Source: Shewanella sp. 10N.286.48.A6 (lineage in GTDB: Bacteria; Pseudomonadota; Gammaproteobacteria; Enterobacterales; Shewanellaceae). Taken from it: 64,000 nucleotides of DNA. This document shows positions 1 through 64,000 of this stretch, in pieces; positions within the stretch are counted from its first letter, which is position 1, and each line of letters begins with the position of its first letter. The translations under genes and the position numbers were made by a program. The stretch is from assembly GCF_002873135.1 (NCBI RefSeq), contig NZ_MCVI01000019.1:1-64000 (forward strand), written 5' to 3'. The notes below the pieces were generated by a model, which worked only from the letters and a program-made list of their open reading frames with translations, had not been told where the DNA came from and ran no database searches.

Positions 1-3000
1 GGTGATGGTGGCATCGGTGGTGTCACCGGCGCCATCGGTCATGGTGACCGTGTAATCGCCGCTGTTCGGGGTGGTCTCAAAGTCATTGACCGCAGAGGCA
101 ATGCCGGCCGCGGTAATGGTAATGACACCACTGCTGTTAATTTGGAAGAACCCATCTTGGCTGGTGTTGGTGCCCGTGTCGGTGAAGACAAAGCCCACGA
201 TCCCGTCTAAGTCGCTGGCATCGACCGTGGCAATTTCAGCACCTTCGGTCTGGTTCTCAGCGTAGCTGAAGCTTTGATCTGTAAAGTCACTTGGGTCATC
301 AACCGGAGTCACTTCGAGTGTCAGTGTTGCAGTGTCACTAGTATTGGTTGTGTAGGTAATAACCGGTACTTGGCCATTCCAATTATCTTCTGGGGTGAAG
401 GTGTAAGCACCATCTTCATTAATGATTAGGGTGCCACCATCGACAGTAACTTCTGTACCAGCAGTATAAGTGACACCATCAACGTCAAAACTCACCACGG
501 TTAAGCCGTTATCGATATCGCCGTCGTTATCGAGAACATTACCTTCAGCGACGGTATCTTCAGCAACAGTATTGCTGTCATTTTCAAGTACCGCAGTATC
601 ATCAACAGGCGTCACTTCAAGGGTTAATGTCGCTGTATCGCCCGTATTGGTGGTGTAAGTAATAACCGGAACTTGGCCATTCCAATTATCTTCTGGGGTG
701 AAGGTGTAAGCACCATCTTCATTAATGATTAGGGTGCCACCATCGACAGTAACTTCTGTACCAGCAGTATAAGTGATACCATCAACGTCAAAACTCACCA
801 CGGTTAAGCCGTTATCGATATCGCCGTCGTTATCGAGAACATTACCTTCAGCGACGGTATCTTCAGCAACAGTATTGCTGTCATTTTCAAGTACCGCAGC
901 ATCATCAACAGGGGTGACTTCGAGGGTTAATGTTGCCGTATCACCAGTATTGGTGGTGTAAGTAATAACTGGAACTTGGCCATTCCAGTTAGCTTCAGGG
1001 GTGAAGGTGTAAGCTCCATCTTCATTGATGACGAGGGTTCCGCCTTCAACGGTAACTTCTGTACCAGCAGTATAAGTGACACCATCAACTTCAAAACTCA
1101 CCACGGTTAAGTCGTTATCGATATCGCCGTCGTTATCGAGAACATTACCTTCAGCGACGGTATCTTCAGCAACAGTATTGCTGTCATTTTCAAGTACCGT
1201 ATTATCATCAACAGGCGTCACTTCAAGGGTTAATGTCGCTGTATCGCCCGTATTGGTGGTGTAAGTGATCACCGGTACGTTACCGTTCCAGTTTTCATTT
1301 GGAGTAAAGGTATAGGTGCCGTTTTCATTTAGGACTAAGCTGCCGCCTTCGACAGACACGGTATCGCCTGCATCATGAATGGTGGCATCGCCTGCCACTG
1401 TGAAGGTGGCCACGGTTAAGGTGTTATCCACATCAGCGTCATTATCCAGTACGTTACCAGTGGCGGGTGTGTCTTCGGCGACCGTGTTGCTGTCGTTCAC
1501 TAATACCGATGTATCATCAACCGGGGTGACTTCAATGGTTAAGGTCGCTGTTGAGCCCGTGTTGGTGGTGTAAGTGATCACCGGTACGTTACCGTTCCAG
1601 TTTTCATTTGGGGTAAAGGTATAGGTGCCGTTTTCATTTAGGATTAAGCTGCCGTCTTCGACAGACACGGTATCGCCCGAATCATGAATGGTGGCATCGC
1701 CTGCCACAGTGAAGGTGGCCACGGTTAAGGTGTTATCCACATCAGCATCATTATCCAGTACGTTACCGGTGGCGGGTGTGTCTTCGGCGACCGTGTTGGT
1801 GTCGTTCACTAATACCGATGCATCATCAACCGGGGTGACTTCAATGGTTAAGGTCGCTGTTGATCCCGTGTTGGTGGTGTAGGTGATCACCGGTACGTTA
1901 CCGTTCCAGTTTTCATTTGGGGTAAACGAATAACTGCCATCAGCATCTATAACTAACACGCCATCATCTAATGTTACTGACGTACCAGTTGAGTATGTTT
2001 CGCCATTAATTTCAAAGCTAACTACAGTGAGAACGTCATCGGTATCGGTATCATTATCTAGAACATTACCTGCAGCGATAGTGTCTTCTGCAACAATAAT
2101 GCTGTCATTTTCTGCCACAGTAGGAATATAGTAGTCTTCTGTAGAAGTTGCTGTGCCCTTAGCACCATCAGCGCCGTATCCATATACAATGCCATCAATT
2201 ACAGTGTCGGGATCGTTTAATAAGTCAGTCGCATCGACATCTACTGAGAATGTACCATCAGATTGCATAATCGCTTGGTATTCTTGACCATTAATGGTCA
2301 ACATAATGATACCGGTAGTGATAGAAGCATCAGCGGTCACGGTACCTGTAATTGTAATCGTGCCAGTCGCTTCATCTGGCGTCAGTATGTTATCGCCAGT
2401 GACGGGATCAATATCTAAAGTAATGGTTGTATTATCAGGAAGATCATTATCATAAATACGTAACGTAGCCTGAGTATCACCTAGTACAGCATTGGTTGGA
2501 TTAGATAAGTTTATTAGCGCAAATTCAGGGCTACCTTCTACGATTAAATCATCTATAATAGGGACGCTAATATAAGCTGTAGTTTCACCAGGGAGGAAAG
2601 TCACAGTGCCACTTACATTAGTGAAATCTTCACCGAATAAAGCGGTTAGCTCTTCTGAGCTATAATCAAGGGTAATGGTTTCTGTGCTTGGTTCACTTAA
2701 CGTCAGCGTGAATAATGCAAACTCCATTCCTTCTACAACAACGGCGTAGTCAATATCGACAACAGGTAAGTCTGAACCGTTACCGTCGTTATCAAAAATG
2801 GCAAATTCTAGTTCTTCATCATAAACATTTTCACCAGTAACAATGGCATTGAAATATTCAGTTGGTTCAATAATGGCATCATCAAAAATAGGCACGCGAA
2901 TTAGGATGCTATTGTTACCTGCTTCAAGGTTGAAGCTAAATATAGGTCTAGCAAGATCACCACTTGAATCAATCCCTCCTACAGTCATGGTCTGCCACGT

Positions 3001-4638
3001 TAGGCCACCATCATTCGAGTATTCAAGAGGAACTAAATAATCATCAGCATATTCGGCAATTGGGTAACCGAGTTGCTCACTGAGTAATTCACTGGTGAAA
3101 GTGATGAACAGTTCTTGATCGGTTTCAAATGTGAGTTCACTATTTAAAGTGAATTGATTAAAACCAACATCTTCAAAAACATCTGGAATATTAGCAGATA
3201 GATGTGATTTATATTGATCTTGGGTCGCTGAAGTGACGTCTCTGAAGACGGTCCAATCTTCTACACGGTAATCAATACTTAGGCCTTCAAGATCGTATTG
3301 GGTAATACCTTCATTTAAGATAATGACAAAATTGCCATCACCTAAATCTTGTAAAGTCCCAATGTCCTCAAAAGCTGCGCTGAGTCTAACATTGCTAACC
3401 AATAAGTTTTGGTCGATAACCTGTTGGCCTACAGCACCTTCTAGTAAATCGTTGGCTGAGAAAGTAATTTGACCATCTAATTCATTATAGTTGTAGGTAA
3501 TTAACCCACCGGGTACGTCAAGGATATCTACGGTACGTTCGTCATGTTCATCAGGGGTTCTATCGCCTGCAATGTCATCAATGGTATCTGCAACATGCTC
3601 CATCGCAATGGTTTCAAATACATTTTGGCCATCTTCTTGTCTTTCGGTATCACGGGTAAAAATAATACCTAATTCAGCAAGTACTTGAGAGATCATCTCT
3701 TTACCTGCTGTTGCTATATTTAATGGTTGGCCCGTGGTGGGATCAATATAATTGGCTAATGCTTCGTGAACGGATAATAAGATATTGATATTAGTGCTGT
3801 AGCTGTCATCAATATTAACCAGACTATTGGTATTTAAAATACCGTCATCAATACCGTCGGATAAATCGTTATCCAAGGCTTGAAGGAAAATAGCCATGTT
3901 CTCAACATAATCCATGTTGGTATCTGACAGCAAAGTACCAGCAATATCCTGCAGGAATAAAATATCCCCTTGAATAACATCGGCGCTAAAAGTAGCAATA
4001 GTGACGCCACCGACCATGAAAGTAATAGTGTCGCCAGGAAGGTAAGCAAATGATCCCGGTGAACCCAAATCACCGGTAAAGCCTGATAATCCAGAAGAGG
4101 TGGTAAAGGATACGCCATTGACAAAATTATCGGTAAACTGAGCTACATTAAAGTTGTTATTTAGCGCATCAACGCCATCATCACCTAATGAAAGACTCGC
4201 GGTTAAAATATCTGGTGCATCAAAAGAGGTATCAAAGCCTGCTGTAGCAATAGTTTCCGAGCCTTCACGAGCTAATGAAGCGAAATCACTACCACCTTGA
4301 TTTGTTGCTGTCTCACCTGCTGCGGTTTCAGGTAGTTCAGCGGTTGGATCTTCACCGGATTCAATTAATGCCTGTAGGGCTTCAATCTCAGTGAGCTCAT
4401 CTGTGGTCATATCTATGATAGTTTCGGCCGATAAGTTTTCAGCTATGTTGTCACCATTGAGAATAGTGCCATCATCAAAGGTCACCACAAACGCAATGCC
4501 ATCGGCTACTTGGAGTTCTGCCCCTGCAGGAATAGTATCTCCTGGAAGAATGTTTTTTGTTTCATTGTTCAACGTGAGAGTAATCTCTCCATTAGTTGAA
4601 TTTAAAACACCATTTTTTGTCGTTACAACAGAACTCAT
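1..4638 (-). CDS. Giant LapA-type retention-module adhesin (N-terminal part, runs off window)
   Basis: The reading frame is open from the ATG at 4638 to the window edge (1546 codons), so only the N-terminal part is seen. Residues 1-110 resemble the periplasmic retention module of LapA-type adhesins, and TAAG occurs at residues 105-108, the motif LapG cuts in known systems. At least one Calx-beta domain lies at about residues 625-728, followed by an Ig-like stretch and then VCBS/cadherin-like units of 101-103 residues from about residue 841. There is no N-terminal signal peptide, as expected for type I secretion with a C-terminal signal, which would lie outside the window. Inferred role: c-di-GMP-controlled surface attachment. 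The exact adhesin subfamily is uncertain. Confidence 0.88.
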   Translation of the reverse strand, partial: MSSVVTTKNGVLNSTNGEITLTLNNETKNILPGDTIPAGAELQVADGIAFVVTFDDGTILNGDNIAENLSAETIIDMTTDELTEIEALQALIESGEDPTAELPETAAGETATNQGGSDFASLAREGSETIATAGFDTSFDAPDILTASLSLGDDGVDALNNNFNVAQFTDNFVNGVSFTTSSGLSGFTGDLGSPGSFAYLPGDTITFMVGGVTIATFSADVIQGDILFLQDIAGTLLSDTNMDYVENMAIFLQALDNDLSDGIDDGILNTNSLVNIDDSYSTNINILLSVHEALANYIDPTTGQPLNIATAGKEMISQVLAELGIIFTRDTERQEDGQNVFETIAMEHVADTIDDIAGDRTPDEHDERTVDILDVPGGLITYNYNELDGQITFSANDLLEGAVGQQVIDQNLLVSNVRLSAAFEDIGTLQDLGDGNFVIILNEGITQYDLEGLSIDYRVEDWTVFRDVTSATQDQYKSHLSANIPDVFEDVGFNQFTLNSELTFETDQELFITFTSELLSEQLGYPIAEYADDYLVPLEYSNDGGLTWQTMTVGGIDSSGDLARPIFSFNLEAGNNSILIRVPIFDDAIIEPTEYFNAIVTGENVYDEELEFAIFDNDGNGSDLPVVDIDYAVVVEGMEFALFTLTLSEPSTETITLDYSSEELTALFGEDFTNVSGTVTFLPGETTAYISVPIIDDLIVEGSPEFALINLSNPTNAVLGDTQATLRIYDNDLPDNTTITLDIDPVTGDNILTPDEATGTITITGTVTADASITTGIIMLTINGQEYQAIMQSDGTFSVDVDATDLLNDPDTVIDGIVYGYGADGAKGTATSTEDYYIPTVAENDSIIVAEDTIAAGNVLDNDTDTDDVLTVVSFEINGETYSTGTSVTLDDGVLVIDADGSYSFTPNENWNGNVPVITYTTNTGSTATLTIEVTPVDDASVLVNDTNTVAEDTPATGNVLDNDADVDNTLTVATFTVAGDATIHDSGDTVSVEDGSLILNENGTYTFTPNENWNGNVPVITYTTNTGSTATLTIEVTPVDDTSVLVNDSNTVAEDTPATGNVLDNDADVDNTLTVATFTVAGDATIHDAGDTVSVEGGSLVLNENGTYTFTPNENWNGNVPVITYTTNTGDTATLTLEVTPVDDNTVLENDSNTVAEDTVAEGNVLDNDGDIDNDLTVVSFEVDGVTYTAGTEVTVEGGTLVINEDGAYTFTPEANWNGQVPVITYTTNTGDTATLTLEVTPVDDAAVLENDSNTVAEDTVAEGNVLDNDGDIDNGLTVVSFDVDGITYTAGTEVTVDGGTLIINEDGAYTFTPEDNWNGQVPVITYTTNTGDTATLTLEVTPVDDTAVLENDSNTVAEDTVAEGNVLDNDGDIDNGLTVVSFDVDGVTYTAGTEVTVDGGTLIINEDGAYTFTPEDNWNGQVPVITYTTNTSDTATLTLEVTPVDDPSDFTDQSFSYAENQTEGAEIATVDASDLDGIVGFVFTDTGTNTSQDGFFQINSSGVITITAAGIASAVNDFETTPNSGDYTVTMTDGAGDTTDATIT
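298..2118 (-). repeat. Tandem 303-309 bp VCBS/cadherin-like repeats inside the adhesin
   Basis: Six consecutive units begin at 298, 601, 904, 1207, 1516 and 1825 (spacings 303, 303, 303, 309, 309); the last is more diverged. On the minus strand each encodes an approximately 101-103 residue domain with the pattern NDxxTVAEDTxAxGNVLxND followed by YTFTPxxNWNG. Units 1-3 are nearly identical at the DNA level, and units 5-6 likewise. The 297 bp before the first unit hold another, diverged copy. Confidence 0.9.
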
Positions 4639-5068
4639 GACCTTAGCTCCAATAACCCGCATTTAACCTGATATTCATAGTGTTAGCATAACTATGCATA
4701 TCGAGGTATTTGCTGTTATAAGTTTGAAAGTTAAATTAACCGCAAGTTAACAATTTTAGCAGTAGCCTTACTATAGGTCAATTTTTTGACCATCTAGTTC
4801 TTCGTAATAAACTAATGAATTTAAGAGGGAAATAGAAAAGTCTTGTAAATCAGTACAACTAAGTGATTACAGGCAAATGTTAAATTTTTAATACATTAGC
4901 ATTAGGTGATGTTGGTAGGCTATTCATGAGATATTTGTTGCTAGATTAGCTTGTTTCACTTAGAAAAAAGCGATAAAAAAACCTGCCAAATGGCAGGCTT
5001 TAGTGTCTAACTGATTATAGAAAGCGATTAATTCATTATGAAATTATTGCTTAATATTTGCACAAGTT
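4639..5068. other. Intergenic region between adhesin and hemY
   Basis: This 430 bp AT-rich stretch has no convincing gene. It should hold the adhesin promoter. A dyad TTAAC-N5-GTTAA lies at 4736-4750, about 100 bp upstream of the adhesin start, and could be an operator. The hemY terminator lies at the other end. Confidence 0.5.
4975..4998 (-). terminator. Intrinsic terminator of the hemCDXY operon
   Basis: A 7 bp GC-rich stem (CCTGCCA/TGGCAGG) with a 2-nt loop is followed on the minus strand by a run of seven T. It sits about 70 bp past the hemY stop. Confidence 0.8.
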
Positions 5069-6241
5069 TTACTCACTAGCATTAGCCGCTTTGCGATAAC
5101 TTTGTAATGCTGCCGTATTTTCACCGAGTTGCTCTTGCACTTGTGCTAATGCCAACCAATGCTGTCGTAATGGTGATACGTCACATACTTTTGTCCAGTG
5201 CTCTTTTGCGACTTTAGTATCACGTTTTTGCATGGCTAACTTGGCTAAACACACTTGATATCCAGCATCATGCTCATGGGTTTGCTGGTAACGTTGCAGT
5301 AGTTTTCTTATTTCATCATCGTCAGCATCTAGTATGTGGGGTAAGGCCGATAAAATGCTGTTACTGGGTTCGACTTTCAAACTCTTAGAAAGCAGCTTTA
5401 AGGCATCTTTTTTACGTTCATACTGGCATAAGCCGCGAGCATAAATGGCGATGAGAGTCGGTTGACTGCGCTCTGTTTTACTAAGCCAGTGCCAACACTT
5501 CTCAAGATCTTGTTCGTTAGATTCAGTTGCAGCAGTCAATAGGGCAATATTAGTTTGTTGCTCTATATTATTAAATATCTCATCAGTAACGATTTGACGT
5601 TTTTTAATAGCAGGTAAAAGTAACTTTAATGCTTGCCAGTCACCCTGTAACTGATATAAATCCAAGGCTAATTTTAGCACTGGGGTTTTACTTTTACTGG
5701 TTGGATTGAGTAATTGTAGCTCTATTCTCGCCTCAGCTAATTGACCCTGTTGGATAAGGTAGCGAGTTTTTGAGGTTCTGGCTGCGGTTTGTGCTAGCGG
5801 ATCTTCTGCCGCTTGAGCTAAATATTGATCACGGGCTTGGCTATTGTGTTGATGATGAGCAGCGCGGGCGGCGGCAAATAAATTCAAAGCCGGCAGTTCG
5901 CCTTTTGCTGCGCCTTTAGACATGGCTTTTTCAGCACTAGGCCAGTCTTCTTCTGCCAGTGCTAAGGCCCCTTGTAAGGTATGTTTTTTAGCGGCTTGTT
6001 TGCGCCAGCGATCAGGTAAATAGCGGCTATGAATAATGATATTCAGTAGGAAAATAATCAGCCATTCAACTATCTGTAGCGCTGCATAAAATAAAATTAA
6101 CCCCAGTAAACCAAAGACTAAACTGGTTTCTATTTGATAATCGCCCGCCGCAATATAAATATAGCCTGTGTTGCCGATGATAAATGGGCTGATACAAAAA
6201 CCGATTAAAATGATAATCACATATGCAAGAGTTTTAATCAT
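5069..6241 (-). CDS. hemY: HemY, TPR membrane protein of heme biosynthesis operon
   Basis: The 390-residue protein has two hydrophobic segments at the N-terminus (about residues 4-27 and 38-70) followed by a helical region of TPR-like repeats. This is the layout of proteobacterial HemY, an inner-membrane protein of the hem operon thought to assist the late porphyrin enzymes. It is unrelated to the Bacillus oxidase also called HemY. Its ATG overlaps the hemX stop by 4 bp, indicating translational coupling as the last gene of hemC-hemD-hemX-hemY. The precise molecular role of the family is not settled. Confidence 0.92.
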   Translation of the reverse strand: MIKTLAYVIIILIGFCISPFIIGNTGYIYIAAGDYQIETSLVFGLLGLILFYAALQIVEWLIIFLLNIIIHSRYLPDRWRKQAAKKHTLQGALALAEEDWPSAEKAMSKGAAKGELPALNLFAAARAAHHQHNSQARDQYLAQAAEDPLAQTAARTSKTRYLIQQGQLAEARIELQLLNPTSKSKTPVLKLALDLYQLQGDWQALKLLLPAIKKRQIVTDEIFNNIEQQTNIALLTAATESNEQDLEKCWHWLSKTERSQPTLIAIYARGLCQYERKKDALKLLSKSLKVEPSNSILSALPHILDADDDEIRKLLQRYQQTHEHDAGYQVCLAKLAMQKRDTKVAKEHWTKVCDVSPLRQHWLALAQVQEQLGENTAALQSYRKAANASE

Positions 6242-7443
6242 GACTGTGGTTCCTCTGCTGGAACCAACTCACCGTAAGTAATGAGCTGCTGAAGTAATCG
6301 GGTAGACTCAAATTTTTGCTGGTTTATTTCTTCAATGGTGACCGTCATTAGTGCATCTAAAGCCCGCAGCGCTTCTTGGGTTTTATCTTCGTCTAAATCA
6401 AAGTATTGCTGGATCCACGTTCGCGCAAAGCCAACCGATTGGCGATAATTAACTTGATCATGTTGATACAGGGCTAACTGAGCTTGGAGTAATTTATTGC
6501 GGATATTTTCAACCAGATACCATTGCTGATCTGGGGCTAGTAGCGGCTCAAGATCTGTAGTGCGCTTACGAATAGTGATAAAACCATCCGTTACTGAATG
6601 CCAAGTCTTGGCTAAATTACTTTGCCAGTCATCTACTGAATCTGAGATGGCATTTTGCTCCGCCAAGTCTTCTGCTGCTTGGGCTTTAGCGCGATTCAAT
6701 GGCAAGGTATCTAACTGATTAAGTATGCCATCAATAGCGTAAATGGTGCCTGCCACATCAGTGGTTTTGATGGAATTAGTTCGGGCGAGATCATTGGCAA
6801 GTGCGCGGCGTATCGGCAATAAGGTGGGATCTTTCATTGCTTCAATACGCTCATCAGCAGATGTTAATAAACTTGCTGCTGTTTTAGGGTCGTTTTCAAG
6901 AGCCAGTTTTCTAGCTGCCATACGGACTAAGTATTCAGCTTCAGATGCCATCCAGTTATTTGGATTACGCTGAGCTAGTGTAGCGACCCGTTGCTGTAAT
7001 TGCTGTTGTGATTTAGCTAACTGCGCTTGTTGCTGATAAGCCTGTGAATTTTGCTGTTGCTGGGCTTCTAATACTGCAATGCGTTTATTGGGTTCTACCA
7101 GCGCTTGCGTGACTTGACTACCTATTACGCTGGTTTGTTGGTTTTGAGTTTGCAGCTGCTGTTTTTGCTCTTGCAGTTCCATCCATAGCAGATAGCTTAG
7201 GCCTATTCCGCCAATGGCAATGATCAGGCAAATAAGAATACTGAAACGCACCCACCATGAACTTTTACTACGGTGTTTTTTTTCTGGGCTAGCCTCAGAG
7301 TTTGTGGCTTGCTTTTGTGTGGTTGATGAGGGATTTTCTGACTCAGGTTCGCTCACTTTATCTGCTTCGATAACAGGAGTTGATTCAATCACATCATTGT
7401 CTGAATGAGCTTGTTGATTAGGATCTTGTTTGTTGTGTTCCAT
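6238..7443 (-). CDS. hemX: HemX, membrane protein of the hem operon
   Basis: The 401-residue protein has a charged, low-complexity N-terminus, one transmembrane helix at roughly residues 65-88 and a Gln-rich coiled coil after it (about 89-155), typical of proteobacterial HemX. Despite the frequent annotation as uroporphyrinogen-III methyltransferase, no SAM-binding methylase domain is visible. I chose the ATG at 7443 because an AAGGA box lies six bases upstream; an extension to 7521 lacks such support. It lies between hemD and hemY, overlapping hemY by 4 bp. Function is inferred from the operon and family. Confidence 0.9.
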   Translation of the reverse strand: MEHNKQDPNQQAHSDNDVIESTPVIEADKVSEPESENPSSTTQKQATNSEASPEKKHRSKSSWWVRFSILICLIIAIGGIGLSYLLWMELQEQKQQLQTQNQQTSVIGSQVTQALVEPNKRIAVLEAQQQQNSQAYQQQAQLAKSQQQLQQRVATLAQRNPNNWMASEAEYLVRMAARKLALENDPKTAASLLTSADERIEAMKDPTLLPIRRALANDLARTNSIKTTDVAGTIYAIDGILNQLDTLPLNRAKAQAAEDLAEQNAISDSVDDWQSNLAKTWHSVTDGFITIRKRTTDLEPLLAPDQQWYLVENIRNKLLQAQLALYQHDQVNYRQSVGFARTWIQQYFDLDEDKTQEALRALDALMTVTIEEINQQKFESTRLLQQLITYGELVPAEEPQS

Positions 7444-7576
7444 GAGCTGTCCTTGAGTACCTAGTTTGATCATCCACAGTGCGACCAAATCATTAATGCG
7501 AGCAAAAACACGATAAGGCAAAGTTACAGTTTGGCAGGATTAAACATTATCGCAAATACAAATGACTCGCTAATGA

Positions 7577-8293
7577 TTAAACAGATAATGCAGCTAAAAC
7601 AGCTTGAGTATTCGCGCCACTTGCATTGGTGACGTGAGTTAACCCGACTATTTTTGCTCTTTGCTCCACTCGATTACTGGGGACTATGATATGACATGAT
7701 TGCAACCATGCAAATAACTCTTTTGGAACAAGTTTAATTAGATTCTCTAGCACATCGCCACTGGTGACGATTATGGTATCAATGCCGAATTGCTGCCACT
7801 GACTGCAAACCAAGGCTGAATCTAGCTTTGGCAGACTGCGTTGGTAGACTTCCCAGTAGCAAACATTGGCCTGTCTGAGAGTCAGTTGCTCAGCGATAGT
7901 TTCGCGGCCGCCAATACCTCTTACGATAACAATGTGTTGATTTTTAATATCGCTTAATGATGTCAGTGATAATAAGCCTTCACTGTCCTGGCTGTCTTCA
8001 GGGGCAATTTCAGGAGTGATGTTATATTGCGACAGGGCATCAGCGGTGGCTTGGCCAACGGCGTAATAGCGACAATCTGGAAATTTATCATTAAGGCTAA
8101 TGGCTGCAAACTTTACCGCATTAGTGCTAATAAAAATTAAGCTGTCAGCTTGGGTGAGGGTGTTGGGGTTAATCCGGTTGTGAGTAGGTACCACAGCTAA
8201 TAAAGGAGTGACCATGAAGTCGACTCCTTTCGCTTTAAGCTTATCTGCCATAGCTTGATTGCGCCCCTCAGGGCGCGACAGTAAGACTTTCAT
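7577..8293 (-). CDS. hemD: Uroporphyrinogen-III synthase
   Basis: The 238-residue cytosolic enzyme closes hydroxymethylbilane to uroporphyrinogen III with inversion of ring D. It has the family features: an N-terminal LSRPEGRN segment, DSLIFISTNAVKF, YAVGQATADAL, and the central VIVRGIGGRETIAEQL segment. The family is poorly conserved, so identity rests partly on position. The start lies 5 bp after the hemC stop, the normal hemCD arrangement in enterobacteria and Shewanella. Length matches E. coli HemD (about 246). Confidence 0.94.
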   Translation of the reverse strand: MKVLLSRPEGRNQAMADKLKAKGVDFMVTPLLAVVPTHNRINPNTLTQADSLIFISTNAVKFAAISLNDKFPDCRYYAVGQATADALSQYNITPEIAPEDSQDSEGLLSLTSLSDIKNQHIVIVRGIGGRETIAEQLTLRQANVCYWEVYQRSLPKLDSALVCSQWQQFGIDTIIVTSGDVLENLIKLVPKELFAWLQSCHIIVPSNRVEQRAKIVGLTHVTNASGANTQAVLAALSV

Positions 8294-8298
8294 CTCGA

Positions 8299-9228
8299 TT
8301 ACTGGTTGTAAACAGCGTCTAGAATGGTTTTAGCACCGCGGCTAAGTAAATCTTCAGCCAGTTGCTCACCTAATGCAACCGCATCAGTTTTTAAACCAGT
8401 CACATTACCTTCAATGATTTGGCTGCCATCAGGGTTACCCACTAGGCCACGAAGATGTAAGCTATCGCCATCAATTTCAGCATAAGCACCGATTGGTACC
8501 TGACAGCCACCTTCTAAGCGCATATTCATCGCTCTTTCGGCAAAAACACGGTAACGAGTTTCTAAATGCTCAAGTGGCGCAAGCAATGCTTTAACGCGTT
8601 CGTCATTCATGCGGCACTCAATGCCGACAGCGCCTTGGCCATTTGCAGGTAGTGAGTCTTCAGCTGAAATAAAGCTGGCAATACGCTCATCAAGTTTTAG
8701 GCGGATAAGACCTGCAGCAGCAAGGATAATCGCATCGTAATCGCCGCTATCTAATTTAGCTAAGCGAGTACCGACATTGCCACGTAAGTCTTTAATGACG
8801 AGATCTGGGCGAGCCGCACGGATTTGACATTGACGACGAAGACTTGAAGTACCCACAACAGCGCCTTGTGGTAATTCTTCAATGGTTTTGTAAGTGTTTG
8901 ATACGAATGCATCACGTGGATCTTCACGCTCACAAATCACTTGTAAACCTAGACCTTCAGGGAAGTCTACCGGTACATCTTTCATTGAATGCACCGCGAT
9001 ATCAGCGCGATTTTCAAGCATGGCAACTTCAAGTTCTTTAACAAAAAGACCTTTACCGCCAACTTTAGCCAGAGGCGTATCTAAAATAACGTCTCCTTTT
9101 GTGCTCATTGGTAATAGCTCTACGGTTAAATCTGAATGAATACGTTCAAGTTCTGCTTTTACGAATTCTGCTTGCCACATTGCAAGTGGGCTTTTACGTG
9201 TAGCGATACGAATAACATTTTGAGACAT
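8299..9228 (-). CDS. hemC: Porphobilinogen deaminase (hydroxymethylbilane synthase)
   Basis: The enzyme polymerises four porphobilinogen units into hydroxymethylbilane using a covalently bound dipyrromethane cofactor. The start [19 protein letters not shown], the substrate-site SMKDVP, and [16 protein letters not shown] and the cofactor-Cys segment [13 protein letters not shown] are all visible. The 309-residue length matches the family. The frame continues 15 codons upstream, but the ATG at 9228 is the one that aligns with the family N-terminus. First gene of hemCDXY, facing away from cyaA across about 256 bp. Confidence 0.97.
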
Positions 9229-9332
9229 GCCAAAGAGTTCCATCAATAGACTTAATTGCAATAATGCTAACATTGCCAGAAAGCAGATGTAACAAATCGA
9301 TAGCGATTGTTTGAACTATGCACGTAGTTTTT

Positions 9333-9348
9333 TGTGATGCAGATCTCA
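9333..9348. promoter_or_regulatory. Candidate CRP site between hemC and cyaA
   Basis: TGTGA-TGCAGA-TCTCA has a perfect left half and a partial right half (two mismatches) against TGTGA-N6-TCACA. It sits about 137 bp before the cyaA start. cAMP-CRP autoregulates cyaA in E. coli, so a site here is plausible but unproven. Confidence 0.4.
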
Positions 9349-9484
9349 TTTGCTGGTGTATTTAAATAAAAGTGCTAACATGATCACGTTTCTACTAATT
9401 TATTTAACGCTAATCAACATGGTTTTTAACTGCGCTGCAGTATGTTGATAATTAGTAACTTAGTGCTAGTAACAGGATGATACT

Positions 9485-11914
9485 TTGAATCAAAAGGTTT
9501 ATCGCTCCATCGAGATAGCTAATCAACTCAATCTTGTTCGATATGAACGGGTTAAATCCTTATTGTCGCCAATTCAGCAACAGCTTTTCGATATCATTCC
9601 TTATTTGATCCATCATCATAATGTGCAACTGCCCGGCAGTAACTCCGCTTTAACGCCTTTTGGGATCAGCCAATTTGACATGACACCTGCTATGGAACAG
9701 GCGCGTCACAGTCTGCATTTACCCAGTTTAGATCTGCAAGCAGCCCAGCCCAGTGCGTTCGAAGGAGTGTATTCCATGGGCAGCACCGCAAGTTTTGGCC
9801 AAAACCCTAAAAGTGATGTTGATGTGTGGTTGGTTTACAAATCAAGCTTAAGTCATGCTGATTTAGCATTAGTTACTGAAAAAACAGACCAATTGACTCA
9901 GTGGTTTGCAAGTTTTGATTTTGAAGTGAATTTTTATCTGGTACACCCATTACAGTTTAGAGAATGCAGCGCATTTGATAATTGTTACAGCTCCCTTGGC
10001 GAAGAGCACAGTGGCAGCACCCAGCATTGGTTATTATTAGAAGAATTTTATCGCTCCCATATTCGTTTGTCTGGTAAAGCGGCGGGGTGGTGGCCGGGTG
10101 CTGACGCTGATAACGAAGTGTTGTTTTTAGGCGATGTGCAATCCATGCCGGCAACTGAATATTTTGGCGCCTCATTATGGCAACTCTATAAGGGGCTCAA
10201 TAAACCCCATAAAGCCTTGCTTAAGGTATTGCTGCTGGAAACCTATGCCGCAGAGTACCCGCAAGCAAATTTTATTACCCAGCAGATTTGGCAACAGTGC
10301 CTGCAAGGGGATTTTACTGAATCCAATGATGCCTATTTAATTTTATATCAGCGTATTGAAGCATATCTACTCGGGCGACGGGACACGCGCCGCCTCGAAA
10401 TTGTCCGCCGTTGTTTTTATCTTAAGTGTGGGGTCAATTTAACAAATCGCTGCGTGGCCAGAGATTGGCGCAGAGATAAAATGCAGCAATTGGTTGAGGA
10501 CTGGGGTTGGCCCCATAGTTTGTTAGAAACACTGGATAACAGCCAGCACTGGCATTCAGGGCAACTGAAATGGTTTAACAAGCAGCTTAATGAATTGCTA
10601 CTAATCAGTTATCGCACCTTATTGGACTTTGCCTCAAAACAAGCATTAAGCGATCGCTTTAGAGTGGAAGAGTTAGGGATCCTTGCCCGTAAACTTCATA
10701 CTTATTTCAGTGACGATGAGCATCAATTATTACCTTTAAACAAGCTGTGGAGCAGCTCAATAATCGAGCCTCATTTAACCATTATCCATAGCCTTAAAGA
10801 GTCACGATTTTATTTATATCGCCAGCCGCATAATTCTGGGCAGCTATTGGGTGAGTCAGCCATTATTAAAGCCGACACACCCACAGCATTGATTGCGTGG
10901 GCGGTGATGAATGATATTTCTACTGCGGACACTCAGTGGCAAGAGTATGGCCGCAGTAAACACCGTAAAGCCCGCTTGACTCAATTGGCATTAAGCCTTA
11001 ATCCGTTGATGACGGCGACAAGCAAAGTCTCCAAAGCTGAATTGTGTCAGCCATTTTTTTATAAAAAAATTATTGTTGTGGCCAATCTTGATAAAGACCC
11101 AACCATCAAGTGGCAAGGGCAAGAGATCATGATTGATTACATGAACTCCAATGTTTTTTCCTTAGGCAAAAAACAGCAAAATATGTTGTCTACCATTGAT
11201 ATCATTTGTCTCAATAGTTGGGGCGAGTGGCAGTGTCATCGTTTTAAAGGTCCATTGGGATTATTAGAGGCGCTGTCTTTTGTTGCTATAGGCTTAAAAT
11301 GTAAACCTCAGCAAGTAGAAATTAATATTGTCGCCTGTGCCCAGCGGCTGAAAAAACAATTACATGATGCGCTGCAGGGGATTTTTTCTCAATGCGTCAA
11401 ATACTGTTATGAGGCGCGCACTTTCTCAGGGTTAATGCATCCGTTACAGCTTGGCGGCCATCGTTATGGTTTATATTTTAATCCCATGGGTTTGGTGTAT
11501 AACCTCTTGGGTGATGACGCGGTTAAAGCTGGGCCGATAAAAGTGCAGCGTTTTAAAAAGCCGCAGCTGAATGCGCCAGCTGCCATCATCAAAGCTGATC
11601 CCTACGGCGGTATCCCCAATGTGATTAAGTTGTATATTTCCAAAGGGGCAAAGCAATACTTTTTACGCCAGCGACCTGATGTTTTAGATGTGTTTATTAT
11701 TGATGAAGCAAACGAGCTTAAACATCAATTATATGAAAATATGTCGATGCAGGAGTTGGTGGAAAAAGAAAGCCACAGTTTTGCATTTGAGCAGGGGGTA
11801 TCATCACAGCATTATTTTAATATGCCGCAATTTTTTAAATTAGAAAGAATAAACGGTGAGTTAAACGTGGTGCCATTTGGGGTGATGATAAATGAATTGA
11901 GTTCAGACTTCTAA
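9485..11914 (+). CDS. cyaA: Class I adenylate cyclase
   Basis: The 809-residue cytosolic enzyme makes cAMP from ATP for CRP signalling. The N-terminal catalytic half contains the nucleotidyltransferase-like motif GSTASFGQNPKSDVDVW at about residues 98-114, with the Asp pair expected to bind metal. The C-terminal half is the regulatory region of class I cyclases. The gene starts with TTG, preceded by AGGA eight bases upstream; E. coli cyaA also uses TTG, a weak start that limits expression. It is divergent from hemC and followed by the convergent cyaY. Confidence 0.97.
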   Translation: MNQKVYRSIEIANQLNLVRYERVKSLLSPIQQQLFDIIPYLIHHHNVQLPGSNSALTPFGISQFDMTPAMEQARHSLHLPSLDLQAAQPSAFEGVYSMGSTASFGQNPKSDVDVWLVYKSSLSHADLALVTEKTDQLTQWFASFDFEVNFYLVHPLQFRECSAFDNCYSSLGEEHSGSTQHWLLLEEFYRSHIRLSGKAAGWWPGADADNEVLFLGDVQSMPATEYFGASLWQLYKGLNKPHKALLKVLLLETYAAEYPQANFITQQIWQQCLQGDFTESNDAYLILYQRIEAYLLGRRDTRRLEIVRRCFYLKCGVNLTNRCVARDWRRDKMQQLVEDWGWPHSLLETLDNSQHWHSGQLKWFNKQLNELLLISYRTLLDFASKQALSDRFRVEELGILARKLHTYFSDDEHQLLPLNKLWSSSIIEPHLTIIHSLKESRFYLYRQPHNSGQLLGESAIIKADTPTALIAWAVMNDISTADTQWQEYGRSKHRKARLTQLALSLNPLMTATSKVSKAELCQPFFYKKIIVVANLDKDPTIKWQGQEIMIDYMNSNVFSLGKKQQNMLSTIDIICLNSWGEWQCHRFKGPLGLLEALSFVAIGLKCKPQQVEINIVACAQRLKKQLHDALQGIFSQCVKYCYEARTFSGLMHPLQLGGHRYGLYFNPMGLVYNLLGDDAVKAGPIKVQRFKKPQLNAPAAIIKADPYGGIPNVIKLYISKGAKQYFLRQRPDVLDVFIIDEANELKHQLYENMSMQELVEKESHSFAFEQGVSSQHYFNMPQFFKLERINGELNVVPFGVMINELSSDF

Positions 11915-11981
11915 ACCCAATTCAGTTTTGCTGACATTATCACTTTAGATATCGACAATTTGAGCTAGTACACCTGAGGGA

Positions 11982-12311
11982 TTAAATCGCCAGCGAAATA
12001 CCGCTTTGCTTTTTAATCGACTCAATCACAAACGGCATGAATATATTGTCATTACGCTCATCAAACCACTTTCCATCAACTAACGCAAAGTGATAACCAC
12101 CAAAGCGAGTCGCAATCCAGAGCTCATGTAACGGCTCTTGTTTATTGATGACGATTTGCGAACCATCTTCAAACTCAAGCTGTAAAACATTACCACTGGC
12201 ATTGATGTCTACATCGGCATCTTGCTCGTCAATAGCAGCTTCAATGGCATTTTCTATCTTGCTGAACATCTCATCTGCCAATTGATGAAACTCTGTATCT
12301 GTCATAGCCAT
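11982..12311 (-). CDS. cyaY: CyaY, bacterial frataxin
   Basis: The 109-residue acidic protein matches bacterial frataxin, an iron-binding regulator of the IscS/IscU iron-sulfur assembly machinery. The acidic first helix ([19 protein letters not shown]), the [15 protein letters not shown] strand and the [11 protein letters not shown] segment are diagnostic. The ATG at 12311 has an AAGGA box nine bases upstream; the in-frame TTG at 12320 overlaps that box and is unlikely. It is convergent with cyaA and divergent from lptM, the usual order in gammaproteobacteria. Confidence 0.95.
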
Positions 12312-12380
12312 GCATTTCAATCCTTGTGCTTTCTAGGTTATGAATGCGATTATAAGGCTATAACTCCCCAGATGCATAGA

Positions 12381-12581
12381 ATGTTGAGAAAAATGAGACT
12401 GTTTTTATTCGTAATGCTTGCTAGCCTATCCATTATAGGCTGCGGACAAAAAGGCCCTTTATATAAAACTCCTGACGCAGAAACCAATCAGGAACAGCGA
12501 AAACCGCCAGAGTCTACCCTTGAGGAAAACCAAGTTAAACCTCAGACTCAGTCTCAACAATTGCCTCAAAAGCTAGGTTAA
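12381..12581 (+). CDS. lptM: LptM (YifL)-like small lipoprotein
   Basis: This lipoprotein of about 66 residues has a hydrophobic signal ending in a lipobox (SIIGC, Cys about residue 21) followed by GQKGPLY, the conserved segment of the LptM/YifL family. In E. coli LptM helps the LptD/LptE translocon form native disulfides at the outer membrane. The C-terminal half is a low-complexity Gln/Pro/Glu tail. Starts at 12372, 12381 and 12393 are all in frame; none has a strong ribosome site, so the exact start is uncertain. Located directly before lysA as in E. coli relatives. Confidence 0.85.
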   Translation: MLRKMRLFLFVMLASLSIIGCGQKGPLYKTPDAETNQEQRKPPESTLEENQVKPQTQSQQLPQKLG

Positions 12582-12634
12582 AGCCGCCTTTATCGCATAA
12601 AAGTATTACAGAATAATAAACAAGGAATCGCATA

Positions 12635-13879
12635 GTGGATCATTTTATTTATCAACAAGACAGCTTATTTGCTGAAGGCTGCTCAGTAGAGCAATTGGCT
12701 CGTGAGCATGGTACGCCGCTATATATTTATTCGCGCGCAACCTTAGAGCGCCATTGGCATGCCTTTGATAATGCCGTGGCAACGCACCCTCATTTAATTT
12801 GTTATGCCGTTAAAGCTAACTCTAACCTTGCGGTGCTGAACGTATTAGCACGTTTAGGCAGTGGCTTTGATATTGTTTCTGGCGGTGAATTAGCCCGGGT
12901 TATTACCGCTGGCGGCGACCCTAAAAAAGTGGTTTTTTCTGGGGTTGGTAAAACAACGGCGGAAATGGAACAAGCACTGAATATTGGTATTTATTGCTTT
13001 AATGTTGAATCAAGCGCTGAGCTTGAGCAACTTAATGAGGTAGCTGGCCGTTTAGGTAAAGTGGCCCCAATATCATTGCGAGTTAACCCAGATGTGGATG
13101 CCGGCACTCACCCGTATATTTCTACCGGGCTTAAAGAAAACAAATTTGGTATCGCCATGGATGAAGCTGAGCAAGTGTTCGCTCGCGCCCATAGTTTGCC
13201 TAATCTAGATGTTAAAGGGGTTGATTGTCATATTGGCTCACAGTTAACTGAAATGCGCCCGTTTTTAGATGCCATGGACCGAATGCTAGCGCTAATTGAC
13301 CGCTTAGCAGTGCAGGGCATTGAAATTAAGCATTTCGATGTCGGTGGTGGCTTAGGGGTGACTTATGATGGTGAAACTCCGCCGCATCCTGATGTGTACG
13401 CCGCCGCCTTACTTGAGCGCTTGGGCGATCGACCACTAAAATTGATATTTGAACCCGGGCGCGCCATTGCAGCTAACGCCGGCATTTTTGTCACTCAAGT
13501 GTTGTCATTAAAAGAAAACAGCGATAAGCGCTTTGCTATTGTGGATGGCGCCATGAACGATCTCATTCGTCCGTCGTTGTATTCAGCTTGGCAAAACATT
13601 ATCCCTGTTAACCAAACTGCGGCGCAAACCTTTGCTTATGATGTGGTCGGCCCAGTCTGTGAAACCGGTGACTTTTTAGGTAAAGACCGTCAGTTAAATG
13701 TGGCAGCAGGTGACTTTTTAGCTGTACGTTCAAGTGGGGCATATGGCTTTGTGATGGCATCTAACTATAACTCTCGTCCACGTGTGGCAGAGGTCATGGT
13801 CGATAAAGATCAAAATCAAGTGATCCGTGAGCGTGAAAAGATTGAACAATTGTGGCAAGGTGAACATATACTGCCGTAA
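12635..13879 (+). CDS. lysA: Diaminopimelate decarboxylase
   Basis: This PLP enzyme converts meso-diaminopimelate to lysine, the last step of lysine synthesis. The 414-residue protein has the PLP-lysine segment CYAVKANSN (about residues 56-64), SGGEL, the glycine-rich HFDVGGGLG, EPGRAI and the C-terminal CETGDFLGKDR. The start is GTG at 12635 with AAGGA about ten bases upstream. dapF, the preceding step of the pathway, is the next gene (45 bp), so lysA-dapF probably form one unit. Confidence 0.97.
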   Translation: MDHFIYQQDSLFAEGCSVEQLAREHGTPLYIYSRATLERHWHAFDNAVATHPHLICYAVKANSNLAVLNVLARLGSGFDIVSGGELARVITAGGDPKKVVFSGVGKTTAEMEQALNIGIYCFNVESSAELEQLNEVAGRLGKVAPISLRVNPDVDAGTHPYISTGLKENKFGIAMDEAEQVFARAHSLPNLDVKGVDCHIGSQLTEMRPFLDAMDRMLALIDRLAVQGIEIKHFDVGGGLGVTYDGETPPHPDVYAAALLERLGDRPLKLIFEPGRAIAANAGIFVTQVLSLKENSDKRFAIVDGAMNDLIRPSLYSAWQNIIPVNQTAAQTFAYDVVGPVCETGDFLGKDRQLNVAAGDFLAVRSSGAYGFVMASNYNSRPRVAEVMVDKDQNQVIREREKIEQLWQGEHILP

Positions 13880-13924
13880 TAGTTTATCAATACGTTCATA
13901 ATAGTTCGATAAAGGAAGACACTT

Positions 13925-14752
13925 TTGATCCAATTCACCAAGATGCATGGTCTAGGTAATGATTTTATGGTGGTTGATGGCGTAACACAGAATGTGTTTT
14001 TTTCGCCAGATCAAATTCGCCGATTAGCCGATCGTAACTTCGGGATCGGTTTTGATCAGCTGCTATTAGTCGAGCCGCCTTACGACCCAGATTTAGATTT
14101 TCATTACCGCATATTTAATGCAGATGGTAGTGAAGTTGAGCAGTGTGGCAATGGCGCCCGCTGCTTTGCGCGTTTTGTGCGTAACAAAGGGTTAGTCAAT
14201 AAATACAAAATCCGCGTTAGCACCAGCTCAGGTAAAATGACCCTGCGCTTAGAGCGTGATGGCAGCGTTACCGTGAATATGGGCGTGCCTATCACAGAGC
14301 CCAGTAAAATCCCATTTCGGGCCAAACGCAGCGAAAAAACCTATTTATTAACAAGCCCCAAGCAAACGTTTCTTTGTGGTGCCATTTCTATGGGCAACCC
14401 CCATTGTGTATTAGATGTGGATGATGTTGCCACTGCAGAGGTGGAAGAAATTGGCGCTATGCTGACCCGTCATGAGCGTTTCCCTAAAGGGGTTAACGTT
14501 GGCTTTATGCAAGTGGTTAATCGTGGCCATATTAAGCTTAGAGTCTATGAGCGCGGCGCAGGTGAAACATTGGCTTGTGGTACCGGCGCTTGTGCTGCAG
14601 TGGCCATTGGGATTTTGCAAAATAAGTTAGATAACCAAGTTAAAGTTGACTTACCCGGTGGTAGTTTAAACATTAACTGGGAAGGTGAGGGCAAGCCGTT
14701 ATGGATGACTGGACCTGCTGAACATGTATTTGATGGACAAATCCAGTTATGA
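13925..14752 (+). CDS. dapF: Diaminopimelate epimerase
   Basis: The enzyme interconverts LL- and meso-diaminopimelate for lysine and peptidoglycan synthesis by a two-cysteine, cofactor-free mechanism. Both catalytic Cys segments are present: EQCGNGARC near residue 73 and LACGTGACA near residue 218. Its 275 residues match the family. The start appears to be TTG at 13925 with an AAGGA box seven bases upstream, which may keep translation low. The stop overlaps the next start by 4 bp (ATGA). Confidence 0.97.
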
Positions 14753-15459
14753 CCGATGTAATTAATACCAAAAAAATGCTCGCCCAAAATGCCAAAGCAG
14801 CAGCTGATTTGGGCGCTGACTTAAGCATGCCGACATTATCGATGGAGGATTTAGCCATCGATGAGCACCTGATCCGCGAGTATTTGCTGCAAAATCCAGA
14901 GTTCTTTAATCGTTACCCTGAATTATTGCTGGCGATGCGTTTATCTCATCACGAACGCGGCGCAGTGTCATTGGTCGAGCGCAGGCAAGAAATGCTGCGC
15001 ACCCGAGTTACCCAGCTTGAAGAAGAAATTACCTCATTAATGAAGATAGCCACCGAGAACGAGAAAATTTTTCGCTTTAATCGGCAGTTATCCTTAGACA
15101 TTCTAAAGTGTGAAGATTTAGGCCAATTAAGACAGTTGGTGTCACAAAGCCTTAAGCAAGAGTTCGGCTTTACCCATGTAAGGCTGATAACCGTGCATGA
15201 TATTGACAGCGAATTGGCTAAGATTTGGCGTCAGCGTATTCAGCAAGGTTATTATTTTGGCCGCTTAACCCAATCAGAGTCTAAGCGTTTATTTGGTGGC
15301 GAAGTCGGCTCAGTAGCATTGACCAAGCTGTCAGATGAAAATGGTCAGGTGATTTTTGGGGTTGCATCAGCTGATGCGGCGCATTTTCATCCGGATATGG
15401 ATAATTTGTTTTTTGAACAAATACGCGATTTACTCGACCATATGCTGCCGAAATTTTAA
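14749..15459 (+). CDS. DUF484 family protein
   Basis: The 236-residue protein matches the DUF484 (YigA-like) family that sits between dapF and xerC in many gammaproteobacteria. An N-terminal helical region holds the typical [16 protein letters not shown] segment, then a coiled coil (about residues 75-110), then a GAF-like C-terminal half. No catalytic residues are evident and the function is unknown; GAF-like folds often bind small ligands. It overlaps dapF by 4 bp and so is probably translationally coupled. Family identity is secure, role is not. Confidence 0.9.
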
Positions 15460-15528
15460 ATGTCACAACTTTTTTAAGCTTTAACATTACTGTTTTAGCT
15501 TTATCATGATCTGCTTGGAGGTAGTGTT

Positions 15529-16449
15529 ATGAGTCAGCTAAGTTGGTTAGCCTCATTTGAACGCTACCTTATTTCAGAGCGACAATTATCCCCCTATAGT
15601 GTGCGCAACTATTTGTATGAAATTAATCGTGCCAGCAAAATAATATTTACTCACAATGAGTTAACCGAGAATGATGATTCATGGTTAGCGGTAAGCCGTG
15701 AGCAATTACAAGCCGTTCTCGCCAAACTTCACCGTCAAGGCTTAAGCCCGCGTTCTTTATCACTGTGTTTATCTTCCCTTAAGCAATTTTTTGAATTTTT
15801 AGTGCGTGAGCAAGTGATTGATGCCAATCCAGCTAAAAACCTCAATGCCCCCAAGCAAGCTAAGCCTTTACCAAAAAATATGGACCTAGATGCGGTTACG
15901 CATTTATTGGATATTGATGCTAGCGACCCCTTAAGTAAACGAGATAAAGCCATTATGGAGCTGTTTTATTCCAGCGGCTTACGTTTAGCAGAGCTTGCGA
16001 GTTTAAATATTCACGATATTGATTTTCAGCAACAGGAAGTCAAAGTCATGGGTAAAGGCAGTAAACAGCGGATTGTGCCTGTGGGTAAAATCGCTCTTAG
16101 CGCATTACAAACTTGGCTTGATTCGCGGGCTGAAATGCCATCAGCTGACGCGGGTGATGCGCTATTTATCAGCCAACAGGGAAAACGTTTATCACACCGT
16201 AGTATTCAACTGCGGATGAATAAATGGGGTCAGCAGCAAGCATTATCTGCAAAAGTTCACCCGCATAAATTGCGCCATTCCTTTGCAACGCATATGCTTG
16301 AATCAAGTGCTGATTTAAGAGCGGTGCAAGAATTGCTGGGTCATGCCAATCTGTCAACGACCCAAATCTACACCAGCCTTGATTTTCAGCACTTAGCGAA
16401 AGTGTATGATGGCGCTCACCCTAGAGCGAAAAAAGCCAAGGGGAAATAA
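15529..16449 (+). CDS. xerC: XerC site-specific tyrosine recombinase
   Basis: XerC acts with XerD and FtsK at the dif site to resolve chromosome dimers. The 306-residue protein has an N-terminal SAM-like core-binding domain and a C-terminal catalytic domain with the expected residues: Arg in [12 protein letters not shown], Lys in [17 protein letters not shown], the second His in [11 protein letters not shown] and Tyr in IYTSLD. An AGGAGG-like ribosome site (ttggaggtag) precedes the ATG. The stop overlaps the next start (TAATG). Position after dapF-DUF484 confirms XerC rather than XerD or a phage integrase. Confidence 0.97.
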
Positions 16450-17162
16450 TGAAACAATACCTAAGACTGAAACCGTTTAAAGCCATTAGTTTTGATTTGG
16501 ATGACACCTTGTACGACAACGTGTCGCACATTATTAAAGCGGAAGCTGAAATATCGCATTTTATGCAAGATAACTTTAAAGCGCCGTTAAATTGGGGGAT
16601 CTCCCAGTGGCGCTTGTTGAAATCTCAGGTGATTGCAGAGCACCAAGAGTTGGCCCATGACACCACCGCCGCCCGTTATGAAGTGTTACGCCAAGGCTTA
16701 CTGCAATGGGGTTATAGTGAAGCACAAGCTAGCCAAGGTGCCCAACAAGGGATGCAATGTTTTAGCTTTCATCGTAGCGATTTTAAGGTAACGGAGGAGG
16801 TATTGAGTTGCCTTGCCAACTTAGGAAAGCACTTTCCGTTAGTGGGTATTACTAATGGTAATGTGGATGCAACGCGCATTGGTCTTGATGACGTATTGCA
16901 ATTTGTGCTGCATCCTGGACACGGGGTTAGGATGAAGCCCTACAGTGACTTATTTGATCTCAGTTGCCGCCATTTAGCCATCAAGCCCAGTGAGTTACTG
17001 CATATTGGCGATCATACAATCAGTGATGTGTTAGGTGCCAGAAAAGCGGGTTGTCAAAGTGTGTGGTTAAATCATCAAGCGAGTGACAACAGGCAAGCTA
17101 AATATATTTTACCCCATATTGAAATCCATCAATTAGATGATCTTACAAGCTTGTTTGGCTAA
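16449..17162 (+). CDS. yigB: HAD-superfamily phosphatase, YigB-like
   Basis: The 237-residue protein has the HAD motifs: the DLDDT nucleophile segment in SFDLDDTLYDN near residue 16, motif II in VGITNGN, and the motif IV acids in HIGDHTISDVLGARKAG. The order dapF-DUF484-xerC-yigB matches E. coli, where YigB dephosphorylates a riboflavin precursor (5-amino-6-(5-phosphoribitylamino)uracil) and FMN. The substrate here is inferred by homology; HAD enzymes are often promiscuous. It starts within the xerC stop codon. Confidence 0.88.
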   Translation: MKQYLRLKPFKAISFDLDDTLYDNVSHIIKAEAEISHFMQDNFKAPLNWGISQWRLLKSQVIAEHQELAHDTTAARYEVLRQGLLQWGYSEAQASQGAQQGMQCFSFHRSDFKVTEEVLSCLANLGKHFPLVGITNGNVDATRIGLDDVLQFVLHPGHGVRMKPYSDLFDLSCRHLAIKPSELLHIGDHTISDVLGARKAGCQSVWLNHQASDNRQAKYILPHIEIHQLDDLTSLFG

Positions 17163-17235
17163 TATTTTTAGCAATATCTATTTGTAAAAGAGTTTATTTT
17201 AACTCCCTTACTTTGAACTGTGTTTTTCAAATTAT

Positions 17236-17257
17236 AAGTGCCTTAACTGGCATTTTT
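17236..17257 (+). terminator. Probable terminator after yigB
   Basis: AAGTGCC and GGCATTT form a 7 bp stem with one G-U pair and a 6-nt loop, followed by T residues. It lies about 75 bp past the yigB stop. Moderate strength. Confidence 0.55.
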
Positions 17258-17282
17258 TGGCTGCTTTTGGCGAAAAATAGCC

Positions 17283-17316
17283 AAAAAAAATGGTTCTGCT
17301 GGGGAGCAAGAACCAT
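17283..17316 (-). terminator. Intrinsic terminator of the hemerythrin-type gene
   Basis: On the minus strand ATGGTTC plus TGCT pair with their complements (one bulged base, GGGG/CCCC loop), followed by eight T. It sits about 70 bp past the stop of the gene at 17386-17898. Confidence 0.8.
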
Positions 17317-17385
17317 TAAACATGATGAATGTTAAATTGGAGCGAAAACAATGATGAAACTGGGATAAAACAAATCTGGCTCTAT

Positions 17386-17898
17386 TTACAGTGCTAATGC
17401 CGCTGGAAATAACAGGTTATTTTCAATATTAATATGGGTCTGTAAGTCTGCATCAAACTCAGCAAGTGTCTTGTAACACTTCTGCCAAGTACTACAAGCG
17501 CCTTCAGGAGCTTGATAGTTTTGGGTTAATTCTCGTAATTGTTGCAAGATGGTGCCAGCATGGTCATGCTCGTGTTCCATGGCATTGATTGGGTTACCGA
17601 TATGGCCAAAACAACCATTTACTTCCAAGCCATCACCTAAGCGTCTCATGGCAGGAAACAAAATTTGTTCTTCTTTCATAAGATGTGGCATTAAGTCTGA
17701 AACCAAGGCTTGCACAAGGTTAGCTAAAGGCTGGATTTCTGCATGATCGCTAGCATGTGCTTGCACCATTCTTTGGGTGTATTCAACCAGTAAAGGCGCC
17801 GTTTCACGTACATATTGATGATGAGTCACTTCAATATAATCAATGAGTGATGCGAGGGGCAGTGCCTGTAATTGCTCAAAGCTTGAAGCTGTGGTCAT
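17386..17898 (-). CDS. Hemerythrin-domain protein, YtfE/DnrN-like nitrosative-stress protein
   Basis: The 170-residue cytosolic protein is a hemerythrin-like four-helix bundle. Candidate di-iron ligands are HHQY near residue 27, HLMKEEQILFP near 93, HEHDHA near 129 and HINIENNLLFP near 156. This matches the C-terminal domain of YtfE/ScdA/DnrN di-iron proteins, linked to repair of NO-damaged iron-sulfur centres. The N-terminal ScdA_N domain of full-length YtfE (about 220 residues) is absent. An NsrR-like operator upstream supports a role in NO stress. It is a single-gene unit with its own terminator. Alternative: a generic hemerythrin-cation-binding protein. Confidence 0.85.
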   Translation of the reverse strand: MTTASSFEQLQALPLASLIDYIEVTHHQYVRETAPLLVEYTQRMVQAHASDHAEIQPLANLVQALVSDLMPHLMKEEQILFPAMRRLGDGLEVNGCFGHIGNPINAMEHEHDHAGTILQQLRELTQNYQAPEGACSTWQKCYKTLAEFDADLQTHINIENNLLFPAALAL

Positions 17899-17908
17899 GA
17901 ATATTCCA

Positions 17909-17919
17909 AAGATGCATTT
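17909..17919 (-). promoter_or_regulatory. Extra NsrR-like half-site
   Basis: AAGATGCATTT is an exact match to one half of the NsrR consensus and lies between the full operator and the start codon, overlapping the ribosome-binding region. It is the inverse of the right half of the full operator. Confidence 0.5.
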
Positions 17920-17923
17920 AATT

Positions 17924-17946
17924 TACATGTATTTTATATGCATCTT
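17924..17946 (-). promoter_or_regulatory. NsrR-like operator
   Basis: Against the published gammaproteobacterial consensus AAGATGYATTT-N-AAATRCATCTT, the left half (TACATGTATTT) matches 9 of 11 and the right half (ATATGCATCTT) 10 of 11. It lies 26-48 bp upstream of the hemerythrin gene start, a position suited to repression relieved by NO. Confidence 0.8.
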
Positions 17947-17975
17947 TAAATTGCTCAATACAAGCACCATAAAAG

Positions 17976-17991
17976 TGTTATCTAGATCACG
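17976..17991 (-). promoter_or_regulatory. Candidate CRP site upstream of the hemerythrin gene
   Basis: TGTTA-TCTAGA-TCACG has one mismatch per half against TGTGA-N6-TCACA and the favoured TCTAGA core. It is centred about 85 bp before the start, just upstream of the NsrR-like operator, so activation by CRP and repression by NsrR could combine. Confidence 0.5.
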
Positions 17992-18025
17992 TTTTATGGC
18001 GCAATATGTCTCTTTATGAGTACTG

Positions 18026-19186
18026 CTATTGAGTGCAAGCTTGATTGGTTTTTAGCGGTGAGCTCAACACAAGATTACTGACTTTTTGCTCGCTCACCAT
18101 GCCGCCAATTCTTAGCAGCTTATCTTCATGACAAATGAGACCACGATGATCCATTGAGGGTGTTTCAAGCCTTATTGGGGTAAGCCAGCTGTTGCTAGTA
18201 AAGTCGAAGCTATATTGATATTGCTGTGGGGTACTGGGAGCGCCGTTATAACCGATACCACTGTAATTGTATGGGTTGTCACTGCCACCAATAAAGATGG
18301 CGTAGCCTGCTTTGTTATTGTCTCTATCACTGTCTTTATTGCTATTTTTATTAGAGCCTACACCTGTTGCCGCCATTCTATAATGCGCAATAGCAGGCTT
18401 GTTCATGTTGTTCTTTCCAGTCTGAGCAATAGAATAATGTGGCAGTAATTGCCAACTAATTCTTAAATGATTCTCTGGGTTCACTTCACCATATAAACAC
18501 ACGGGTGATGATGCATAACTGCGACGTTTACCAATATTGGCCTGAACTTTCACACCATCGCACAAGACAATTTTATTGTTAACCATGGCAATAGCTTGAC
18601 CAAAAACAGCAGGTGCAGGTATTGGGCTTGCCTGAGACCAAGTATCGGTTTGAGTGTCATACACTTGGACTAAATTAACATTGCCGTCGTTGTGCCAACC
18701 ACCAAATAAATATACATAGCGTTGTTGATAAACGCTGGCTGCCGTGTCATCAACAGCGACGGGCATGTCGGCAATACGCTGGTACTCATTAGCGCTGATG
18801 TCGAAACGGTAATTATCGACAGTGCTAATTTCATCATGATTTTTAGCCACAGTATAGCCACCAAAAACATAAGCTTTGTCATTCACACCTACGGCTATAG
18901 AAGCCAACCTTCCTGCCAAAGGAGCGACAAAAGGGATATCTTTAATGGGCTGCCATTGGTTATTGGGACTCGATAGATCAAGTGCCCACGCTTTGTTATG
19001 TACCGCGAGATAATCCTTTGATTCAGCAAGCCCAGTAAAACTCAGTAAGTACTGGGTTTTATCTGTAGTGACTTTGGCGATGGCATTATTTGAAACTGGC
19101 TCAGGCAAGGGCGCATAGGTTGCAAAAGCAATCGGTGCCGAAATGGTTAACAAGATAGTCGAGCTGAGTTGTTGAGGCAGTTTCAT
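18026..19186 (-). CDS. Secreted kelch-repeat (beta-propeller) protein
   Basis: The 386-residue protein has a signal peptide (hydrophobic core about residues 8-20, likely cleavage after AFA near 22) followed by kelch-type beta-propeller repeats with the Gly-Gly doublets YVFGGYT, YLFGGWH, IFIGGSD and LRIGGMV. A low-complexity Asn/Lys/Asp insertion lies near residues 275-292. It could be a periplasmic sugar mutarotase/epimerase of the NanM type or a binding protein; no catalytic residues can be assigned. It stands alone, with an unusual repeat tract upstream. Function unknown. Confidence 0.8.
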   Translation of the reverse strand: MKLPQQLSSTILLTISAPIAFATYAPLPEPVSNNAIAKVTTDKTQYLLSFTGLAESKDYLAVHNKAWALDLSSPNNQWQPIKDIPFVAPLAGRLASIAVGVNDKAYVFGGYTVAKNHDEISTVDNYRFDISANEYQRIADMPVAVDDTAASVYQQRYVYLFGGWHNDGNVNLVQVYDTQTDTWSQASPIPAPAVFGQAIAMVNNKIVLCDGVKVQANIGKRRSYASSPVCLYGEVNPENHLRISWQLLPHYSIAQTGKNNMNKPAIAHYRMAATGVGSNKNSNKDSDRDNNKAGYAIFIGGSDNPYNYSGIGYNGAPSTPQQYQYSFDFTSNSWLTPIRLETPSMDHRGLICHEDKLLRIGGMVSEQKVSNLVLSSPLKTNQACTQ

Positions 19187-19550
19187 GTAAATCCTTTTGT
19201 GGGTTCTGTAGTTCGCACTGTTGTTATTAGTGTTGTTATCACAGCTGTTTCAGTGTAGTTAGCACTGCTGTTTCAGTGTAGTTAGCACTGCTGTTATCAG
19301 TGTAGTTAGCACTGTTGTTATCAGTGTTGTTATCAGTGTCGTTTTTAGTATGGCTAGCAGTATTCTTTTCGGTATATGCAAGCATACTTTACACAAAATA
19401 AAGTATCGAGCGAAGCCTTAATAAGAAACTATCACAATGAAATATCTATGAAAATTAAGGGGTGTCAGGTAATTTAGATGCTCAATATTTAGTTAGAATT
19501 AATCGTATTCACAGCTTAAGTTCAAATAATAACAAGGGTAACGACAAATT
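19187..19550. other. Divergent intergenic region, kelch gene / PepSY pair
   Basis: This 364 bp region serves two divergent units. The kelch-proximal third is the tandem repeat tract. A short dyad TATGC-AA-GCATA lies near 19373-19384. The rest is AT-rich with no clear gene. Confidence 0.5.
19214..19340. repeat. Tandem 23-24 bp repeats with internal dyad upstream of the kelch gene
   Basis: About five head-to-tail copies of AGCACTGCTGTTTCAGTGTAGTT-like units (23-24 bp) fill the tract. Adjacent copies create CAGTG-N7-CACTG dyads. The tract begins about 28 bp upstream of the kelch start on the minus strand. No spacers separate the units, so this is not a CRISPR array. Confidence 0.8.
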
Positions 19551-20294
19551 TTGATCCCCAAAAAATCATATAGAAAAATATTCTCAGCCCACTTTCTCCA
19601 TCGGTGGCTAATGCTGGTGCTGGCGATTCCCATCATCATATGGAGCGTGACCGGTAGTTACTTTGTGTTGATGGATATTGGCTTTATTCGTAGCGATCAT
19701 GTGGTTAGCAAAGTAGAAGTGATAGACCCTTCTCAAGTGCAATATACGTTAAGTAAGGTCTACCAAGATTATCCTCAAGCACAGCAAATATCCCTTAAAA
19801 GCGTGCTTAATAAAGCGGTTTATCAAGTGACTTTTGATCAAGTGACTTTTGAGCAAGAAAATTTAGCCGATGATAAGCTACTCATCGATGCACAAACGGG
19901 TCAGGTACTTGAACGCTTTAATGAGCAACAGGCACGTCAAATCGCAGCTTTATATTTACCATCGGTTTCAGCGACCCAATTAAGCTCAATTAGCCTTATC
20001 GAACACAATGCTCCAACTGAGTTATCTGCAAGGCACTTACCTGTGTGGCGAGCTGAGTTTGATGATATTGGCATGACAACCCTCTATATATCCGCTAAAA
20101 GTGGCGATGTGGTAACCCGCCGACATGAATACTGGCGCTTGTTTGACTTGTTTTGGAAGTGGCACATCATGGATTATAACGACGGTGAAGCCATTGATAA
20201 TCAGTTACTCTTTTATACTTCAATAAGCGCATTTATCGCTGTTTTTTCTGGCCTGGTGTTAGTGTGGCAACGCCGAAAGAGGTATGTGAAATGA
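19551..20294 (+). CDS. PepSY-domain membrane protein
   Basis: The 247-residue protein has an N-terminal membrane helix (HRWLMLVLAIPIIIWSVTGSYFVL, about residues 17-40), a periplasmic PepSY-type region and a C-terminal helix (about 222-241) ending in WQRRKR. PepSY membrane proteins often accompany iron uptake or periplasmic reduction systems. The apparent start is TTG at 19551 with AAGGG further upstream than usual, so the exact start is uncertain. It overlaps the next gene by 4 bp and the two proteins probably act together. No TonB receptor is adjacent, so the partner system is unknown. Confidence 0.8.
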   Translation: MIPKKSYRKIFSAHFLHRWLMLVLAIPIIIWSVTGSYFVLMDIGFIRSDHVVSKVEVIDPSQVQYTLSKVYQDYPQAQQISLKSVLNKAVYQVTFDQVTFEQENLADDKLLIDAQTGQVLERFNEQQARQIAALYLPSVSATQLSSISLIEHNAPTELSARHLPVWRAEFDDIGMTTLYISAKSGDVVTRRHEYWRLFDLFWKWHIMDYNDGEAIDNQLLFYTSISAFIAVFSGLVLVWQRRKRYVK

Positions 20295-21088
20295 GTGCTA
20301 AATCGAGCGTGAGAACAAGTAAAATAACAGGCAAGAAAGCCAAGCGGTTACAGCATTTGATCCGAGTCTGGCATTACTGGGTAGGCGCGTTAGTTAGCCT
20401 ACAATTTTTGATTTGGCTAGGGACTGGTATTTACTTTAATATCACCCCACACGAGGCGCTAAAAGGCATGGCATATAGTCATCATGCTGCCCATGAAGAC
20501 TATAATTTCAATGCTGCAGAACTAATAACGGCAAAGCAAGTACTGACAAACCATCCGAATCAACAGCAATTAGCACTCATATCATTGGACAGCAATCCCG
20601 TGTATTTACTGACTGAAACCGCAATGCGTTATAAACATGAATGTCAGCAGCAAACCTTAGTGAATGCCTATAGCGGTGAAGTGATTCATATTGACCTATC
20701 GTTAGCAACCACGCTGGCCATCGACAGTTATAGGGGGCCTGGCAGCGTTATCAGTGCTAATAAACTTAAGCCGCCGATTAGCGAGTGGCCTAAAGAATGC
20801 AATCCCTTATGGCAAATCAACATGGATGATGATCTTGAGACACGAATATACATCAATGCCATTAATGGCCAGTTAATTGGCCACAAAAATAGCGACACTG
20901 AACTGGCAGATTTGATGTTCAAATTACATTTTATGGATTACTTACATCAAGGCAGTTTCAATAATCCTTTCAGTTGGTTTTTTGGCTTAATGGGCTTGTT
21001 TTTATCACTGTCAGGTTTGTATTGGGTGGGAGAGAACTTAGTGAATAAGCGTTATAAATTAACGCGGTTCTTAAAGGTTAAAAGCTGA
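20291..21088 (+). CDS. Second PepSY-type membrane protein
   Basis: The protein of about 265 residues starts at the ATG overlapping the previous stop (ATGA). It has a basic N-terminus, a helix at about residues 25-50 (HYWVGALVSLQFLIWLGTGI), a periplasmic region with PepSY-like elements (VNAYSGEVI and YINAINGQLIG), and a C-terminal helix in FFGLMGLFLSLSGLYWV. The LHFMDYLH segment parallels WHIMDYND of the preceding protein, so the pair are probably diverged duplicates. An intrinsic terminator follows. Likely an inner-membrane partner of the upstream gene; specific function unknown. Confidence 0.8.
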   Translation: MSAKSSVRTSKITGKKAKRLQHLIRVWHYWVGALVSLQFLIWLGTGIYFNITPHEALKGMAYSHHAAHEDYNFNAAELITAKQVLTNHPNQQQLALISLDSNPVYLLTETAMRYKHECQQQTLVNAYSGEVIHIDLSLATTLAIDSYRGPGSVISANKLKPPISEWPKECNPLWQINMDDDLETRIYINAINGQLIGHKNSDTELADLMFKLHFMDYLHQGSFNNPFSWFFGLMGLFLSLSGLYWVGENLVNKRYKLTRFLKVKS

Positions 21089-21135
21089 GTTTAAGTGTAG
21101 TTATTTTCATGGTTTAATAAAATCAAACTAAAAAG

Positions 21136-21160
21136 AAGGCCCTCATCAGAGGGCCTTTCT
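21136..21160. terminator. Bidirectional terminator between PepSY pair and S8 protease
   Basis: AAGGCCCTC-ATCA-GAGGGCCTT forms a 9 bp GC-rich stem with T-rich sequence on the plus side and A-rich sequence on the other. It lies between convergent genes and could serve both. Confidence 0.8.
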
Positions 21161-21209
21161 CATAGGTATTGTTTGCTTAACATGCCTATATAATCGTGAA
21201 GCTTAATAT

Positions 21210-24200
21210 TTAGTGAAGCTTACGGCGACGACCAGCGAATAAACCTAGTACACCTAATGCTAAGAAGCCTAAGCTACCACCGCTTGATTTTTTCTCTTCA
21301 ACAACAGGAACTTCAGGTGCTGGCGCTACAGGCTCTACGCCATCAGAGTTAACCGTTAGCTTAAAGCTGGTGGTTGCTTGATCAGACGGGTAAGCCATAT
21401 CATGCACAGTTACAGATACCATGGTTTCACCAAACCAGTCAGCATCAGGGGTAATCGTGATGCTATCACCTTCAACTTTAGCAGTGATGTTATCACCTGC
21501 CACCATAATGCCATTGACTGTGCCTTTAAGGTCAGCATAGACAACATTCATTGTAAGAGAGCTATTCTCTTCAATTACTTGGTCTGTAAAACCTGCAACT
21601 TGAATATTACTTGCTGATGAAACCGTATGGGATACCGTCACTAACTCTGAATCAGCGTATTGACTGCTAACCTTTACTGCATTATCCATTCCAACAGCTG
21701 CAGCTGATACACGGGCAGAGAAGCTAACCGTTAATGCTGAGCTTTCAGGGCCTTGATAATCAGCACAAACTAGCATGCCTTCAGCCACTTTTTCATCAAC
21801 GTTATTGTAGGCAAAACCGTCATTGTACCAACCACCGACAGGCTGGTAGGTGCCACGCTCACCGTAATAACCATGTAGACCAATTGAACCAAAATGATCG
21901 TTAGCCGTTTGCAGCGCTTGATAACCAAACATGATTTCATGGGCACCAGGGGCAAAATCTAACTTAGTTGAGATAATGGTTTCAACATCAAAGTAAGCTG
22001 ATGCATCTGGGTTACGGTTACCGGTAAAGCGGTTATCAATTTCTGCACCACCTTTCCACTGGAACACATAATAATCATCAACCACAGCACCATATACTAG
22101 GTTAGTGACTGCGCCGATATCTTCACGGAATGCCACTTCTGGCATAATCACATCACCACGCCACAATGGGGCAACCATAGTGTCAGGGAAGCTTTGGAAC
22201 ACATCATTAAACTCATAATGGTAATTATAGAAATCTGGCATTTCGTCAAATTTCACATAACCAAATGGTGAGATTTCAAGTAAGTCATGCAGCATGTCTT
22301 GCTCTGCACCGTATAAAGGTACGTGAGGTAAATCATTCGCTGACATTGGAATACTCAAATATTGGTTTGAGTAGCCAGTAATGCCTAAATCAGAGAAACC
22401 AAACTCACTTGGTACATCCACAAAGGTGTCACTCGCGCCCTGCATTTGCGCAGGAATACGACACGTCGCATCCTCTAGACTCGTGGTAAACACATAGTGA
22501 CGTGGGGTATCTAATGACGAAGGTTGCACAGTATTAAAGGCAATGGTATTACCATCAATTGTCATGTCTTCAGTGTATTGTGGTAAGCCAGAAACCTGAA
22601 CGCTGTCTTCAATTAACTGGAAGCCTGAAGCGAGTTCAGTACTTAAGGTTAACTGACGCTCACCACCTAACAAGTTAGGCGCTAGGCTGACTTCAAACTC
22701 AACAATATCACCGGCCTTGGCACTAGTATGGCTTGCTTCAATTTCGGTGTCGCTACCGTCATGAATAAGCTTTACTGGGATATAACCTAAGTTATCATCG
22801 TTATAGCTGTCGCTACCAATTCCCACATAACCATAGTAAACATCGCCCTCTACAGCATCAGCTAAATCATAGTTTAACTGTACACGGTAAGGGTCCATGC
22901 CATTTGATGAATCTGGGCCAACGGCAGTCAGATTAGCGTCATCTTGATCACCGATGATAGCTAAAGCGAAGGTCATATTATCAGCAAGGTTAGCTGCATC
23001 TTCATAATCATACTTATAGTTAGAGCCATAAGCCCAGTAAGTTCCTGGAGTTGGATTATTGATGGCGCAGTAATCGTTGTTATCAATACGAGAGTAACAA
23101 ATGGCTTCTTCATTCCACTGGATCTCACCGTCGTTATTGACATCCATACCAATATCGATTGATGCATAAGCATTATAGTCAGCTTTAACCACTTCCCACA
23201 CGATACGCTTAGTGCCTTCTGGTACGTCAAAGAAGTTAACCACTTGACCATCATCAATACGTGATTGCGCGGTATTGTCTAAGTCGCGCACATCACTGCG
23301 CTGCATTTGCACATCAAAAAGTTCCGCTTTAACTAAGCCATTAACGCGGCTATTAAAGGTTTGAATTTCTTCAGTGGTGATTTCAGGGGTTAAAATATGC
23401 CCTTGTTGGCGGTGGATATTACCGACCACATTTTCAGGCATACTGGTACCACTGTAGCGAATGCTAACCGGTAAATGTTGCATTGGCATATCCGTGCTTG
23501 CAGGGGTAATAGTCACATCACCTAGTAAGCGTAGAGATGATGAATCTGCACCCGGTGCTTGAACTTCTAACACTGTTGCTGTGAGCATGATGGCTTGAGT
23601 TTCGCCTTTGCTAAGGCTAAATGTCTTAGGCGACACTTCAAGCGACAGCATATCTGCGCCATCCATTGCCAGCGACTCAGCATCCACAGTCCAACTGCCA
23701 TCAGCTGTCGCGGTAAATGTCCGCATCATGGTACAAGTGCCACTGCAGCTTTCATTGTAAAAATATGGCACGTTTAGGGTGTTAACTGTACCGCCATTTT
23801 TAGGGTTCGCCGCGCGGTAATTATCACCGGTTTCATCCATGATTAAACCCGCTTTAAATGCGCGAGCAACGTTAATCACGCCACTACCTGCATCACTAAA
23901 GCCTGCAGGCTCTAAATCAACAAAGGGGTAAGTTTCAACCGTGCGAGTCACTTCAGCTAAATTCGCAGTCATCATTAATGCTGACTGAATTTGTGCTGGT
24001 GTCCAACTTGGTTGTGCTTGCTTTAATAATGCCATTGCACCTGCAACATGGGGCGCTGCCATTGAAGTACCACTAATGGTGTTGTAGTCACCAGGTACAC
24101 CTACACCAGAAAACGGCATTTCATCAGCCCATGCCGCATAAATATCAACACCAGGAGCGGCAAGGTTTGGTGACATGACTTCAGGGTTATCAAAGTTATG

Positions 24201-26186
24201 TCCACGAGATGAGAAGTCAGCTAACGCATTAGGCACACGTTCAGTCGTCACCACATTTGAAGCCGTGATGGTTAACTGATGATCACTGCCTTTAGATAAC
24301 CAGCTTGATAAACCAAACCAGTTAGTTGAAGCATCACCATAATAACCACTATAAGGCAAGTGAATACCGGGGATCACATAAGGGTCGTTATTAACCGACT
24401 CTGTAGAGCTGGCATTACGTAAAATAAAACCACCTGCACCGCCTTCGGCTACGTTAATGGCTTTTTGTACGCGAGCGATATCACCACGCTTACAAACTAC
24501 AATTGGCGCAGTGTCATATGGAATGCCTTCAGGAGAGTTATCAAAAAAGCCTGCTGGGAAGGCTTCATTACATTTTTCATATTCCCAGCCGTAGGCTTTT
24601 GCTTCAACCACAGGGCCTGTATAACCTTCGGTAATCCCGCCGCCAACAAGTTCTGGTAGCTCTTGCTCGCCGCCAGTTGCGCCAGTAAGCATTTTACCTT
24701 CAACACTAAACTCACGTGTATGAGTGGTTGCTGCAACAGAGGTCACCCAAGGGGATAAGTGATCAATTGCGCCGCGGCGTACATTTGCTTCAGAAGGGTC
24801 AAAAGAGTTACCCGCTGAGGCTGATACCGAAATACCGGCTTCTCGTGCTGCTAAAAAGGCCATCTCCATTGGGTCTTCCCATGGGAATGCGCCATAAGCA
24901 GTACCAATTGAGTAGTTAATCACATCTACGCCATCGGCGACTGCATCTTCAATACCCGCAAGTAATGCAGAACCAGGGCAGCCGGTATAATTATTAAAGC
25001 TGCCGTCACCTGGGTGACACACTTGGTACATAATGACGTTAGCGTGCGGCGCGACACCTGAAATACGCGGTAACATTAAGTCCGTTGGTTTGCCGTCACT
25101 GGTTACGCCAACATCAGGCACCATATAGGTACTATCTAATATGATATTACCGGCAGCGGTAGAGGCGGTGTGTGAACCATGGCCGTTGTAATCTTCGCCA
25201 TTTGCAGGTCTTAATGGACCTTCGATTTCCCACCAGCCTTTATCAGGTTGAAAACTTTCATCGCTATAAGTGTCGGTAATCACAGGGTAAGAGCGCACAC
25301 CAATAAGCTTGTCATTACACATGCCGGCAAACTCTTCAAGCTCACAGTCGCCTAAATAGCCAGCATAACGCGACGGTAATTGATGTACATAGCCATCATC
25401 GCCTTGTGCTGCAAACGATTCATGGTCGGTGTTAATCCCGGTATCGAGCACGCCTACAACAATACCTTTACCGGTAAACGCTTCACCAGTGACTTCACCG
25501 GTCCAAAACTTGTCAGCGCCGATATGCTGTGGACCCACATCAGTTTGTAATTGGTAGATGATTTCACGGGTCACACTGACAACACCAGATAAGCCGGCAA
25601 CGCTTGCTGCTTGATCTTGAGTCATACGCATCGACATACCGTTAAAGGCAAGCTGATAGTTAGCGATAGTTTTAGTGTTACCTACCAAGCTGGTAATTTG
25701 CGAGCTTACGCTAGCTTGTTTTTCACTAAGGTAACTACGATATGATTGTACATCGGTACTATTGATATCAACTTTATCATGCAGCTGTGGGCTTAATGCC
25801 GCTGGGATTTTACTGGTTCGAGGAGTCGTAGCATTTAATCCAGCAACACCGCCTTGATATAATGAAACTGGCTTGTCAGATAACTGAATAATATAAGTTT
25901 GCTCACCTTCAATATCATCTTCATAAACAAAAGGAACTTTTTGATCAACACTTGAAATAGCACGATGAACATTACGTCCATTACTATTTCGAGTTTGTGT
26001 CACTACCTCTCCAGATAAACGATCTTTATTTTTATTGTCGTTATATTGCTTAATTGCATCGGTAATAACTATAGGCTTAATATTGGCCGAGTATGCACCA
26101 TCAGCATTGGCGCTATCAGCACTCGCTCCGGCAGCACCCGCATAAATGGCCGCTAGGGTCATTATATGAACTTTGTTCAGTTTCAT
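21210..26186 (-). CDS. Large secreted S8 (subtilisin-like) protease with PA domain and GlyGly-CTERM-like tail
   Basis: The protein is about 1658 residues. A signal peptide begins MKLNKVHIMTLAAIYAGAAG, followed by an inhibitor-I9-like propeptide. The S8 catalytic triad is Asp248 (GVLDTGI), His339 (GHGSHTAS) and Ser708 (SGTSMAAPH), with a PA-type insertion between His and Ser. A long C-terminal region of beta domains follows. The end, GGSLGFLALGVLGLFAGRRRK, fits a GlyGly-CTERM signal (glycines, helix, basic cluster) handled by rhombosortase in Shewanella and Vibrio. The ATG at 26186 has GGAAG upstream; an in-frame start at 26291 would bury the signal peptide. Inferred role: extracellular protein breakdown for nutrition. 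Confidence 0.93.
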   Translation of the reverse strand: MKLNKVHIMTLAAIYAGAAGASADSANADGAYSANIKPIVITDAIKQYNDNKNKDRLSGEVVTQTRNSNGRNVHRAISSVDQKVPFVYEDDIEGEQTYIIQLSDKPVSLYQGGVAGLNATTPRTSKIPAALSPQLHDKVDINSTDVQSYRSYLSEKQASVSSQITSLVGNTKTIANYQLAFNGMSMRMTQDQAASVAGLSGVVSVTREIIYQLQTDVGPQHIGADKFWTGEVTGEAFTGKGIVVGVLDTGINTDHESFAAQGDDGYVHQLPSRYAGYLGDCELEEFAGMCNDKLIGVRSYPVITDTYSDESFQPDKGWWEIEGPLRPANGEDYNGHGSHTASTAAGNIILDSTYMVPDVGVTSDGKPTDLMLPRISGVAPHANVIMYQVCHPGDGSFNNYTGCPGSALLAGIEDAVADGVDVINYSIGTAYGAFPWEDPMEMAFLAAREAGISVSASAGNSFDPSEANVRRGAIDHLSPWVTSVAATTHTREFSVEGKMLTGATGGEQELPELVGGGITEGYTGPVVEAKAYGWEYEKCNEAFPAGFFDNSPEGIPYDTAPIVVCKRGDIARVQKAINVAEGGAGGFILRNASSTESVNNDPYVIPGIHLPYSGYYGDASTNWFGLSSWLSKGSDHQLTITASNVVTTERVPNALADFSSRGHNFDNPEVMSPNLAAPGVDIYAAWADEMPFSGVGVPGDYNTISGTSMAAPHVAGAMALLKQAQPSWTPAQIQSALMMTANLAEVTRTVETYPFVDLEPAGFSDAGSGVINVARAFKAGLIMDETGDNYRAANPKNGGTVNTLNVPYFYNESCSGTCTMMRTFTATADGSWTVDAESLAMDGADMLSLEVSPKTFSLSKGETQAIMLTATVLEVQAPGADSSSLRLLGDVTITPASTDMPMQHLPVSIRYSGTSMPENVVGNIHRQQGHILTPEITTEEIQTFNSRVNGLVKAELFDVQMQRSDVRDLDNTAQSRIDDGQVVNFFDVPEGTKRIVWEVVKADYNAYASIDIGMDVNNDGEIQWNEEAICYSRIDNNDYCAINNPTPGTYWAYGSNYKYDYEDAANLADNMTFALAIIGDQDDANLTAVGPDSSNGMDPYRVQLNYDLADAVEGDVYYGYVGIGSDSYNDDNLGYIPVKLIHDGSDTEIEASHTSAKAGDIVEFEVSLAPNLLGGERQLTLSTELASGFQLIEDSVQVSGLPQYTEDMTIDGNTIAFNTVQPSSLDTPRHYVFTTSLEDATCRIPAQMQGASDTFVDVPSEFGFSDLGITGYSNQYLSIPMSANDLPHVPLYGAEQDMLHDLLEISPFGYVKFDEMPDFYNYHYEFNDVFQSFPDTMVAPLWRGDVIMPEVAFREDIGAVTNLVYGAVVDDYYVFQWKGGAEIDNRFTGNRNPDASAYFDVETIISTKLDFAPGAHEIMFGYQALQTANDHFGSIGLHGYYGERGTYQPVGGWYNDGFAYNNVDEKVAEGMLVCADYQGPESSALTVSFSARVSAAAVGMDNAVKVSSQYADSELVTVSHTVSSASNIQVAGFTDQVIEENSSLTMNVVYADLKGTVNGIMVAGDNITAKVEGDSITITPDADWFGETMVSVTVHDMAYPSDQATTSFKLTVNSDGVEPVAPAPEVPVVEEKKSSGGSLGFLALGVLGLFAGRRRKLH

Positions 26187-26722
26187 TGTCGTTTCTTCCG
26201 TTATTATTTGTGAATGCAAATTTTTAACAAATTTGTCACATGAATATTTAACGTGTATTTGCGTTAGCGGCCAATGCATTTTATGAATCAACTGATAGTT
26301 TTTGTGAAAAACAATAAAGGCTAGCGATCAAATCATAAAATAAATAAGCATAAAAACCAATGGTTTGACTTTTTTTAGATAAAAATATCAGCTATATAAG
26401 AGATTAAATGGAGTGAATTGAGTTTACTTGGCGCCTATGGTGATACAAAGTGAAACAGTCACTACAGGGTGATTGTTGTGATTATTAGGCTAATTGAACT
26501 ATCGCCATTAGCTTTACTAATAAAATAATAACAATGGTACATTTTTACTGCTAAATAGCGTTAAGTATCTTTATAGCTAGAGATAATAATTTATTTAATA
26601 GTTGGCTTAATAGTTAGTGTTTTATGTTATTTGATAAAGATTAGTTGGTGAACATTATTTTATAAATTTTAGCACGGAAATATTAATTTAAATAATTCAG
26701 TTTAAATATAAGTAGGATTGAT
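26187..26722. other. Divergent intergenic region, protease / LysR regulator
   Basis: This 536 bp AT-rich stretch has no convincing gene. It probably holds both promoters. The only distinct motif is a short dyad at 26449-26463. Confidence 0.5.
26449..26463. promoter_or_regulatory. Short dyad, possible operator
   Basis: AGTGA-AACAG-TCACT is a perfect 5 bp inverted repeat with a 5-nt spacer between the protease and LysR genes. It could bind the LysR protein or another regulator; it is short enough to be chance. Confidence 0.25.
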
Positions 26723-27676
26723 ATGGAATTACGTCACATTAAATACTTTGTTGTATTGGCTGAATTAAAACACTTTCATAAAGCTGCCGCAGAGTTAAAT
26801 ATTACTCAGCCGTCACTATCCAAAAGCTTGCAAAAACTCGAATTATTAGTTGGTGGTAAGCTATTTCAGCGCGACTCTAAAAATATGACGCTAACCCCTT
26901 TGGGGGAAATGGTATTAGCTCATAGCCAAAACATTGTAAAGCAGCACGATAAACTAAAACGCGATATCGCCAGCTTTCATGGTGAAAATGAGCATGAAAT
27001 TAGCATTGGCGCCAGCCCTATTCCATCAAACTGTTTAGTGGGCCCTATATTGGGGCAGTTTATTCAGGCTTGTCCCAAAATGACCATTGATTTTAAAGTG
27101 GATCATTGGCAATCATTAACAGAGCTGTTACTTCAAGGAAAGTTGGATTTGTTTGTTGCGGAAGCCAAAGTGACTGAGCTTGAAGATAACCCATTACTTC
27201 ACTTACAAGCGCTGCCACCATTTCCGGTGATATTTTGTTGTCGTCCTGATCACCCGCTTACTAAGCTGCCGAGATTATATTTAGCGACATTTAGAGATTA
27301 TCCTTTGGCGATCCCATTGAAATTGCCCATTACCATCGCCAATCAATTTGAAGACTTATTTCAATTACAAAGAGATGATTTTGCCGGTTTAATTCGTTTT
27401 GATCAGCTTCACTCAATTAAAGACGCTATTTTTCATTCAGATTTAGTAGTGCTAACTCCAGAAATAGCAGTACGTGATGAATTATTAGCGGGCACCTTGG
27501 TGCAGCTTAGCCCGCAATTGATGCCGAAACTGAATGCTAAGTTCAGTATTGTTAGCCTAGCAGAAAACCAACAAAGCCAATCGATTAAGGTGTTTAGCGA
27601 GTTTATTGTGCAGCGAGCTAACTCAGTTAAGGACTCAGTTAATGAGCTTGAAAACTTAGATATACAAATTGCGTAA
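26723..27676 (+). CDS. LysR-family transcriptional regulator
   Basis: The 317-residue protein has the LysR winged HTH at residues 1-60 (MELRHIKYFVVLAELKHFHKA start, ITQPSLSKSLQKLE recognition helix region) and a periplasmic-binding-like effector domain from about residue 90. It has AGGA before the ATG. It is divergent from the S8 protease and upstream of the binding protein/sensor kinase pair. LysR proteins often control the divergent neighbour, so the protease is a candidate target, but the 536 bp gap makes this tentative. Inducer unknown. Confidence 0.9.
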   Translation: MELRHIKYFVVLAELKHFHKAAAELNITQPSLSKSLQKLELLVGGKLFQRDSKNMTLTPLGEMVLAHSQNIVKQHDKLKRDIASFHGENEHEISIGASPIPSNCLVGPILGQFIQACPKMTIDFKVDHWQSLTELLLQGKLDLFVAEAKVTELEDNPLLHLQALPPFPVIFCCRPDHPLTKLPRLYLATFRDYPLAIPLKLPITIANQFEDLFQLQRDDFAGLIRFDQLHSIKDAIFHSDLVVLTPEIAVRDELLAGTLVQLSPQLMPKLNAKFSIVSLAENQQSQSIKVFSEFIVQRANSVKDSVNELENLDIQIA

Positions 27677-27840
27677 GGCTGAAAAGTAGGGCAAACCTAA
27701 CGAGTATCAAACTAACTTAGCTTGGCATGACTGCGTTACTGGCACAAATAGCATCACAATTTATATGGTTATTTTCAGAGGGTAGGCTATAACTAAGATG
27801 CTTGACTAAAATTGCCGCATGCCAACCAAGGATTGTCAGT

Positions 27841-29043
27841 ATGCTTAAAATTGTATTTTTGCTTCTATTATTTAGTTATTCCCTCGAGATACTCGCCTCT
27901 CCTAAGTTTTTTAAAGTTTACTTTGATGCCGATAGAACGGGTCATATTGAATCGTCATTAGCAATTGAACAGGGTTTTAAAGTCGCATTTGAACAGGCAA
28001 ATAATAAACTTGGTGGCCTTGGTGTGGAATTTGTCACCTTAGATCATCGAGGTAATGTCGGCAGAAGCAAAAAGAATATGGACCGTTTTTTGAAAGATCC
28101 TAATGGGATAGTGTTTATAGGCGGTCTGCATTCCCCGCCATTAATAAAATATCGAGATTTTATTAATGAGTCACAATTGCTCACCCTTGTCCCTTGGGCT
28201 GCTGGTGGACCAATTACTCGATACCCCTCAAAAGATAATTTTGTTTTTCGGCTTTCGGTAGATGATCAAAAAGTTGGCAAGCACTTAGTTGATTTTGCGA
28301 TGCAAAAACAATGTAAAAAACCACACATGATGCTCGAAAATACCGCTTGGGGTAAATCTAATTATCGCAGTATGACTTCTGCCCTTGAGGCTTATGGCAT
28401 GACTGAAGTGGGGGAAACTTGGTTTGCTTGGGGGATAAACCCAGCGCAAGCAAGATTATTATTAGCAACCGCCCAAAAAGAACAAGTTGACTGCTTATTT
28501 ATGGTCGCAGGGGCCACAGAAGGGGCGTTAATCGTAGCCGCTGTGGCTGAGCTGGGTTTGGATATTTCAATATACAGTCACTGGGGGATTACCGGTGGGG
28601 ATTTTGCCACTGTGGTGCCATTTGAGATCCGCAATAAAGCAAATTTACACTTCATACAATCATGCTTTAATTTTTATAGCTCAGAGGTAACTGATTTTAA
28701 TCAGCAGGTTTTTAATGATGCTAAAGCTATGTTTCCAGAGCAGTTTGTTGATAAAAACATCAAATCGCCGGCAGGCTTTGTTCATGGTTATGATCTCGGT
28801 AAAATTTTTATCGCAGCCGCCAATAATGTCAGTTTTACTGACAATATAGTCACTAATCGCATCGCAATGAAGCAGGCACTGGAGTCGATGACAGCGCCGG
28901 TTGACGGATTAATAAAACAATATCAGGCACCATTTAGTGTATTTAGCCATAGCGCCCCAGATGCCCATGAGGCGCTAGATGAAAACGATTTATGTATGGC
29001 GATATACGATGATATTAATGCGGTTAAATTGATTGAGCAGTAA
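27841..29043 (+). CDS. Periplasmic substrate-binding protein (Peripla_BP_6-like)
   Basis: The protein of about 400 residues has a signal peptide (MLKIVFLLLLFSYSLEILAS) and a type I periplasmic binding fold like amino-acid/amide ABC transporter binding proteins; GIVFIGGLHSPP and FVHGYDLGKIF fit the family. The ATG at 27841 has AAGGA eight bases upstream. No permease or ATPase gene follows. Instead, the next gene (21 bp on) is a hybrid histidine kinase, which suggests that the ligand-bound protein signals to the kinase, as TorT/TorS or LuxP/LuxQ do. Ligand unknown. Confidence 0.88.
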   Translation: MLKIVFLLLLFSYSLEILASPKFFKVYFDADRTGHIESSLAIEQGFKVAFEQANNKLGGLGVEFVTLDHRGNVGRSKKNMDRFLKDPNGIVFIGGLHSPPLIKYRDFINESQLLTLVPWAAGGPITRYPSKDNFVFRLSVDDQKVGKHLVDFAMQKQCKKPHMMLENTAWGKSNYRSMTSALEAYGMTEVGETWFAWGINPAQARLLLATAQKEQVDCLFMVAGATEGALIVAAVAELGLDISIYSHWGITGGDFATVVPFEIRNKANLHFIQSCFNFYSSEVTDFNQQVFNDAKAMFPEQFVDKNIKSPAGFVHGYDLGKIFIAAANNVSFTDNIVTNRIAMKQALESMTAPVDGLIKQYQAPFSVFSHSAPDAHEALDENDLCMAIYDDINAVKLIEQ

Positions 29044-29064
29044 GCCTAAGGCGTCGAATTTATT

Positions 29065-31464
29065 ATGTGGTTTGATAAAAAAAATGGAATGCATTTATTT
29101 TCGCTGTTTATTTTGTTGGGGGCCATTACCTTTATGGCGTCCAGTTATATTTTTGTGTCCAATCAGGCCGCTGAAACTGCAAAACTCATCAATGAAGAGA
29201 ATTTAAAAGGTAAATTTTCTGCAATTGAACAATACGTTGCCGAGTTCATCGGCGCCCATGAAAGGGATGTTAATAAAATATCCACTTACCCTGATGTTAT
29301 CAGCGCGACGCTAGAAGGTGTTGATGATAAACATACCTTACATGACCAACTATCACTGATAAAACCACATGATGTAGATACTTTTGTGAACCTGTATGAC
29401 TTTGCTGGCGAGGGCATTTATCTTGAATTTGAGCTTGGGGAGCAACTAAGACATTACCTGGTTGAGGGGATTAATGATGAGTCAATTCTTAATGATAACA
29501 ACTATATCTTTTTTAACGAGCGTGGCCAAGATTACTTATTAATCACTGAGCCGATACGATATCACGCATTAGCTGAGGGCTTGACTGCTTATATTATCCA
29601 GTTAAATGACTCGCAATTAATAGGTCGATTAATTGCAGATAAAAATCATTGGTTTGGGATCAGACAAGACAGGTTTAACTGGGCTATGTCTCCCCAGGGT
29701 GGCTGGCAGACTCAAGCGAAAATGATCCCCCAATTTGATATTTATCTTCTGTATGCATCATCGCCACAATTTGTTGAAAAAATAGAGTCAGACTTCTTAC
29801 GAAGCTTATTTCTTAGAATGCTGCTTGCTACCAGTATGACCATTTTACTCTTGTATTTTTTGGGTAGAAAAATCTTAGTATCCCCCTTTCAGTCATTAGC
29901 TCGCTCACAGCAATTACTTGAGCAACAGGCGGAAAATTTAAAAAATAAAGAGGCTGAATCAACTCGACTTGCGCGGGTTGTCAAATATATGCGAGATGCG
30001 GTGGTATTTACCGATCCTGATATCAAAATAATTTGGGTCAATGGTGCATTTGAGAAGATGACAGGCTATAAAAAACATGAAGTGTTGGGCATGAAACCCG
30101 CAGATTTACTGCAAGGGCCAAAGACTAGCAAAGTAACGGCTCGTAAAATTGGTGAGCTAATAAAAAATAGAGGCTTTGGTACTTTTGAGATAATTAACTA
30201 CACCAAGAGTAACGAAGCCTATTGGTTAGAGGTGCAAATTGGGCCGCTGTATGATGATTCAGGTGAGCTAGAAGGTTTTATGGCGGTTGAGCGTGATATT
30301 ACTGAGCGCAAAGAATTGGAAGACTCGTTAAAACTCACTGCCAAAAAAGCCGATGCCGCAAATATCTCAAAATCGCAGTTTTTAGCATCAATGAGTCATG
30401 AGCTTCGCACTCCAATGAATGGCGTGTTAGGTATGACAGAACTGATTAAAGACACTTCTCTTAATGTTGAACAAGAAGAGATGGTCAATACCTTATTGAG
30501 ATCAGGAAAGCACATGCTATCTGTGCTCAATGATATTTTGGATTTTTCAAAAATTGAAGCGGGGAAATTAACCTTAAATTTAACCCGTTTTACCATCAAC
30601 GAACTCAAGTCGGAAGTTGAACCGATTTATAAAGCCTTGTGCGATGAAAAAGGCTTGGCATTTAGCTTTGAGTCGGCAGGCGAGCAAGATAAAGTTTGTG
30701 TCGCTGATAAGATCCGAATTCAACAAATACTACAAAACTTGCTCAATAATGCGTGGAAGTTTACCCCTCAAGGCCATATTGCCGCGTCAATTAACGTCAT
30801 CAATAATGAGGCTGAGCCGTTATTAGAAATTATTGTGTCTGATAGCGGTATTGGTATTAATAAAGATAAACAAGATTATGTTTTTCAGGCATTCTCTCAA
30901 GCTGAAGCGGATACCACCCGTCGGTTTGGCGGCACTGGGCTGGGGCTGGCGATTATCTCTGAGCTGGTGAATGTTATGGGAGGTAGCATAGAACTCAATA
31001 GTGAGCTGGGGGTAGGTAGCCAGTTTAGAGTGAGTATACCGATTAAATTAGATGCCAAACCGCAACAGGTCACAGGTCATCATAGCTCTATGTTTGATGG
31101 CTCAGGTTTAAAAGTGCTTATTGTTGAAGATAATAAAATCAATGTAAAAGTGATGAAGATGTTCCTCAACAAACGCGGCTTTGATTGTGAGGTCGCTGAA
31201 AACGGTCAAATTGGTGTCGATAAAGTGCAAGCAACACACTTTGACTTGGTGATCATGGATAATCATATGCCGGTGATGGACGGCATTGCCGCGACCAAGG
31301 CAATTAAAGCGTTAAACTTGGCTAATGAGCCGTTAATTATTGGCTGTACCGCAGATGCTTTTGAGCAAACCCGTATCGATATGATCAGCATGGGGTGTAC
31401 TGAGGTTGTCACTAAGCCTATTCATAGCTCTAAATTAGACGAGATCTTAATCGCTATCTTTTGA
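29065..31464 (+). CDS. Hybrid sensor histidine kinase (periplasmic sensor-PAS-HisKA-HATPase-REC)
   Basis: The 799-residue inner-membrane kinase has a first helix at about residues 9-31, a periplasmic sensor domain of about 220 residues and a second helix near residues 247-266. A PAS domain follows (about 305-425, including WVNGAFEKMTGYKKHEVLG). The HisKA domain has the phosphorylated His445 in ASMSHELRTPMNGVLG. The HATPase has SDSGIGI and RRFGGTGLGLAI. The C-terminal receiver has phospho-acceptor Asp732 in VIMDNHMPVMDG. There is no HPt domain, so a separate phosphotransfer protein must exist elsewhere. It pairs with the upstream binding protein. Confidence 0.93.
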   Translation: MWFDKKNGMHLFSLFILLGAITFMASSYIFVSNQAAETAKLINEENLKGKFSAIEQYVAEFIGAHERDVNKISTYPDVISATLEGVDDKHTLHDQLSLIKPHDVDTFVNLYDFAGEGIYLEFELGEQLRHYLVEGINDESILNDNNYIFFNERGQDYLLITEPIRYHALAEGLTAYIIQLNDSQLIGRLIADKNHWFGIRQDRFNWAMSPQGGWQTQAKMIPQFDIYLLYASSPQFVEKIESDFLRSLFLRMLLATSMTILLLYFLGRKILVSPFQSLARSQQLLEQQAENLKNKEAESTRLARVVKYMRDAVVFTDPDIKIIWVNGAFEKMTGYKKHEVLGMKPADLLQGPKTSKVTARKIGELIKNRGFGTFEIINYTKSNEAYWLEVQIGPLYDDSGELEGFMAVERDITERKELEDSLKLTAKKADAANISKSQFLASMSHELRTPMNGVLGMTELIKDTSLNVEQEEMVNTLLRSGKHMLSVLNDILDFSKIEAGKLTLNLTRFTINELKSEVEPIYKALCDEKGLAFSFESAGEQDKVCVADKIRIQQILQNLLNNAWKFTPQGHIAASINVINNEAEPLLEIIVSDSGIGINKDKQDYVFQAFSQAEADTTRRFGGTGLGLAIISELVNVMGGSIELNSELGVGSQFRVSIPIKLDAKPQQVTGHHSSMFDGSGLKVLIVEDNKINVKVMKMFLNKRGFDCEVAENGQIGVDKVQATHFDLVIMDNHMPVMDGIAATKAIKALNLANEPLIIGCTADAFEQTRIDMISMGCTEVVTKPIHSSKLDEILIAIF

Positions 31465-31662
31465 GCTTACTCATAGCGATAGCCCGCAAGCCTGCTTACA
31501 TAAAACGCCTGTCTATCTCATTAACCCCAGTTGCGGTTAACTCAATTGCCCATCGCTAAATCATTAGCAGATAAAGATCATGCTTAGGCGCTTAAGATTA
31601 AGCTATAGTGACGCCTAAATATCAATAGTTTGCTGTTCAGCCATTAAGTCGTAGGTTGTAAA
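31465..31662. other. Intergenic region before the helicase gene
   Basis: This is a 198 bp gap between same-strand genes. I see no clear terminator for the kinase gene and no strong promoter match; the helicase start is preceded only by a weak purine-rich stretch. Confidence 0.35.
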
Positions 31663-34600
31663 TTGTTACCAGAAAAATTTAAAAAATCAGAAAAAACGAT
31701 CAAGCATAGTTGGTTTGGGCGCCTGTATTTAGGCGCTGCAGATGCCATTAAATTATCGGCTAATGGCATTGAGTTTCGTGCTCAGCAAGGTCGTTTATTT
31801 AGGCATTGGTTTACAGCAAAACCTGTACCTCAGCTGCAACAATTTACTTGGCAGCAACTGGTTGCGCCAGCCGAGTTTACCCCAAGCTTTTTAGGCAGTT
31901 TGCTTCGATTTCAAGCCCAAGGCCAGTTTTATCAGGTGCCATTTCTGGGCTACTTTTCTAAAGCCAAATTCAAACAAGAGATTGAACAATATTGGGCGCA
32001 AGCTCATGAGCAGCAGCTGTGTGAGTTAGTTGCCCGCATTGAGCATACCTTAGCGAATAAGTATTTACGTCAGTCGTTACTTGGGCAAATGCAGCCTCGC
32101 ATTAAACGTGAATATCGCCGCTGGTTTCCATGGTGTAAATCGGCGGGGTTATCGGTAACGCTTAACGCTGCGTTAGTGAAATTATCTGGCTTTTATCATT
32201 GGAATAACGCCAAGATAGCGCAAATTCGTTCGGCTTATGTTGACAGGCAATTAGTCAAATATGCAGACTTTTTTGATAATGTTGAATCAAAGCCATTAAC
32301 CGATAAACAGCGCCGCGCTTGCGTTATAGATGATGATAACAATTTATTACTGGCAGGGGCTGGCACCGGTAAAACCAGTGTAATGGTGGGGCGTGCAGGC
32401 TATTTAGTTGCCAGCGGTCAAGCGCAAGCAGCGGATATTTTATTGTTAGCTTACGGCCGCAAAGCCGCTGATGAAATGGATGACCGCATCAAACAAAAAC
32501 TGGCCACAGATGCAATAAAAGCCAGCACCTTTCACAGCCTTGGTTTAAGGATTATTGCAGCAGTGGAAGGCAAGCAGCCCAGTTTGTCACCATTGGCAGA
32601 AGATGACCAAGCCAAAGAGAAATGGTTACAACTCCAGCTTGATTACTTGCTTAAAGATGAGGTTTTCCGCAAACGGCTGTGTGAGTTTTTTAGCCAATAT
32701 TATTATGTGGAAAAAAGCCCATTTGATTTTGAATCCGAAGGCGAGTACTTCCAATACTTAACTGACAATGATATTCGCACGCTTAAAGGCGAGCGGGTTA
32801 AGAGTTTCGGCGAACTGTATATTGCTAACTGGCTATTTAAAAACGGCATTGAATATCGCTATGAAGCCAAGTATGAGCATGATGTTAGTAGTGTTGATTT
32901 TCGCCAGTACCAGCCTGATTTTTACCTGCCAGAATATGATGTTTATATTGAATATTACGGCATTGATGAGGCTAATAATACCGCCAGTTATATCGATAAT
33001 CAGGCTTATCTTGAGTCGATACAGTGGAAACGCGAGTTACATCAACAGCATGATACTGCCTGTATTGAGCTATTTTACTATCAGCATAAAAAGGGCCAGT
33101 TAACGGCAGAATTGCAACAGGCATTAACGGCATTTGAACTGCAATATGCGCCGCTGCCCGATGACGCGATACTGGCAACCCTTAATGAGCTTGGGCGGGT
33201 GACTGAATTAGCCAAATTATTTAGTCAGCTTATTGGTTTATACAAAGCGGCTTGCCTTGATAATAAAGGCCTAGACAAGCTATTTAATCAAGCCACTGAT
33301 CCCAAGCAAAGCCGTAAGGCATTTGAATTGCTCCAGCCCATATTAACCGCTTACCAACAGCAGTTAGCTGCAAATGGCGATATCGATTTTGAAGACATGA
33401 TTGCCAAGGCGCTTAACTATATACAAACAGGGCAATTCATTAGCCCGTGGCGTTATATTATGGTGGATGAATTTCAAGATATCTCCGAGCTTAGAGCGCG
33501 TTTAGTTAAAGCATTAACACAGGCTTACTCAGCACAGAGTAAAACCACAGCCTCATTATTTTGTGTTGGCGATGACTGGCAGGCTATTTATCGTTTTAGT
33601 GGCGCAGATGTCAGCCTAACGACCCATTTTAGTGACTATTTTGGCGCAGTTGCGACAAGCTATCTTGACCAAACATTTAGATTTAATAGCAGCATTGGCG
33701 ATGTTGCTACCCAGTTTGTCACTAAAAATCCGGCGCAGCTTAAAAAACAGATTCGCTCCAACGTGACAGTGACCCAAGCGGCGGTGTCAGTGATTAAGCG
33801 CGGCGAACATGAAGCCGCCACAGGTGACAACCCAAGCCCTAATGCGGTAGCACAAGCATTGTCGGCGATTAGTGCTAGGGTCAATAAGCTTAAAGCTGGT
33901 ACAAAACAACCGACAGTGTACTTACTGGCTCGGTTTTGGTTTCAGCTGCCAGATAGTAACGCCCTAAGACTACTGAATCAGCAATACTCCAATATAACCA
34001 TTGAGTGTCAGTCCTTTCATGGCGCTAAAGGTAAAGAGGCTGACTATGTGGTGATCATCGGGATGAAAACCGGCCTGCATGGCTTTCCATCAAATAAAAT
34101 CATCCCGCCTTTGTTAGATGCCTTTTTAGCAAAAGAAGAAGACTTTAAGTACGCTGAAGAGCGACGGTTATTTTATGTGGCGTTAACTCGTGCTAAGCAT
34201 CGCGCCTATGTGCTGGCCGATATGACCGACGTCAGCCCGTTTGTTACAGAGCTTATTCAAGATGGTTATGCCATTGAGCAAGCAGAATTTACGACCTCTA
34301 TAGTGCAAAGGCTGTTTGAAGATATTAACTGTGTTCGCTGCACCACAGGAGTATTAAAGCAAAGAACCGGTAACTTTAAATCATTCTATTCCTGTTGCCA
34401 CTTTCCTTTGTGCGACCACAAAGAAGCAGGGTGTGAGCTTTGTGCAAGCCCCATGACCCGTAAACGCTTTGCAGGCTTTAAAGTCTGTCTTAATGATCAA
34501 TGCGCCCATACCACACCGTTATGCAGCGTTTGCGGCGCAGATATGGTGCTAAGAAAAAGCGCTCGGGGGGAATTCTGGGGCTGTAAAAATTATCGTGGTA

Positions 34601-34713
34601 GTCATCGTCAAAGTAGCAAGGCTAACAGCAGGAAAAGTTGCACCCATGCAGTTGATAAAGCCAAGTTAGTACTGCCGAAGTCGATCGACTTGAAAGGAGT
34701 GAGCCTTCTCTGA
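31663..34713 (+). CDS. HelD-like UvrD/Rep superfamily 1 helicase with inserted PD-(D/E)XK-type nuclease motif and C-terminal zinc ribbons
   Basis: The 1016-residue protein resembles E. coli helicase IV (HelD, 684 residues) across its motor. Walker A AGAGTGKT is at residues 231-238, AYGRKAADEMDDRI follows, Walker B DEFQD is at 602-606, then VGDDWQAIYRFSGA and VALTRAKHR. Two additions stand out. Around residues 385-470 an insertion includes PDFYLP (418-423) and VYIEYYG (Glu430), the acidic core pattern of PD-(D/E)XK nucleases. From residue 890 three CxxC clusters form topoisomerase-type zinc ribbons. The start is TTG at 31663 with a weak ribosome site. Probable role: unwinding and nicking of damaged or foreign DNA. 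Convergent with the FtsZ-like gene. Confidence 0.88.
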   Translation: MLPEKFKKSEKTIKHSWFGRLYLGAADAIKLSANGIEFRAQQGRLFRHWFTAKPVPQLQQFTWQQLVAPAEFTPSFLGSLLRFQAQGQFYQVPFLGYFSKAKFKQEIEQYWAQAHEQQLCELVARIEHTLANKYLRQSLLGQMQPRIKREYRRWFPWCKSAGLSVTLNAALVKLSGFYHWNNAKIAQIRSAYVDRQLVKYADFFDNVESKPLTDKQRRACVIDDDNNLLLAGAGTGKTSVMVGRAGYLVASGQAQAADILLLAYGRKAADEMDDRIKQKLATDAIKASTFHSLGLRIIAAVEGKQPSLSPLAEDDQAKEKWLQLQLDYLLKDEVFRKRLCEFFSQYYYVEKSPFDFESEGEYFQYLTDNDIRTLKGERVKSFGELYIANWLFKNGIEYRYEAKYEHDVSSVDFRQYQPDFYLPEYDVYIEYYGIDEANNTASYIDNQAYLESIQWKRELHQQHDTACIELFYYQHKKGQLTAELQQALTAFELQYAPLPDDAILATLNELGRVTELAKLFSQLIGLYKAACLDNKGLDKLFNQATDPKQSRKAFELLQPILTAYQQQLAANGDIDFEDMIAKALNYIQTGQFISPWRYIMVDEFQDISELRARLVKALTQAYSAQSKTTASLFCVGDDWQAIYRFSGADVSLTTHFSDYFGAVATSYLDQTFRFNSSIGDVATQFVTKNPAQLKKQIRSNVTVTQAAVSVIKRGEHEAATGDNPSPNAVAQALSAISARVNKLKAGTKQPTVYLLARFWFQLPDSNALRLLNQQYSNITIECQSFHGAKGKEADYVVIIGMKTGLHGFPSNKIIPPLLDAFLAKEEDFKYAEERRLFYVALTRAKHRAYVLADMTDVSPFVTELIQDGYAIEQAEFTTSIVQRLFEDINCVRCTTGVLKQRTGNFKSFYSCCHFPLCDHKEAGCELCASPMTRKRFAGFKVCLNDQCAHTTPLCSVCGADMVLRKSARGEFWGCKNYRGSHRQSSKANSRKSCTHAVDKAKLVLPKSIDLKGVSLL

Positions 34714-34762
34714 TGCTATCAAAGATATAGCAGCAGCTAGCGGCTCACCCTAGGGGCCGATA

Positions 34763-35920
34763 TTATTGCCCTGCTGTTTTTTGATTTAAGTTACGGGTAT
34801 AAGTCGGGACATCGAGCTCAGCTAAGCAATGATTATCATCGTTACTGCCTACAGACTTTTCTTTTAGAAAATCGTGAAGATTAAGCAGCTCTACTGATGC
34901 AAAGCGGTCTGTTGAAGGCGGTACTTTAGCATCATCCATAATGATTACTGATTGGTCGGTTGCGGCTTGAATACCGGTGGCAATCACCATCAATTCCAGC
35001 TCGCAATCCAGCTCAGGCACTATGGTTAATCCAATTATCACCAATGCACTAGGGTCGAGTTGCTGCTGCAGGGTTTCGCCAATCATATTATATTGGCTGA
35101 GCTCAATATTTTCAGATGCCATCACACTGACAATCGCTCCTTTGGCATGAGTCAGCTCAACGTCTTGCAGTAATGGATTTTTAAGGGCGCTATTAATCGT
35201 CACTTGGATATCTGCACCTGGCATTTGCTTCGCCACTCCCATAGCGGCTCGTCCATGGTGATTTACCACCGCAATGAAATCATTGAGATCGATATTAATC
35301 AAACCTGATTGGCTAATGGTGGTGGTTAACCCCAGCAATACATCTTGCAAAATACGGTTACTTTCAAAAAAGGCGTTAACTAGGCTGACTTTCTTATCCA
35401 GAGTTTTAGCCAGTTTGTCATTAGGTAACACGATTACAGCATTGGCGTGCTGCATTAATTTATCGACGCCTTTATTGGCCAGAAGATTCCTTTGCTGGCC
35501 TTCAAAACTAAAAAGGGTGGTAACCACGGCAATTAATGGTTTATTTAGCGCTGCGGCGACTGAAGCCATGAACGGGATGGCGCCAGTGCCTGTGCCGCCG
35601 CCCATACCGCCAGTAATAAAAATGATGTCGGCGAGTTCAATAAGCTCTTTTATTTGTGCTTCAGACTCCTGCGCAGCAGCTTGACCTTTTTCGGGCTTAG
35701 CGCCCGCACCTAATCCTTTAGTGGCTTCAATGCCAATTTGTAATTGAGTGCTAGATTGAGAGGCCTGCAGTGATTGTGCATCAGTATTGACGGCAATCAG
35801 CAGGACGTTGTCATTGAATGGCGATTGGCTAAGTTGATTTATGGTATTGCAGCCGCAGCCTCCCACACCGAAAACGGCAATGCGAGGTGATGGGCTGTTT
35901 TGCGTCAGTAAGTCAAACAT
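34763..35920 (-). CDS. Second, divergent FtsZ-like tubulin-family GTPase
   Basis: The 385-residue protein has the complete FtsZ core: GVGGCGCNTINQL (18-30), AVNTDAQSL (43-51), the tubulin signature GGMGGGTGTG (104-113) and the T7-loop catalytic triplet Asn209-Asp211-Asp214, so GTP hydrolysis and polymerisation look intact. The C-terminus ends in LDVPTYTRN (369-377), a diverged version of the FtsZ tail peptide LDIPAFLRK that binds FtsA/ZipA. It lies outside the usual ftsQAZ cell-wall cluster and follows a WYL-type regulator by 53 bp with a good AAGGAG site, so it is probably an accessory paralog, not the essential FtsZ. Function unknown. Confidence 0.88.
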   Translation of the reverse strand: MFDLLTQNSPSPRIAVFGVGGCGCNTINQLSQSPFNDNVLLIAVNTDAQSLQASQSSTQLQIGIEATKGLGAGAKPEKGQAAAQESEAQIKELIELADIIFITGGMGGGTGTGAIPFMASVAAALNKPLIAVVTTLFSFEGQQRNLLANKGVDKLMQHANAVIVLPNDKLAKTLDKKVSLVNAFFESNRILQDVLLGLTTTISQSGLINIDLNDFIAVVNHHGRAAMGVAKQMPGADIQVTINSALKNPLLQDVELTHAKGAIVSVMASENIELSQYNMIGETLQQQLDPSALVIIGLTIVPELDCELELMVIATGIQAATDQSVIIMDDAKVPPSTDRFASVELLNLHDFLKEKSVGSNDDNHCLAELDVPTYTRNLNQKTAGQ

Positions 35921-35973
35921 CGATTCATCTCCTTGAAGTTACGCTAAGCAGCGTAACTTAAGGATGCGACAGC

Positions 35974-36981
35974 CTAAGACGCAGCATTTTGGTAGCGCGC
36001 ATTGACCTTGTTAATTAATCGAGTGAAATGGGCTCTTAATTTGGCCGGTGCTAGCACTTCGACATTGTCAGCCATGCTCCACAACAATGTTCTTAATCCT
36101 GAGGTGTCTTCAACGGTTGCTTCAACCAGATAGCGTTTATCTTCTAACTGCTTAACAGTTTGATTGTCACTGAGCTTGGCATTGCGCATGATAAAGTTTG
36201 CTGATGCAGAAAAAAGCAATTCAATATCAATGGTCTCCGATTTATTTTTATGCTTTCTAGCAGCAAGCTCTGCATCACTTCGAGTAATTGTAGGCGTATC
36301 GAGTAATCGCACATTGCGTAATAAGTCGATGGATTTTGCAAAAAGCTTTGGTTCAACTGTGCCAATAGTAAAGGTCAGCAGCGCGACGCCATCTGTTATC
36401 TGAATGCCTTCGGGATTGATGGGCGTGTAATCAATCCAATAGCTTTTCCCTTCGATAACCCGTTTTATTTGGCAGGCAATCTGACGCTTGTTAAGCAGAG
36501 CCGATTGCACGGCTTCAAATATCTGTGGAACTTGCTGCTCAATAATAAAAGGAAAAGGCTTAGGTAACTGCGCTACACGGCATGCCCAGTAAAGCCAAGG
36601 ATTATCAGGGTCGTTACCTAATACTTGATCCGCACGTTCAAAGTAGGGGGTCAGCTGCTTAAGGCTTTGGGGAGGCAGCAGTTGGCTAGCGCTGTGCTTT
36701 AGGGTGTGAAAGGCTAATGCCATATGATTGTCCATCAAGGTCAGATTAAGACCACGCCAACAGGCGGCAATCGACCAGCCAAAAGGTTTGCTTCTATCAT
36801 CGAGCACTATGCCAAAAAGCCCCATATCATGCATGGCTTTTAACTCTCGTTGCACAGTTCTTAACCCCACATCAAAGTCGCGACTTTGCAGTCTTTCGTT
36901 GATGTCATTAGCGGTAATACGCCTTGGGTGAGTAGGTATTTGCTCCAGCATGGCAATTTGGCGTTGGATATTGATTTGCAT
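35974..36981 (-). CDS. WYL-type transcriptional regulator (HTH plus degenerate WYL domain)
   Basis: The 335-residue protein has an N-terminal winged HTH (about residues 5-65, ITANDINERL and GLRTVQRELKAM) and a central domain of the WYL layout (about 150-225), with IDYTPINPEGIQITDGVALL where the signature WYL is usual, so the tripeptide is not preserved. A C-terminal WCX-like domain follows (about 250-330). WYL proteins sense nucleic-acid or nucleotide ligands and often control DNA-damage and phage-defence genes. It is the first gene of a likely two-gene operon with the FtsZ paralog, which it probably regulates. Confidence 0.85.
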   Translation of the reverse strand: MQINIQRQIAMLEQIPTHPRRITANDINERLQSRDFDVGLRTVQRELKAMHDMGLFGIVLDDRSKPFGWSIAACWRGLNLTLMDNHMALAFHTLKHSASQLLPPQSLKQLTPYFERADQVLGNDPDNPWLYWACRVAQLPKPFPFIIEQQVPQIFEAVQSALLNKRQIACQIKRVIEGKSYWIDYTPINPEGIQITDGVALLTFTIGTVEPKLFAKSIDLLRNVRLLDTPTITRSDAELAARKHKNKSETIDIELLFSASANFIMRNAKLSDNQTVKQLEDKRYLVEATVEDTSGLRTLLWSMADNVEVLAPAKLRAHFTRLINKVNARYQNAAS

Positions 36982-37160
36982 CGATGTTCTCCCGATTATC
37001 TATGCCATGAGCATAATACTACCCTGCGACAGAATCTGACGCACTAAGCATTTTTTGTATCATTATCTGATATTTAACCATGAGTAAAAGTTAAAGTTTT
37101 AGCTTGGGAATTACGTTGAAGGAAAGCGGAATCGAATACAGGAAGGGGCAACAAAACAAC

Positions 37161-37184
37161 GGGGGGACATATGGGGGGACATAT
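37161..37184. repeat. Perfect 12 bp direct repeat (GGGGGGACATAT twice)
   Basis: Two abutting copies of GGGGGGACATAT lie between the WYL regulator promoter and the fis terminator. The G-rich composition contrasts with the AT-rich surroundings. No function can be assigned from sequence. Confidence 0.8.
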
Positions 37185-37189
37185 CAACA

Positions 37190-37223
37190 AAAACGGGCTT
37201 TCCATTGCTGGAAAGCCCGTTTT
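37190..37223 (-). terminator. Intrinsic terminator of dusB-fis
   Basis: AAAACGGGCTTTCC and its exact complement form a 14 bp stem with a 6-nt loop, ending in T residues on both strands. It lies 26 bp past the fis stop. Confidence 0.88.
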
Positions 37224-37248
37224 CTTACAATCACTTAGACGTTAAGTC

Positions 37249-37572
<324 letters not shown>

Positions 37573-38541
37573 TTAAAAATTAACTAATTCATCAAAGTAA
37601 CATTCCACAAGGGAATATTGCTGTTCAGCGGTTTCAAGCCTATTGAAGTCAGCACGAAATTGACGCTGCTCTTCTTGGTTTAGGTACCATCCCATGTGCT
37701 TTCTAGCAAATCGGACACCTTTGTACTCGCCGTACAATTCGTACAAAGCGTTAAGGTGTTCGAGCATGATTTCTCGTTGCTCGCTTGCCTCAACTGGCGG
37801 TAATTTGTTACCTGTTTCCAAGTAGTGGTGAATTTCTCTAAAAATCCACGGTCTGCCTTGGGCTCCTCGTCCTACCATTACAGCATCGGCGCCAGTGTAG
37901 TCTAAGACGAACTTAGCTTTTTCTGGACTGTCGATATCTCCATTGGCAACAACAGGGATTGAGACATTTTGTTTTATTGCTTTAATCGTGTCGTATTCGG
38001 CAAAGCCTTTATACATACACTGCCTAGTGCGGCCGTGAACGGCTAAGGAGGCAATGCCACAATCTTCGGCAATATGAGCAATTTCAACACCATTACGGTG
38101 TTCAGGTTGCCAGCCTGTGCGAATCTTTAGCGTTACCGGTACATCAACTGCACTAACAACAGCCTGTAAAATCGCTTTTACTAGCTGGGGATCTTGCATT
38201 AATGCTGATCCAGCAAGCTTCTTATTCACTTTTTTGGCAGGGCAGCCCATATTGATGTCAATGATGTGAGCGCCTTGTTCAACGTTGAACTGGGCGGCCG
38301 CAGCCATTAAATCAGGATCTGCACCTGCAATTTGTACTGAACGAATACCTTCTTCACCAGAATGCATCATGCGCTGGCGGCTTTTATCGGTATCCCAAAC
38401 TTCGGGATTAGATGAAAGCATCTCTGAAACCGCTAGGCCTGCGCCATAACGTAAACAAAGATTTCGAAAAGCGCGATCGGTGACACCTGCCATTGGTGCC
38501 ACGATCAGCTGATTTTTCAGTTGATAGGGGCCAATTTGCAT
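37573..38541 (-). CDS. dusB: tRNA-dihydrouridine synthase B
   Basis: The protein of about 322 residues is a flavin TIM-barrel enzyme reducing uridine to dihydrouridine in the tRNA D-loop (U17 in E. coli). PMAGVTDRAFRNL, the catalytic Cys segment INMGCPAKKVNKK, HGRTRQCMYKG, VANGDID and MVGRGAQGRPW are present. MQIGPYQLKN at 38541 aligns with the E. coli start; an ATG at 38556 is an alternative. Promoter-proximal gene of dusB-fis. The short leader upstream is T-rich. Confidence 0.96.
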   Translation of the reverse strand: MQIGPYQLKNQLIVAPMAGVTDRAFRNLCLRYGAGLAVSEMLSSNPEVWDTDKSRQRMMHSGEEGIRSVQIAGADPDLMAAAAQFNVEQGAHIIDINMGCPAKKVNKKLAGSALMQDPQLVKAILQAVVSAVDVPVTLKIRTGWQPEHRNGVEIAHIAEDCGIASLAVHGRTRQCMYKGFAEYDTIKAIKQNVSIPVVANGDIDSPEKAKFVLDYTGADAVMVGRGAQGRPWIFREIHHYLETGNKLPPVEASEQREIMLEHLNALYELYGEYKGVRFARKHMGWYLNQEEQRQFRADFNRLETAEQQYSLVECYFDELVNF

Positions 38542-38714
38542 TGAGTTATTCACCATGCTCGTCAAAGGGGCGCTATATTAGCCCTTTTTTACCGTCCTGA
38601 AAAGGTCAATAAATGAACTAAAGATAACTTTTTTGCTTGACTTTTAGTTGTGGAGTCGTCAGCGCCCCTTTTGGCGTAAAACTAGCTGTCATAAGGGGTG
38701 TGCTGCCTTTACCG

Positions 38715-39596
38715 TTATTTGCGGGTGCCTGTCAAGCGGCTCCAGTCTTCTTTGTGAGCCGCTTCATCCATGATGAACCATTGGCTGTAGAAATGTGATA
38801 CTTCTTCTGCTTGCTCTTGTAGTAAGCCTGAAAGGGCTAACTTACCACCTGTTTTGACTTTCTCTGCAATCAATGGGGCAAGCTCGCGCAGTGGGCCGGC
38901 TAAGATGTTAGCGACTAAGATATCAGCCTGTAAATTTTCTGGTTGGTTTTCGGGTAAATACAGTGACAACTGCTCGACAACACCGTTGCGCTCGGCATTG
39001 GCTGTCGATGCATCAATGGCTTGATAGTCAATATCAACCCCGGTGACCTTCTTCGCGCCAAGCTTTAATGCAGCAATGGCTAAGATGCCTGAGCCACAAC
39101 CAAAGTCGATAACTTCTTTATCTGACAAATCTAAGCTGTCTAACCACTCTAAACATAATGCGGTGGTTGGGTGAGTACCAGTACCGAAGGCTAAACCTGG
39201 ATCAAGAATAACATTTACTGCGTCTGGTTCAGGGATGTCACGCCAGCTTGGGCAAATCCATAAACGCTGACCAAATTTGATGGGGTGGAAGCTGTCCATC
39301 CATTCACGAACCCAGTCTTTATCTTCTACTTGTTCAATTTTATGGTTAAAGCCTTTACCTAAGCAGGGAACTGACTCTAATAACTCTATGGTCGGTGCTA
39401 AATCAGTGCCAGCATCAAATAAGGCCATTAATATGGTGTCTTGCCATAGAGGTGTTTCACCTAGTTTAGGCTCGAAAATTGGCTCATCTTGGCCGTCTTC
39501 GTAGGTGATAGACACAGAACCTTGATCCATCAATAAGTCGCCTAGCATGTCTGCATGATCGCGATGAGTGTGAATTCGTAATTGGATCCAAGGCAT
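38715..39596 (-). CDS. prmA: Ribosomal protein L11 methyltransferase
   Basis: The 293-residue enzyme trimethylates lysines and the N-terminus of ribosomal protein L11. An N-terminal substrate-recognition domain starts [20 protein letters not shown], and the SAM-binding domain has [34 protein letters not shown] and VANILAGPL, all PrmA signatures. It precedes dusB-fis on the same strand (about 170 bp), the arrangement in E. coli and Shewanella. Confidence 0.97.
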
Positions 39597-39913
39597 GGGA
39601 TTTTCCTAACTGATAATAAAATTAAACATGAATTGGCGGCTATTATAGCTGATGCCATAACGAGGTGGCAGATATTCCTTTGGGTTTATCGGCCAAAAAG
39701 CAAAAACGCGCCAAATGATAACTATTTAACGGCTGATATTTGTTGTGAAACATTGGCTTTTACACTTCAGAAGTGGACAGATTGTGGGACTATTTCACCG
39801 CGATGAGTGTATTTGAGTCAAATTGACTATGATGATTTAGAGGGTAATATTTGTATCGTTATCAAAATTATTTTAGTAATGAATGATTAAGATGTGAGAT
39901 TAAGGTCCAGACA
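39597..39913. other. Divergent intergenic region, prmA / LysR gene
   Basis: This 317 bp region should hold both promoters. I see no hairpin or operator I would name; the stretch just before the LysR start is AT-rich. Confidence 0.4.
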
Positions 39914-40819
39914 ATGCAGATAAATGATTTACACCTGTTTGTGCGAGTGGCTGATTGCGGCAGTATTGGCGCTGCTGCAGTTGAGCTAGATATTTCAGCT
40001 GCTGCGGCAAGTGCAGCATTAAAACGATTAGAGAAACAGTTAAATAGCGTACTGTTTATTCGCACCACTCGTAGTTTGCGTCTGACCGCCGAAGGTGAGC
40101 ATTATCTGATCCATTGTCGCGAGGCGCTGGCGCAATTGCAATTAGGCCAGCAAGCCTTGTTAACCGAAAAAGGTAAAATCTCAGGTCAGCTCAATATCTC
40201 AGTCTCTTCTGACTTTGGCCGGAATGTATTCTTACCTTGGTTAGACAGTTTTCTACTGCAGTATCCAGATTTAACCATTCAACTGCATATAGGCGATAGC
40301 CTTAGCCATTTTCAGCACGATAAAATTGATATGGCGTTACGTTATGGCGTAGCGCCTGATTCAAGCCAAGTGGCGTTTAATATTTGTCATACTCAACGGG
40401 TGTTATGTGCCTCTTCTGCTTATATTCAGCATCATGGCGAACCTAAAAGCCCAGCTGAATTAGCGCAGCACAATTGTTTAATTTATAAGGTTGATGAACG
40501 TAATTATGATTTGTGGACGTTAATTAACGAGCAGCAGAGCTTTAAAATACGGGTGAGTGGTGATCGAAGTAGCAATGATGCTGATGTCACTCGTCGGTGG
40601 GCAGTATCAGGCCAAGGCATTGTATTTAAATCGGCTTTAGATGTTGTAGATGATTTAAATAGCGGTCGACTGCAACAGATATTGCCTGGATTTACCAGTG
40701 AGGCGATGCCGTTGAATCTCATTTGTGCAGGGCGACAGCATGTCAGCCCTGCCATGTTGTTAATGCGTGATAAACTGCGGCAACATTGCCTGCAATTACA
40801 ACAAGCTGTGGCTATTTAG
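39914..40819 (+). CDS. LysR-family transcriptional regulator
   Basis: The 301-residue protein has an N-terminal LysR HTH (MQINDLHLFVRVADCGSIGAA, then a recognition region in ISAAAASAALKRLEKQL) and an effector-binding domain like the CrgA/PA4477-type subgroup (residues about 90-295). It is transcribed toward frdCAB but separated by about 212 bp that contain a CRP-like site. Target unknown; self-regulation or a link to the divergent prmA side are both possible. Effector unknown. Confidence 0.9.
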   Translation: MQINDLHLFVRVADCGSIGAAAVELDISAAAASAALKRLEKQLNSVLFIRTTRSLRLTAEGEHYLIHCREALAQLQLGQQALLTEKGKISGQLNISVSSDFGRNVFLPWLDSFLLQYPDLTIQLHIGDSLSHFQHDKIDMALRYGVAPDSSQVAFNICHTQRVLCASSAYIQHHGEPKSPAELAQHNCLIYKVDERNYDLWTLINEQQSFKIRVSGDRSSNDADVTRRWAVSGQGIVFKSALDVVDDLNSGRLQQILPGFTSEAMPLNLICAGRQHVSPAMLLMRDKLRQHCLQLQQAVAI

Positions 40820-40935
40820 TCTTATGTTTAGAGGGTTTGATATCAAGTTCAAATCTTTATCTCAAAGCGCAGTGGCTTGCTAACATCTCACGATTCGCGT
40901 TGGTGTGATCTGCGTCTGACTCTTGCCTTGCGGTG

Positions 40936-40951
40936 GGTGATCTGGGTCACT
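40936..40951 (+). promoter_or_regulatory. Candidate CRP site of the frd promoter
   Basis: GGTGA-TCTGGG-TCACT has one mismatch in each half against TGTGA-N6-TCACA. It is centred about 88 bp before frdC. In Shewanella oneidensis CRP is the main activator of anaerobic respiration, including fumarate reduction, so the location is meaningful. Confidence 0.6.
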
Positions 40952-41031
40952 TGCTGGTTTTTGGTTATTGCTACCGTTTGTGAACTTGATATGGTCATAA
41001 GTCATATTGAATTTACAGGACGTGCAAATTT

Positions 41032-41772
41032 ATGGCTGATCAACCCGCTCTTGAAGCGCTAACCTCTGCAGCAAAAAAGACCAGCGGATTCTCTCATCCT
41101 GTATGGGCCGCTCGGGCCGATATGCTTCAAAGTGCAACTGGCCTGTTACTTGGCATATTCATCATTATGCATCTGCATTTTGAGTCGAGTATTTTGATCA
41201 GTAAAGAAGCCTTTTATCATGTAGGCCACTTCTTAGAAGGGGGCATGTTCAGTGAAACTGGCCATGGCTTTCCTGTTCTGACTAAACTCATTTCGGCATT
41301 TATGCTGATAGTCTTATTAATCCACGCTGTATTTGCCTTACGTCGCTTTCCTGCACAAATAAAGCAATGGCGGGCACTTAGAAGTCAAATGACCATTATG
41401 CCTCACCAAGATACTAAAATTTGGTTTTGGCAGTTAATTACGGGTTTTTTACTGTTCTTTCTCGCCCCCGTTCACTTGTTTGACATGATCACCAATCCTG
41501 AAATCGGCCCGCATTTATCGGCTGAGCGTGTTTACCACCAAGATGTGTGGATGCTGTATGTCTTGCTATTACCAGCTGTGGTATTGCATGCCATGTTTGG
41601 TCTCTATCGCCTAGCGGTAAAGTGGGGCGTGACCACAAAGCGTATGGCGGCGCTTAAGCTTGCCAAAATAATGGTGGTTTACTTAATGATTATTGGTATC
41701 GCAAGTTTATTGACCTACATCTTTATTGGGCAATCGTTGGAGTTACCCGTAACGCCTTTTGTACCGAGTTAA
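41032..41772 (+). CDS. frdC: Fumarate reductase cytochrome b subunit (Wolinella type)
   Basis: The 246-residue membrane protein has about five hydrophobic helices and several membrane His residues that could bind two b hemes (IIMHLHFES, HVGHFLEGG, LLIHAVFALRR, FLAPVHLFDM, LLPAVVLHAMF). This is the di-heme quinol:fumarate reductase anchor of Wolinella, not the heme-free E. coli FrdC/FrdD pair. It is the first gene of frdCAB and passes electrons from menaquinol to FrdB. A CRP-like site precedes it. Confidence 0.93.
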   Translation: MADQPALEALTSAAKKTSGFSHPVWAARADMLQSATGLLLGIFIIMHLHFESSILISKEAFYHVGHFLEGGMFSETGHGFPVLTKLISAFMLIVLLIHAVFALRRFPAQIKQWRALRSQMTIMPHQDTKIWFWQLITGFLLFFLAPVHLFDMITNPEIGPHLSAERVYHQDVWMLYVLLLPAVVLHAMFGLYRLAVKWGVTTKRMAALKLAKIMVVYLMIIGIASLLTYIFIGQSLELPVTPFVPS

Positions 41773-41856
41773 AGACACAGTGACTGTGCACAGTCATGCA
41801 CCATTGAGTTTATCGCTTAGAAATACAAAGCCTAATACCGTATTAAAGGAATGCCA

Positions 41857-43848
41857 GTGAAAATTATTTATACAGATTCATTAGTTGTCGGCGCCGGTCT
41901 TGCTGGTTTACGTGTGGCAATCGCCTCCAAAGAGCGTGGTTTAGATACCGTGGTGCTGTCATTAATACCTGCCAAACGTTCCCATTCTGCTGCAGCCCAA
42001 GGCGGTATGCAAGCCAGCCTTGGTAATACAGTTAAAGGCATGGGTGACGATGAAGACGTCCACTTTCAAGACACAGTAAAAGGCTCTGACTGGGGCTGCG
42101 ATCAAGATGTGGCGCGCATGTTTGCCCATTGCGCACCTAAAGCGGTGCGAGAACTTGCTAATTGGGGCGTGCCTTGGTCACGTATTAGTGCTGGCGATCG
42201 TGAAGTGGTGGTGAACGCCGAAAAGGTCACCATTACTGAAGCCGAGCAAGCCCACGGATTAATTAATGCCCGTGACTTTGGCGGGACTAAAAAATGGCGT
42301 ACTTGCTATACCGCCGACGGCACCGGCCACTCACTACTGTATGCCGTTGACAACAAAGCCATTGAAATGGATATTCCTGTCCATGAACGCATTGAAGCAT
42401 TATCGCTTATTCATGATGGCAAACGTTGTCACGGCGTCATTGCCCGTTGTCTCATTACGGGTGAATTACGTGCCTATATTGGTAAATCAACGACGATTGC
42501 AACAGGCGGCTATGGCCGTATTTATGAAGTCTCTACCAATGCCATTATCTGTGAAGGCATTGGCCAAGCATTGGCGTTAGATACTGGCGTTGCCACATTA
42601 GGCAATATGGAAGCGGTGCAATTTCACCCAACAGCGATTGTACCAGTGGGGATCTTAACCACGGAAGGTTGCCGAGGTGATGGCGGCTTACTGCGAGATA
42701 AAGACGGTCATCGTTTCATGCCAGATTATGAGCCTGAAAAGAAAGAGCTCGCCTCTCGAGATGTGGTCTCACGGCGCATGACTGAACATATGCGTAAAGA
42801 TAAAGGCGTTGATAGCCCTTATGGGCCGCATTTATGGCTTGATATCACTTTGCTTGGGCGCAAACACGTTGAAACCAACCTTAGAGAAGTGAAAGAGATT
42901 TGTGAAAATTTCTTGGGCATAGATCCTGCCAAAGACTGGATCCCAGTGCGTCCGACTCAGCATTACTCAATGGGCGGTATTCGTACTAATGCTACCGGTG
43001 AAAGCCCGCAATTAGCAGGCTTATTTAGCGTGGGTGAGGCTGCGTGTTGGGATATGCATGGCTTTAACCGTTTAGGTGGAAATTCTCTGGCTGAAACTGT
43101 AGTTGGCGGTATGATCATCGGTAAGTACGTGGCTGATTTTTGTGAAAAGAACACCCTTGAAATCAATACAGCCGAAATTGAAGCCAGCATGGCTAAGATG
43201 CAGCAAGAAATCAACGGCTTGTTAGTCGGTAAGGGCACTGAAAATGTGTTTGATATCAAACTGGAAATGCAGCGCATCATGATGGATTACGTAGGTATTT
43301 TCCGCAATGGTCCTGAGCTTGAAAAAGCCATTGCTGAATTAAAAGAATTACTGGTTCGCAGTAAAAGTATTGGCCTTAAATGTAAAAAACGTCATGGGAA
43401 CCCTGAGCTGGTGGAAGCGTTACGTGTGCCGCGTATGCTGCGGGTTGCCTTAACGGTTGCGTGCGGCGCCAATGCCCGTACAGAAAGCCGCGGTGCCCAT
43501 GCTCGTGAAGATTACCCGCAACGTAATGATAAAGAATGGCTCAACCGCACTTTATCAACTTGGCCAGACGAAAACGCCCTTGAGCCCAAGCTAACTTACG
43601 AGCAACTTGATGTGATGAAGATGGAGTTGCCGCCAGGTTATCGTGGTTATGGTAACGACAATGCCATTGCGCATCCTGATACTGCTGCCCGTGAAGTTGA
43701 AATTGAAAAAATCCTCGCTGAGCTGGGTGACGATGCAGACCGCGTTGAAAAACAAGCAGCCGTTATGCCATTTGATTTACCAGAAAGCTTGCGTCCGCGT
43801 AATGAAAGATTAAGTGACACCTTTTTGGCGTCAGGAGAAAAGAGCTAA
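41857..43848 (+). CDS. frdA: Fumarate reductase flavoprotein subunit
   Basis: The FAD subunit of about 663 residues carries the fumarate site. [15 protein letters not shown] binds the nucleotide, the His in [14 protein letters not shown] takes the covalent FAD, and [21 protein letters not shown] and [12 protein letters not shown] complete the family pattern. AAAGGA touches the ATG at 41851 but is seven bases from the GTG at 41857, so I take GTG as the start. It lies 84 bp after frdC and overlaps frdB by one base. It could act as succinate dehydrogenase in reverse, but the subunit type favours reduction. Confidence 0.95.
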
Positions 43849-44585
43849 TGACCAGCCCACGAACTATCAGTTTTAATATCTTTCGTTACGATCCACAAGA
43901 TCCAAGCGATAAACCTAAAATGGTCACATATGAGCTCACTGAAGCGCCTGGAATGACAGTATTTATTGCGCTTAATATGCTGCGTGAGCAACAAGATCCT
44001 TCACTGCAGTTTGATTTTGTCTGCCGCGCAGGGATCTGTGGCAGTTGCGCTATGGTGATTAATGGCAAACCTACATTGGCTTGTAGAACCTTAACCACTA
44101 ATTTCCCTGACGGTAACATTACCCTAATGCCGTTACCGGGTTTTGAGTTAATTGGTGACTTGTCAGTGAACACGGGTAAATTCATGCGCGAGCTAGCTGA
44201 GCGACTGCAGTTATGGTTGCAACCTGATGCCAACGATATTGATATTCATCGCTTAGAAACGCCAATGGACCCTGCTGAGGCGGCTAAGTTATATGAGCTT
44301 GAACGCTGCGTTGAATGTGGTGTTTGTGTGTCTGCATGTGCCACTAAGCAAATGAAAGACAGTTTTGTTGGCGCTGTGGGGATGATGAAAATCGCCCGCT
44401 TTGAAATGGATAGCCGTGATATTCGCAGCGCAGAAGATTTCTATCATGTGATAGGTAATCAAGATGGCGTATTTGGCTGTATGACCTTACTGGGTTGTCA
44501 AGATGCCTGCCCGAAAGATTTACCGCACATGCAGCAAATTGCCTATTTACGCCGTAAAATGGCGCAAACTATTGTGAGCTGTTAA
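43848..44585 (+). CDS. frdB: Fumarate reductase iron-sulfur subunit
   Basis: The 245-residue protein links FrdC hemes to FrdA flavin. The N-terminal ferredoxin domain holds the [2Fe-2S] ligands (CRAGICGSCAMVINGKPTLAC, about residues 59-78). The C-terminal domain holds the [4Fe-4S] CVECGVCVSAC and [3Fe-4S] CMTLLGCQDACPKD groups. Its ATG overlaps the frdA stop (TAATG), so the two are translationally coupled. A strong terminator follows. Confidence 0.96.
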   Translation: MTSPRTISFNIFRYDPQDPSDKPKMVTYELTEAPGMTVFIALNMLREQQDPSLQFDFVCRAGICGSCAMVINGKPTLACRTLTTNFPDGNITLMPLPGFELIGDLSVNTGKFMRELAERLQLWLQPDANDIDIHRLETPMDPAEAAKLYELERCVECGVCVSACATKQMKDSFVGAVGMMKIARFEMDSRDIRSAEDFYHVIGNQDGVFGCMTLLGCQDACPKDLPHMQQIAYLRRKMAQTIVSC

Positions 44586-44616
44586 CTCAGGCGTTATAAG
44601 GGTTAAATTTACAAAT

Positions 44617-44650
44617 AAAAATGCCGCTAACTCAGTTAGCGGCATTTTTG
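44617..44650. terminator. Bidirectional terminator between frdB and rho
   Basis: AAAAATGCCGCTAAC and its complement form a long perfect stem around a 3-nt loop, with T-runs on both strands. It ends both frdCAB and rho, which converge here. Confidence 0.9.
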
Positions 44651-44684
44651 TATTCAGTTTACTGTACTGAAACGATAAAGAGAA

Positions 44685-45950
44685 TTAACTCTTAGCGCGT
44701 TTCATTGCAGTGAAGAACTCATCGTTAGTTTTGGTCATTGCCAATTTATCGATAAGGAATTCCATGCCGGTAACTTCATCCATAGGATTAAGGATTTTAC
44801 GTAAAATCCACATCTTCTGTAGCTCATCAGGCGTGGTTAGTTTCTCTTCACGACGAGTACCAGAGCGGTTAAAGTCGATTGCAGGGAAAACGCGTTTTTC
44901 AGCTGCTTTACGAGAAAGGTGTAACTCTTGGTTACCAGTACCTTTAAATTCTTCGTAAATAACTTCATCCATTTTAGAGCCAGTATCCACAAGCGCTGTT
45001 GCGATAATGGTTAAGCTGCCGCCATGTTCGATGTTACGTGCAGCACCGAAGAAACGTTTTGGACGATGTAATGCGTTTGCATCAACACCACCAGTAAGCA
45101 CTTTACCTGATGATGGGATTACTGTGTTGTATGCACGGGCAAGACGAGTGATTGAATCTAATAAGATAACCACGTCTTTTTTGTGTTCAACTAAGCGCTT
45201 GGCTTTTTCAATAACCATTTCAGCAACTTGAACGTGACGACTTGCTGGCTCATCAAAGGTAGAAGCAATAACTTCACCTTTTACCATGCGCTGCATTTCG
45301 GTTACTTCTTCAGGACGTTCATCGATAAGTAATACCATTAACACCACTTCTGGGTTGTTATAGGTAATGCTTTGCGCCATGTTTTGTAGCAATAAGGTTT
45401 TACCCGCTTTAGGCGGAGCCACAATCAAACCACGCTGACCTTTACCAATTGGAGAACATAGATCCAAAATACGTGAGGTGATGTCTTCTGTTGAACCATT
45501 ACCACGTTCCATACGCATACGTTCTTCTGCATGCAGTGGGGTAAGGTTTTCAAAGAGGATTTTTGTGCGAGAATTTTCAGGCTTATCGAAGTTAACTTCG
45601 TTAACTTTTAAGAGTGCAAAATAGCGTTCACCATCTTTCGGTGGGCGGATTTTACCAAAGATGGTATCACCGGTACGCATATTGAAGCGTCTGATTTGGC
45701 TAGGAGAGACATAAATGTCATCAGGGCCTGCTAAATATGAACCATCTGAGCTTCTTAAAAAGCCGAAACCATCTTGGAGGATTTCAAGCACACCGCCACC
45801 AAAAATGTCTTCACCGCTTTTGGCGTGGGATTTCAGAATAGAGAAGATGATGTCCTGTTTACGGGCACGGGCCATGTTCTCTAATTTCATGCTATCTGCT
45901 AGTGAAACCAGATCTGATATAGACGTGTCTTTTAATTCAGTTAAATTCAT
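44685..45950 (-). CDS. rho: Transcription termination factor Rho
   Basis: The 421-residue hexameric RNA helicase has the Rho N-terminal domain ([15 protein letters not shown]), the RNA-binding cold-shock domain with GFGFLRS, the P-loop [17 protein letters not shown], and [12 protein letters not shown] and TGGVDA of the Q/R loops. Length and sequence are close to E. coli Rho. It has a long leader (345 bp to trxA), consistent with the autoregulation by Rho-dependent attenuation known in E. coli. Confidence 0.98.
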
Positions 45951-46295
45951 GTTGGGGGTCTTGTATTACGCGACGATGCTTACTGCAATCAATCTTTCTT
46001 TGGGTCTTACGAAATTGAAATAGTCGATTGATAAGCGAGTAGGGGTTTGGTTGAAAAATCTGATGAATAAATTAGCACTATATGGGCAGTGCGTCCAGAA
46101 TTTTAGCGAAAAAACGGCACAAATTGTTCATATATTGTGCCGATTGTCACTTTTCAAACGTAAAACACGCAACATTATTAAAATTGATTGTTGTTCATTA
46201 CACTAAAATAGCGTTTTTTTTAGCAATAACCTGCTAACGGGGTTAGCAGGTTATGTCATTAATCAATAGTGCCGCGATTTTATAAATAGACTTGA
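45951..46295. other. Region between trxA and rho (rho leader)
   Basis: This 345 bp stretch has no coding gene. The part near rho is probably the untranslated rho leader. A 13 bp perfect inverted repeat at 46226-46254 lies close to the trxA stop. Confidence 0.5.
46226..46254. repeat. Perfect 13 bp inverted repeat downstream of trxA
   Basis: ATAACCTGCTAAC-GGG-GTTAGCAGGTTAT is a perfect stem with a 3-nt loop, 41 bp past the trxA stop. Unlike the other hairpins in this window it has no T-run immediately after it on either strand, so it may protect the trxA 3-prime end or act with Rho, not as a classic terminator. Confidence 0.8.
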
Positions 46296-46622
46296 TTAAG
46301 CTTGTGCGTCAATAAACTCTTTAAGTTGAGTTTTTGATAAAGCACCCACTTTAGTAGCAACTAACTCACCGCCTTTAAACATTAATAATGTTGGAATGCC
46401 ACGTACACCGTACTTAGCAGGTGAAACATTATTTTGGTCAACGTTTAATTTAGCTACAGTTAGCTTACCCGCGTACTCTTCAGCCACGTCGTCTAGGATT
46501 GGGGCAATCATTTTACAAGGACCACACCACTCTGCCCAGAAGTCTACCAGTACTGGTAATTCTGAGTTAATGACGTCGTTTTCGAAGCTGTCATCGCTTA
46601 GGTATACAATTTTATCGCTCAT
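46296..46622 (-). CDS. trxA: Thioredoxin 1
   Basis: The 108-residue cytosolic disulfide reductase has the active site [13 protein letters not shown] (Cys33/Cys36 region) and the cis-proline segment RGIPTLLMF. It supplies electrons to ribonucleotide reductase and other targets. The ATG at 46622 has GGAG eight bases upstream; the extension to 46646 is not supported. It is divergent from rhlB and upstream of rho, as in E. coli. Confidence 0.97.
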
Positions 46623-46775
46623 GTAGATCTCCAGATTTGGCACCATTGCTAGTTTATTAATGGCTTACCATGTATATTGGGACGGTTAAATAGCTTTTCA
46701 AGTGACCGTTCTATTAATGTAGCTATTTGAAACGATCGAGTCTTTTTTTGCAACACTAACGGGTATGCTTGCGCT

Positions 46776-48071
46776 ATGAGCGAAACACATTTATCAACAC
46801 AAAGATTCGCCGACTTCCCTCTGAAGTCAGAGGTTATACAGGCTTTGAACGAAAATGGCTTTGAATTTTGTACGCCAATTCAGGCGTTATCTCTTCCCAT
46901 TTTATTACAACAAAAAGATATTGCTGGCCAGGCACAAACAGGAACTGGCAAGACAATGGCCTTTTTAGTGGCCACTTTTCACCACCTTCTCTCAGTTGCT
47001 GAGCCAGAAGGTCGTCAAATTAATCAGCCTAGAGCTATCATCATGGCACCGACTCGCGAACTTGCGATTCAGATTGCCAAAGATGCTAAATTGCTTGCAC
47101 GACATACGGGTTTAAAAGTCGGTATTGTTTATGGCGGTGAGAGTTATGATGTTCAACGCCAAGTGCTTGATGCTGGTGTTGATATTTTAATTGGTACTAC
47201 GGGTCGTATTATCGATTACGTACGCCAAGGTGTGATCAGTTTAAATGCAATTCAAGCCGTTGTGCTTGATGAAGCTGATCGCATGTTCGATTTAGGTTTT
47301 ATTAAAGATATTCGTTTCTTGTTTAGGCGTATGCCTGATGCTAAGTCACGCTTAAATATGTTGTTTTCAGCGACGTTATCAATGAAGGTTCAGGAATTAG
47401 CTTACGATCATATGAATGATCCAGAAAAAGTTGAAGTCTCACCTGGCGAAAAAACCTCAAAGAACATCAAAGAAGAAATTTTCTACCCTTCGACTGAAGA
47501 TAAAATGCGTTTGCTTCTGACATTAATGGAAGAAGATTGGCCAGAAAAGGCTATCGTATTTTCAAACACCAAACACAGCTGTGAAAAGGTGTGGTCATGG
47601 TTAGAAGGCGACGGCCATCGAGTGGGGTTATTAACCGGTGATGTACCGCAGAAAAAACGTATTCGCATTTTAGAGCAATTTACTTCAGGCGCGCTTGATG
47701 TGTTAGTTGCAACTGATGTGGCGGCGCGTGGCTTACATATTTCTGATGTATCTCATGTTTATAACTATGATTTACCAGATGATTGTGAAGATTACGTTCA
47801 CCGTATTGGTCGTACAGGTCGTGCGGGACAAAAAGGTGTGTCAGTGAGTTTTGCTTGTGAAGAGTACGCACTGAATTTACCGGCCATTGAGACGTATATT
47901 AAGCACTCAATACCAGTCACTAATTATGATCGTGAAGCTTTGCTAGACGATTTACCGCCACCGGTTCGTATCCATCGTAAGCACCCAACAACACGTACGC
48001 GTGATGGTGCGAGAAGTGGTGCGCATCGCAGTGGTGGACGTCCACCTCAAAGGGCACGTAGACATTCGTAA
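46776..48071 (+). CDS. rhlB: ATP-dependent RNA helicase RhlB
   Basis: This 431-residue DEAD-box helicase unwinds RNA for the RNase E degradosome. Seen motifs are the Q motif ([14 protein letters not shown]), [27 protein letters not shown] in [17 protein letters not shown] and [11 protein letters not shown]. The C-terminal tail is short, basic and Arg-rich, usual for RhlB. Position between trxA and the ppx/gppA-type gene supports RhlB over other DEAD-box paralogs. The next gene starts directly after its stop. Confidence 0.96.
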
Positions 48072-49004
48072 ATGACAGTGACAGTGACAGCTGCAATGCC
48101 TGCATATGCCGCGATAACACTCGGCTCAAATAGTTTTAATATGTTGGTCGCTCACACCCTGAACGGCCAACCCACTATTATTGCAAAATACAAACGTAAA
48201 GTACGTTTGGCTGAAGGTATTGGGGCTGATAACCGTCTTGATGAAGCCGTATTACAGCGCGGGCTAGATTGCTTGCAAATGTTTGCTGAGATGCTTGATA
48301 AACATCAAGTCGCAGCTGAGCATGTGGCGGTATTTGCCACCGCAACTCTACGTGTGATCAGCAATGCTGATGAGTTTCACCAACGGGCATTACCGATTTT
48401 AGGTCATCCGATTGAAGTCATTAGTGGTTTGCGAGAAGCTGAATTAATTTACCAAGGTATGGCGGCCACTACAGAAGGTGGCGGCCAACGCTTGGTGATT
48501 GATATTGGCGGCGCCAGTACTGAGTTTATTATCGGAAATGGTAATCAAGTGCTGTTTAAAACCAGTTTAGACTTTGGCTGTGTGCGCTTTAATCAACAGT
48601 TTTTTAAGCAAACGCCTTATCTAATGGCTGATTTTGAGCAAGCTAAAGCTGCGGTACTGATGGCGCTGAAGCCTTGCTTGCAACAACTGACACAATTGGG
48701 TTGGCAAGGCGTTGTGGGCGCATCAGGGGCTGTACAGTCTGTGGTGTCAGTACTTCATCATCGCGAGCTGTCTGAGATCATCACTTTGAAAGTGCTGCAT
48801 CGTTTTAGAGACGAAGTGTTGGCACAGCAAAATGAGTCACTGCATCATATTCAAGGCTTATCTGCTGAAAAAGCACCGACATTTGCCTCAGGGATTGCGA
48901 TTTTAATCGCCTTATTTGAGTTACTTGATATTGAGTCGCTTAATTTATCGGGTGGTGCGCTGCGTGAAGGAGTGCTAAGCATGTTGGCTGCAAGAATGGC
49001 TTAA
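48072..49004 (+). CDS. Ppx/GppA-family phosphatase (short form)
   Basis: The 310-residue protein has the ASKHA-fold nucleotide/phosphate loops of exopolyphosphatase and pppGpp phosphatase (ITLGSNSFNMLVA and LVIDIGGASTEFIIG, plus FATATLRV). E. coli GppA and Ppx are about 500 residues, so the C-terminal HD-like half is missing here; short forms are common in other bacteria. It could hydrolyse polyphosphate or pppGpp, linking it to the stringent response. Its ATG follows the rhlB stop with no gap, matching rhlB-gppA of E. coli. Substrate not decided by sequence. Confidence 0.88.
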   Translation: MTVTVTAAMPAYAAITLGSNSFNMLVAHTLNGQPTIIAKYKRKVRLAEGIGADNRLDEAVLQRGLDCLQMFAEMLDKHQVAAEHVAVFATATLRVISNADEFHQRALPILGHPIEVISGLREAELIYQGMAATTEGGGQRLVIDIGGASTEFIIGNGNQVLFKTSLDFGCVRFNQQFFKQTPYLMADFEQAKAAVLMALKPCLQQLTQLGWQGVVGASGAVQSVVSVLHHRELSEIITLKVLHRFRDEVLAQQNESLHHIQGLSAEKAPTFASGIAILIALFELLDIESLNLSGGALREGVLSMLAARMA

Positions 49005-49037
49005 TGCTTTAATGACCTTGTAATAAAAATCGAATAC

Positions 49038-49066
49038 AAAAAACGGGATCATTTGATCCCGTTTTT
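49038..49066. terminator. Bidirectional terminator after the Ppx/GppA gene
   Basis: AAACGGGATCA and its complement form an 11 bp stem with a 2-nt loop, flanked by A- and T-runs. It lies between two convergent genes. Confidence 0.88.
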
Positions 49067-49103
49067 ATTTGCCTGAAAAAACTCAAGAGGCTTTCAAAAC
49101 AGA

Positions 49104-49655
49104 CTATTTCAGAATGTTGACTAAATCTTGTTCCAGCGACACTGTTGGACGTTCAACGATTCGGCCAATTTCTTCATCTTGTTGCTGAATGATAAAGGTC
49201 GGGATTCGGGTGAATTCATATGCTGCCGCTAGGCCTTCTGGATCAACTTTGCTGCGATCAATACCTATGTAAGTCACGGTAATATTCGGATTGGCCGCTT
49301 CTTCGATAAGGCGCATGAAACGTGGCGTTTCACGATGGCAATCAGGGCACCAAGTACCAATAATTACCACGATATTTGTTGGGGTAGTTACCGCTTTTAA
49401 TTCAGTTAATGCGGCAGCATCAATTTTATACTGCTCATACTCTGCAGCGTAACCTGGTAAGTCTTTTTCAAGTGTTGAAATATCAACAAGTCCGGTAATA
49501 ATCACTTCTTGTTTCTCCTCGCTGCATGTTGCCATGAAGCCTGTTTGCTCTTCATCGAATGAACAACCACTGCCAGCCATGGCTGAGCCAGCAACCAAAT
49601 GGCTGCCAAAGAAAATTGCGGTTGTAGCTAATAATGTTTTAACAGTGTTATGCAT
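49104..49655 (-). CDS. Periplasmic thioredoxin-family protein
   Basis: The 183-residue protein has a signal peptide (TVKTLLATTAIFFGSHLVAG, cleavage near residue 27) and a thioredoxin fold with the active site GTWCPDCHRETPRF and cis-Pro in TRIPTFII. The CPDC pair is typical of thioredoxin-like reductases of the envelope. A short Cys-containing segment before the fold (GCSFDEEQ...MATCSEE) is not part of the usual domain and could form an extra disulfide. Partner and substrate unknown. A CRP-like site lies upstream. Confidence 0.85.
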   Translation of the reverse strand: MHNTVKTLLATTAIFFGSHLVAGSAMAGSGCSFDEEQTGFMATCSEEKQEVIITGLVDISTLEKDLPGYAAEYEQYKIDAAALTELKAVTTPTNIVVIIGTWCPDCHRETPRFMRLIEEAANPNITVTYIGIDRSKVDPEGLAAAYEFTRIPTFIIQQQDEEIGRIVERPTVSLEQDLVNILK

Positions 49656-49731
49656 GATAAGGCCTCAAGAAAGAACAATAAAACAATTCAATCATTTAAC
49701 CTTAGGTTAGTGAAGTTGAATATTAGCTAGC

Positions 49732-49747
49732 TGTTAGCTAGATCACT
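49732..49747 (-). promoter_or_regulatory. Weak candidate CRP site upstream of the thioredoxin-like gene
   Basis: TGTTA-GCTAGA-TCACT has one mismatch per half against TGTGA-N6-TCACA and is centred about 85 bp upstream of the gene. Moderate to weak evidence. Confidence 0.35.
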
Positions 49748-49900
49748 AATATAAGTAAAATTCAAAGATAACTTTGCACTGGCTCATAGTGCATTAGCAA
49801 GAGTTAATGTTTATTGCTACGGCGATGAATGTCACTATTGGGGGGTGTTTTAGTCGCCTTTGTAATCAATTTGAATCATTTAGCCTGCAAAATGCGCTAT

Positions 49901-49925
49901 AAAAAAGGAGACCAATAGGTCTCCT
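49901..49925 (-). terminator. Intrinsic terminator of hemB
   Basis: AGGAGACC-TATT-GGTCTCCT on the minus strand is followed by six T. It lies about 37 bp past the hemB stop. Confidence 0.88.
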
Positions 49926-49961
49926 GTTTGTTATTCATCTTGTATAAATAAAATCTTTTAT

Positions 49962-50987
<1,026 letters not shown>

Positions 50988-50998
50988 TTAGACTGATC

Positions 50999-52903
50999 TT
51001 AATCAGACGAAAACAGACAAACCTGATTTCGTCCACTGCGCTTAGCTTGGTAAAGCGCTTTATCTGCTTGTTCAAGTAACTGAGTTGGCTGTTCATCGGT
51101 TTCGATAATGGCAGCGCTCACACCGATACTTACGAAAAGGGAAATAGGGTTATTATCCCAATCGATTGATAAATTGGAGATTGCTTGGCGAATTCTTTCA
51201 GCCAATAGCATCGCTCCTACACTATCAGTATTTGGTAATATAATAGCAAACTCTTCACCTCCAAAACGTGACACCAGATCGGTTGGTCGTTTTAAAAACT
51301 CAGAAATTGTTGTCGCAATCACTTTAATTGCAAGGTCGCCAGCAAGGTGACCAAATTGATCATTAATCTGTTTAAATTTATCAATATCAACCATTAGGAT
51401 AGCAAGTGAGGTTTGCTGACGACGACTAATGCGTCCTTCTGCGGTTAGGCGTTTATCAAAGGCGTTTCTATTTTTTACCCCAGTTAAACTGTCAGTGGTG
51501 CTTTGTTGCTGCAGCTTTTGATTGGCATCATTTAGCTCACGTAAGGTGACTTCGAGCTCAAGAGTCCGCTCAGCGACCATTTGTTCGAGACGTTCATTGG
51601 TTCTCGCTTCTGCTTTTAAAGCTTCATCACGGTTTTGTTGTAGTTTTTGGGCTTGCTCTAGGGCCTTTTTTTGCATTTGAAGTTTGGCTTTTCGTTCATC
51701 GTTATAGCGCACAGCTAGCACTGCAGCCATGACAATGACTTCAAAGGTCAGTCCGATCATCATTGGAGTATGCGCTGGCATATACCACTGTAAATAGCCC
51801 AGATAAATGAGCCCGCTGAGAATGGCACCAATAAATAGCCCGATACGGGCAATAGCATATAAACGTGCATTTTTACTGCCTTTAATTACTTGTATTAAAG
51901 ATACTGTAATCAGTACACAGCTAATGGCGATTACCGAGAAAGTGAGCAAATATAAGCTGAACTTAAAATCAATAAACGAGATAACCAGACTCAGTAAAAC
52001 GCAGTAAACCGCAAGGTAACGACCGACTAATAGCATCGGTTTATTATGATATTTAAGTAGCATCACTTTTTCGGTAAACATCAGCGCAAAAGCTAAGGCT
52101 ATCGGGATTAATATTGGAATGGCTAAGTTTTGCACCACCGGCAGTGTGGGCCATAAATATTGAAAGGCAATACCATGAATAGTGGCCACAAGTAGAGTTA
52201 AACTGAGTACATAGCCACTATAGTAACTATAACTAAAAGACCCTGATGCGAGGGCAATAAACAAACTAAATAGCCCAATGGCAATCAATATCCCAATTTG
52301 AAAGCCATTAGCAAGGCTTTGAGACTCAATGGCATGGCTGTAATCATTTTTACTCCATAGTACCAATGGAAAATTTAAGCTGCCGCGATTATCGATTTTT
52401 AAGTAAAAGGTATGTGTTTCGTTTGGCTGTAATTCAAAGGGGTAAAGAAATAAATTACTTTGCAGTGGGCGCTGTTTAAACGGATAGCTATCACCCATTA
52501 GCTCCACTTTTACTAATTTGTTATTGACTAAATGATATAGTTTCATGCTATCTAGCAGTGGGTTATTCAGCGCTATCATGCGTGATAGATGGTCATTAGG
52601 GCTAAAAATACTAAAACTCAACCAAGTATTTTTAGCGCCAATTTTACGCATATCGCCGCGGCTTAACTTGCGCCAATCTTGTTGGCTATTTTTTAGCAGT
52701 GTTAAGCTGGCAAGCTCTTCAATATCTTGAGACTGATTGATATACATCCAATCCGTTAATTTGATTTTTGTAATGGATGAGGCGGTTAATCTTAGCGGGG
52801 TATTGGCGTGCTCAACGGCAAGCGCGTGGGCTGCTTGTAATTGAGTTAGCAATATAATAAAAAACAAAGTAAATGCTTTAAACGCCCAATGCACTTGCTG
52901 CAT
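50999..52903 (-). CDS. Diguanylate cyclase with 7TMR-DISM sensor
   Basis: The 634-residue inner-membrane protein has a signal sequence, a periplasmic 7TMR-DISM extracellular domain (about residues 40-185), seven or so membrane helices (about 195-400), a coiled coil (about 405-470) and a GGDEF domain. The active site is RFGGEEF, and five residues before it lies RPTD, a match to the RxxD inhibitory site, so it should make c-di-GMP and be inhibited by product. It overlaps the tatD stop by one base. The sensed ligand is unknown. It could feed c-di-GMP control of adhesins such as the one at the window start. Confidence 0.93.
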   Translation of the reverse strand: MQQVHWAFKAFTLFFIILLTQLQAAHALAVEHANTPLRLTASSITKIKLTDWMYINQSQDIEELASLTLLKNSQQDWRKLSRGDMRKIGAKNTWLSFSIFSPNDHLSRMIALNNPLLDSMKLYHLVNNKLVKVELMGDSYPFKQRPLQSNLFLYPFELQPNETHTFYLKIDNRGSLNFPLVLWSKNDYSHAIESQSLANGFQIGILIAIGLFSLFIALASGSFSYSYYSGYVLSLTLLVATIHGIAFQYLWPTLPVVQNLAIPILIPIALAFALMFTEKVMLLKYHNKPMLLVGRYLAVYCVLLSLVISFIDFKFSLYLLTFSVIAISCVLITVSLIQVIKGSKNARLYAIARIGLFIGAILSGLIYLGYLQWYMPAHTPMMIGLTFEVIVMAAVLAVRYNDERKAKLQMQKKALEQAQKLQQNRDEALKAEARTNERLEQMVAERTLELEVTLRELNDANQKLQQQSTTDSLTGVKNRNAFDKRLTAEGRISRRQQTSLAILMVDIDKFKQINDQFGHLAGDLAIKVIATTISEFLKRPTDLVSRFGGEEFAIILPNTDSVGAMLLAERIRQAISNLSIDWDNNPISLFVSIGVSAAIIETDEQPTQLLEQADKALYQAKRSGRNQVCLFSSD

Positions 52904-53700
52904 TAATCCTGCCCTAGGTTAAAAAAACGCTGGCTGTTGGTGTAGCAATGGGCTGCCAGCTCTGCATAGGGTTGCTGACGAAGATTAGCAATATACTCGG
53001 CAATATAGGGCAAGTATTGTGGCAAATTTTTGCTAGATTTGGGTTTAGGGCGCATGCTGCGAGGTAATAAATAAGGGCTGTCAGTTTCAACCATTAAGCG
53101 GTTGTTTGGGATCAATGGCACTATGCTCGCCAGCTCAGCGCCGCGACGTTCATCGCATACCCAGCCAGTTATGCCGATATGTAAATCTAATTCAAGACAA
53201 GCAAGTAACTCATCTTTGCTGCCCGTAAAGCAATGCAGCAGCGCTGCAGGGAGCTTGTGGCGATATTGACTTACTATTGCAATAAAGTCCTCGTGAGCGT
53301 CACGACAGTGCATCAGTACCGGCATTTGTAATGCAACTGCCAATTCAAGTTGGGCGTGAAAGGCAAGGCGCTGGGCATTACGGGGAGAAAAGTCGCGATT
53401 ATAATCTAAACCGCATTCACCAATAGCAACCACTTGCTTTAATGCTGCTAAGGTTTTTATCTCATCAGCACTGGCAGCATTCCAGCTACTGGCGTGGTGA
53501 GGGTGAACCCCTGCAGTGCTATAGAGTTGCTGAGGGTATTTTGCGCACAGCGAGGCGCTGTCGCTACTTTCAGTAATATCACTGCCAATAACAATTAACG
53601 GCGAAACATGATGTTGCGCCGCTTGAGTCACTATGTTGTCAATATCAGCGATTAACCTGCTGCTAAGCAAATTAACGGCTATGTCGATATGCTGCGGCAT
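52903..53700 (-). CDS. tatD: TatD-family metal-dependent hydrolase/DNase
   Basis: The 265-residue protein is a TIM-barrel hydrolase of the TatD family, shown to have 3-to-5-prime exonuclease activity in E. coli. Metal-site segments GECGLDYNRDFSP, LMHCRDAHEDF, LHCFTGS and VETDSPYLLPR are visible. An atypical start (MPQHIDIAVNLL) replaces the usual FDIGVNLT; the first metal His pattern is DIAVN. It lies in the tat gene run though not needed for Tat export. It overlaps the next gene by one base. Confidence 0.92.
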   Translation of the reverse strand: MPQHIDIAVNLLSSRLIADIDNIVTQAAQHHVSPLIVIGSDITESSDSASLCAKYPQQLYSTAGVHPHHASSWNAASADEIKTLAALKQVVAIGECGLDYNRDFSPRNAQRLAFHAQLELAVALQMPVLMHCRDAHEDFIAIVSQYRHKLPAALLHCFTGSKDELLACLELDLHIGITGWVCDERRGAELASIVPLIPNNRLMVETDSPYLLPRSMRPKPKSSKNLPQYLPYIAEYIANLRQQPYAELAAHCYTNSQRFFNLGQD

Positions 53701-53703
53701 GAT

Positions 53704-54222
53704 TTATTTTAAACGCTTCACTCGAATAGTGGAGTTACGATCATCGCTGCCCAGTAGGAATGAACCGAGAGCGCCTTTTTCAACAAAGACGGTTTGATCT
53801 TTTTTCACTTTATAGCGGTCAGTACCTGATTGCTTCCAAGTTTGATTATTAGACAGGGTAATAATTAATGAGCCGTAAGGATCTTTTTTTACCGATACAA
53901 CGTCAGCATAAAGGCGAGTGACATCCTCATCGACCTTCTTTTTAAGACCAAACTCTTGTTCTGCAGTAGGATTGTTAGACGTTGCAACTGCAGCCTTTGT
54001 TACGGCAGATGCAGTTACTACTGCTGGCGTCGATACCGCAGTAGCAGTCTCTGTTGTCGCTGAAGTGAGGGAGGTGTTAACTGACGCGGCTAATGTGTCG
54101 TAACACATTAGCCGGTCAAGTTTGTCAGTTTGAGCTGCACAGCTCGCCAGTTGTTGCTCAACACTGGCCTGTGCTTGAGAAGAGATAGCCAAAGCAAAAG
54201 TGGCAATCAAAGTTAAACGCAT
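53704..54222 (-). CDS. Secreted small protein with C...RLMCYD motif, function unknown
   Basis: The 172-residue protein has a signal peptide (MRLTLIATFALAISSQAQA), then SCAAQTDKLDRLMCYDTLA, a pattern of two cysteines with RLxCYDxLA seen in many uncharacterised periplasmic proteins and in VasI-like proteins. A Thr/Val/Ala-rich linker (about 48-85) leads to a C-terminal beta-rich region (DVVSVKKDPYGSLIITLSNNQTWKQ) that ends basic. It lies between tatC and tatD, 3 bp from tatD. No type VI secretion genes are near, so VasI itself is unlikely. I do not recognise a specific function. Confidence 0.7.
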   Translation of the reverse strand: MRLTLIATFALAISSQAQASVEQQLASCAAQTDKLDRLMCYDTLAASVNTSLTSATTETATAVSTPAVVTASAVTKAAVATSNNPTAEQEFGLKKKVDEDVTRLYADVVSVKKDPYGSLIITLSNNQTWKQSGTDRYKVKKDQTVFVEKGALGSFLLGSDDRNSTIRVKRLK

Positions 54223-54274
54223 TACAGAATCCTTCTTTTTATTGGTTAACTAGTCCATGAGTGCGATGCGCAAT

Positions 54275-55033
54275 TTAACTATCAGCTTTCTCGTTCTCTG
54301 GCTCTTCGTTATCTGTATCTTCTTTTGGGGTATATAGCCTAGCTGCTAATAAACCACCTTCAAATAATATTAACATAGGAATCGCTAACATTGTTTGTGA
54401 AATAATATCAGGTGGCGTTAGCATCATGCCAACCACAAATGCACCTACAACAATGTAAGGGCGTTTTTGTTTAAGCTCATCTGGTGTTGTCACGCCAGCC
54501 CAGCACATTAATACTACGGCTACAGGGATTTCAAAGGCTAAACCAAAAGCAAAAAATAGCTTTAAGATAAAACTTAAATAGCTACTAATGTCGGTTGCTA
54601 CTTGCACTCCTTCTGGTGCGACACTGGTGAAAAACGCAAATACCACCGGAAATACCACGTAATAGGCGAAAGCAATACCGAGGTAAAATAATACCGTACT
54701 GCTAAATAGCAGCGGCATAATCATGCGCTTTTCGTGTTTGTATAAACCGGGCGCCACAAATGACCATACTTGAAATAGTACGTAGGGGATCGCCACAAAA
54801 AATGATAACACTAAGGTTAATTTAAATGGCGCAAAAAAGGGCGCGGCTACATCCGTTGCAATCATACTGCCGGTCTCTGGCAGTGATTGCATTAATGGGA
54901 TTGCCATATAATGGTAAATGTCATTTGCCCAATAAACTAAGCAGATAAATACCAGCAATACGCTGCCGATAGCTCTAAGTAACTTATTTCGTAACTCAAG
55001 CAAATGACTGATAAGAGGTAGCTGTTGTGACAT
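54275..55033 (-). CDS. tatC: Sec-independent protein translocase TatC
   Basis: The 252-residue inner-membrane protein has six predicted helices and the signature start [15 protein letters not shown]. It also has [37 protein letters not shown] and the C-terminal region [17 protein letters not shown]. TatC recognises twin-arginine signal peptides. Third gene of tatABC, 12 bp from tatB. Its C-terminus carries an acidic tail ([12 protein letters not shown]). Confidence 0.97.
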
Positions 55034-55045
55034 TGGTTACCCGTG

Positions 55046-55444
55046 TTAGCTTTTGGTATTTGAACTGTCAGAGTCGTTTGCTTGTTCACTTTTGGCAGTA
55101 GAACTTTCAGCGGGTGTAGCTGCAGAGGTATCTTTGGCTACTTCGTCAACTTGATAGGGACGATTAACCGATTTTGCAGCATCTTTTAGCTGATCAATGG
55201 ACTCTTGTAGTTCAGGTGATAGGTTCGACAAACCTTTGCTTTCTGCTTTTTTAAGGTCAGCATGAAGCTGATCAATTTTAAGCTCTTGCTCTAATTCATC
55301 TTTGACTGAGTTTGCCATCCGCTTTAATGAGCGGATCCACTCAGATATTGAACGTACTGCAACCGGAAGTCTTTCGGGGCCGAGAACCACAAGCCCCAAA
55401 ATTCCAATCAGCAGTAGCTCCATAAAGCCAATACCGTCAAACAT
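55046..55444 (-). CDS. tatB: Sec-independent protein translocase TatB
   Basis: The 132-residue protein has one N-terminal membrane helix with the TatB signature ([27 protein letters not shown]), an amphipathic helix (about 25-60) and an acidic/Ser-rich soluble tail. TatB and TatC form the receptor for folded proteins with twin-arginine signals. It starts 6 bp after tatA. The Pro-Glu-Arg motif after the helix separates it from TatA. Confidence 0.96.
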
Positions 55445-55450
55445 AATGAA

Positions 55451-55690
55451 TTACGCCTGTTCTTTATCCTTTGACTCGGATTTCTGCTCAGTTGCCTGTT
55501 CAGACTTTTTCGCAGTGCTGTCTTCTAGAGACTTCTTATCTTCATCTTCAGGATTCATTGCATTTTTGAAGCCCTTAACAGCCCCACCTAAATCGCCACC
55601 TAAAGAACGTAATTTTTTAGTTCCGAATAACAACACAACAATTAACGCAATAATTAGAAGCTGCCAAATACTGATGCCGCCCATGAACAT
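55451..55690 (-). CDS. tatA: Sec-independent protein translocase TatA
   Basis: The 79-residue protein starts [41 protein letters not shown], a canonical TatA membrane helix, FGTKKLR hinge and amphipathic helix, then a charged tail. TatA oligomers form the translocation path. It is the first gene of tatABC, 99 bp downstream of ubiB, so it may have its own promoter. Confidence 0.96.
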
Positions 55691-55789
55691 TTCCTCTATA
55701 AGAATAAAAACATGATGTTGGAATTTTTACATTCACAATTGTAACCTTTATACATAGAGTATTATGAACCTCTAATGTATAAGTGCTAG

Positions 55790-57439
55790 TTAAAATTTAC
55801 GGTTTTTTGGTCTGGATCGCCATCCTGTGAACCAAAGCACTATACCTGATGTGATACAAATGTAAGCAGGCCATAGTGTAGCGTATTGGTTTAATAATAT
55901 TGTGCCACAGATCAACATTACAGCAGCTGTTATTAATAAGTAATTACTTTTATGGGCTTTATGTTGAAATTTTAGGTACTTATCAAGCATTTGTTGTTGG
56001 GTGCCCAGTAGTTTTCGACCCATTTTTAAATTGTCATAGATAAGTTCTGGAAATTCTGGCAGCTTTTCAGCCCAATAAGGGCTCTTCATTTTAACTTTAT
56101 CAAAAATGGCTTTCGGGCCGACTTGTTCAGACATCCACTGCTCTAAAAACGGTTTAGCTGTTGACCATAAGTCTAGCTGTGGGTACAGCTGACGACCTAA
56201 GCCTTCAATGTAAAGTAATGTTTTTTCAAGTAAAACAAGTTGTGGTTGCACGACGATATCGAATCGGCGGGCAGTGCGAAATAACTCCAGTAACACATGG
56301 CCAAATGAGATTTCGTCTAATGGCTTATTAAACATGGGTTCGCAAACCACTTTAACCGCTTGCTCAAATGCCAGTACGTCAGTGTTTTCTGATACCCAGC
56401 CCGATTCAATATAAAGCTGGGCAATACGCTGATAATCACGATTAAAAAAGGCTAAGAAATTTTCTGCTAAATAGCGTTTGTCGACATCATTAAGGGTGCC
56501 CATAATGCCGCAATCCATGCCGATATAAAATGGATTGTCAGGGTGTTCACGGCTTATAAAAATATTGCCAGGGTGCATGTCAGCATGGAAAAAATTATCA
56601 CGAAATACTTGGGTGAAAAACAGCTCAACACCGCGTTCAGCCAAAAGCTTTAAATTAGTCCCTTGGGCTTTTAAGGCTTCAATATCTGAAACAGGAATGC
56701 CGTAAACACGCTCCATTACCATTAGGCGAGGGTAGCAATAATCTTCATAAACATAAGGCACATACAAGCTATCAGAGTCTAAAAAATTGTTACGTAGCTT
56801 GATGGCATTGAGCGCCTCTAGTTTAAGGTTTAGCTCGCCTAAAATGGTGGTGCGATAATCATCAATGACTTCAGCAGGGCGCAGACGATTGCCTTCACCT
56901 AATAGCTTTTCAAGTAAATTGGCCGCTTGGCACATCAGTTGTAAATCAGCATTAACTTGCGCTTCAACGTTGGGACGTAAAACTTTTAACACCACCTCTG
57001 CGCCATTTTCTTTCAAGTTAGCAGTGTGAACTTGAGATATGGATGCTGACGCTAAGGGAATGTCTTCAAAGTTGTCAAATAATGAGTCTATCGGCGATTT
57101 TAGTTCTGCTTCAATAGCTTGGCGGGCAAGGGTTGAATCAAAAGGTGGTACGCGGTCTTGCAACATCGCCAGCTCACTGGCCCACTCATCATTGAGTAAG
57201 TCACGGCGAGTTGACAGCATTTGTCCCAGCTTGATGTAAACCGGTCCTAAATCTTGCATCGCCAGCTTTAAACGTTCAGCAGAAGATTTGTCTTTGTGTT
57301 GGTTGCGGATCCAAAAGAAACAATTTCGCAGAAGTGAAAAGTACCAGGGAGTTTTATTTTTGGGTAAAACATCATCTAAGCCGTAATGGAGTACAGTTTT
57401 TATGACTTGGTAACCACGCCTGATACTTGCAATTGTCAT
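55790..57439 (-). CDS. ubiB: UbiB, ubiquinone biosynthesis ATPase/kinase-like protein
   Basis: This 549-residue atypical kinase-like (ADCK/COQ8) protein is needed for ubiquinone synthesis. The family motif KxGQ is seen in [16 protein letters not shown]-rich loop ASASISQVH, metal/ATP segments [10 protein letters not shown] and MDCGIMG, and two C-terminal helices (about 500-540) anchor it to the membrane. It overlaps ubiJ by 4 bp in the conserved ubiE-ubiJ-ubiB operon. Confidence 0.97.
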
Positions 57440-58056
57440 GGGGTAATTTTTTCTCTTAATTTTGCTATCTTGGACTCAATGCTTGTTGTTCTATCAACAA
57501 GCTGTTCCAGATTATCACGAAAATGAATGAAGTCGATTTGATGAGGGGCGAGTCGATATTCTTCAGTGGTTAATTGACCCACATGAGAGAGCGACTTTTC
57601 AAACACTTGCTTCATTGAACTGGCTAAGTGTTTGGTATTAGTCAGCAACATATGAGTCGGGGCATCACCAATATACTTTGATAATGGCTCGGCAAAATCT
57701 AACTCAATGTGCTTTAAGTAATGACTAAAGCTTTGCAATAAGTTGATATCGCCATCGAGGATCAGCTTATCTTGCTTAATGAGCTCGGTAAGGTTAGCCC
57801 CTTCAGTCACCTTATAAAGCGTAGTGACATCAGCAGTAATACTGACGTCAACAGTGGCTTCATAAGCGCTCATGACTTGAATTTGCGGTGCAAAAATAAG
57901 GTATATTGGCCAACTAACTTGGGTTAACTGAATTTTGAATACTTTACCGTGCAACGGCTTTAGTCGCGCATATTCACCCTGATCTTGTGCTTGTAACTGC
58001 CCGAGAGCAGTTTCCATTGCAGCACAAGCCAGTAATGAACAGTGGTTTGGCAGCAT
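57436..58056 (-). CDS. ubiJ: UbiJ, SCP2-domain ubiquinone accessory factor
   Basis: The 206-residue protein has an N-terminal SCP2 lipid-binding domain (about residues 15-115, with [22 protein letters not shown]) and a C-terminal coiled coil (about 165-205). UbiJ with UbiK scaffolds the cytosolic Ubi complex and binds the isoprenoid intermediates. It overlaps ubiE by one base and ubiB by four, which fixes identity even though sequence conservation is low. Confidence 0.93.
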
Positions 58057-58811
58057 TAGAATTTATAACCGCGATGTAAGGCGACAACACCATCAGTCAT
58101 ATTGGTGTAGTCAACTTGTTCAAGACCGGCATCAAGCATCATTTGCTTTAAGGTTTCTTGATCTGGATGCATGCGAATTGATTCAGCTAGGTATTCATAG
58201 CTGTCAGCATCTTGGGTAATTAGTGCGCCCATTTTAGGCAACACTTTAAAGCTATAAAGATCATAAACTTTACGCATGACTTCGTGTTGAGGTTTTGAGA
58301 ACTCAAGCACTAATAACTTTCCGCCAGGTTTTAGTACCCGGCGCATCGAGCGTAATGCTGCGTCTTTATCGGTCACATTACGTAAACCAAACGCAATGGT
58401 AATAATATCAAAATGATTGTCAGGAAACGGCAGTGCTTCAGCATTAGCTTGTACGTAACTGACATTGCTAACAATGCCTTTGTCGCGCAATTTAGTACGG
58501 CCAACTTTAAGCATTGAATCATTAATGTCAGCAAGAATAACCTGGCCGCGCTCACCCACAAGGTGTGAGAATTTAGCGGTTAAATCACCGGTGCCGCCAG
58601 CAAGGTCAAGTACTTTCATGCCCGGTCTTGCGCCTGCGGTCGCAATCGTGTGACGTTTCCAAAAACGGTGTACACCGAATGACATAACATCATTCATGAT
58701 GTCGTATTTAGCAGCAACCGAATGAAATACGTCAGCAACTAAATCCGCTTTTTTCTCTGAATCAACGGTTTTGTAACCAAAATGGGTGTTCTTTGGGTCG
58801 CCCTCAGACAT
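58056..58811 (-). CDS. ubiE: Ubiquinone/menaquinone C-methyltransferase
   Basis: The 251-residue SAM enzyme methylates the ring carbon of both ubiquinone and menaquinone precursors. It has [36 protein letters not shown] compressed in the first 45 residues, motif [28 protein letters not shown] and [15 protein letters not shown], all UbiE signatures. First gene of ubiEJB. Both quinones matter here because frdCAB draws on menaquinol. Confidence 0.97.
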
Positions 58812-59090
58812 CTGTGTATTCCTATAATGTGCGGTAATTAACAGCGAGTGTATGTCATTGCTTGCTTTGCAGAAACTTCAATCAGCCAGAATGTGATCAA
58901 GTTTACTTGAAATAGCTAAGAATGCGTTAAGACAGCGTATTATTCTATCTCATCAAAATTGCCCTGCATTAGAGCATAAAATTCACAGTTATTGAATAGT
59001 GAAAGTATTAGGTAATAGCGTGCAATAAATTTAACAGCTTAAGTTTGTACGATCCTTAAGCGAGAGAAGTTCAAATATCCCTTGCTTAAG

Positions 59091-60122
59091 CTAGCTTACT
59101 TTTCTTGCCTGGATATAACTGTACATTAATTCACAGACACTTTGGCCTACATCACGCTTACCAGCCATATCACCCGCATCGTGACATTGAGGCGCGGCTT
59201 CAGCAATATGCAGATAAGCACAAGGGCAGTGTTTAGCGATGTGATGAATATAGTGGCAGGCATCTAACAAGGGCACACCGGCAAAAGTGGATGCGCTGCT
59301 GGGCATTTTGGCGATGGCATCTACATCAATTTCTAAGGCCACTGGCAGTTGAGTTTGATTAAGATTGCTGGCGATTTGTTGCAGCGCTTGGCTTAAGTCG
59401 ATTTCTCGTCTGACCCAAATTTGCTGAAAGCTGTGCCAATGACCGCCAAATAAGCTTAATTGCTCTAAGGTGGCTTCAGTGTTTTTTAGCTCATGTAAAC
59501 CTAGCACATGGTAATAAGCCAGTGCGCCATTGGCTGCAGCATAGCTAAATCCGTTGCCACTGTGGCGCCCTTCCCGTGGGCGAAAATCGCTATGGGGATC
59601 AAGGTTTACTGCCGCAGCCGCCTGATTAAAGTGAGCCTTAGTCGCCATTAGCATGCCATATGCATTGTTATGACCGCCGCCGATCACTATGGGCTCAAGC
59701 TCTGCTGCCATAATTTGGCTGATCACACTAATGACTTGGTTATCAAGTTCTTTAGTCGCTTGCCTTAACTCTTCTAGGGATGCCGCTTCTGGCAGTGGGG
59801 CCTGAGATATTTCCCCTAAAATAAGACACTGTTTACCATCAAGGTAGCGGTTGGACTGCAAATTAAGCCATTGTTGCATAGTGGCACTAAAGGCTGCAGA
59901 TGAGCCGCCGCGGCCTAAGTTAGCCCTTGGACCAGCATCTTCGGTAATTCCGACAATAACAAATTGCACCCCATTGGTTTTAGCCTCACAAAGTGCCTGT
60001 TTAAGATCCGCTAAAGAGGGGGCTGATTCGGAGATAAGCTTGACGGTTTGGCCCAGTTTGCTTTCGCCATCTCTGCTGGAGAGGTATTGATTAACTTCAC
60101 TGCGGGTCATTATCTGCAACAT
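59091..60122 (-). CDS. Arginase/formimidoylglutamase-family hydrolase
   Basis: The 343-residue protein has the ureohydrolase metal-site pattern: GGGHNNAYG (His), NLDPHSDFR (Asp-x-His-x-Asp) and EIDVDAI (Asp-x-Asp). GGGH in place of GGDH resembles HutG-type formimidoylglutamase more than arginase. The usual second-Asp-Pro after DVD is replaced by AIAKMP. No histidine-use (hut) gene lies beside it, so the pathway is unclear; formimidoylglutamate or a guanidino compound is possible. AGG six bases before the ATG supports the start. Single-gene unit. Confidence 0.8.
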   Translation of the reverse strand: MLQIMTRSEVNQYLSSRDGESKLGQTVKLISESAPSLADLKQALCEAKTNGVQFVIVGITEDAGPRANLGRGGSSAAFSATMQQWLNLQSNRYLDGKQCLILGEISQAPLPEAASLEELRQATKELDNQVISVISQIMAAELEPIVIGGGHNNAYGMLMATKAHFNQAAAAVNLDPHSDFRPREGRHSGNGFSYAAANGALAYYHVLGLHELKNTEATLEQLSLFGGHWHSFQQIWVRREIDLSQALQQIASNLNQTQLPVALEIDVDAIAKMPSSASTFAGVPLLDACHYIHHIAKHCPCAYLHIAEAAPQCHDAGDMAGKRDVGQSVCELMYSYIQARKVS

Positions 60123-60224
60123 TAAGAACCTATTTCATTCAATTGGGGTTAGCTTTAAGGCTAATATGTCGAGCCACATATCTAGAGTCAAATACTTAGA
60201 GCTTATGACTTAAAAATAGGCCAT

Positions 60225-60250
60225 AAAAAAGCCAGCATAGCTGGCTTTAG
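60225..60250 (-). terminator. Intrinsic terminator of rraA
   Basis: AAAGCCAGC and its complement form a stem with a short loop; on the minus strand T residues follow. It lies about 45 bp past the rraA stop. Confidence 0.85.
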
Positions 60251-60293
60251 TCGATATTTAAACTGGTATTATGTAACCAGCAATATCAATCGA

Positions 60294-60779
60294 TTATTCG
60301 ATATCTAATGGCTCTGGCGATAAGATAACGCCAGTATTGTCAGCATAGATATGGTCGCATGGCAGGAATGTTACCCCACCAAAGTTAACTGGGATTTCAA
60401 CTTCACCAACGCCATTAGTGTCAGCGCCAATCGGGATTGAAGCTAATGCTTGAATACCAATATCCATTTCTTCAAGGGTGTCAACGTCACGTACTGAGCC
60501 GTAAACAATAATGCCTTCCCACTTGTTAGCCACTGCGATTTCAGCAATCGAGGCATCAATTAATGCACGGCGCATTGAACCGCCACCATCTACTAACAAG
60601 ACTTTACCTTCGCCTTCTGCTTGCAGCGCATCAGCAATTAAGCCGTTATCTTCAAAACATTTGATGGTACTAATCGAACCACCAAAAGAGCTACAACCGC
60701 CGTAATTACTGAACATTGGTTCTACTACATCAACGACATCTAAATACATATCACACAATTCTGAGGTGTTGTATTCCAT
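60294..60779 (-). CDS. rraA: Regulator of RNase E activity A
   Basis: The 161-residue trimeric protein binds RNase E and inhibits RNA decay; its length equals E. coli Rra[63 protein letters not shown] and [14 protein letters not shown] are near-identical to the family. The ATG at 60779 has AAGGAG nine bases upstream; a longer in-frame start at 60887 is not supported. It resembles the RraA-like aldolase fold but lacks evidence of catalysis. Confidence 0.97.
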
Positions 60780-61150
60780 AGTGACACTCCTTGGGGTTAG
60801 CGATTCACAGAGGTTTTCGCCAGTTATCAAAGCAATAATATATGAATTATATGAGCTTTTTATGAAAATAACAGCGATATTCATCACTTGATAAAGATAA
60901 TCAGTTAGTTGTTCAGTCTTTGGTCTTAAGGCGGGATGACTTAAACGGCTGTTGTTTATCGCTGTGATAAGCCCTTTATTAGCCTTAGTTCTTGTTTTTA
61001 TATGATTAACTGCATTGTTGCCCTGTCTGTGGTGACTCCTTTGAGTAAGTTATGTTTGTCATAAAAGTTTCGATAGCTTGTCATCTAAGCGTCATTAGCC
61101 CTATTTACAGTTCTTATTAAGGTTGAACAATTGAACTATAAGGATTTTGT
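60780..61150. other. Divergent intergenic region, rraA / PAP2 gene
   Basis: This 371 bp AT-rich stretch should hold both promoters. No gene, hairpin or recognisable operator stands out. Confidence 0.4.
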
Positions 61151-61663
61151 ATGGCTATGACGATTAGCGCACTGGATAAGTTTGTGTTTTGCCACATTAT
61201 TACTTTTTGTCGAACTCATGAGTTAACCCCTTTAGCGAAAAGAATCTCAGCAAGTGGGGATGGCCATTATTACGTGTATATGGCGGTAGGTTTATTGTTT
61301 TTACATCCTCAAGGCAGTCAGTTTTTTAATTTGATGTTAGTGAGTTTTATCATTGAACTGCCGTTATATTTTGTCTTTAAAAATGCCATTCGCCGCACTA
61401 GGCCTTGCGCCGCTTTTGCAGGCTTTGATAGCAGCTTTCAGGCATCAGACAAATTTAGTTTGCCATCGGGGCATACTGCAGCGGCCTTTATTATGGCGAT
61501 GGCTATCACTTCGACTTTTCCTGCATTGTGGCCAATCGCAATGACCTGGGCTGTGGCGATTGGATTATCTCGAATAGCGCTTGGGGTGCATTATCCATTG
61601 GATATTGTTGCTGGTATTGGGTTGGGGGTCGGTGTGGTTATCTTAGCCGAGCCGTTGATTTAG
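61151..61663 (+). CDS. PAP2-family membrane phosphatase
   Basis: The 170-residue membrane protein has several helices and the three phosphatase motifs: KNAIRRTRPC, PSGHTAAAF and SRIALGVHYPLDIVAG. PAP2 enzymes remove phosphate from lipid substrates such as undecaprenyl diphosphate or phosphatidic acid. The substrate is not evident. It lies 41 bp before a glycosyltransferase-like gene on the same strand, so the two may share a lipid-linked process. ATGs at 61151 and 61157 are both possible starts. Confidence 0.88.
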   Translation: MAMTISALDKFVFCHIITFCRTHELTPLAKRISASGDGHYYVYMAVGLLFLHPQGSQFFNLMLVSFIIELPLYFVFKNAIRRTRPCAAFAGFDSSFQASDKFSLPSGHTAAAFIMAMAITSTFPALWPIAMTWAVAIGLSRIALGVHYPLDIVAGIGLGVGVVILAEPLI

Positions 61664-61704
61664 CTTGTCATAGCGCTGAAATTGGTCATTAAACAAGGTA
61701 AATC

Positions 61705-62748
61705 ATGAAAATATTATACGGTGTTCAAGGGACGGGAAATGGCCATATTAGCCGTGCCAGAGTCATGGCAAAGGCGTTAAGTAAAACTGATATCGAGGTT
61801 GATTTTTTATTTAGTGGTCGCGCCAAAGATGAGTACTTTGATATGCAATGTTTTGGCGACTATCAAGTTAGAACGGGCATGTCTTTTATTACCGAAGACG
61901 GGCGAGTCAGCATTGGCAAAACCATTAAAAGAAATATCACTTCACCCATTGTGTCTGAAGTGAGACAACTTGATTTGAGCGGCTATGATTTAGTGTTAAA
62001 CGACTTTGAGCCAGTGAGTGCTTGGGCTGCTAAAAAACAGGGCGTGACCGCAATTGCGATCAGTCATCAAGCGTCCTTACAATACTCAGTACCTAAACAG
62101 GGAATGAGCTGGTTTGATGAATTACTGTTAAACAACTTTGCACCTGCAGATATCAAATTAGGCTGTCATTGGCATCATTTCGGTTTTGCTATTTTACCTC
62201 CCTTTGTAGAAGTTGAGCCAAGTTGTGGTGCTCACAGTCATCAAATTTTGGTGTATTTACCCTTTGAAAGTGCCGACGCGATAGCAGCTTTTTTAAGGCC
62301 TTTTCCTGACTATCAATTTTTTGTTTACCATGGCAATAAGCCAAAGCAGTCATTACCAGATCATATTAATTGGTTCAGCTTTGATCGCTGTGGGTTTAAA
62401 CAACACATGTCGCAATGTGGTGGGGTAATAGGTAATGCAGGTTTTGAGCTTGCCAGCGAGGCGATGACATTAGGTAAGAAGCTACTGGTTAAACCGCTTC
62501 AGGGGCAATTTGAGCAATCATCAAACGTAGCAGCATTAGAGCTGTTGGCTGCAGGACAAAGTATGGATAGCTTAGATAGTAAAATGTTAGCCCGATGGTT
62601 AAAGGCGGCGTCGCCCAAGCCTATTGCATATCCGCAAGTCGGTGATGCCTTGGTGGGGTGGTTACTACAAGGTAATTGGCATCAACATCAAGCGCTTTGC
62701 CATGATTTATGGTCCCAAGTCGATCTACCTGATAACTGGCGCAAGTAA
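61705..62748 (+). CDS. MJ1255/VC2487-family glycosyltransferase-like protein
   Basis: The 347-residue protein begins MKILYGVQGTGNGHISRARV, the GT-B-type donor-site pattern of the MJ1255 (TIGR00661) family, and has IGNAGFELASEAMTLGKKLLVKP late, matching the C-terminal nucleotide-sugar-binding loop of GT28-like enzymes. The acceptor and donor are unknown; members are annotated only as conserved hypothetical or glycosyltransferase. AAGG precedes the ATG and it probably shares a transcript with the PAP2 gene. Confidence 0.85.
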   Translation: MKILYGVQGTGNGHISRARVMAKALSKTDIEVDFLFSGRAKDEYFDMQCFGDYQVRTGMSFITEDGRVSIGKTIKRNITSPIVSEVRQLDLSGYDLVLNDFEPVSAWAAKKQGVTAIAISHQASLQYSVPKQGMSWFDELLLNNFAPADIKLGCHWHHFGFAILPPFVEVEPSCGAHSHQILVYLPFESADAIAAFLRPFPDYQFFVYHGNKPKQSLPDHINWFSFDRCGFKQHMSQCGGVIGNAGFELASEAMTLGKKLLVKPLQGQFEQSSNVAALELLAAGQSMDSLDSKMLARWLKAASPKPIAYPQVGDALVGWLLQGNWHQHQALCHDLWSQVDLPDNWRK

Positions 62749-62851
62749 ATGGCATCAGTAAATCGAGTCTTTCTTTGTCTGTGACTCAAGATCAATCAGT
62801 TAGCCGCTAGCTTTGCTAATTACTTTGGTAAGTAATAAGTAATAAGTCACA

Positions 62852-63328
62852 TTAGCTGACTTTTGAATGATGCTGATGAAGTTGCTCGAGTAACTCATCT
62901 TCCAAAGCAAAGCGCGCTTCCATTTCTTGAGCTAAATTAGAGAGATCGCTATCTAATTCTAGCAACATAGAATCGCTATCTGCTTCAGTATATTTGTCAT
63001 TGAAGTCTAATGCGGCATCAGTTGATTCACTGATTTGTGGTAATAACAGTTGTGCTCGGGCTTTACTTTGTTCACCTGATTTTTCACACTCATTAACCAA
63101 TTGATCGTATACCTCAAAATGACCTTCAGAGACATAATCAACTAATTGAGCGCAAAACTGCTTAACGGTATCTAGTTCAGGTAAGCTTTTTGCTGGGACT
63201 GAGTAAGGGGCGAGGCCAGCAATTTTGAAGTATTGGATCAGTAATGCTCTGCGGTGCTGCAGCCATTGATCAACCAGCTTATTGGAGCCACCCCATTTTT
63301 GTTCGGCTTTTTCTAGTTTTGTCAGCAT
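62852..63328 (-). CDS. rsd: Rsd, anti-sigma-70 regulator
   Basis: The protein of about 158 residues matches Rsd/AlgQ, which binds sigma-70 and favours stationary-phase sigma factors. MLTKLEKAEQKWGGSNKLVDQWL, FCAQLVDYVSEGHFEVYDQL and the C-terminal EMEARFALEDELLEQL align with E. coli Rsd. The ATG at 63328 has GAGA upstream; the frame extends to 63394 but that part does not align. It is divergent from hemE, as expected (rsd and hemE are neighbours in enterobacteria). Upstream of it lies an unexplained hairpin. Confidence 0.9.
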   Translation of the reverse strand: MLTKLEKAEQKWGGSNKLVDQWLQHRRALLIQYFKIAGLAPYSVPAKSLPELDTVKQFCAQLVDYVSEGHFEVYDQLVNECEKSGEQSKARAQLLLPQISESTDAALDFNDKYTEADSDSMLLELDSDLSNLAQEMEARFALEDELLEQLHQHHSKVS

Positions 63329-63796
63329 TATCATTCTCAATTTAGTAACCAATACATAACACTTAATGTATGAGAGAAAGTAGTGATTAATCAACTCTTT
63401 TCTGCAAAAGAAGCAATGGATTGACCAGAGGAATGGGCTGAGTTACGAGGGAAATATTCTTTGTTATTGTAATCTAAAGAAAAATGCCCAGCGATAGCAT
63501 GCTACCGCTGGGCAAATAGATTTTTAAGGGCTCGATTTATCGTGCTTCTTGATTGTTCTTGCTAGCGCAGACTTTTTATATCAAAGGTGCAGCGAAGGTG
63601 CAACTTTTTTGTCGAGTTAGCTTCACACCTAGTCAAAAATCACCCTTTTTGTGAGCATATTAACGTTTATATTAGCAATTTTGATACTAGTAGGAGGGGC
63701 AGCTCACATAAATTTAGCAGAACTGGTTACATTAATACCTTAAGTCGCTAAACTACGGTTCAGCGGATATCAATATATGTTTAGGAATCAAGCCCA
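63329..63796. other. Divergent intergenic region, rsd / hemE
   Basis: This 468 bp region has no protein gene. It holds a near-perfect palindromic hairpin at 63485-63514 with a T-run on the minus side, which may mark a small RNA or leader upstream of rsd. A purine-rich site precedes the hemE start. Confidence 0.5.
63485..63514 (-). terminator. Terminator-like hairpin upstream of rsd
   Basis: TGCCCAGCG(A)TAGCATGCTA(C)CGCTGGGCA is almost a perfect palindrome with one mismatch. On the minus strand it is followed by TTTTTCTTT. No annotated gene ends here, so it could attenuate rsd or end a short RNA that begins between 63515 and 63796. Confidence 0.6.
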
Positions 63797-64000
63797 ATGG
63801 CAGAATTAAAGAATGATCGTTATTTACGCGCTTTACTAAAACAGCCTGTTGACAGAACGCCTGTATGGATGATGCGTCAAGCTGGTCGTTACCTTCCAGA
63901 ATACAAAGCAACCCGTGCTCAAGCCGGTGATTTCATGTCGCTTTGTAAAGACCAAGACTTGGCTTGTGAAGTGACTTTACAGCCATTACGTCGTTATGAT
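63797..64000 (+). CDS. hemE: Uroporphyrinogen decarboxylase (N-terminal part, runs off window)
   Basis: The first 68 residues are in the window, from the ATG at 63797 with AGGA about ten bases upstream. [37 protein letters not shown] is the strongly conserved N-terminal HemE region, including the [10 protein letters not shown] substrate-binding segment. The enzyme decarboxylates uroporphyrinogen III to coproporphyrinogen III, acting after HemD. The gene continues past the window edge. Confidence 0.96.

Follow-up and report, generated by a model that had tools for sequence, protein, structure and literature searches.

What is a second, divergent FtsZ doing directly behind a WYL-type regulator in a Shewanella genome? 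The question is raised by a stretch of 64,000 nucleotides from Shewanella sp. 10N.286.48.A6 (assembly GCF_002873135.1, contig NZ_MCVI01000019.1, positions 1 to 64,000; here called the window), in which a reading of the sequence alone had noticed the pair and proposed that the regulator controls the paralog, which could serve as a stress-induced block to growth or division. Taken as a whole, that interpretation is partly supported by the analysis described here.

A two-gene WYL–FtsZ unit

Both open reading frames lie on the minus strand where the sequence-only reading had placed them, wyl at 36981–35974 (335 amino acids) and the ftsZ paralog at 35920–34763 (385 amino acids), with a gap of 53 bp between them. 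The Pfam and PADLOC domains and the ribosome-binding site AAGGAG (minus strand, 35929–35934, 8 nt 5′ of the ftsZ ATG; most relatives have one) likewise agree with the two-gene unit it had described. The 53-nt gap folds at −20.7 kcal/mol and, from the sequence, contains the hairpin AAGTTACGC-TGCTTA-GCGTAACTT (minus strand, 35936–35959). A helicase IV-like gene (31663–34713) converges on the unit from one side and fis–dusB begins at 37249 on the other. The canonical FtsZ of the same genome is encoded on a different contig, adjoining a gene read as ftsA, and shares 34% identity with the paralog.

Pairing and spread within Shewanella

By tblastn, the paralog is present in 33 of 152 family genomes, all of them among the 129 genomes of the window's genus (51–93% identity; second matches in G008, G026, G045 and G046 are left out of the count). 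A wyl gene lies immediately 5′ of the paralog on the same strand in all 33 loci, including one (L054) in which both genes are degenerate. The two are 31–82 bp apart in 31 loci, overlap in L053 and form one fused frame in L063; as the fusion occurs in one genome only, with the frame change close to the end of wyl, it was given no weight as proof of contact between the proteins. The units occupy at least 10 unlike neighbourhoods, and most copies sit alone, surrounded by core genes. Distances between the WYL proteins are correlated with those between the FtsZ proteins (Mantel r = 0.94, 31 units, a value that 0 of 2000 permutations reached); this test and the WYL alignments exclude L063, and L054 is excluded from the alignments of both proteins and from the count of wyl promoters below. 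Values of dN/dS were 0.03–0.22 in 11 of 12 pairwise tests, and 0.43 at a dS of 0.016 in the remaining one, indicating purifying selection on the paralog. The association of wyl with ftsZ is more than chance, and an oddity of a single genome was ruled out, since the pair occurs in 33 Shewanella genomes and in several other genera.

To judge from loci that lack it, the unit at the window's site appears to be a clean insertion of some 2.4 kb: among 28 unit-free fis loci that were fetched, the helicase end lies no more than about 150 bp from the fis-side match in four (L187, L188, L190 and L194), the other 24 giving no helicase match within the 1.5 kb compared. The 3′ side of fis (window positions 37140–37200) looks like an insertion hotspot. 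In one genome (G047, locus L179), a repeated GGGGG[GT]ACATAT stretch near fis is common with the window and small phage-like HTH genes replace the unit. Genes for HelD-family helicases border the unit at two unlike sites (L040–L044, L047, L049 and L052, together with the window's gene at 31663–34713); at the first they are convergent and 75–92% identical, and at the second, where identity to the window's helicase is about 35%, they are found some 850 bp downstream, next to a gene read as uvrB. The helicase was considered as a partner of the unit and set aside, as this flanking may be chance.

Relatives outside the genus

Searching gene neighbourhoods for WYL–FtsZ pairs, as the sequence-only reading had advised, was productive beyond the genus (33 of 33 loci within it): pairs were recovered from an Oceanisphaera-like genus, from Pseudoalteromonas megaplasmids and, in convergent order, from other Alteromonadaceae. 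The order-level search covered 394 genomes and found further FtsZ paralogs; the names Oceanisphaera-like, Aeromonas-type, Moritella-like and Pseudoalteromonas (G488, G993) are taken from near-identical named proteins. Twelve genomes of the Oceanisphaera-like genus carry the same tandem pair, with WYL proteins about 30% identical to the window's and neighbours mostly alike between copies. Plasmid records with a WYL relative number 12, of which nine were examined (H6, H8 and H9 were left out); five Pseudoalteromonas megaplasmids among the nine carry the tandem pair, and the stretches examined in the other four hold no FtsZ paralog. At E 1e-85, the paralog was found in 12 of the 295 genomes searched from other Alteromonadaceae. 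Among these 12 are two Pseudoalteromonas with the tandem pair; wyl and ftsZ are adjacent but convergent in six loci, and one gene lies between them in L215. No WYL gene is found within 1.5 kb of the paralogs of L209, L210 and L212. In L209, L210 and L227, the paralog sits in an ICE-like region without WYL gene or operator, a 407-aa gene lying directly upstream.

In a tree of 64 WYL proteins, a 99/100 branch sets the 19 tandem-pair WYLs apart; the WYL protein of G193, whose gene is just near an FtsZ paralog, is not among them. The tree includes 44 unlinked WYLs, 9 of them database proteins of unseen neighbourhood and one (L094) counted as unlinked with an FtsZ-like gene starting 5.6 kb from its WYL, at the locus end; convergent and plasmid WYLs were left out. 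A WYL protein of this clade (at least 337 bits) occurs in 44 of the 394 order genomes, 23 with a second FtsZ and 21 without; G341 and G350 have both, their neighbourhoods being left out of the pairing data. All 21 sampled genomes of the presumed Aeromonas genus keep the clade regulator without an FtsZ paralog, which weakens a strict pairing of the two; in all nine loci fetched, the regulator stands beside a kefB-like gene, without FtsZ. Beyond the order, the WYL protein was matched in 25 of 369 class genomes, and in none of the 24 other than G000 does a paralog lie within 1.5 kb.

Two further arrangements were seen. The FtsZ paralog of L124 (G193) is tailless and is followed immediately by a gene read as Sir2, and a divergently oriented WYL gene from a different clade stands two genes off; in L140 (G441), phage-like genes adjoin a second ftsZ, whose product groups with canonical FtsZs and which follows a gene read as a second ftsA. 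A phage origin of the genes was rejected: the WYL protein has no relative in 50,697 phage records or among the IMG/VR pattern matches, and FtsZ matches to phages are of low identity (22 phage records, at most about 40% among the 20 listed, 17 of these 20 being unannotated at the match; two IMG/VR matches at 36%).

Predicted operators before both genes

An inverted repeat, TRCGWC-N7-GWCGYA, was written from the Shewanella wyl promoters and from both promoters of the convergent pairs, so that the sites of the tandem ftsZ genes, of Pseudoalteromonas and of the Aeromonas-type wyl genes were found with the pattern fixed beforehand. In the window, a genome pattern search predicts operator 1, TGCGTCAGATTCTGTCGCA (37025–37043, read on the minus strand), 62 bp 5′ of the wyl ATG, and a putative −10 box, TATTAT (minus strand, 37013–37018), lies 6 bp past it by the consensus of 32 promoters. 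Predicted operator 2, TGCGTCTTAGGCTGTCGCA (35965–35983, read on the minus strand), overlaps the wyl stop codon, 63 bp 5′ of the ftsZ ATG. This predicted operator before both genes is new in this work, the sequence-only reading not having noticed it.

Across Shewanella, the pattern stands 60–77 bp before the start of wyl in all 32 promoters (30 exact, two with one mismatch), as against no exact match and three with one mismatch among 640 shuffled control promoters. Before the paralog it stands 62–80 bp from the start in the 33 loci (25 exact, seven with one mismatch, one with two), this second copy lying between the two genes or overlapping the end of wyl; among 317 control promoters of the same loci, none matches with one mismatch or better and seven match with two. 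In the six convergent pairs, an operator precedes wyl (six exact) and, separately, ftsZ (four exact, one with one mismatch, one with two). The ftsZ operator is exact in seven of seven Pseudoalteromonas loci, and no operator was found in the wyl promoters of that genus (best 3–5 mismatches). Oceanisphaera-like wyl promoters carry it with one mismatch in nine of ten and with two in the tenth, and none was found before the six Oceanisphaera-like ftsZ genes looked at. In L125, L127, L131 and L134–L136 of that group, the stretch separating wyl from ftsZ contains a GC hairpin followed by a T run, resembling a terminator or attenuator. The lone paralog of L212 has an exact operator upstream; none was found for the Moritella-like copies or those of L139 and L210. 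The Aeromonas-type wyl genes (L250–L258, L203) have an exact operator 66–67 bp upstream in five of five looked at.

A wider regulon was considered and rejected, as judged from the exact pattern only: exact sites are few and not meaningfully commoner in genomes with the unit. The window's genome has four, two of them inside the unit, and three matches to a reversed control pattern. Outside the unit, 27 exact sites occur in 13 further unit-bearing genomes (1–4 each), compared with 11 in seven unit-free genomes (0–3 each); the reversed control gives 2–9 per genome. At the level of exact sites, then, there is no sign of a wider set of predicted targets.

The most frequent offset of a −10-like box from the operator is 6 bp for wyl (18 of 32) and 7 bp for ftsZ (15 of 33). 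No −35 hexamer at a spacing of 16–18 bp exceeds four of six matches in either set of promoters, and such weak hexamers would be compatible with activation by the regulator. The operator before each gene, and before two separate promoters in convergent relatives, points to the WYL protein as controlling the FtsZ gene, the simplest reading being that it does so whatever the gene order. Regulation of the paralog by its neighbour, which had been proposed from the window's sequence, is on this evidence very likely.

A DriD-like regulator

Pfam finds a WCX domain in the regulator (3.3e-10) and does not find PF13280 (WYL); the PADLOC WYL model matches at 3.6e-12, and the regulator is a WYL protein with a divergent domain. 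In the AlphaFold2 model (pLDDT 82.7, pTM 0.56), a winged helix-turn-helix (wHTH), a three-helix bundle, a WYL-type barrel and WCX follow in the order of DriD-type activators. A Foldseek search with this model returned DriD at ranks 1–7 and 9–12, then PafBC, then CapW and BrxR, with a whole-chain rmsd of about 13 Å; VIA-align did not separate DriD, CapW and BrxR. A profile of the WYL proteins run against solved structures ranks DriD entries first, over the WCX region.

DriD of Caulobacter crescentus induces the division inhibitor DidA independently of the SOS response, according to the excerpted text of PMC4211646. By the portion of PMC12340889 available, it is switched on by single-stranded DNA (ssDNA) and its sites, ATACGAC-N7-GTCGTAT, stand at one fixed distance from the −10 box of weak promoters. 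The likeness extends to the wHTH–three-helix–WYL–WCX architecture (both sources, in excerpt), to the operator core CGAC-N7-GTCG and to the placing of the sites, here predicted ones, near the −10 box of weak promoters (PMC12340889, in excerpt); an output on cell division, described for DriD–DidA in the excerpts of PMC4211646, is here a prediction. DidA is there a small membrane protein that binds FtsN, unlike the output here, which is an FtsZ paralog, encoded next door and mobile. DriD, in the excerpted accounts, has several targets (didA, bapE, recJ and dnaG), whereas the exact sites found here point to the unit alone.

It is well supported by sequence that a DriD-type WYL protein recognizes the predicted TGCGAC-N7-GTCGCA-type operators before its own gene and the ftsZ paralog, and we are confident that this FtsZ gene is under the control of a DriD-like switch. 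That the regulator is an activator answering to ssDNA is somewhat probable, ssDNA gating being inferred from its kinship with DriD.

The paralog as an FtsZ

The paralog matches Pfam Tubulin (1.6e-39) and FtsZ_C (1e-16) and scores 288.3 bits against the NCBI ftsZ equivalog TIGR00065, under the cut-off of 295.2. The GTP loops and the T7 residues N209, D211 and D214 are invariant over 46 aligned rows, which include canonical-like ones, and the structural model matches the FtsZ fold in its core; with its GTPase signature, T7 catalytic residues and FtsZ_C domain, the protein belongs to the FtsZ/tubulin superfamily. It is about 34–38% identical to canonical FtsZ, and in the tree 19 canonical-like FtsZs stand on one side of a 100/99 branch and the paralog on the other. 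Shewanella paralogs have an extra conserved motif of the NLHDFLK type, which the window's copy carries.

The C-terminal peptide of canonical FtsZ docks on FtsA and ZipA. The window's paralog ends in LDVPTYTR and most Shewanella copies in L[DE][IVT]PTY[TS]R, which resemble the canonical docking peptide LDIPAFLR; the Moritella-like copies and L139 have LNIPAF[IL]R, and the Oceanisphaera-like tail, LDIPAFLRQRQQ, is nearly canonical. A loose tail pattern matches 49 of 52 tails, the matches of L200–L202 being doubtful; of the misses, L216 and L212 end in TDIPA- or TDIPS-type motifs, and the tail is absent from P0047 and L124. From its tail, we infer that the paralog may dock on FtsA/ZipA-type partners. 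Whether its product slows or stops division is an evenly balanced call.

These features also bear on two other explanations. The paralog might be an inducible spare, switched on by the WYL protein when a phage inhibitor, SulA or the like blocks canonical FtsZ, so that division is rescued; the invariant T7 residues and GTP loops, the low dN/dS, the nearly canonical Oceanisphaera-like tail and the fact that phages make FtsZ inhibitors all suit a working substitute. The identity of only about 34–38% and the separation of canonical FtsZs on the 100/99 branch do not, and DriD, the closest regulator, drives an inhibitor (PMC4211646, in excerpt); we consider a spare FtsZ unlikely. Alternatively, the protein might build filaments of its own for another job, such as placing or segregating the DNA of a carrier element, leaving the divisome untouched. 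Copies on megaplasmids, copies without WYL in ICE-like regions (L209, L210 and L227) and the tailless P0047 and L124 would fit, yet a docking-like tail is kept in most groups and the sequence is far closer to FtsZ (9.8e-66) than to the plasmid tubulin RepX (6.6e-7), making this reading very improbable.

Second FtsZ-family proteins beside a canonical FtsZ are known as FtsZl1 and FtsZl2. As described in the excerpts of PMC2875224, FtsZl1 lacks identifiable T6–H7 elements and has vWA partners, whereas the paralog here keeps the whole FtsZ fold, FtsZ_C and T7; FtsZl2 carries about 300 aa of C-terminal sequence and lacks conserved neighbours, whereas the paralog has 385 aa in total and a short tail after FtsZ_C. 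DicB and CbtA are likewise mobile genes acting on FtsZ or its partners, an action that is predicted here; they are, in the partial accounts available, small unrelated proteins rather than an FtsZ paralog under a WYL switch.

Defence-island context

WYL genes are often linked to phage defence, and the sequence-only reading had asked whether the pairs sit in variable islands; this holds for Pseudoalteromonas and for a few Shewanella copies, which lie in defence islands, and not for most Shewanella copies, which lie among core genes. Of the five plasmid copies in Pseudoalteromonas, four have annotated defence genes no more than 10 kb away: one is near genes for a type I methylase and specificity subunit, one near viperin and DUF262, one near a ring nuclease and McrC, and one near viperin and a reverse transcriptase. 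A HipA-type toxin gene is near the fifth. Ten proteins of such loci were run through PADLOC, and six match at 1e-10, among them pVip, Drt1a, PDC-M26 and a type I methylase, and four do not. Within Shewanella, L053 adjoins RT_UG34 and PDC-M72B and L036 adjoins a CARF–RtcR gene; of ten Shewanella-locus proteins in PADLOC, five have no match and two a weak one. The degenerate L054 has neighbours read by eye as McrBC-like and DUF262-like; three of its neighbours match no PADLOC family at E 1e-8, and a fourth is a D12 methylase in Pfam. As the proteins sent to PADLOC were picked by eye, without a control set, the defence-island association is a lead and not a statistic. A PDC-M72B-like gene lies upstream of the paralog in both L053 and L139, and a GIY-YIG-like gene downstream in L053 and L137, these kinships being drawn partly by eye.

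The same surroundings would also suit a CapW/BrxR-like repressor, in which nucleic acid made by a phage would lift silencing and the paralog would poison the divisome, killing or stalling the infected cell. CapW (CBASS) and BrxR (BREX) share the wHTH–WYL–WCX layout, an inverted repeat before their own gene and, in part, a place in defence islands; the excerpts of PMC9122601 describe defence-island WYL regulators as binding inverted repeats upstream of the genes that encode them. They come next in the fold search and tie in VIA-align, and the Pseudoalteromonas units and the RT_UG34 and PDC-M72B genes beside L053 also speak for such a repressor. Their Foldseek match is, however, weaker than that of DriD, which also shares the site core, and no BREX or CBASS genes were noted in the unit. 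With most Shewanella copies among core genes, and the PADLOC proteins eye-picked without a control set, we think a repressor of this kind quite unlikely. A purely defence-island reading is further weakened by the mostly similar neighbours of the Oceanisphaera-like copies.

The sequence-only reading knew of no named system with this pair, and none came to light: in PADLOC, the regulator matches only generic WYL models and the paralog 0 families, so that the two do not fall together in one named anti-phage system, and a literature search, its coverage thin for subscription papers and bioRxiv, returned no report of a WYL–FtsZ pair.

Discussion

We propose that the two genes make up a mobile checkpoint module, with a DriD-like switch that induces a divisome-targeted FtsZ; we give this reading a probability of about 0.48. 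Its basis is the pairing in 33 of 33 loci at no fewer than 10 neighbourhoods, kept in tandem and convergent order; the linked WYLs on one side of the 99/100 branch; and operators before both genes, set against matched controls, with few sites elsewhere. DriD is moreover the best match by profile and Foldseek, with the same site core and spacing, and induces DidA without SOS in the excerpted accounts. The paralog adds its invariant catalytic residues, FtsZ fold, docking-like tail and purifying selection.

In such a module, ssDNA arising from damage, stalled replication or phage attack would release the regulator, as in DriD, which would then activate two weak promoters from operators over the −35 region. 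The induced paralog would bind GTP and polymerize, dock through its tail on FtsA/ZipA-type partners, and mix or compete with the canonical Z ring. Septation would thereby be held up until the signal fades, an SOS-independent brake on division. The small cassette would pass between strains, and some hosts may have placed it in defence islands. A broader version, possible though we hold it only tentatively, is a mobile module for genome integrity and immunity, whose DriD-like ssDNA sensor would induce a dedicated FtsZ that enters the divisome and halts damaged or infected cells; bacteria would then be using a tubulin-family protein as a switchable brake on division or as an effector of abortive defence.

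Because the public records examined label the paralogs just "cell division protein FtsZ", a family with its own switch has been overlooked. The exact operator makes the claim readily testable. If the checkpoint module is real, regulator, operator and target remain associated even as the order of the genes shifts, and SOS-independent checkpoints of the DriD kind would extend from Caulobacter to the gammaproteobacteria; the unit would also provide a test case of a division protein itself made into a regulated brake or spare part.
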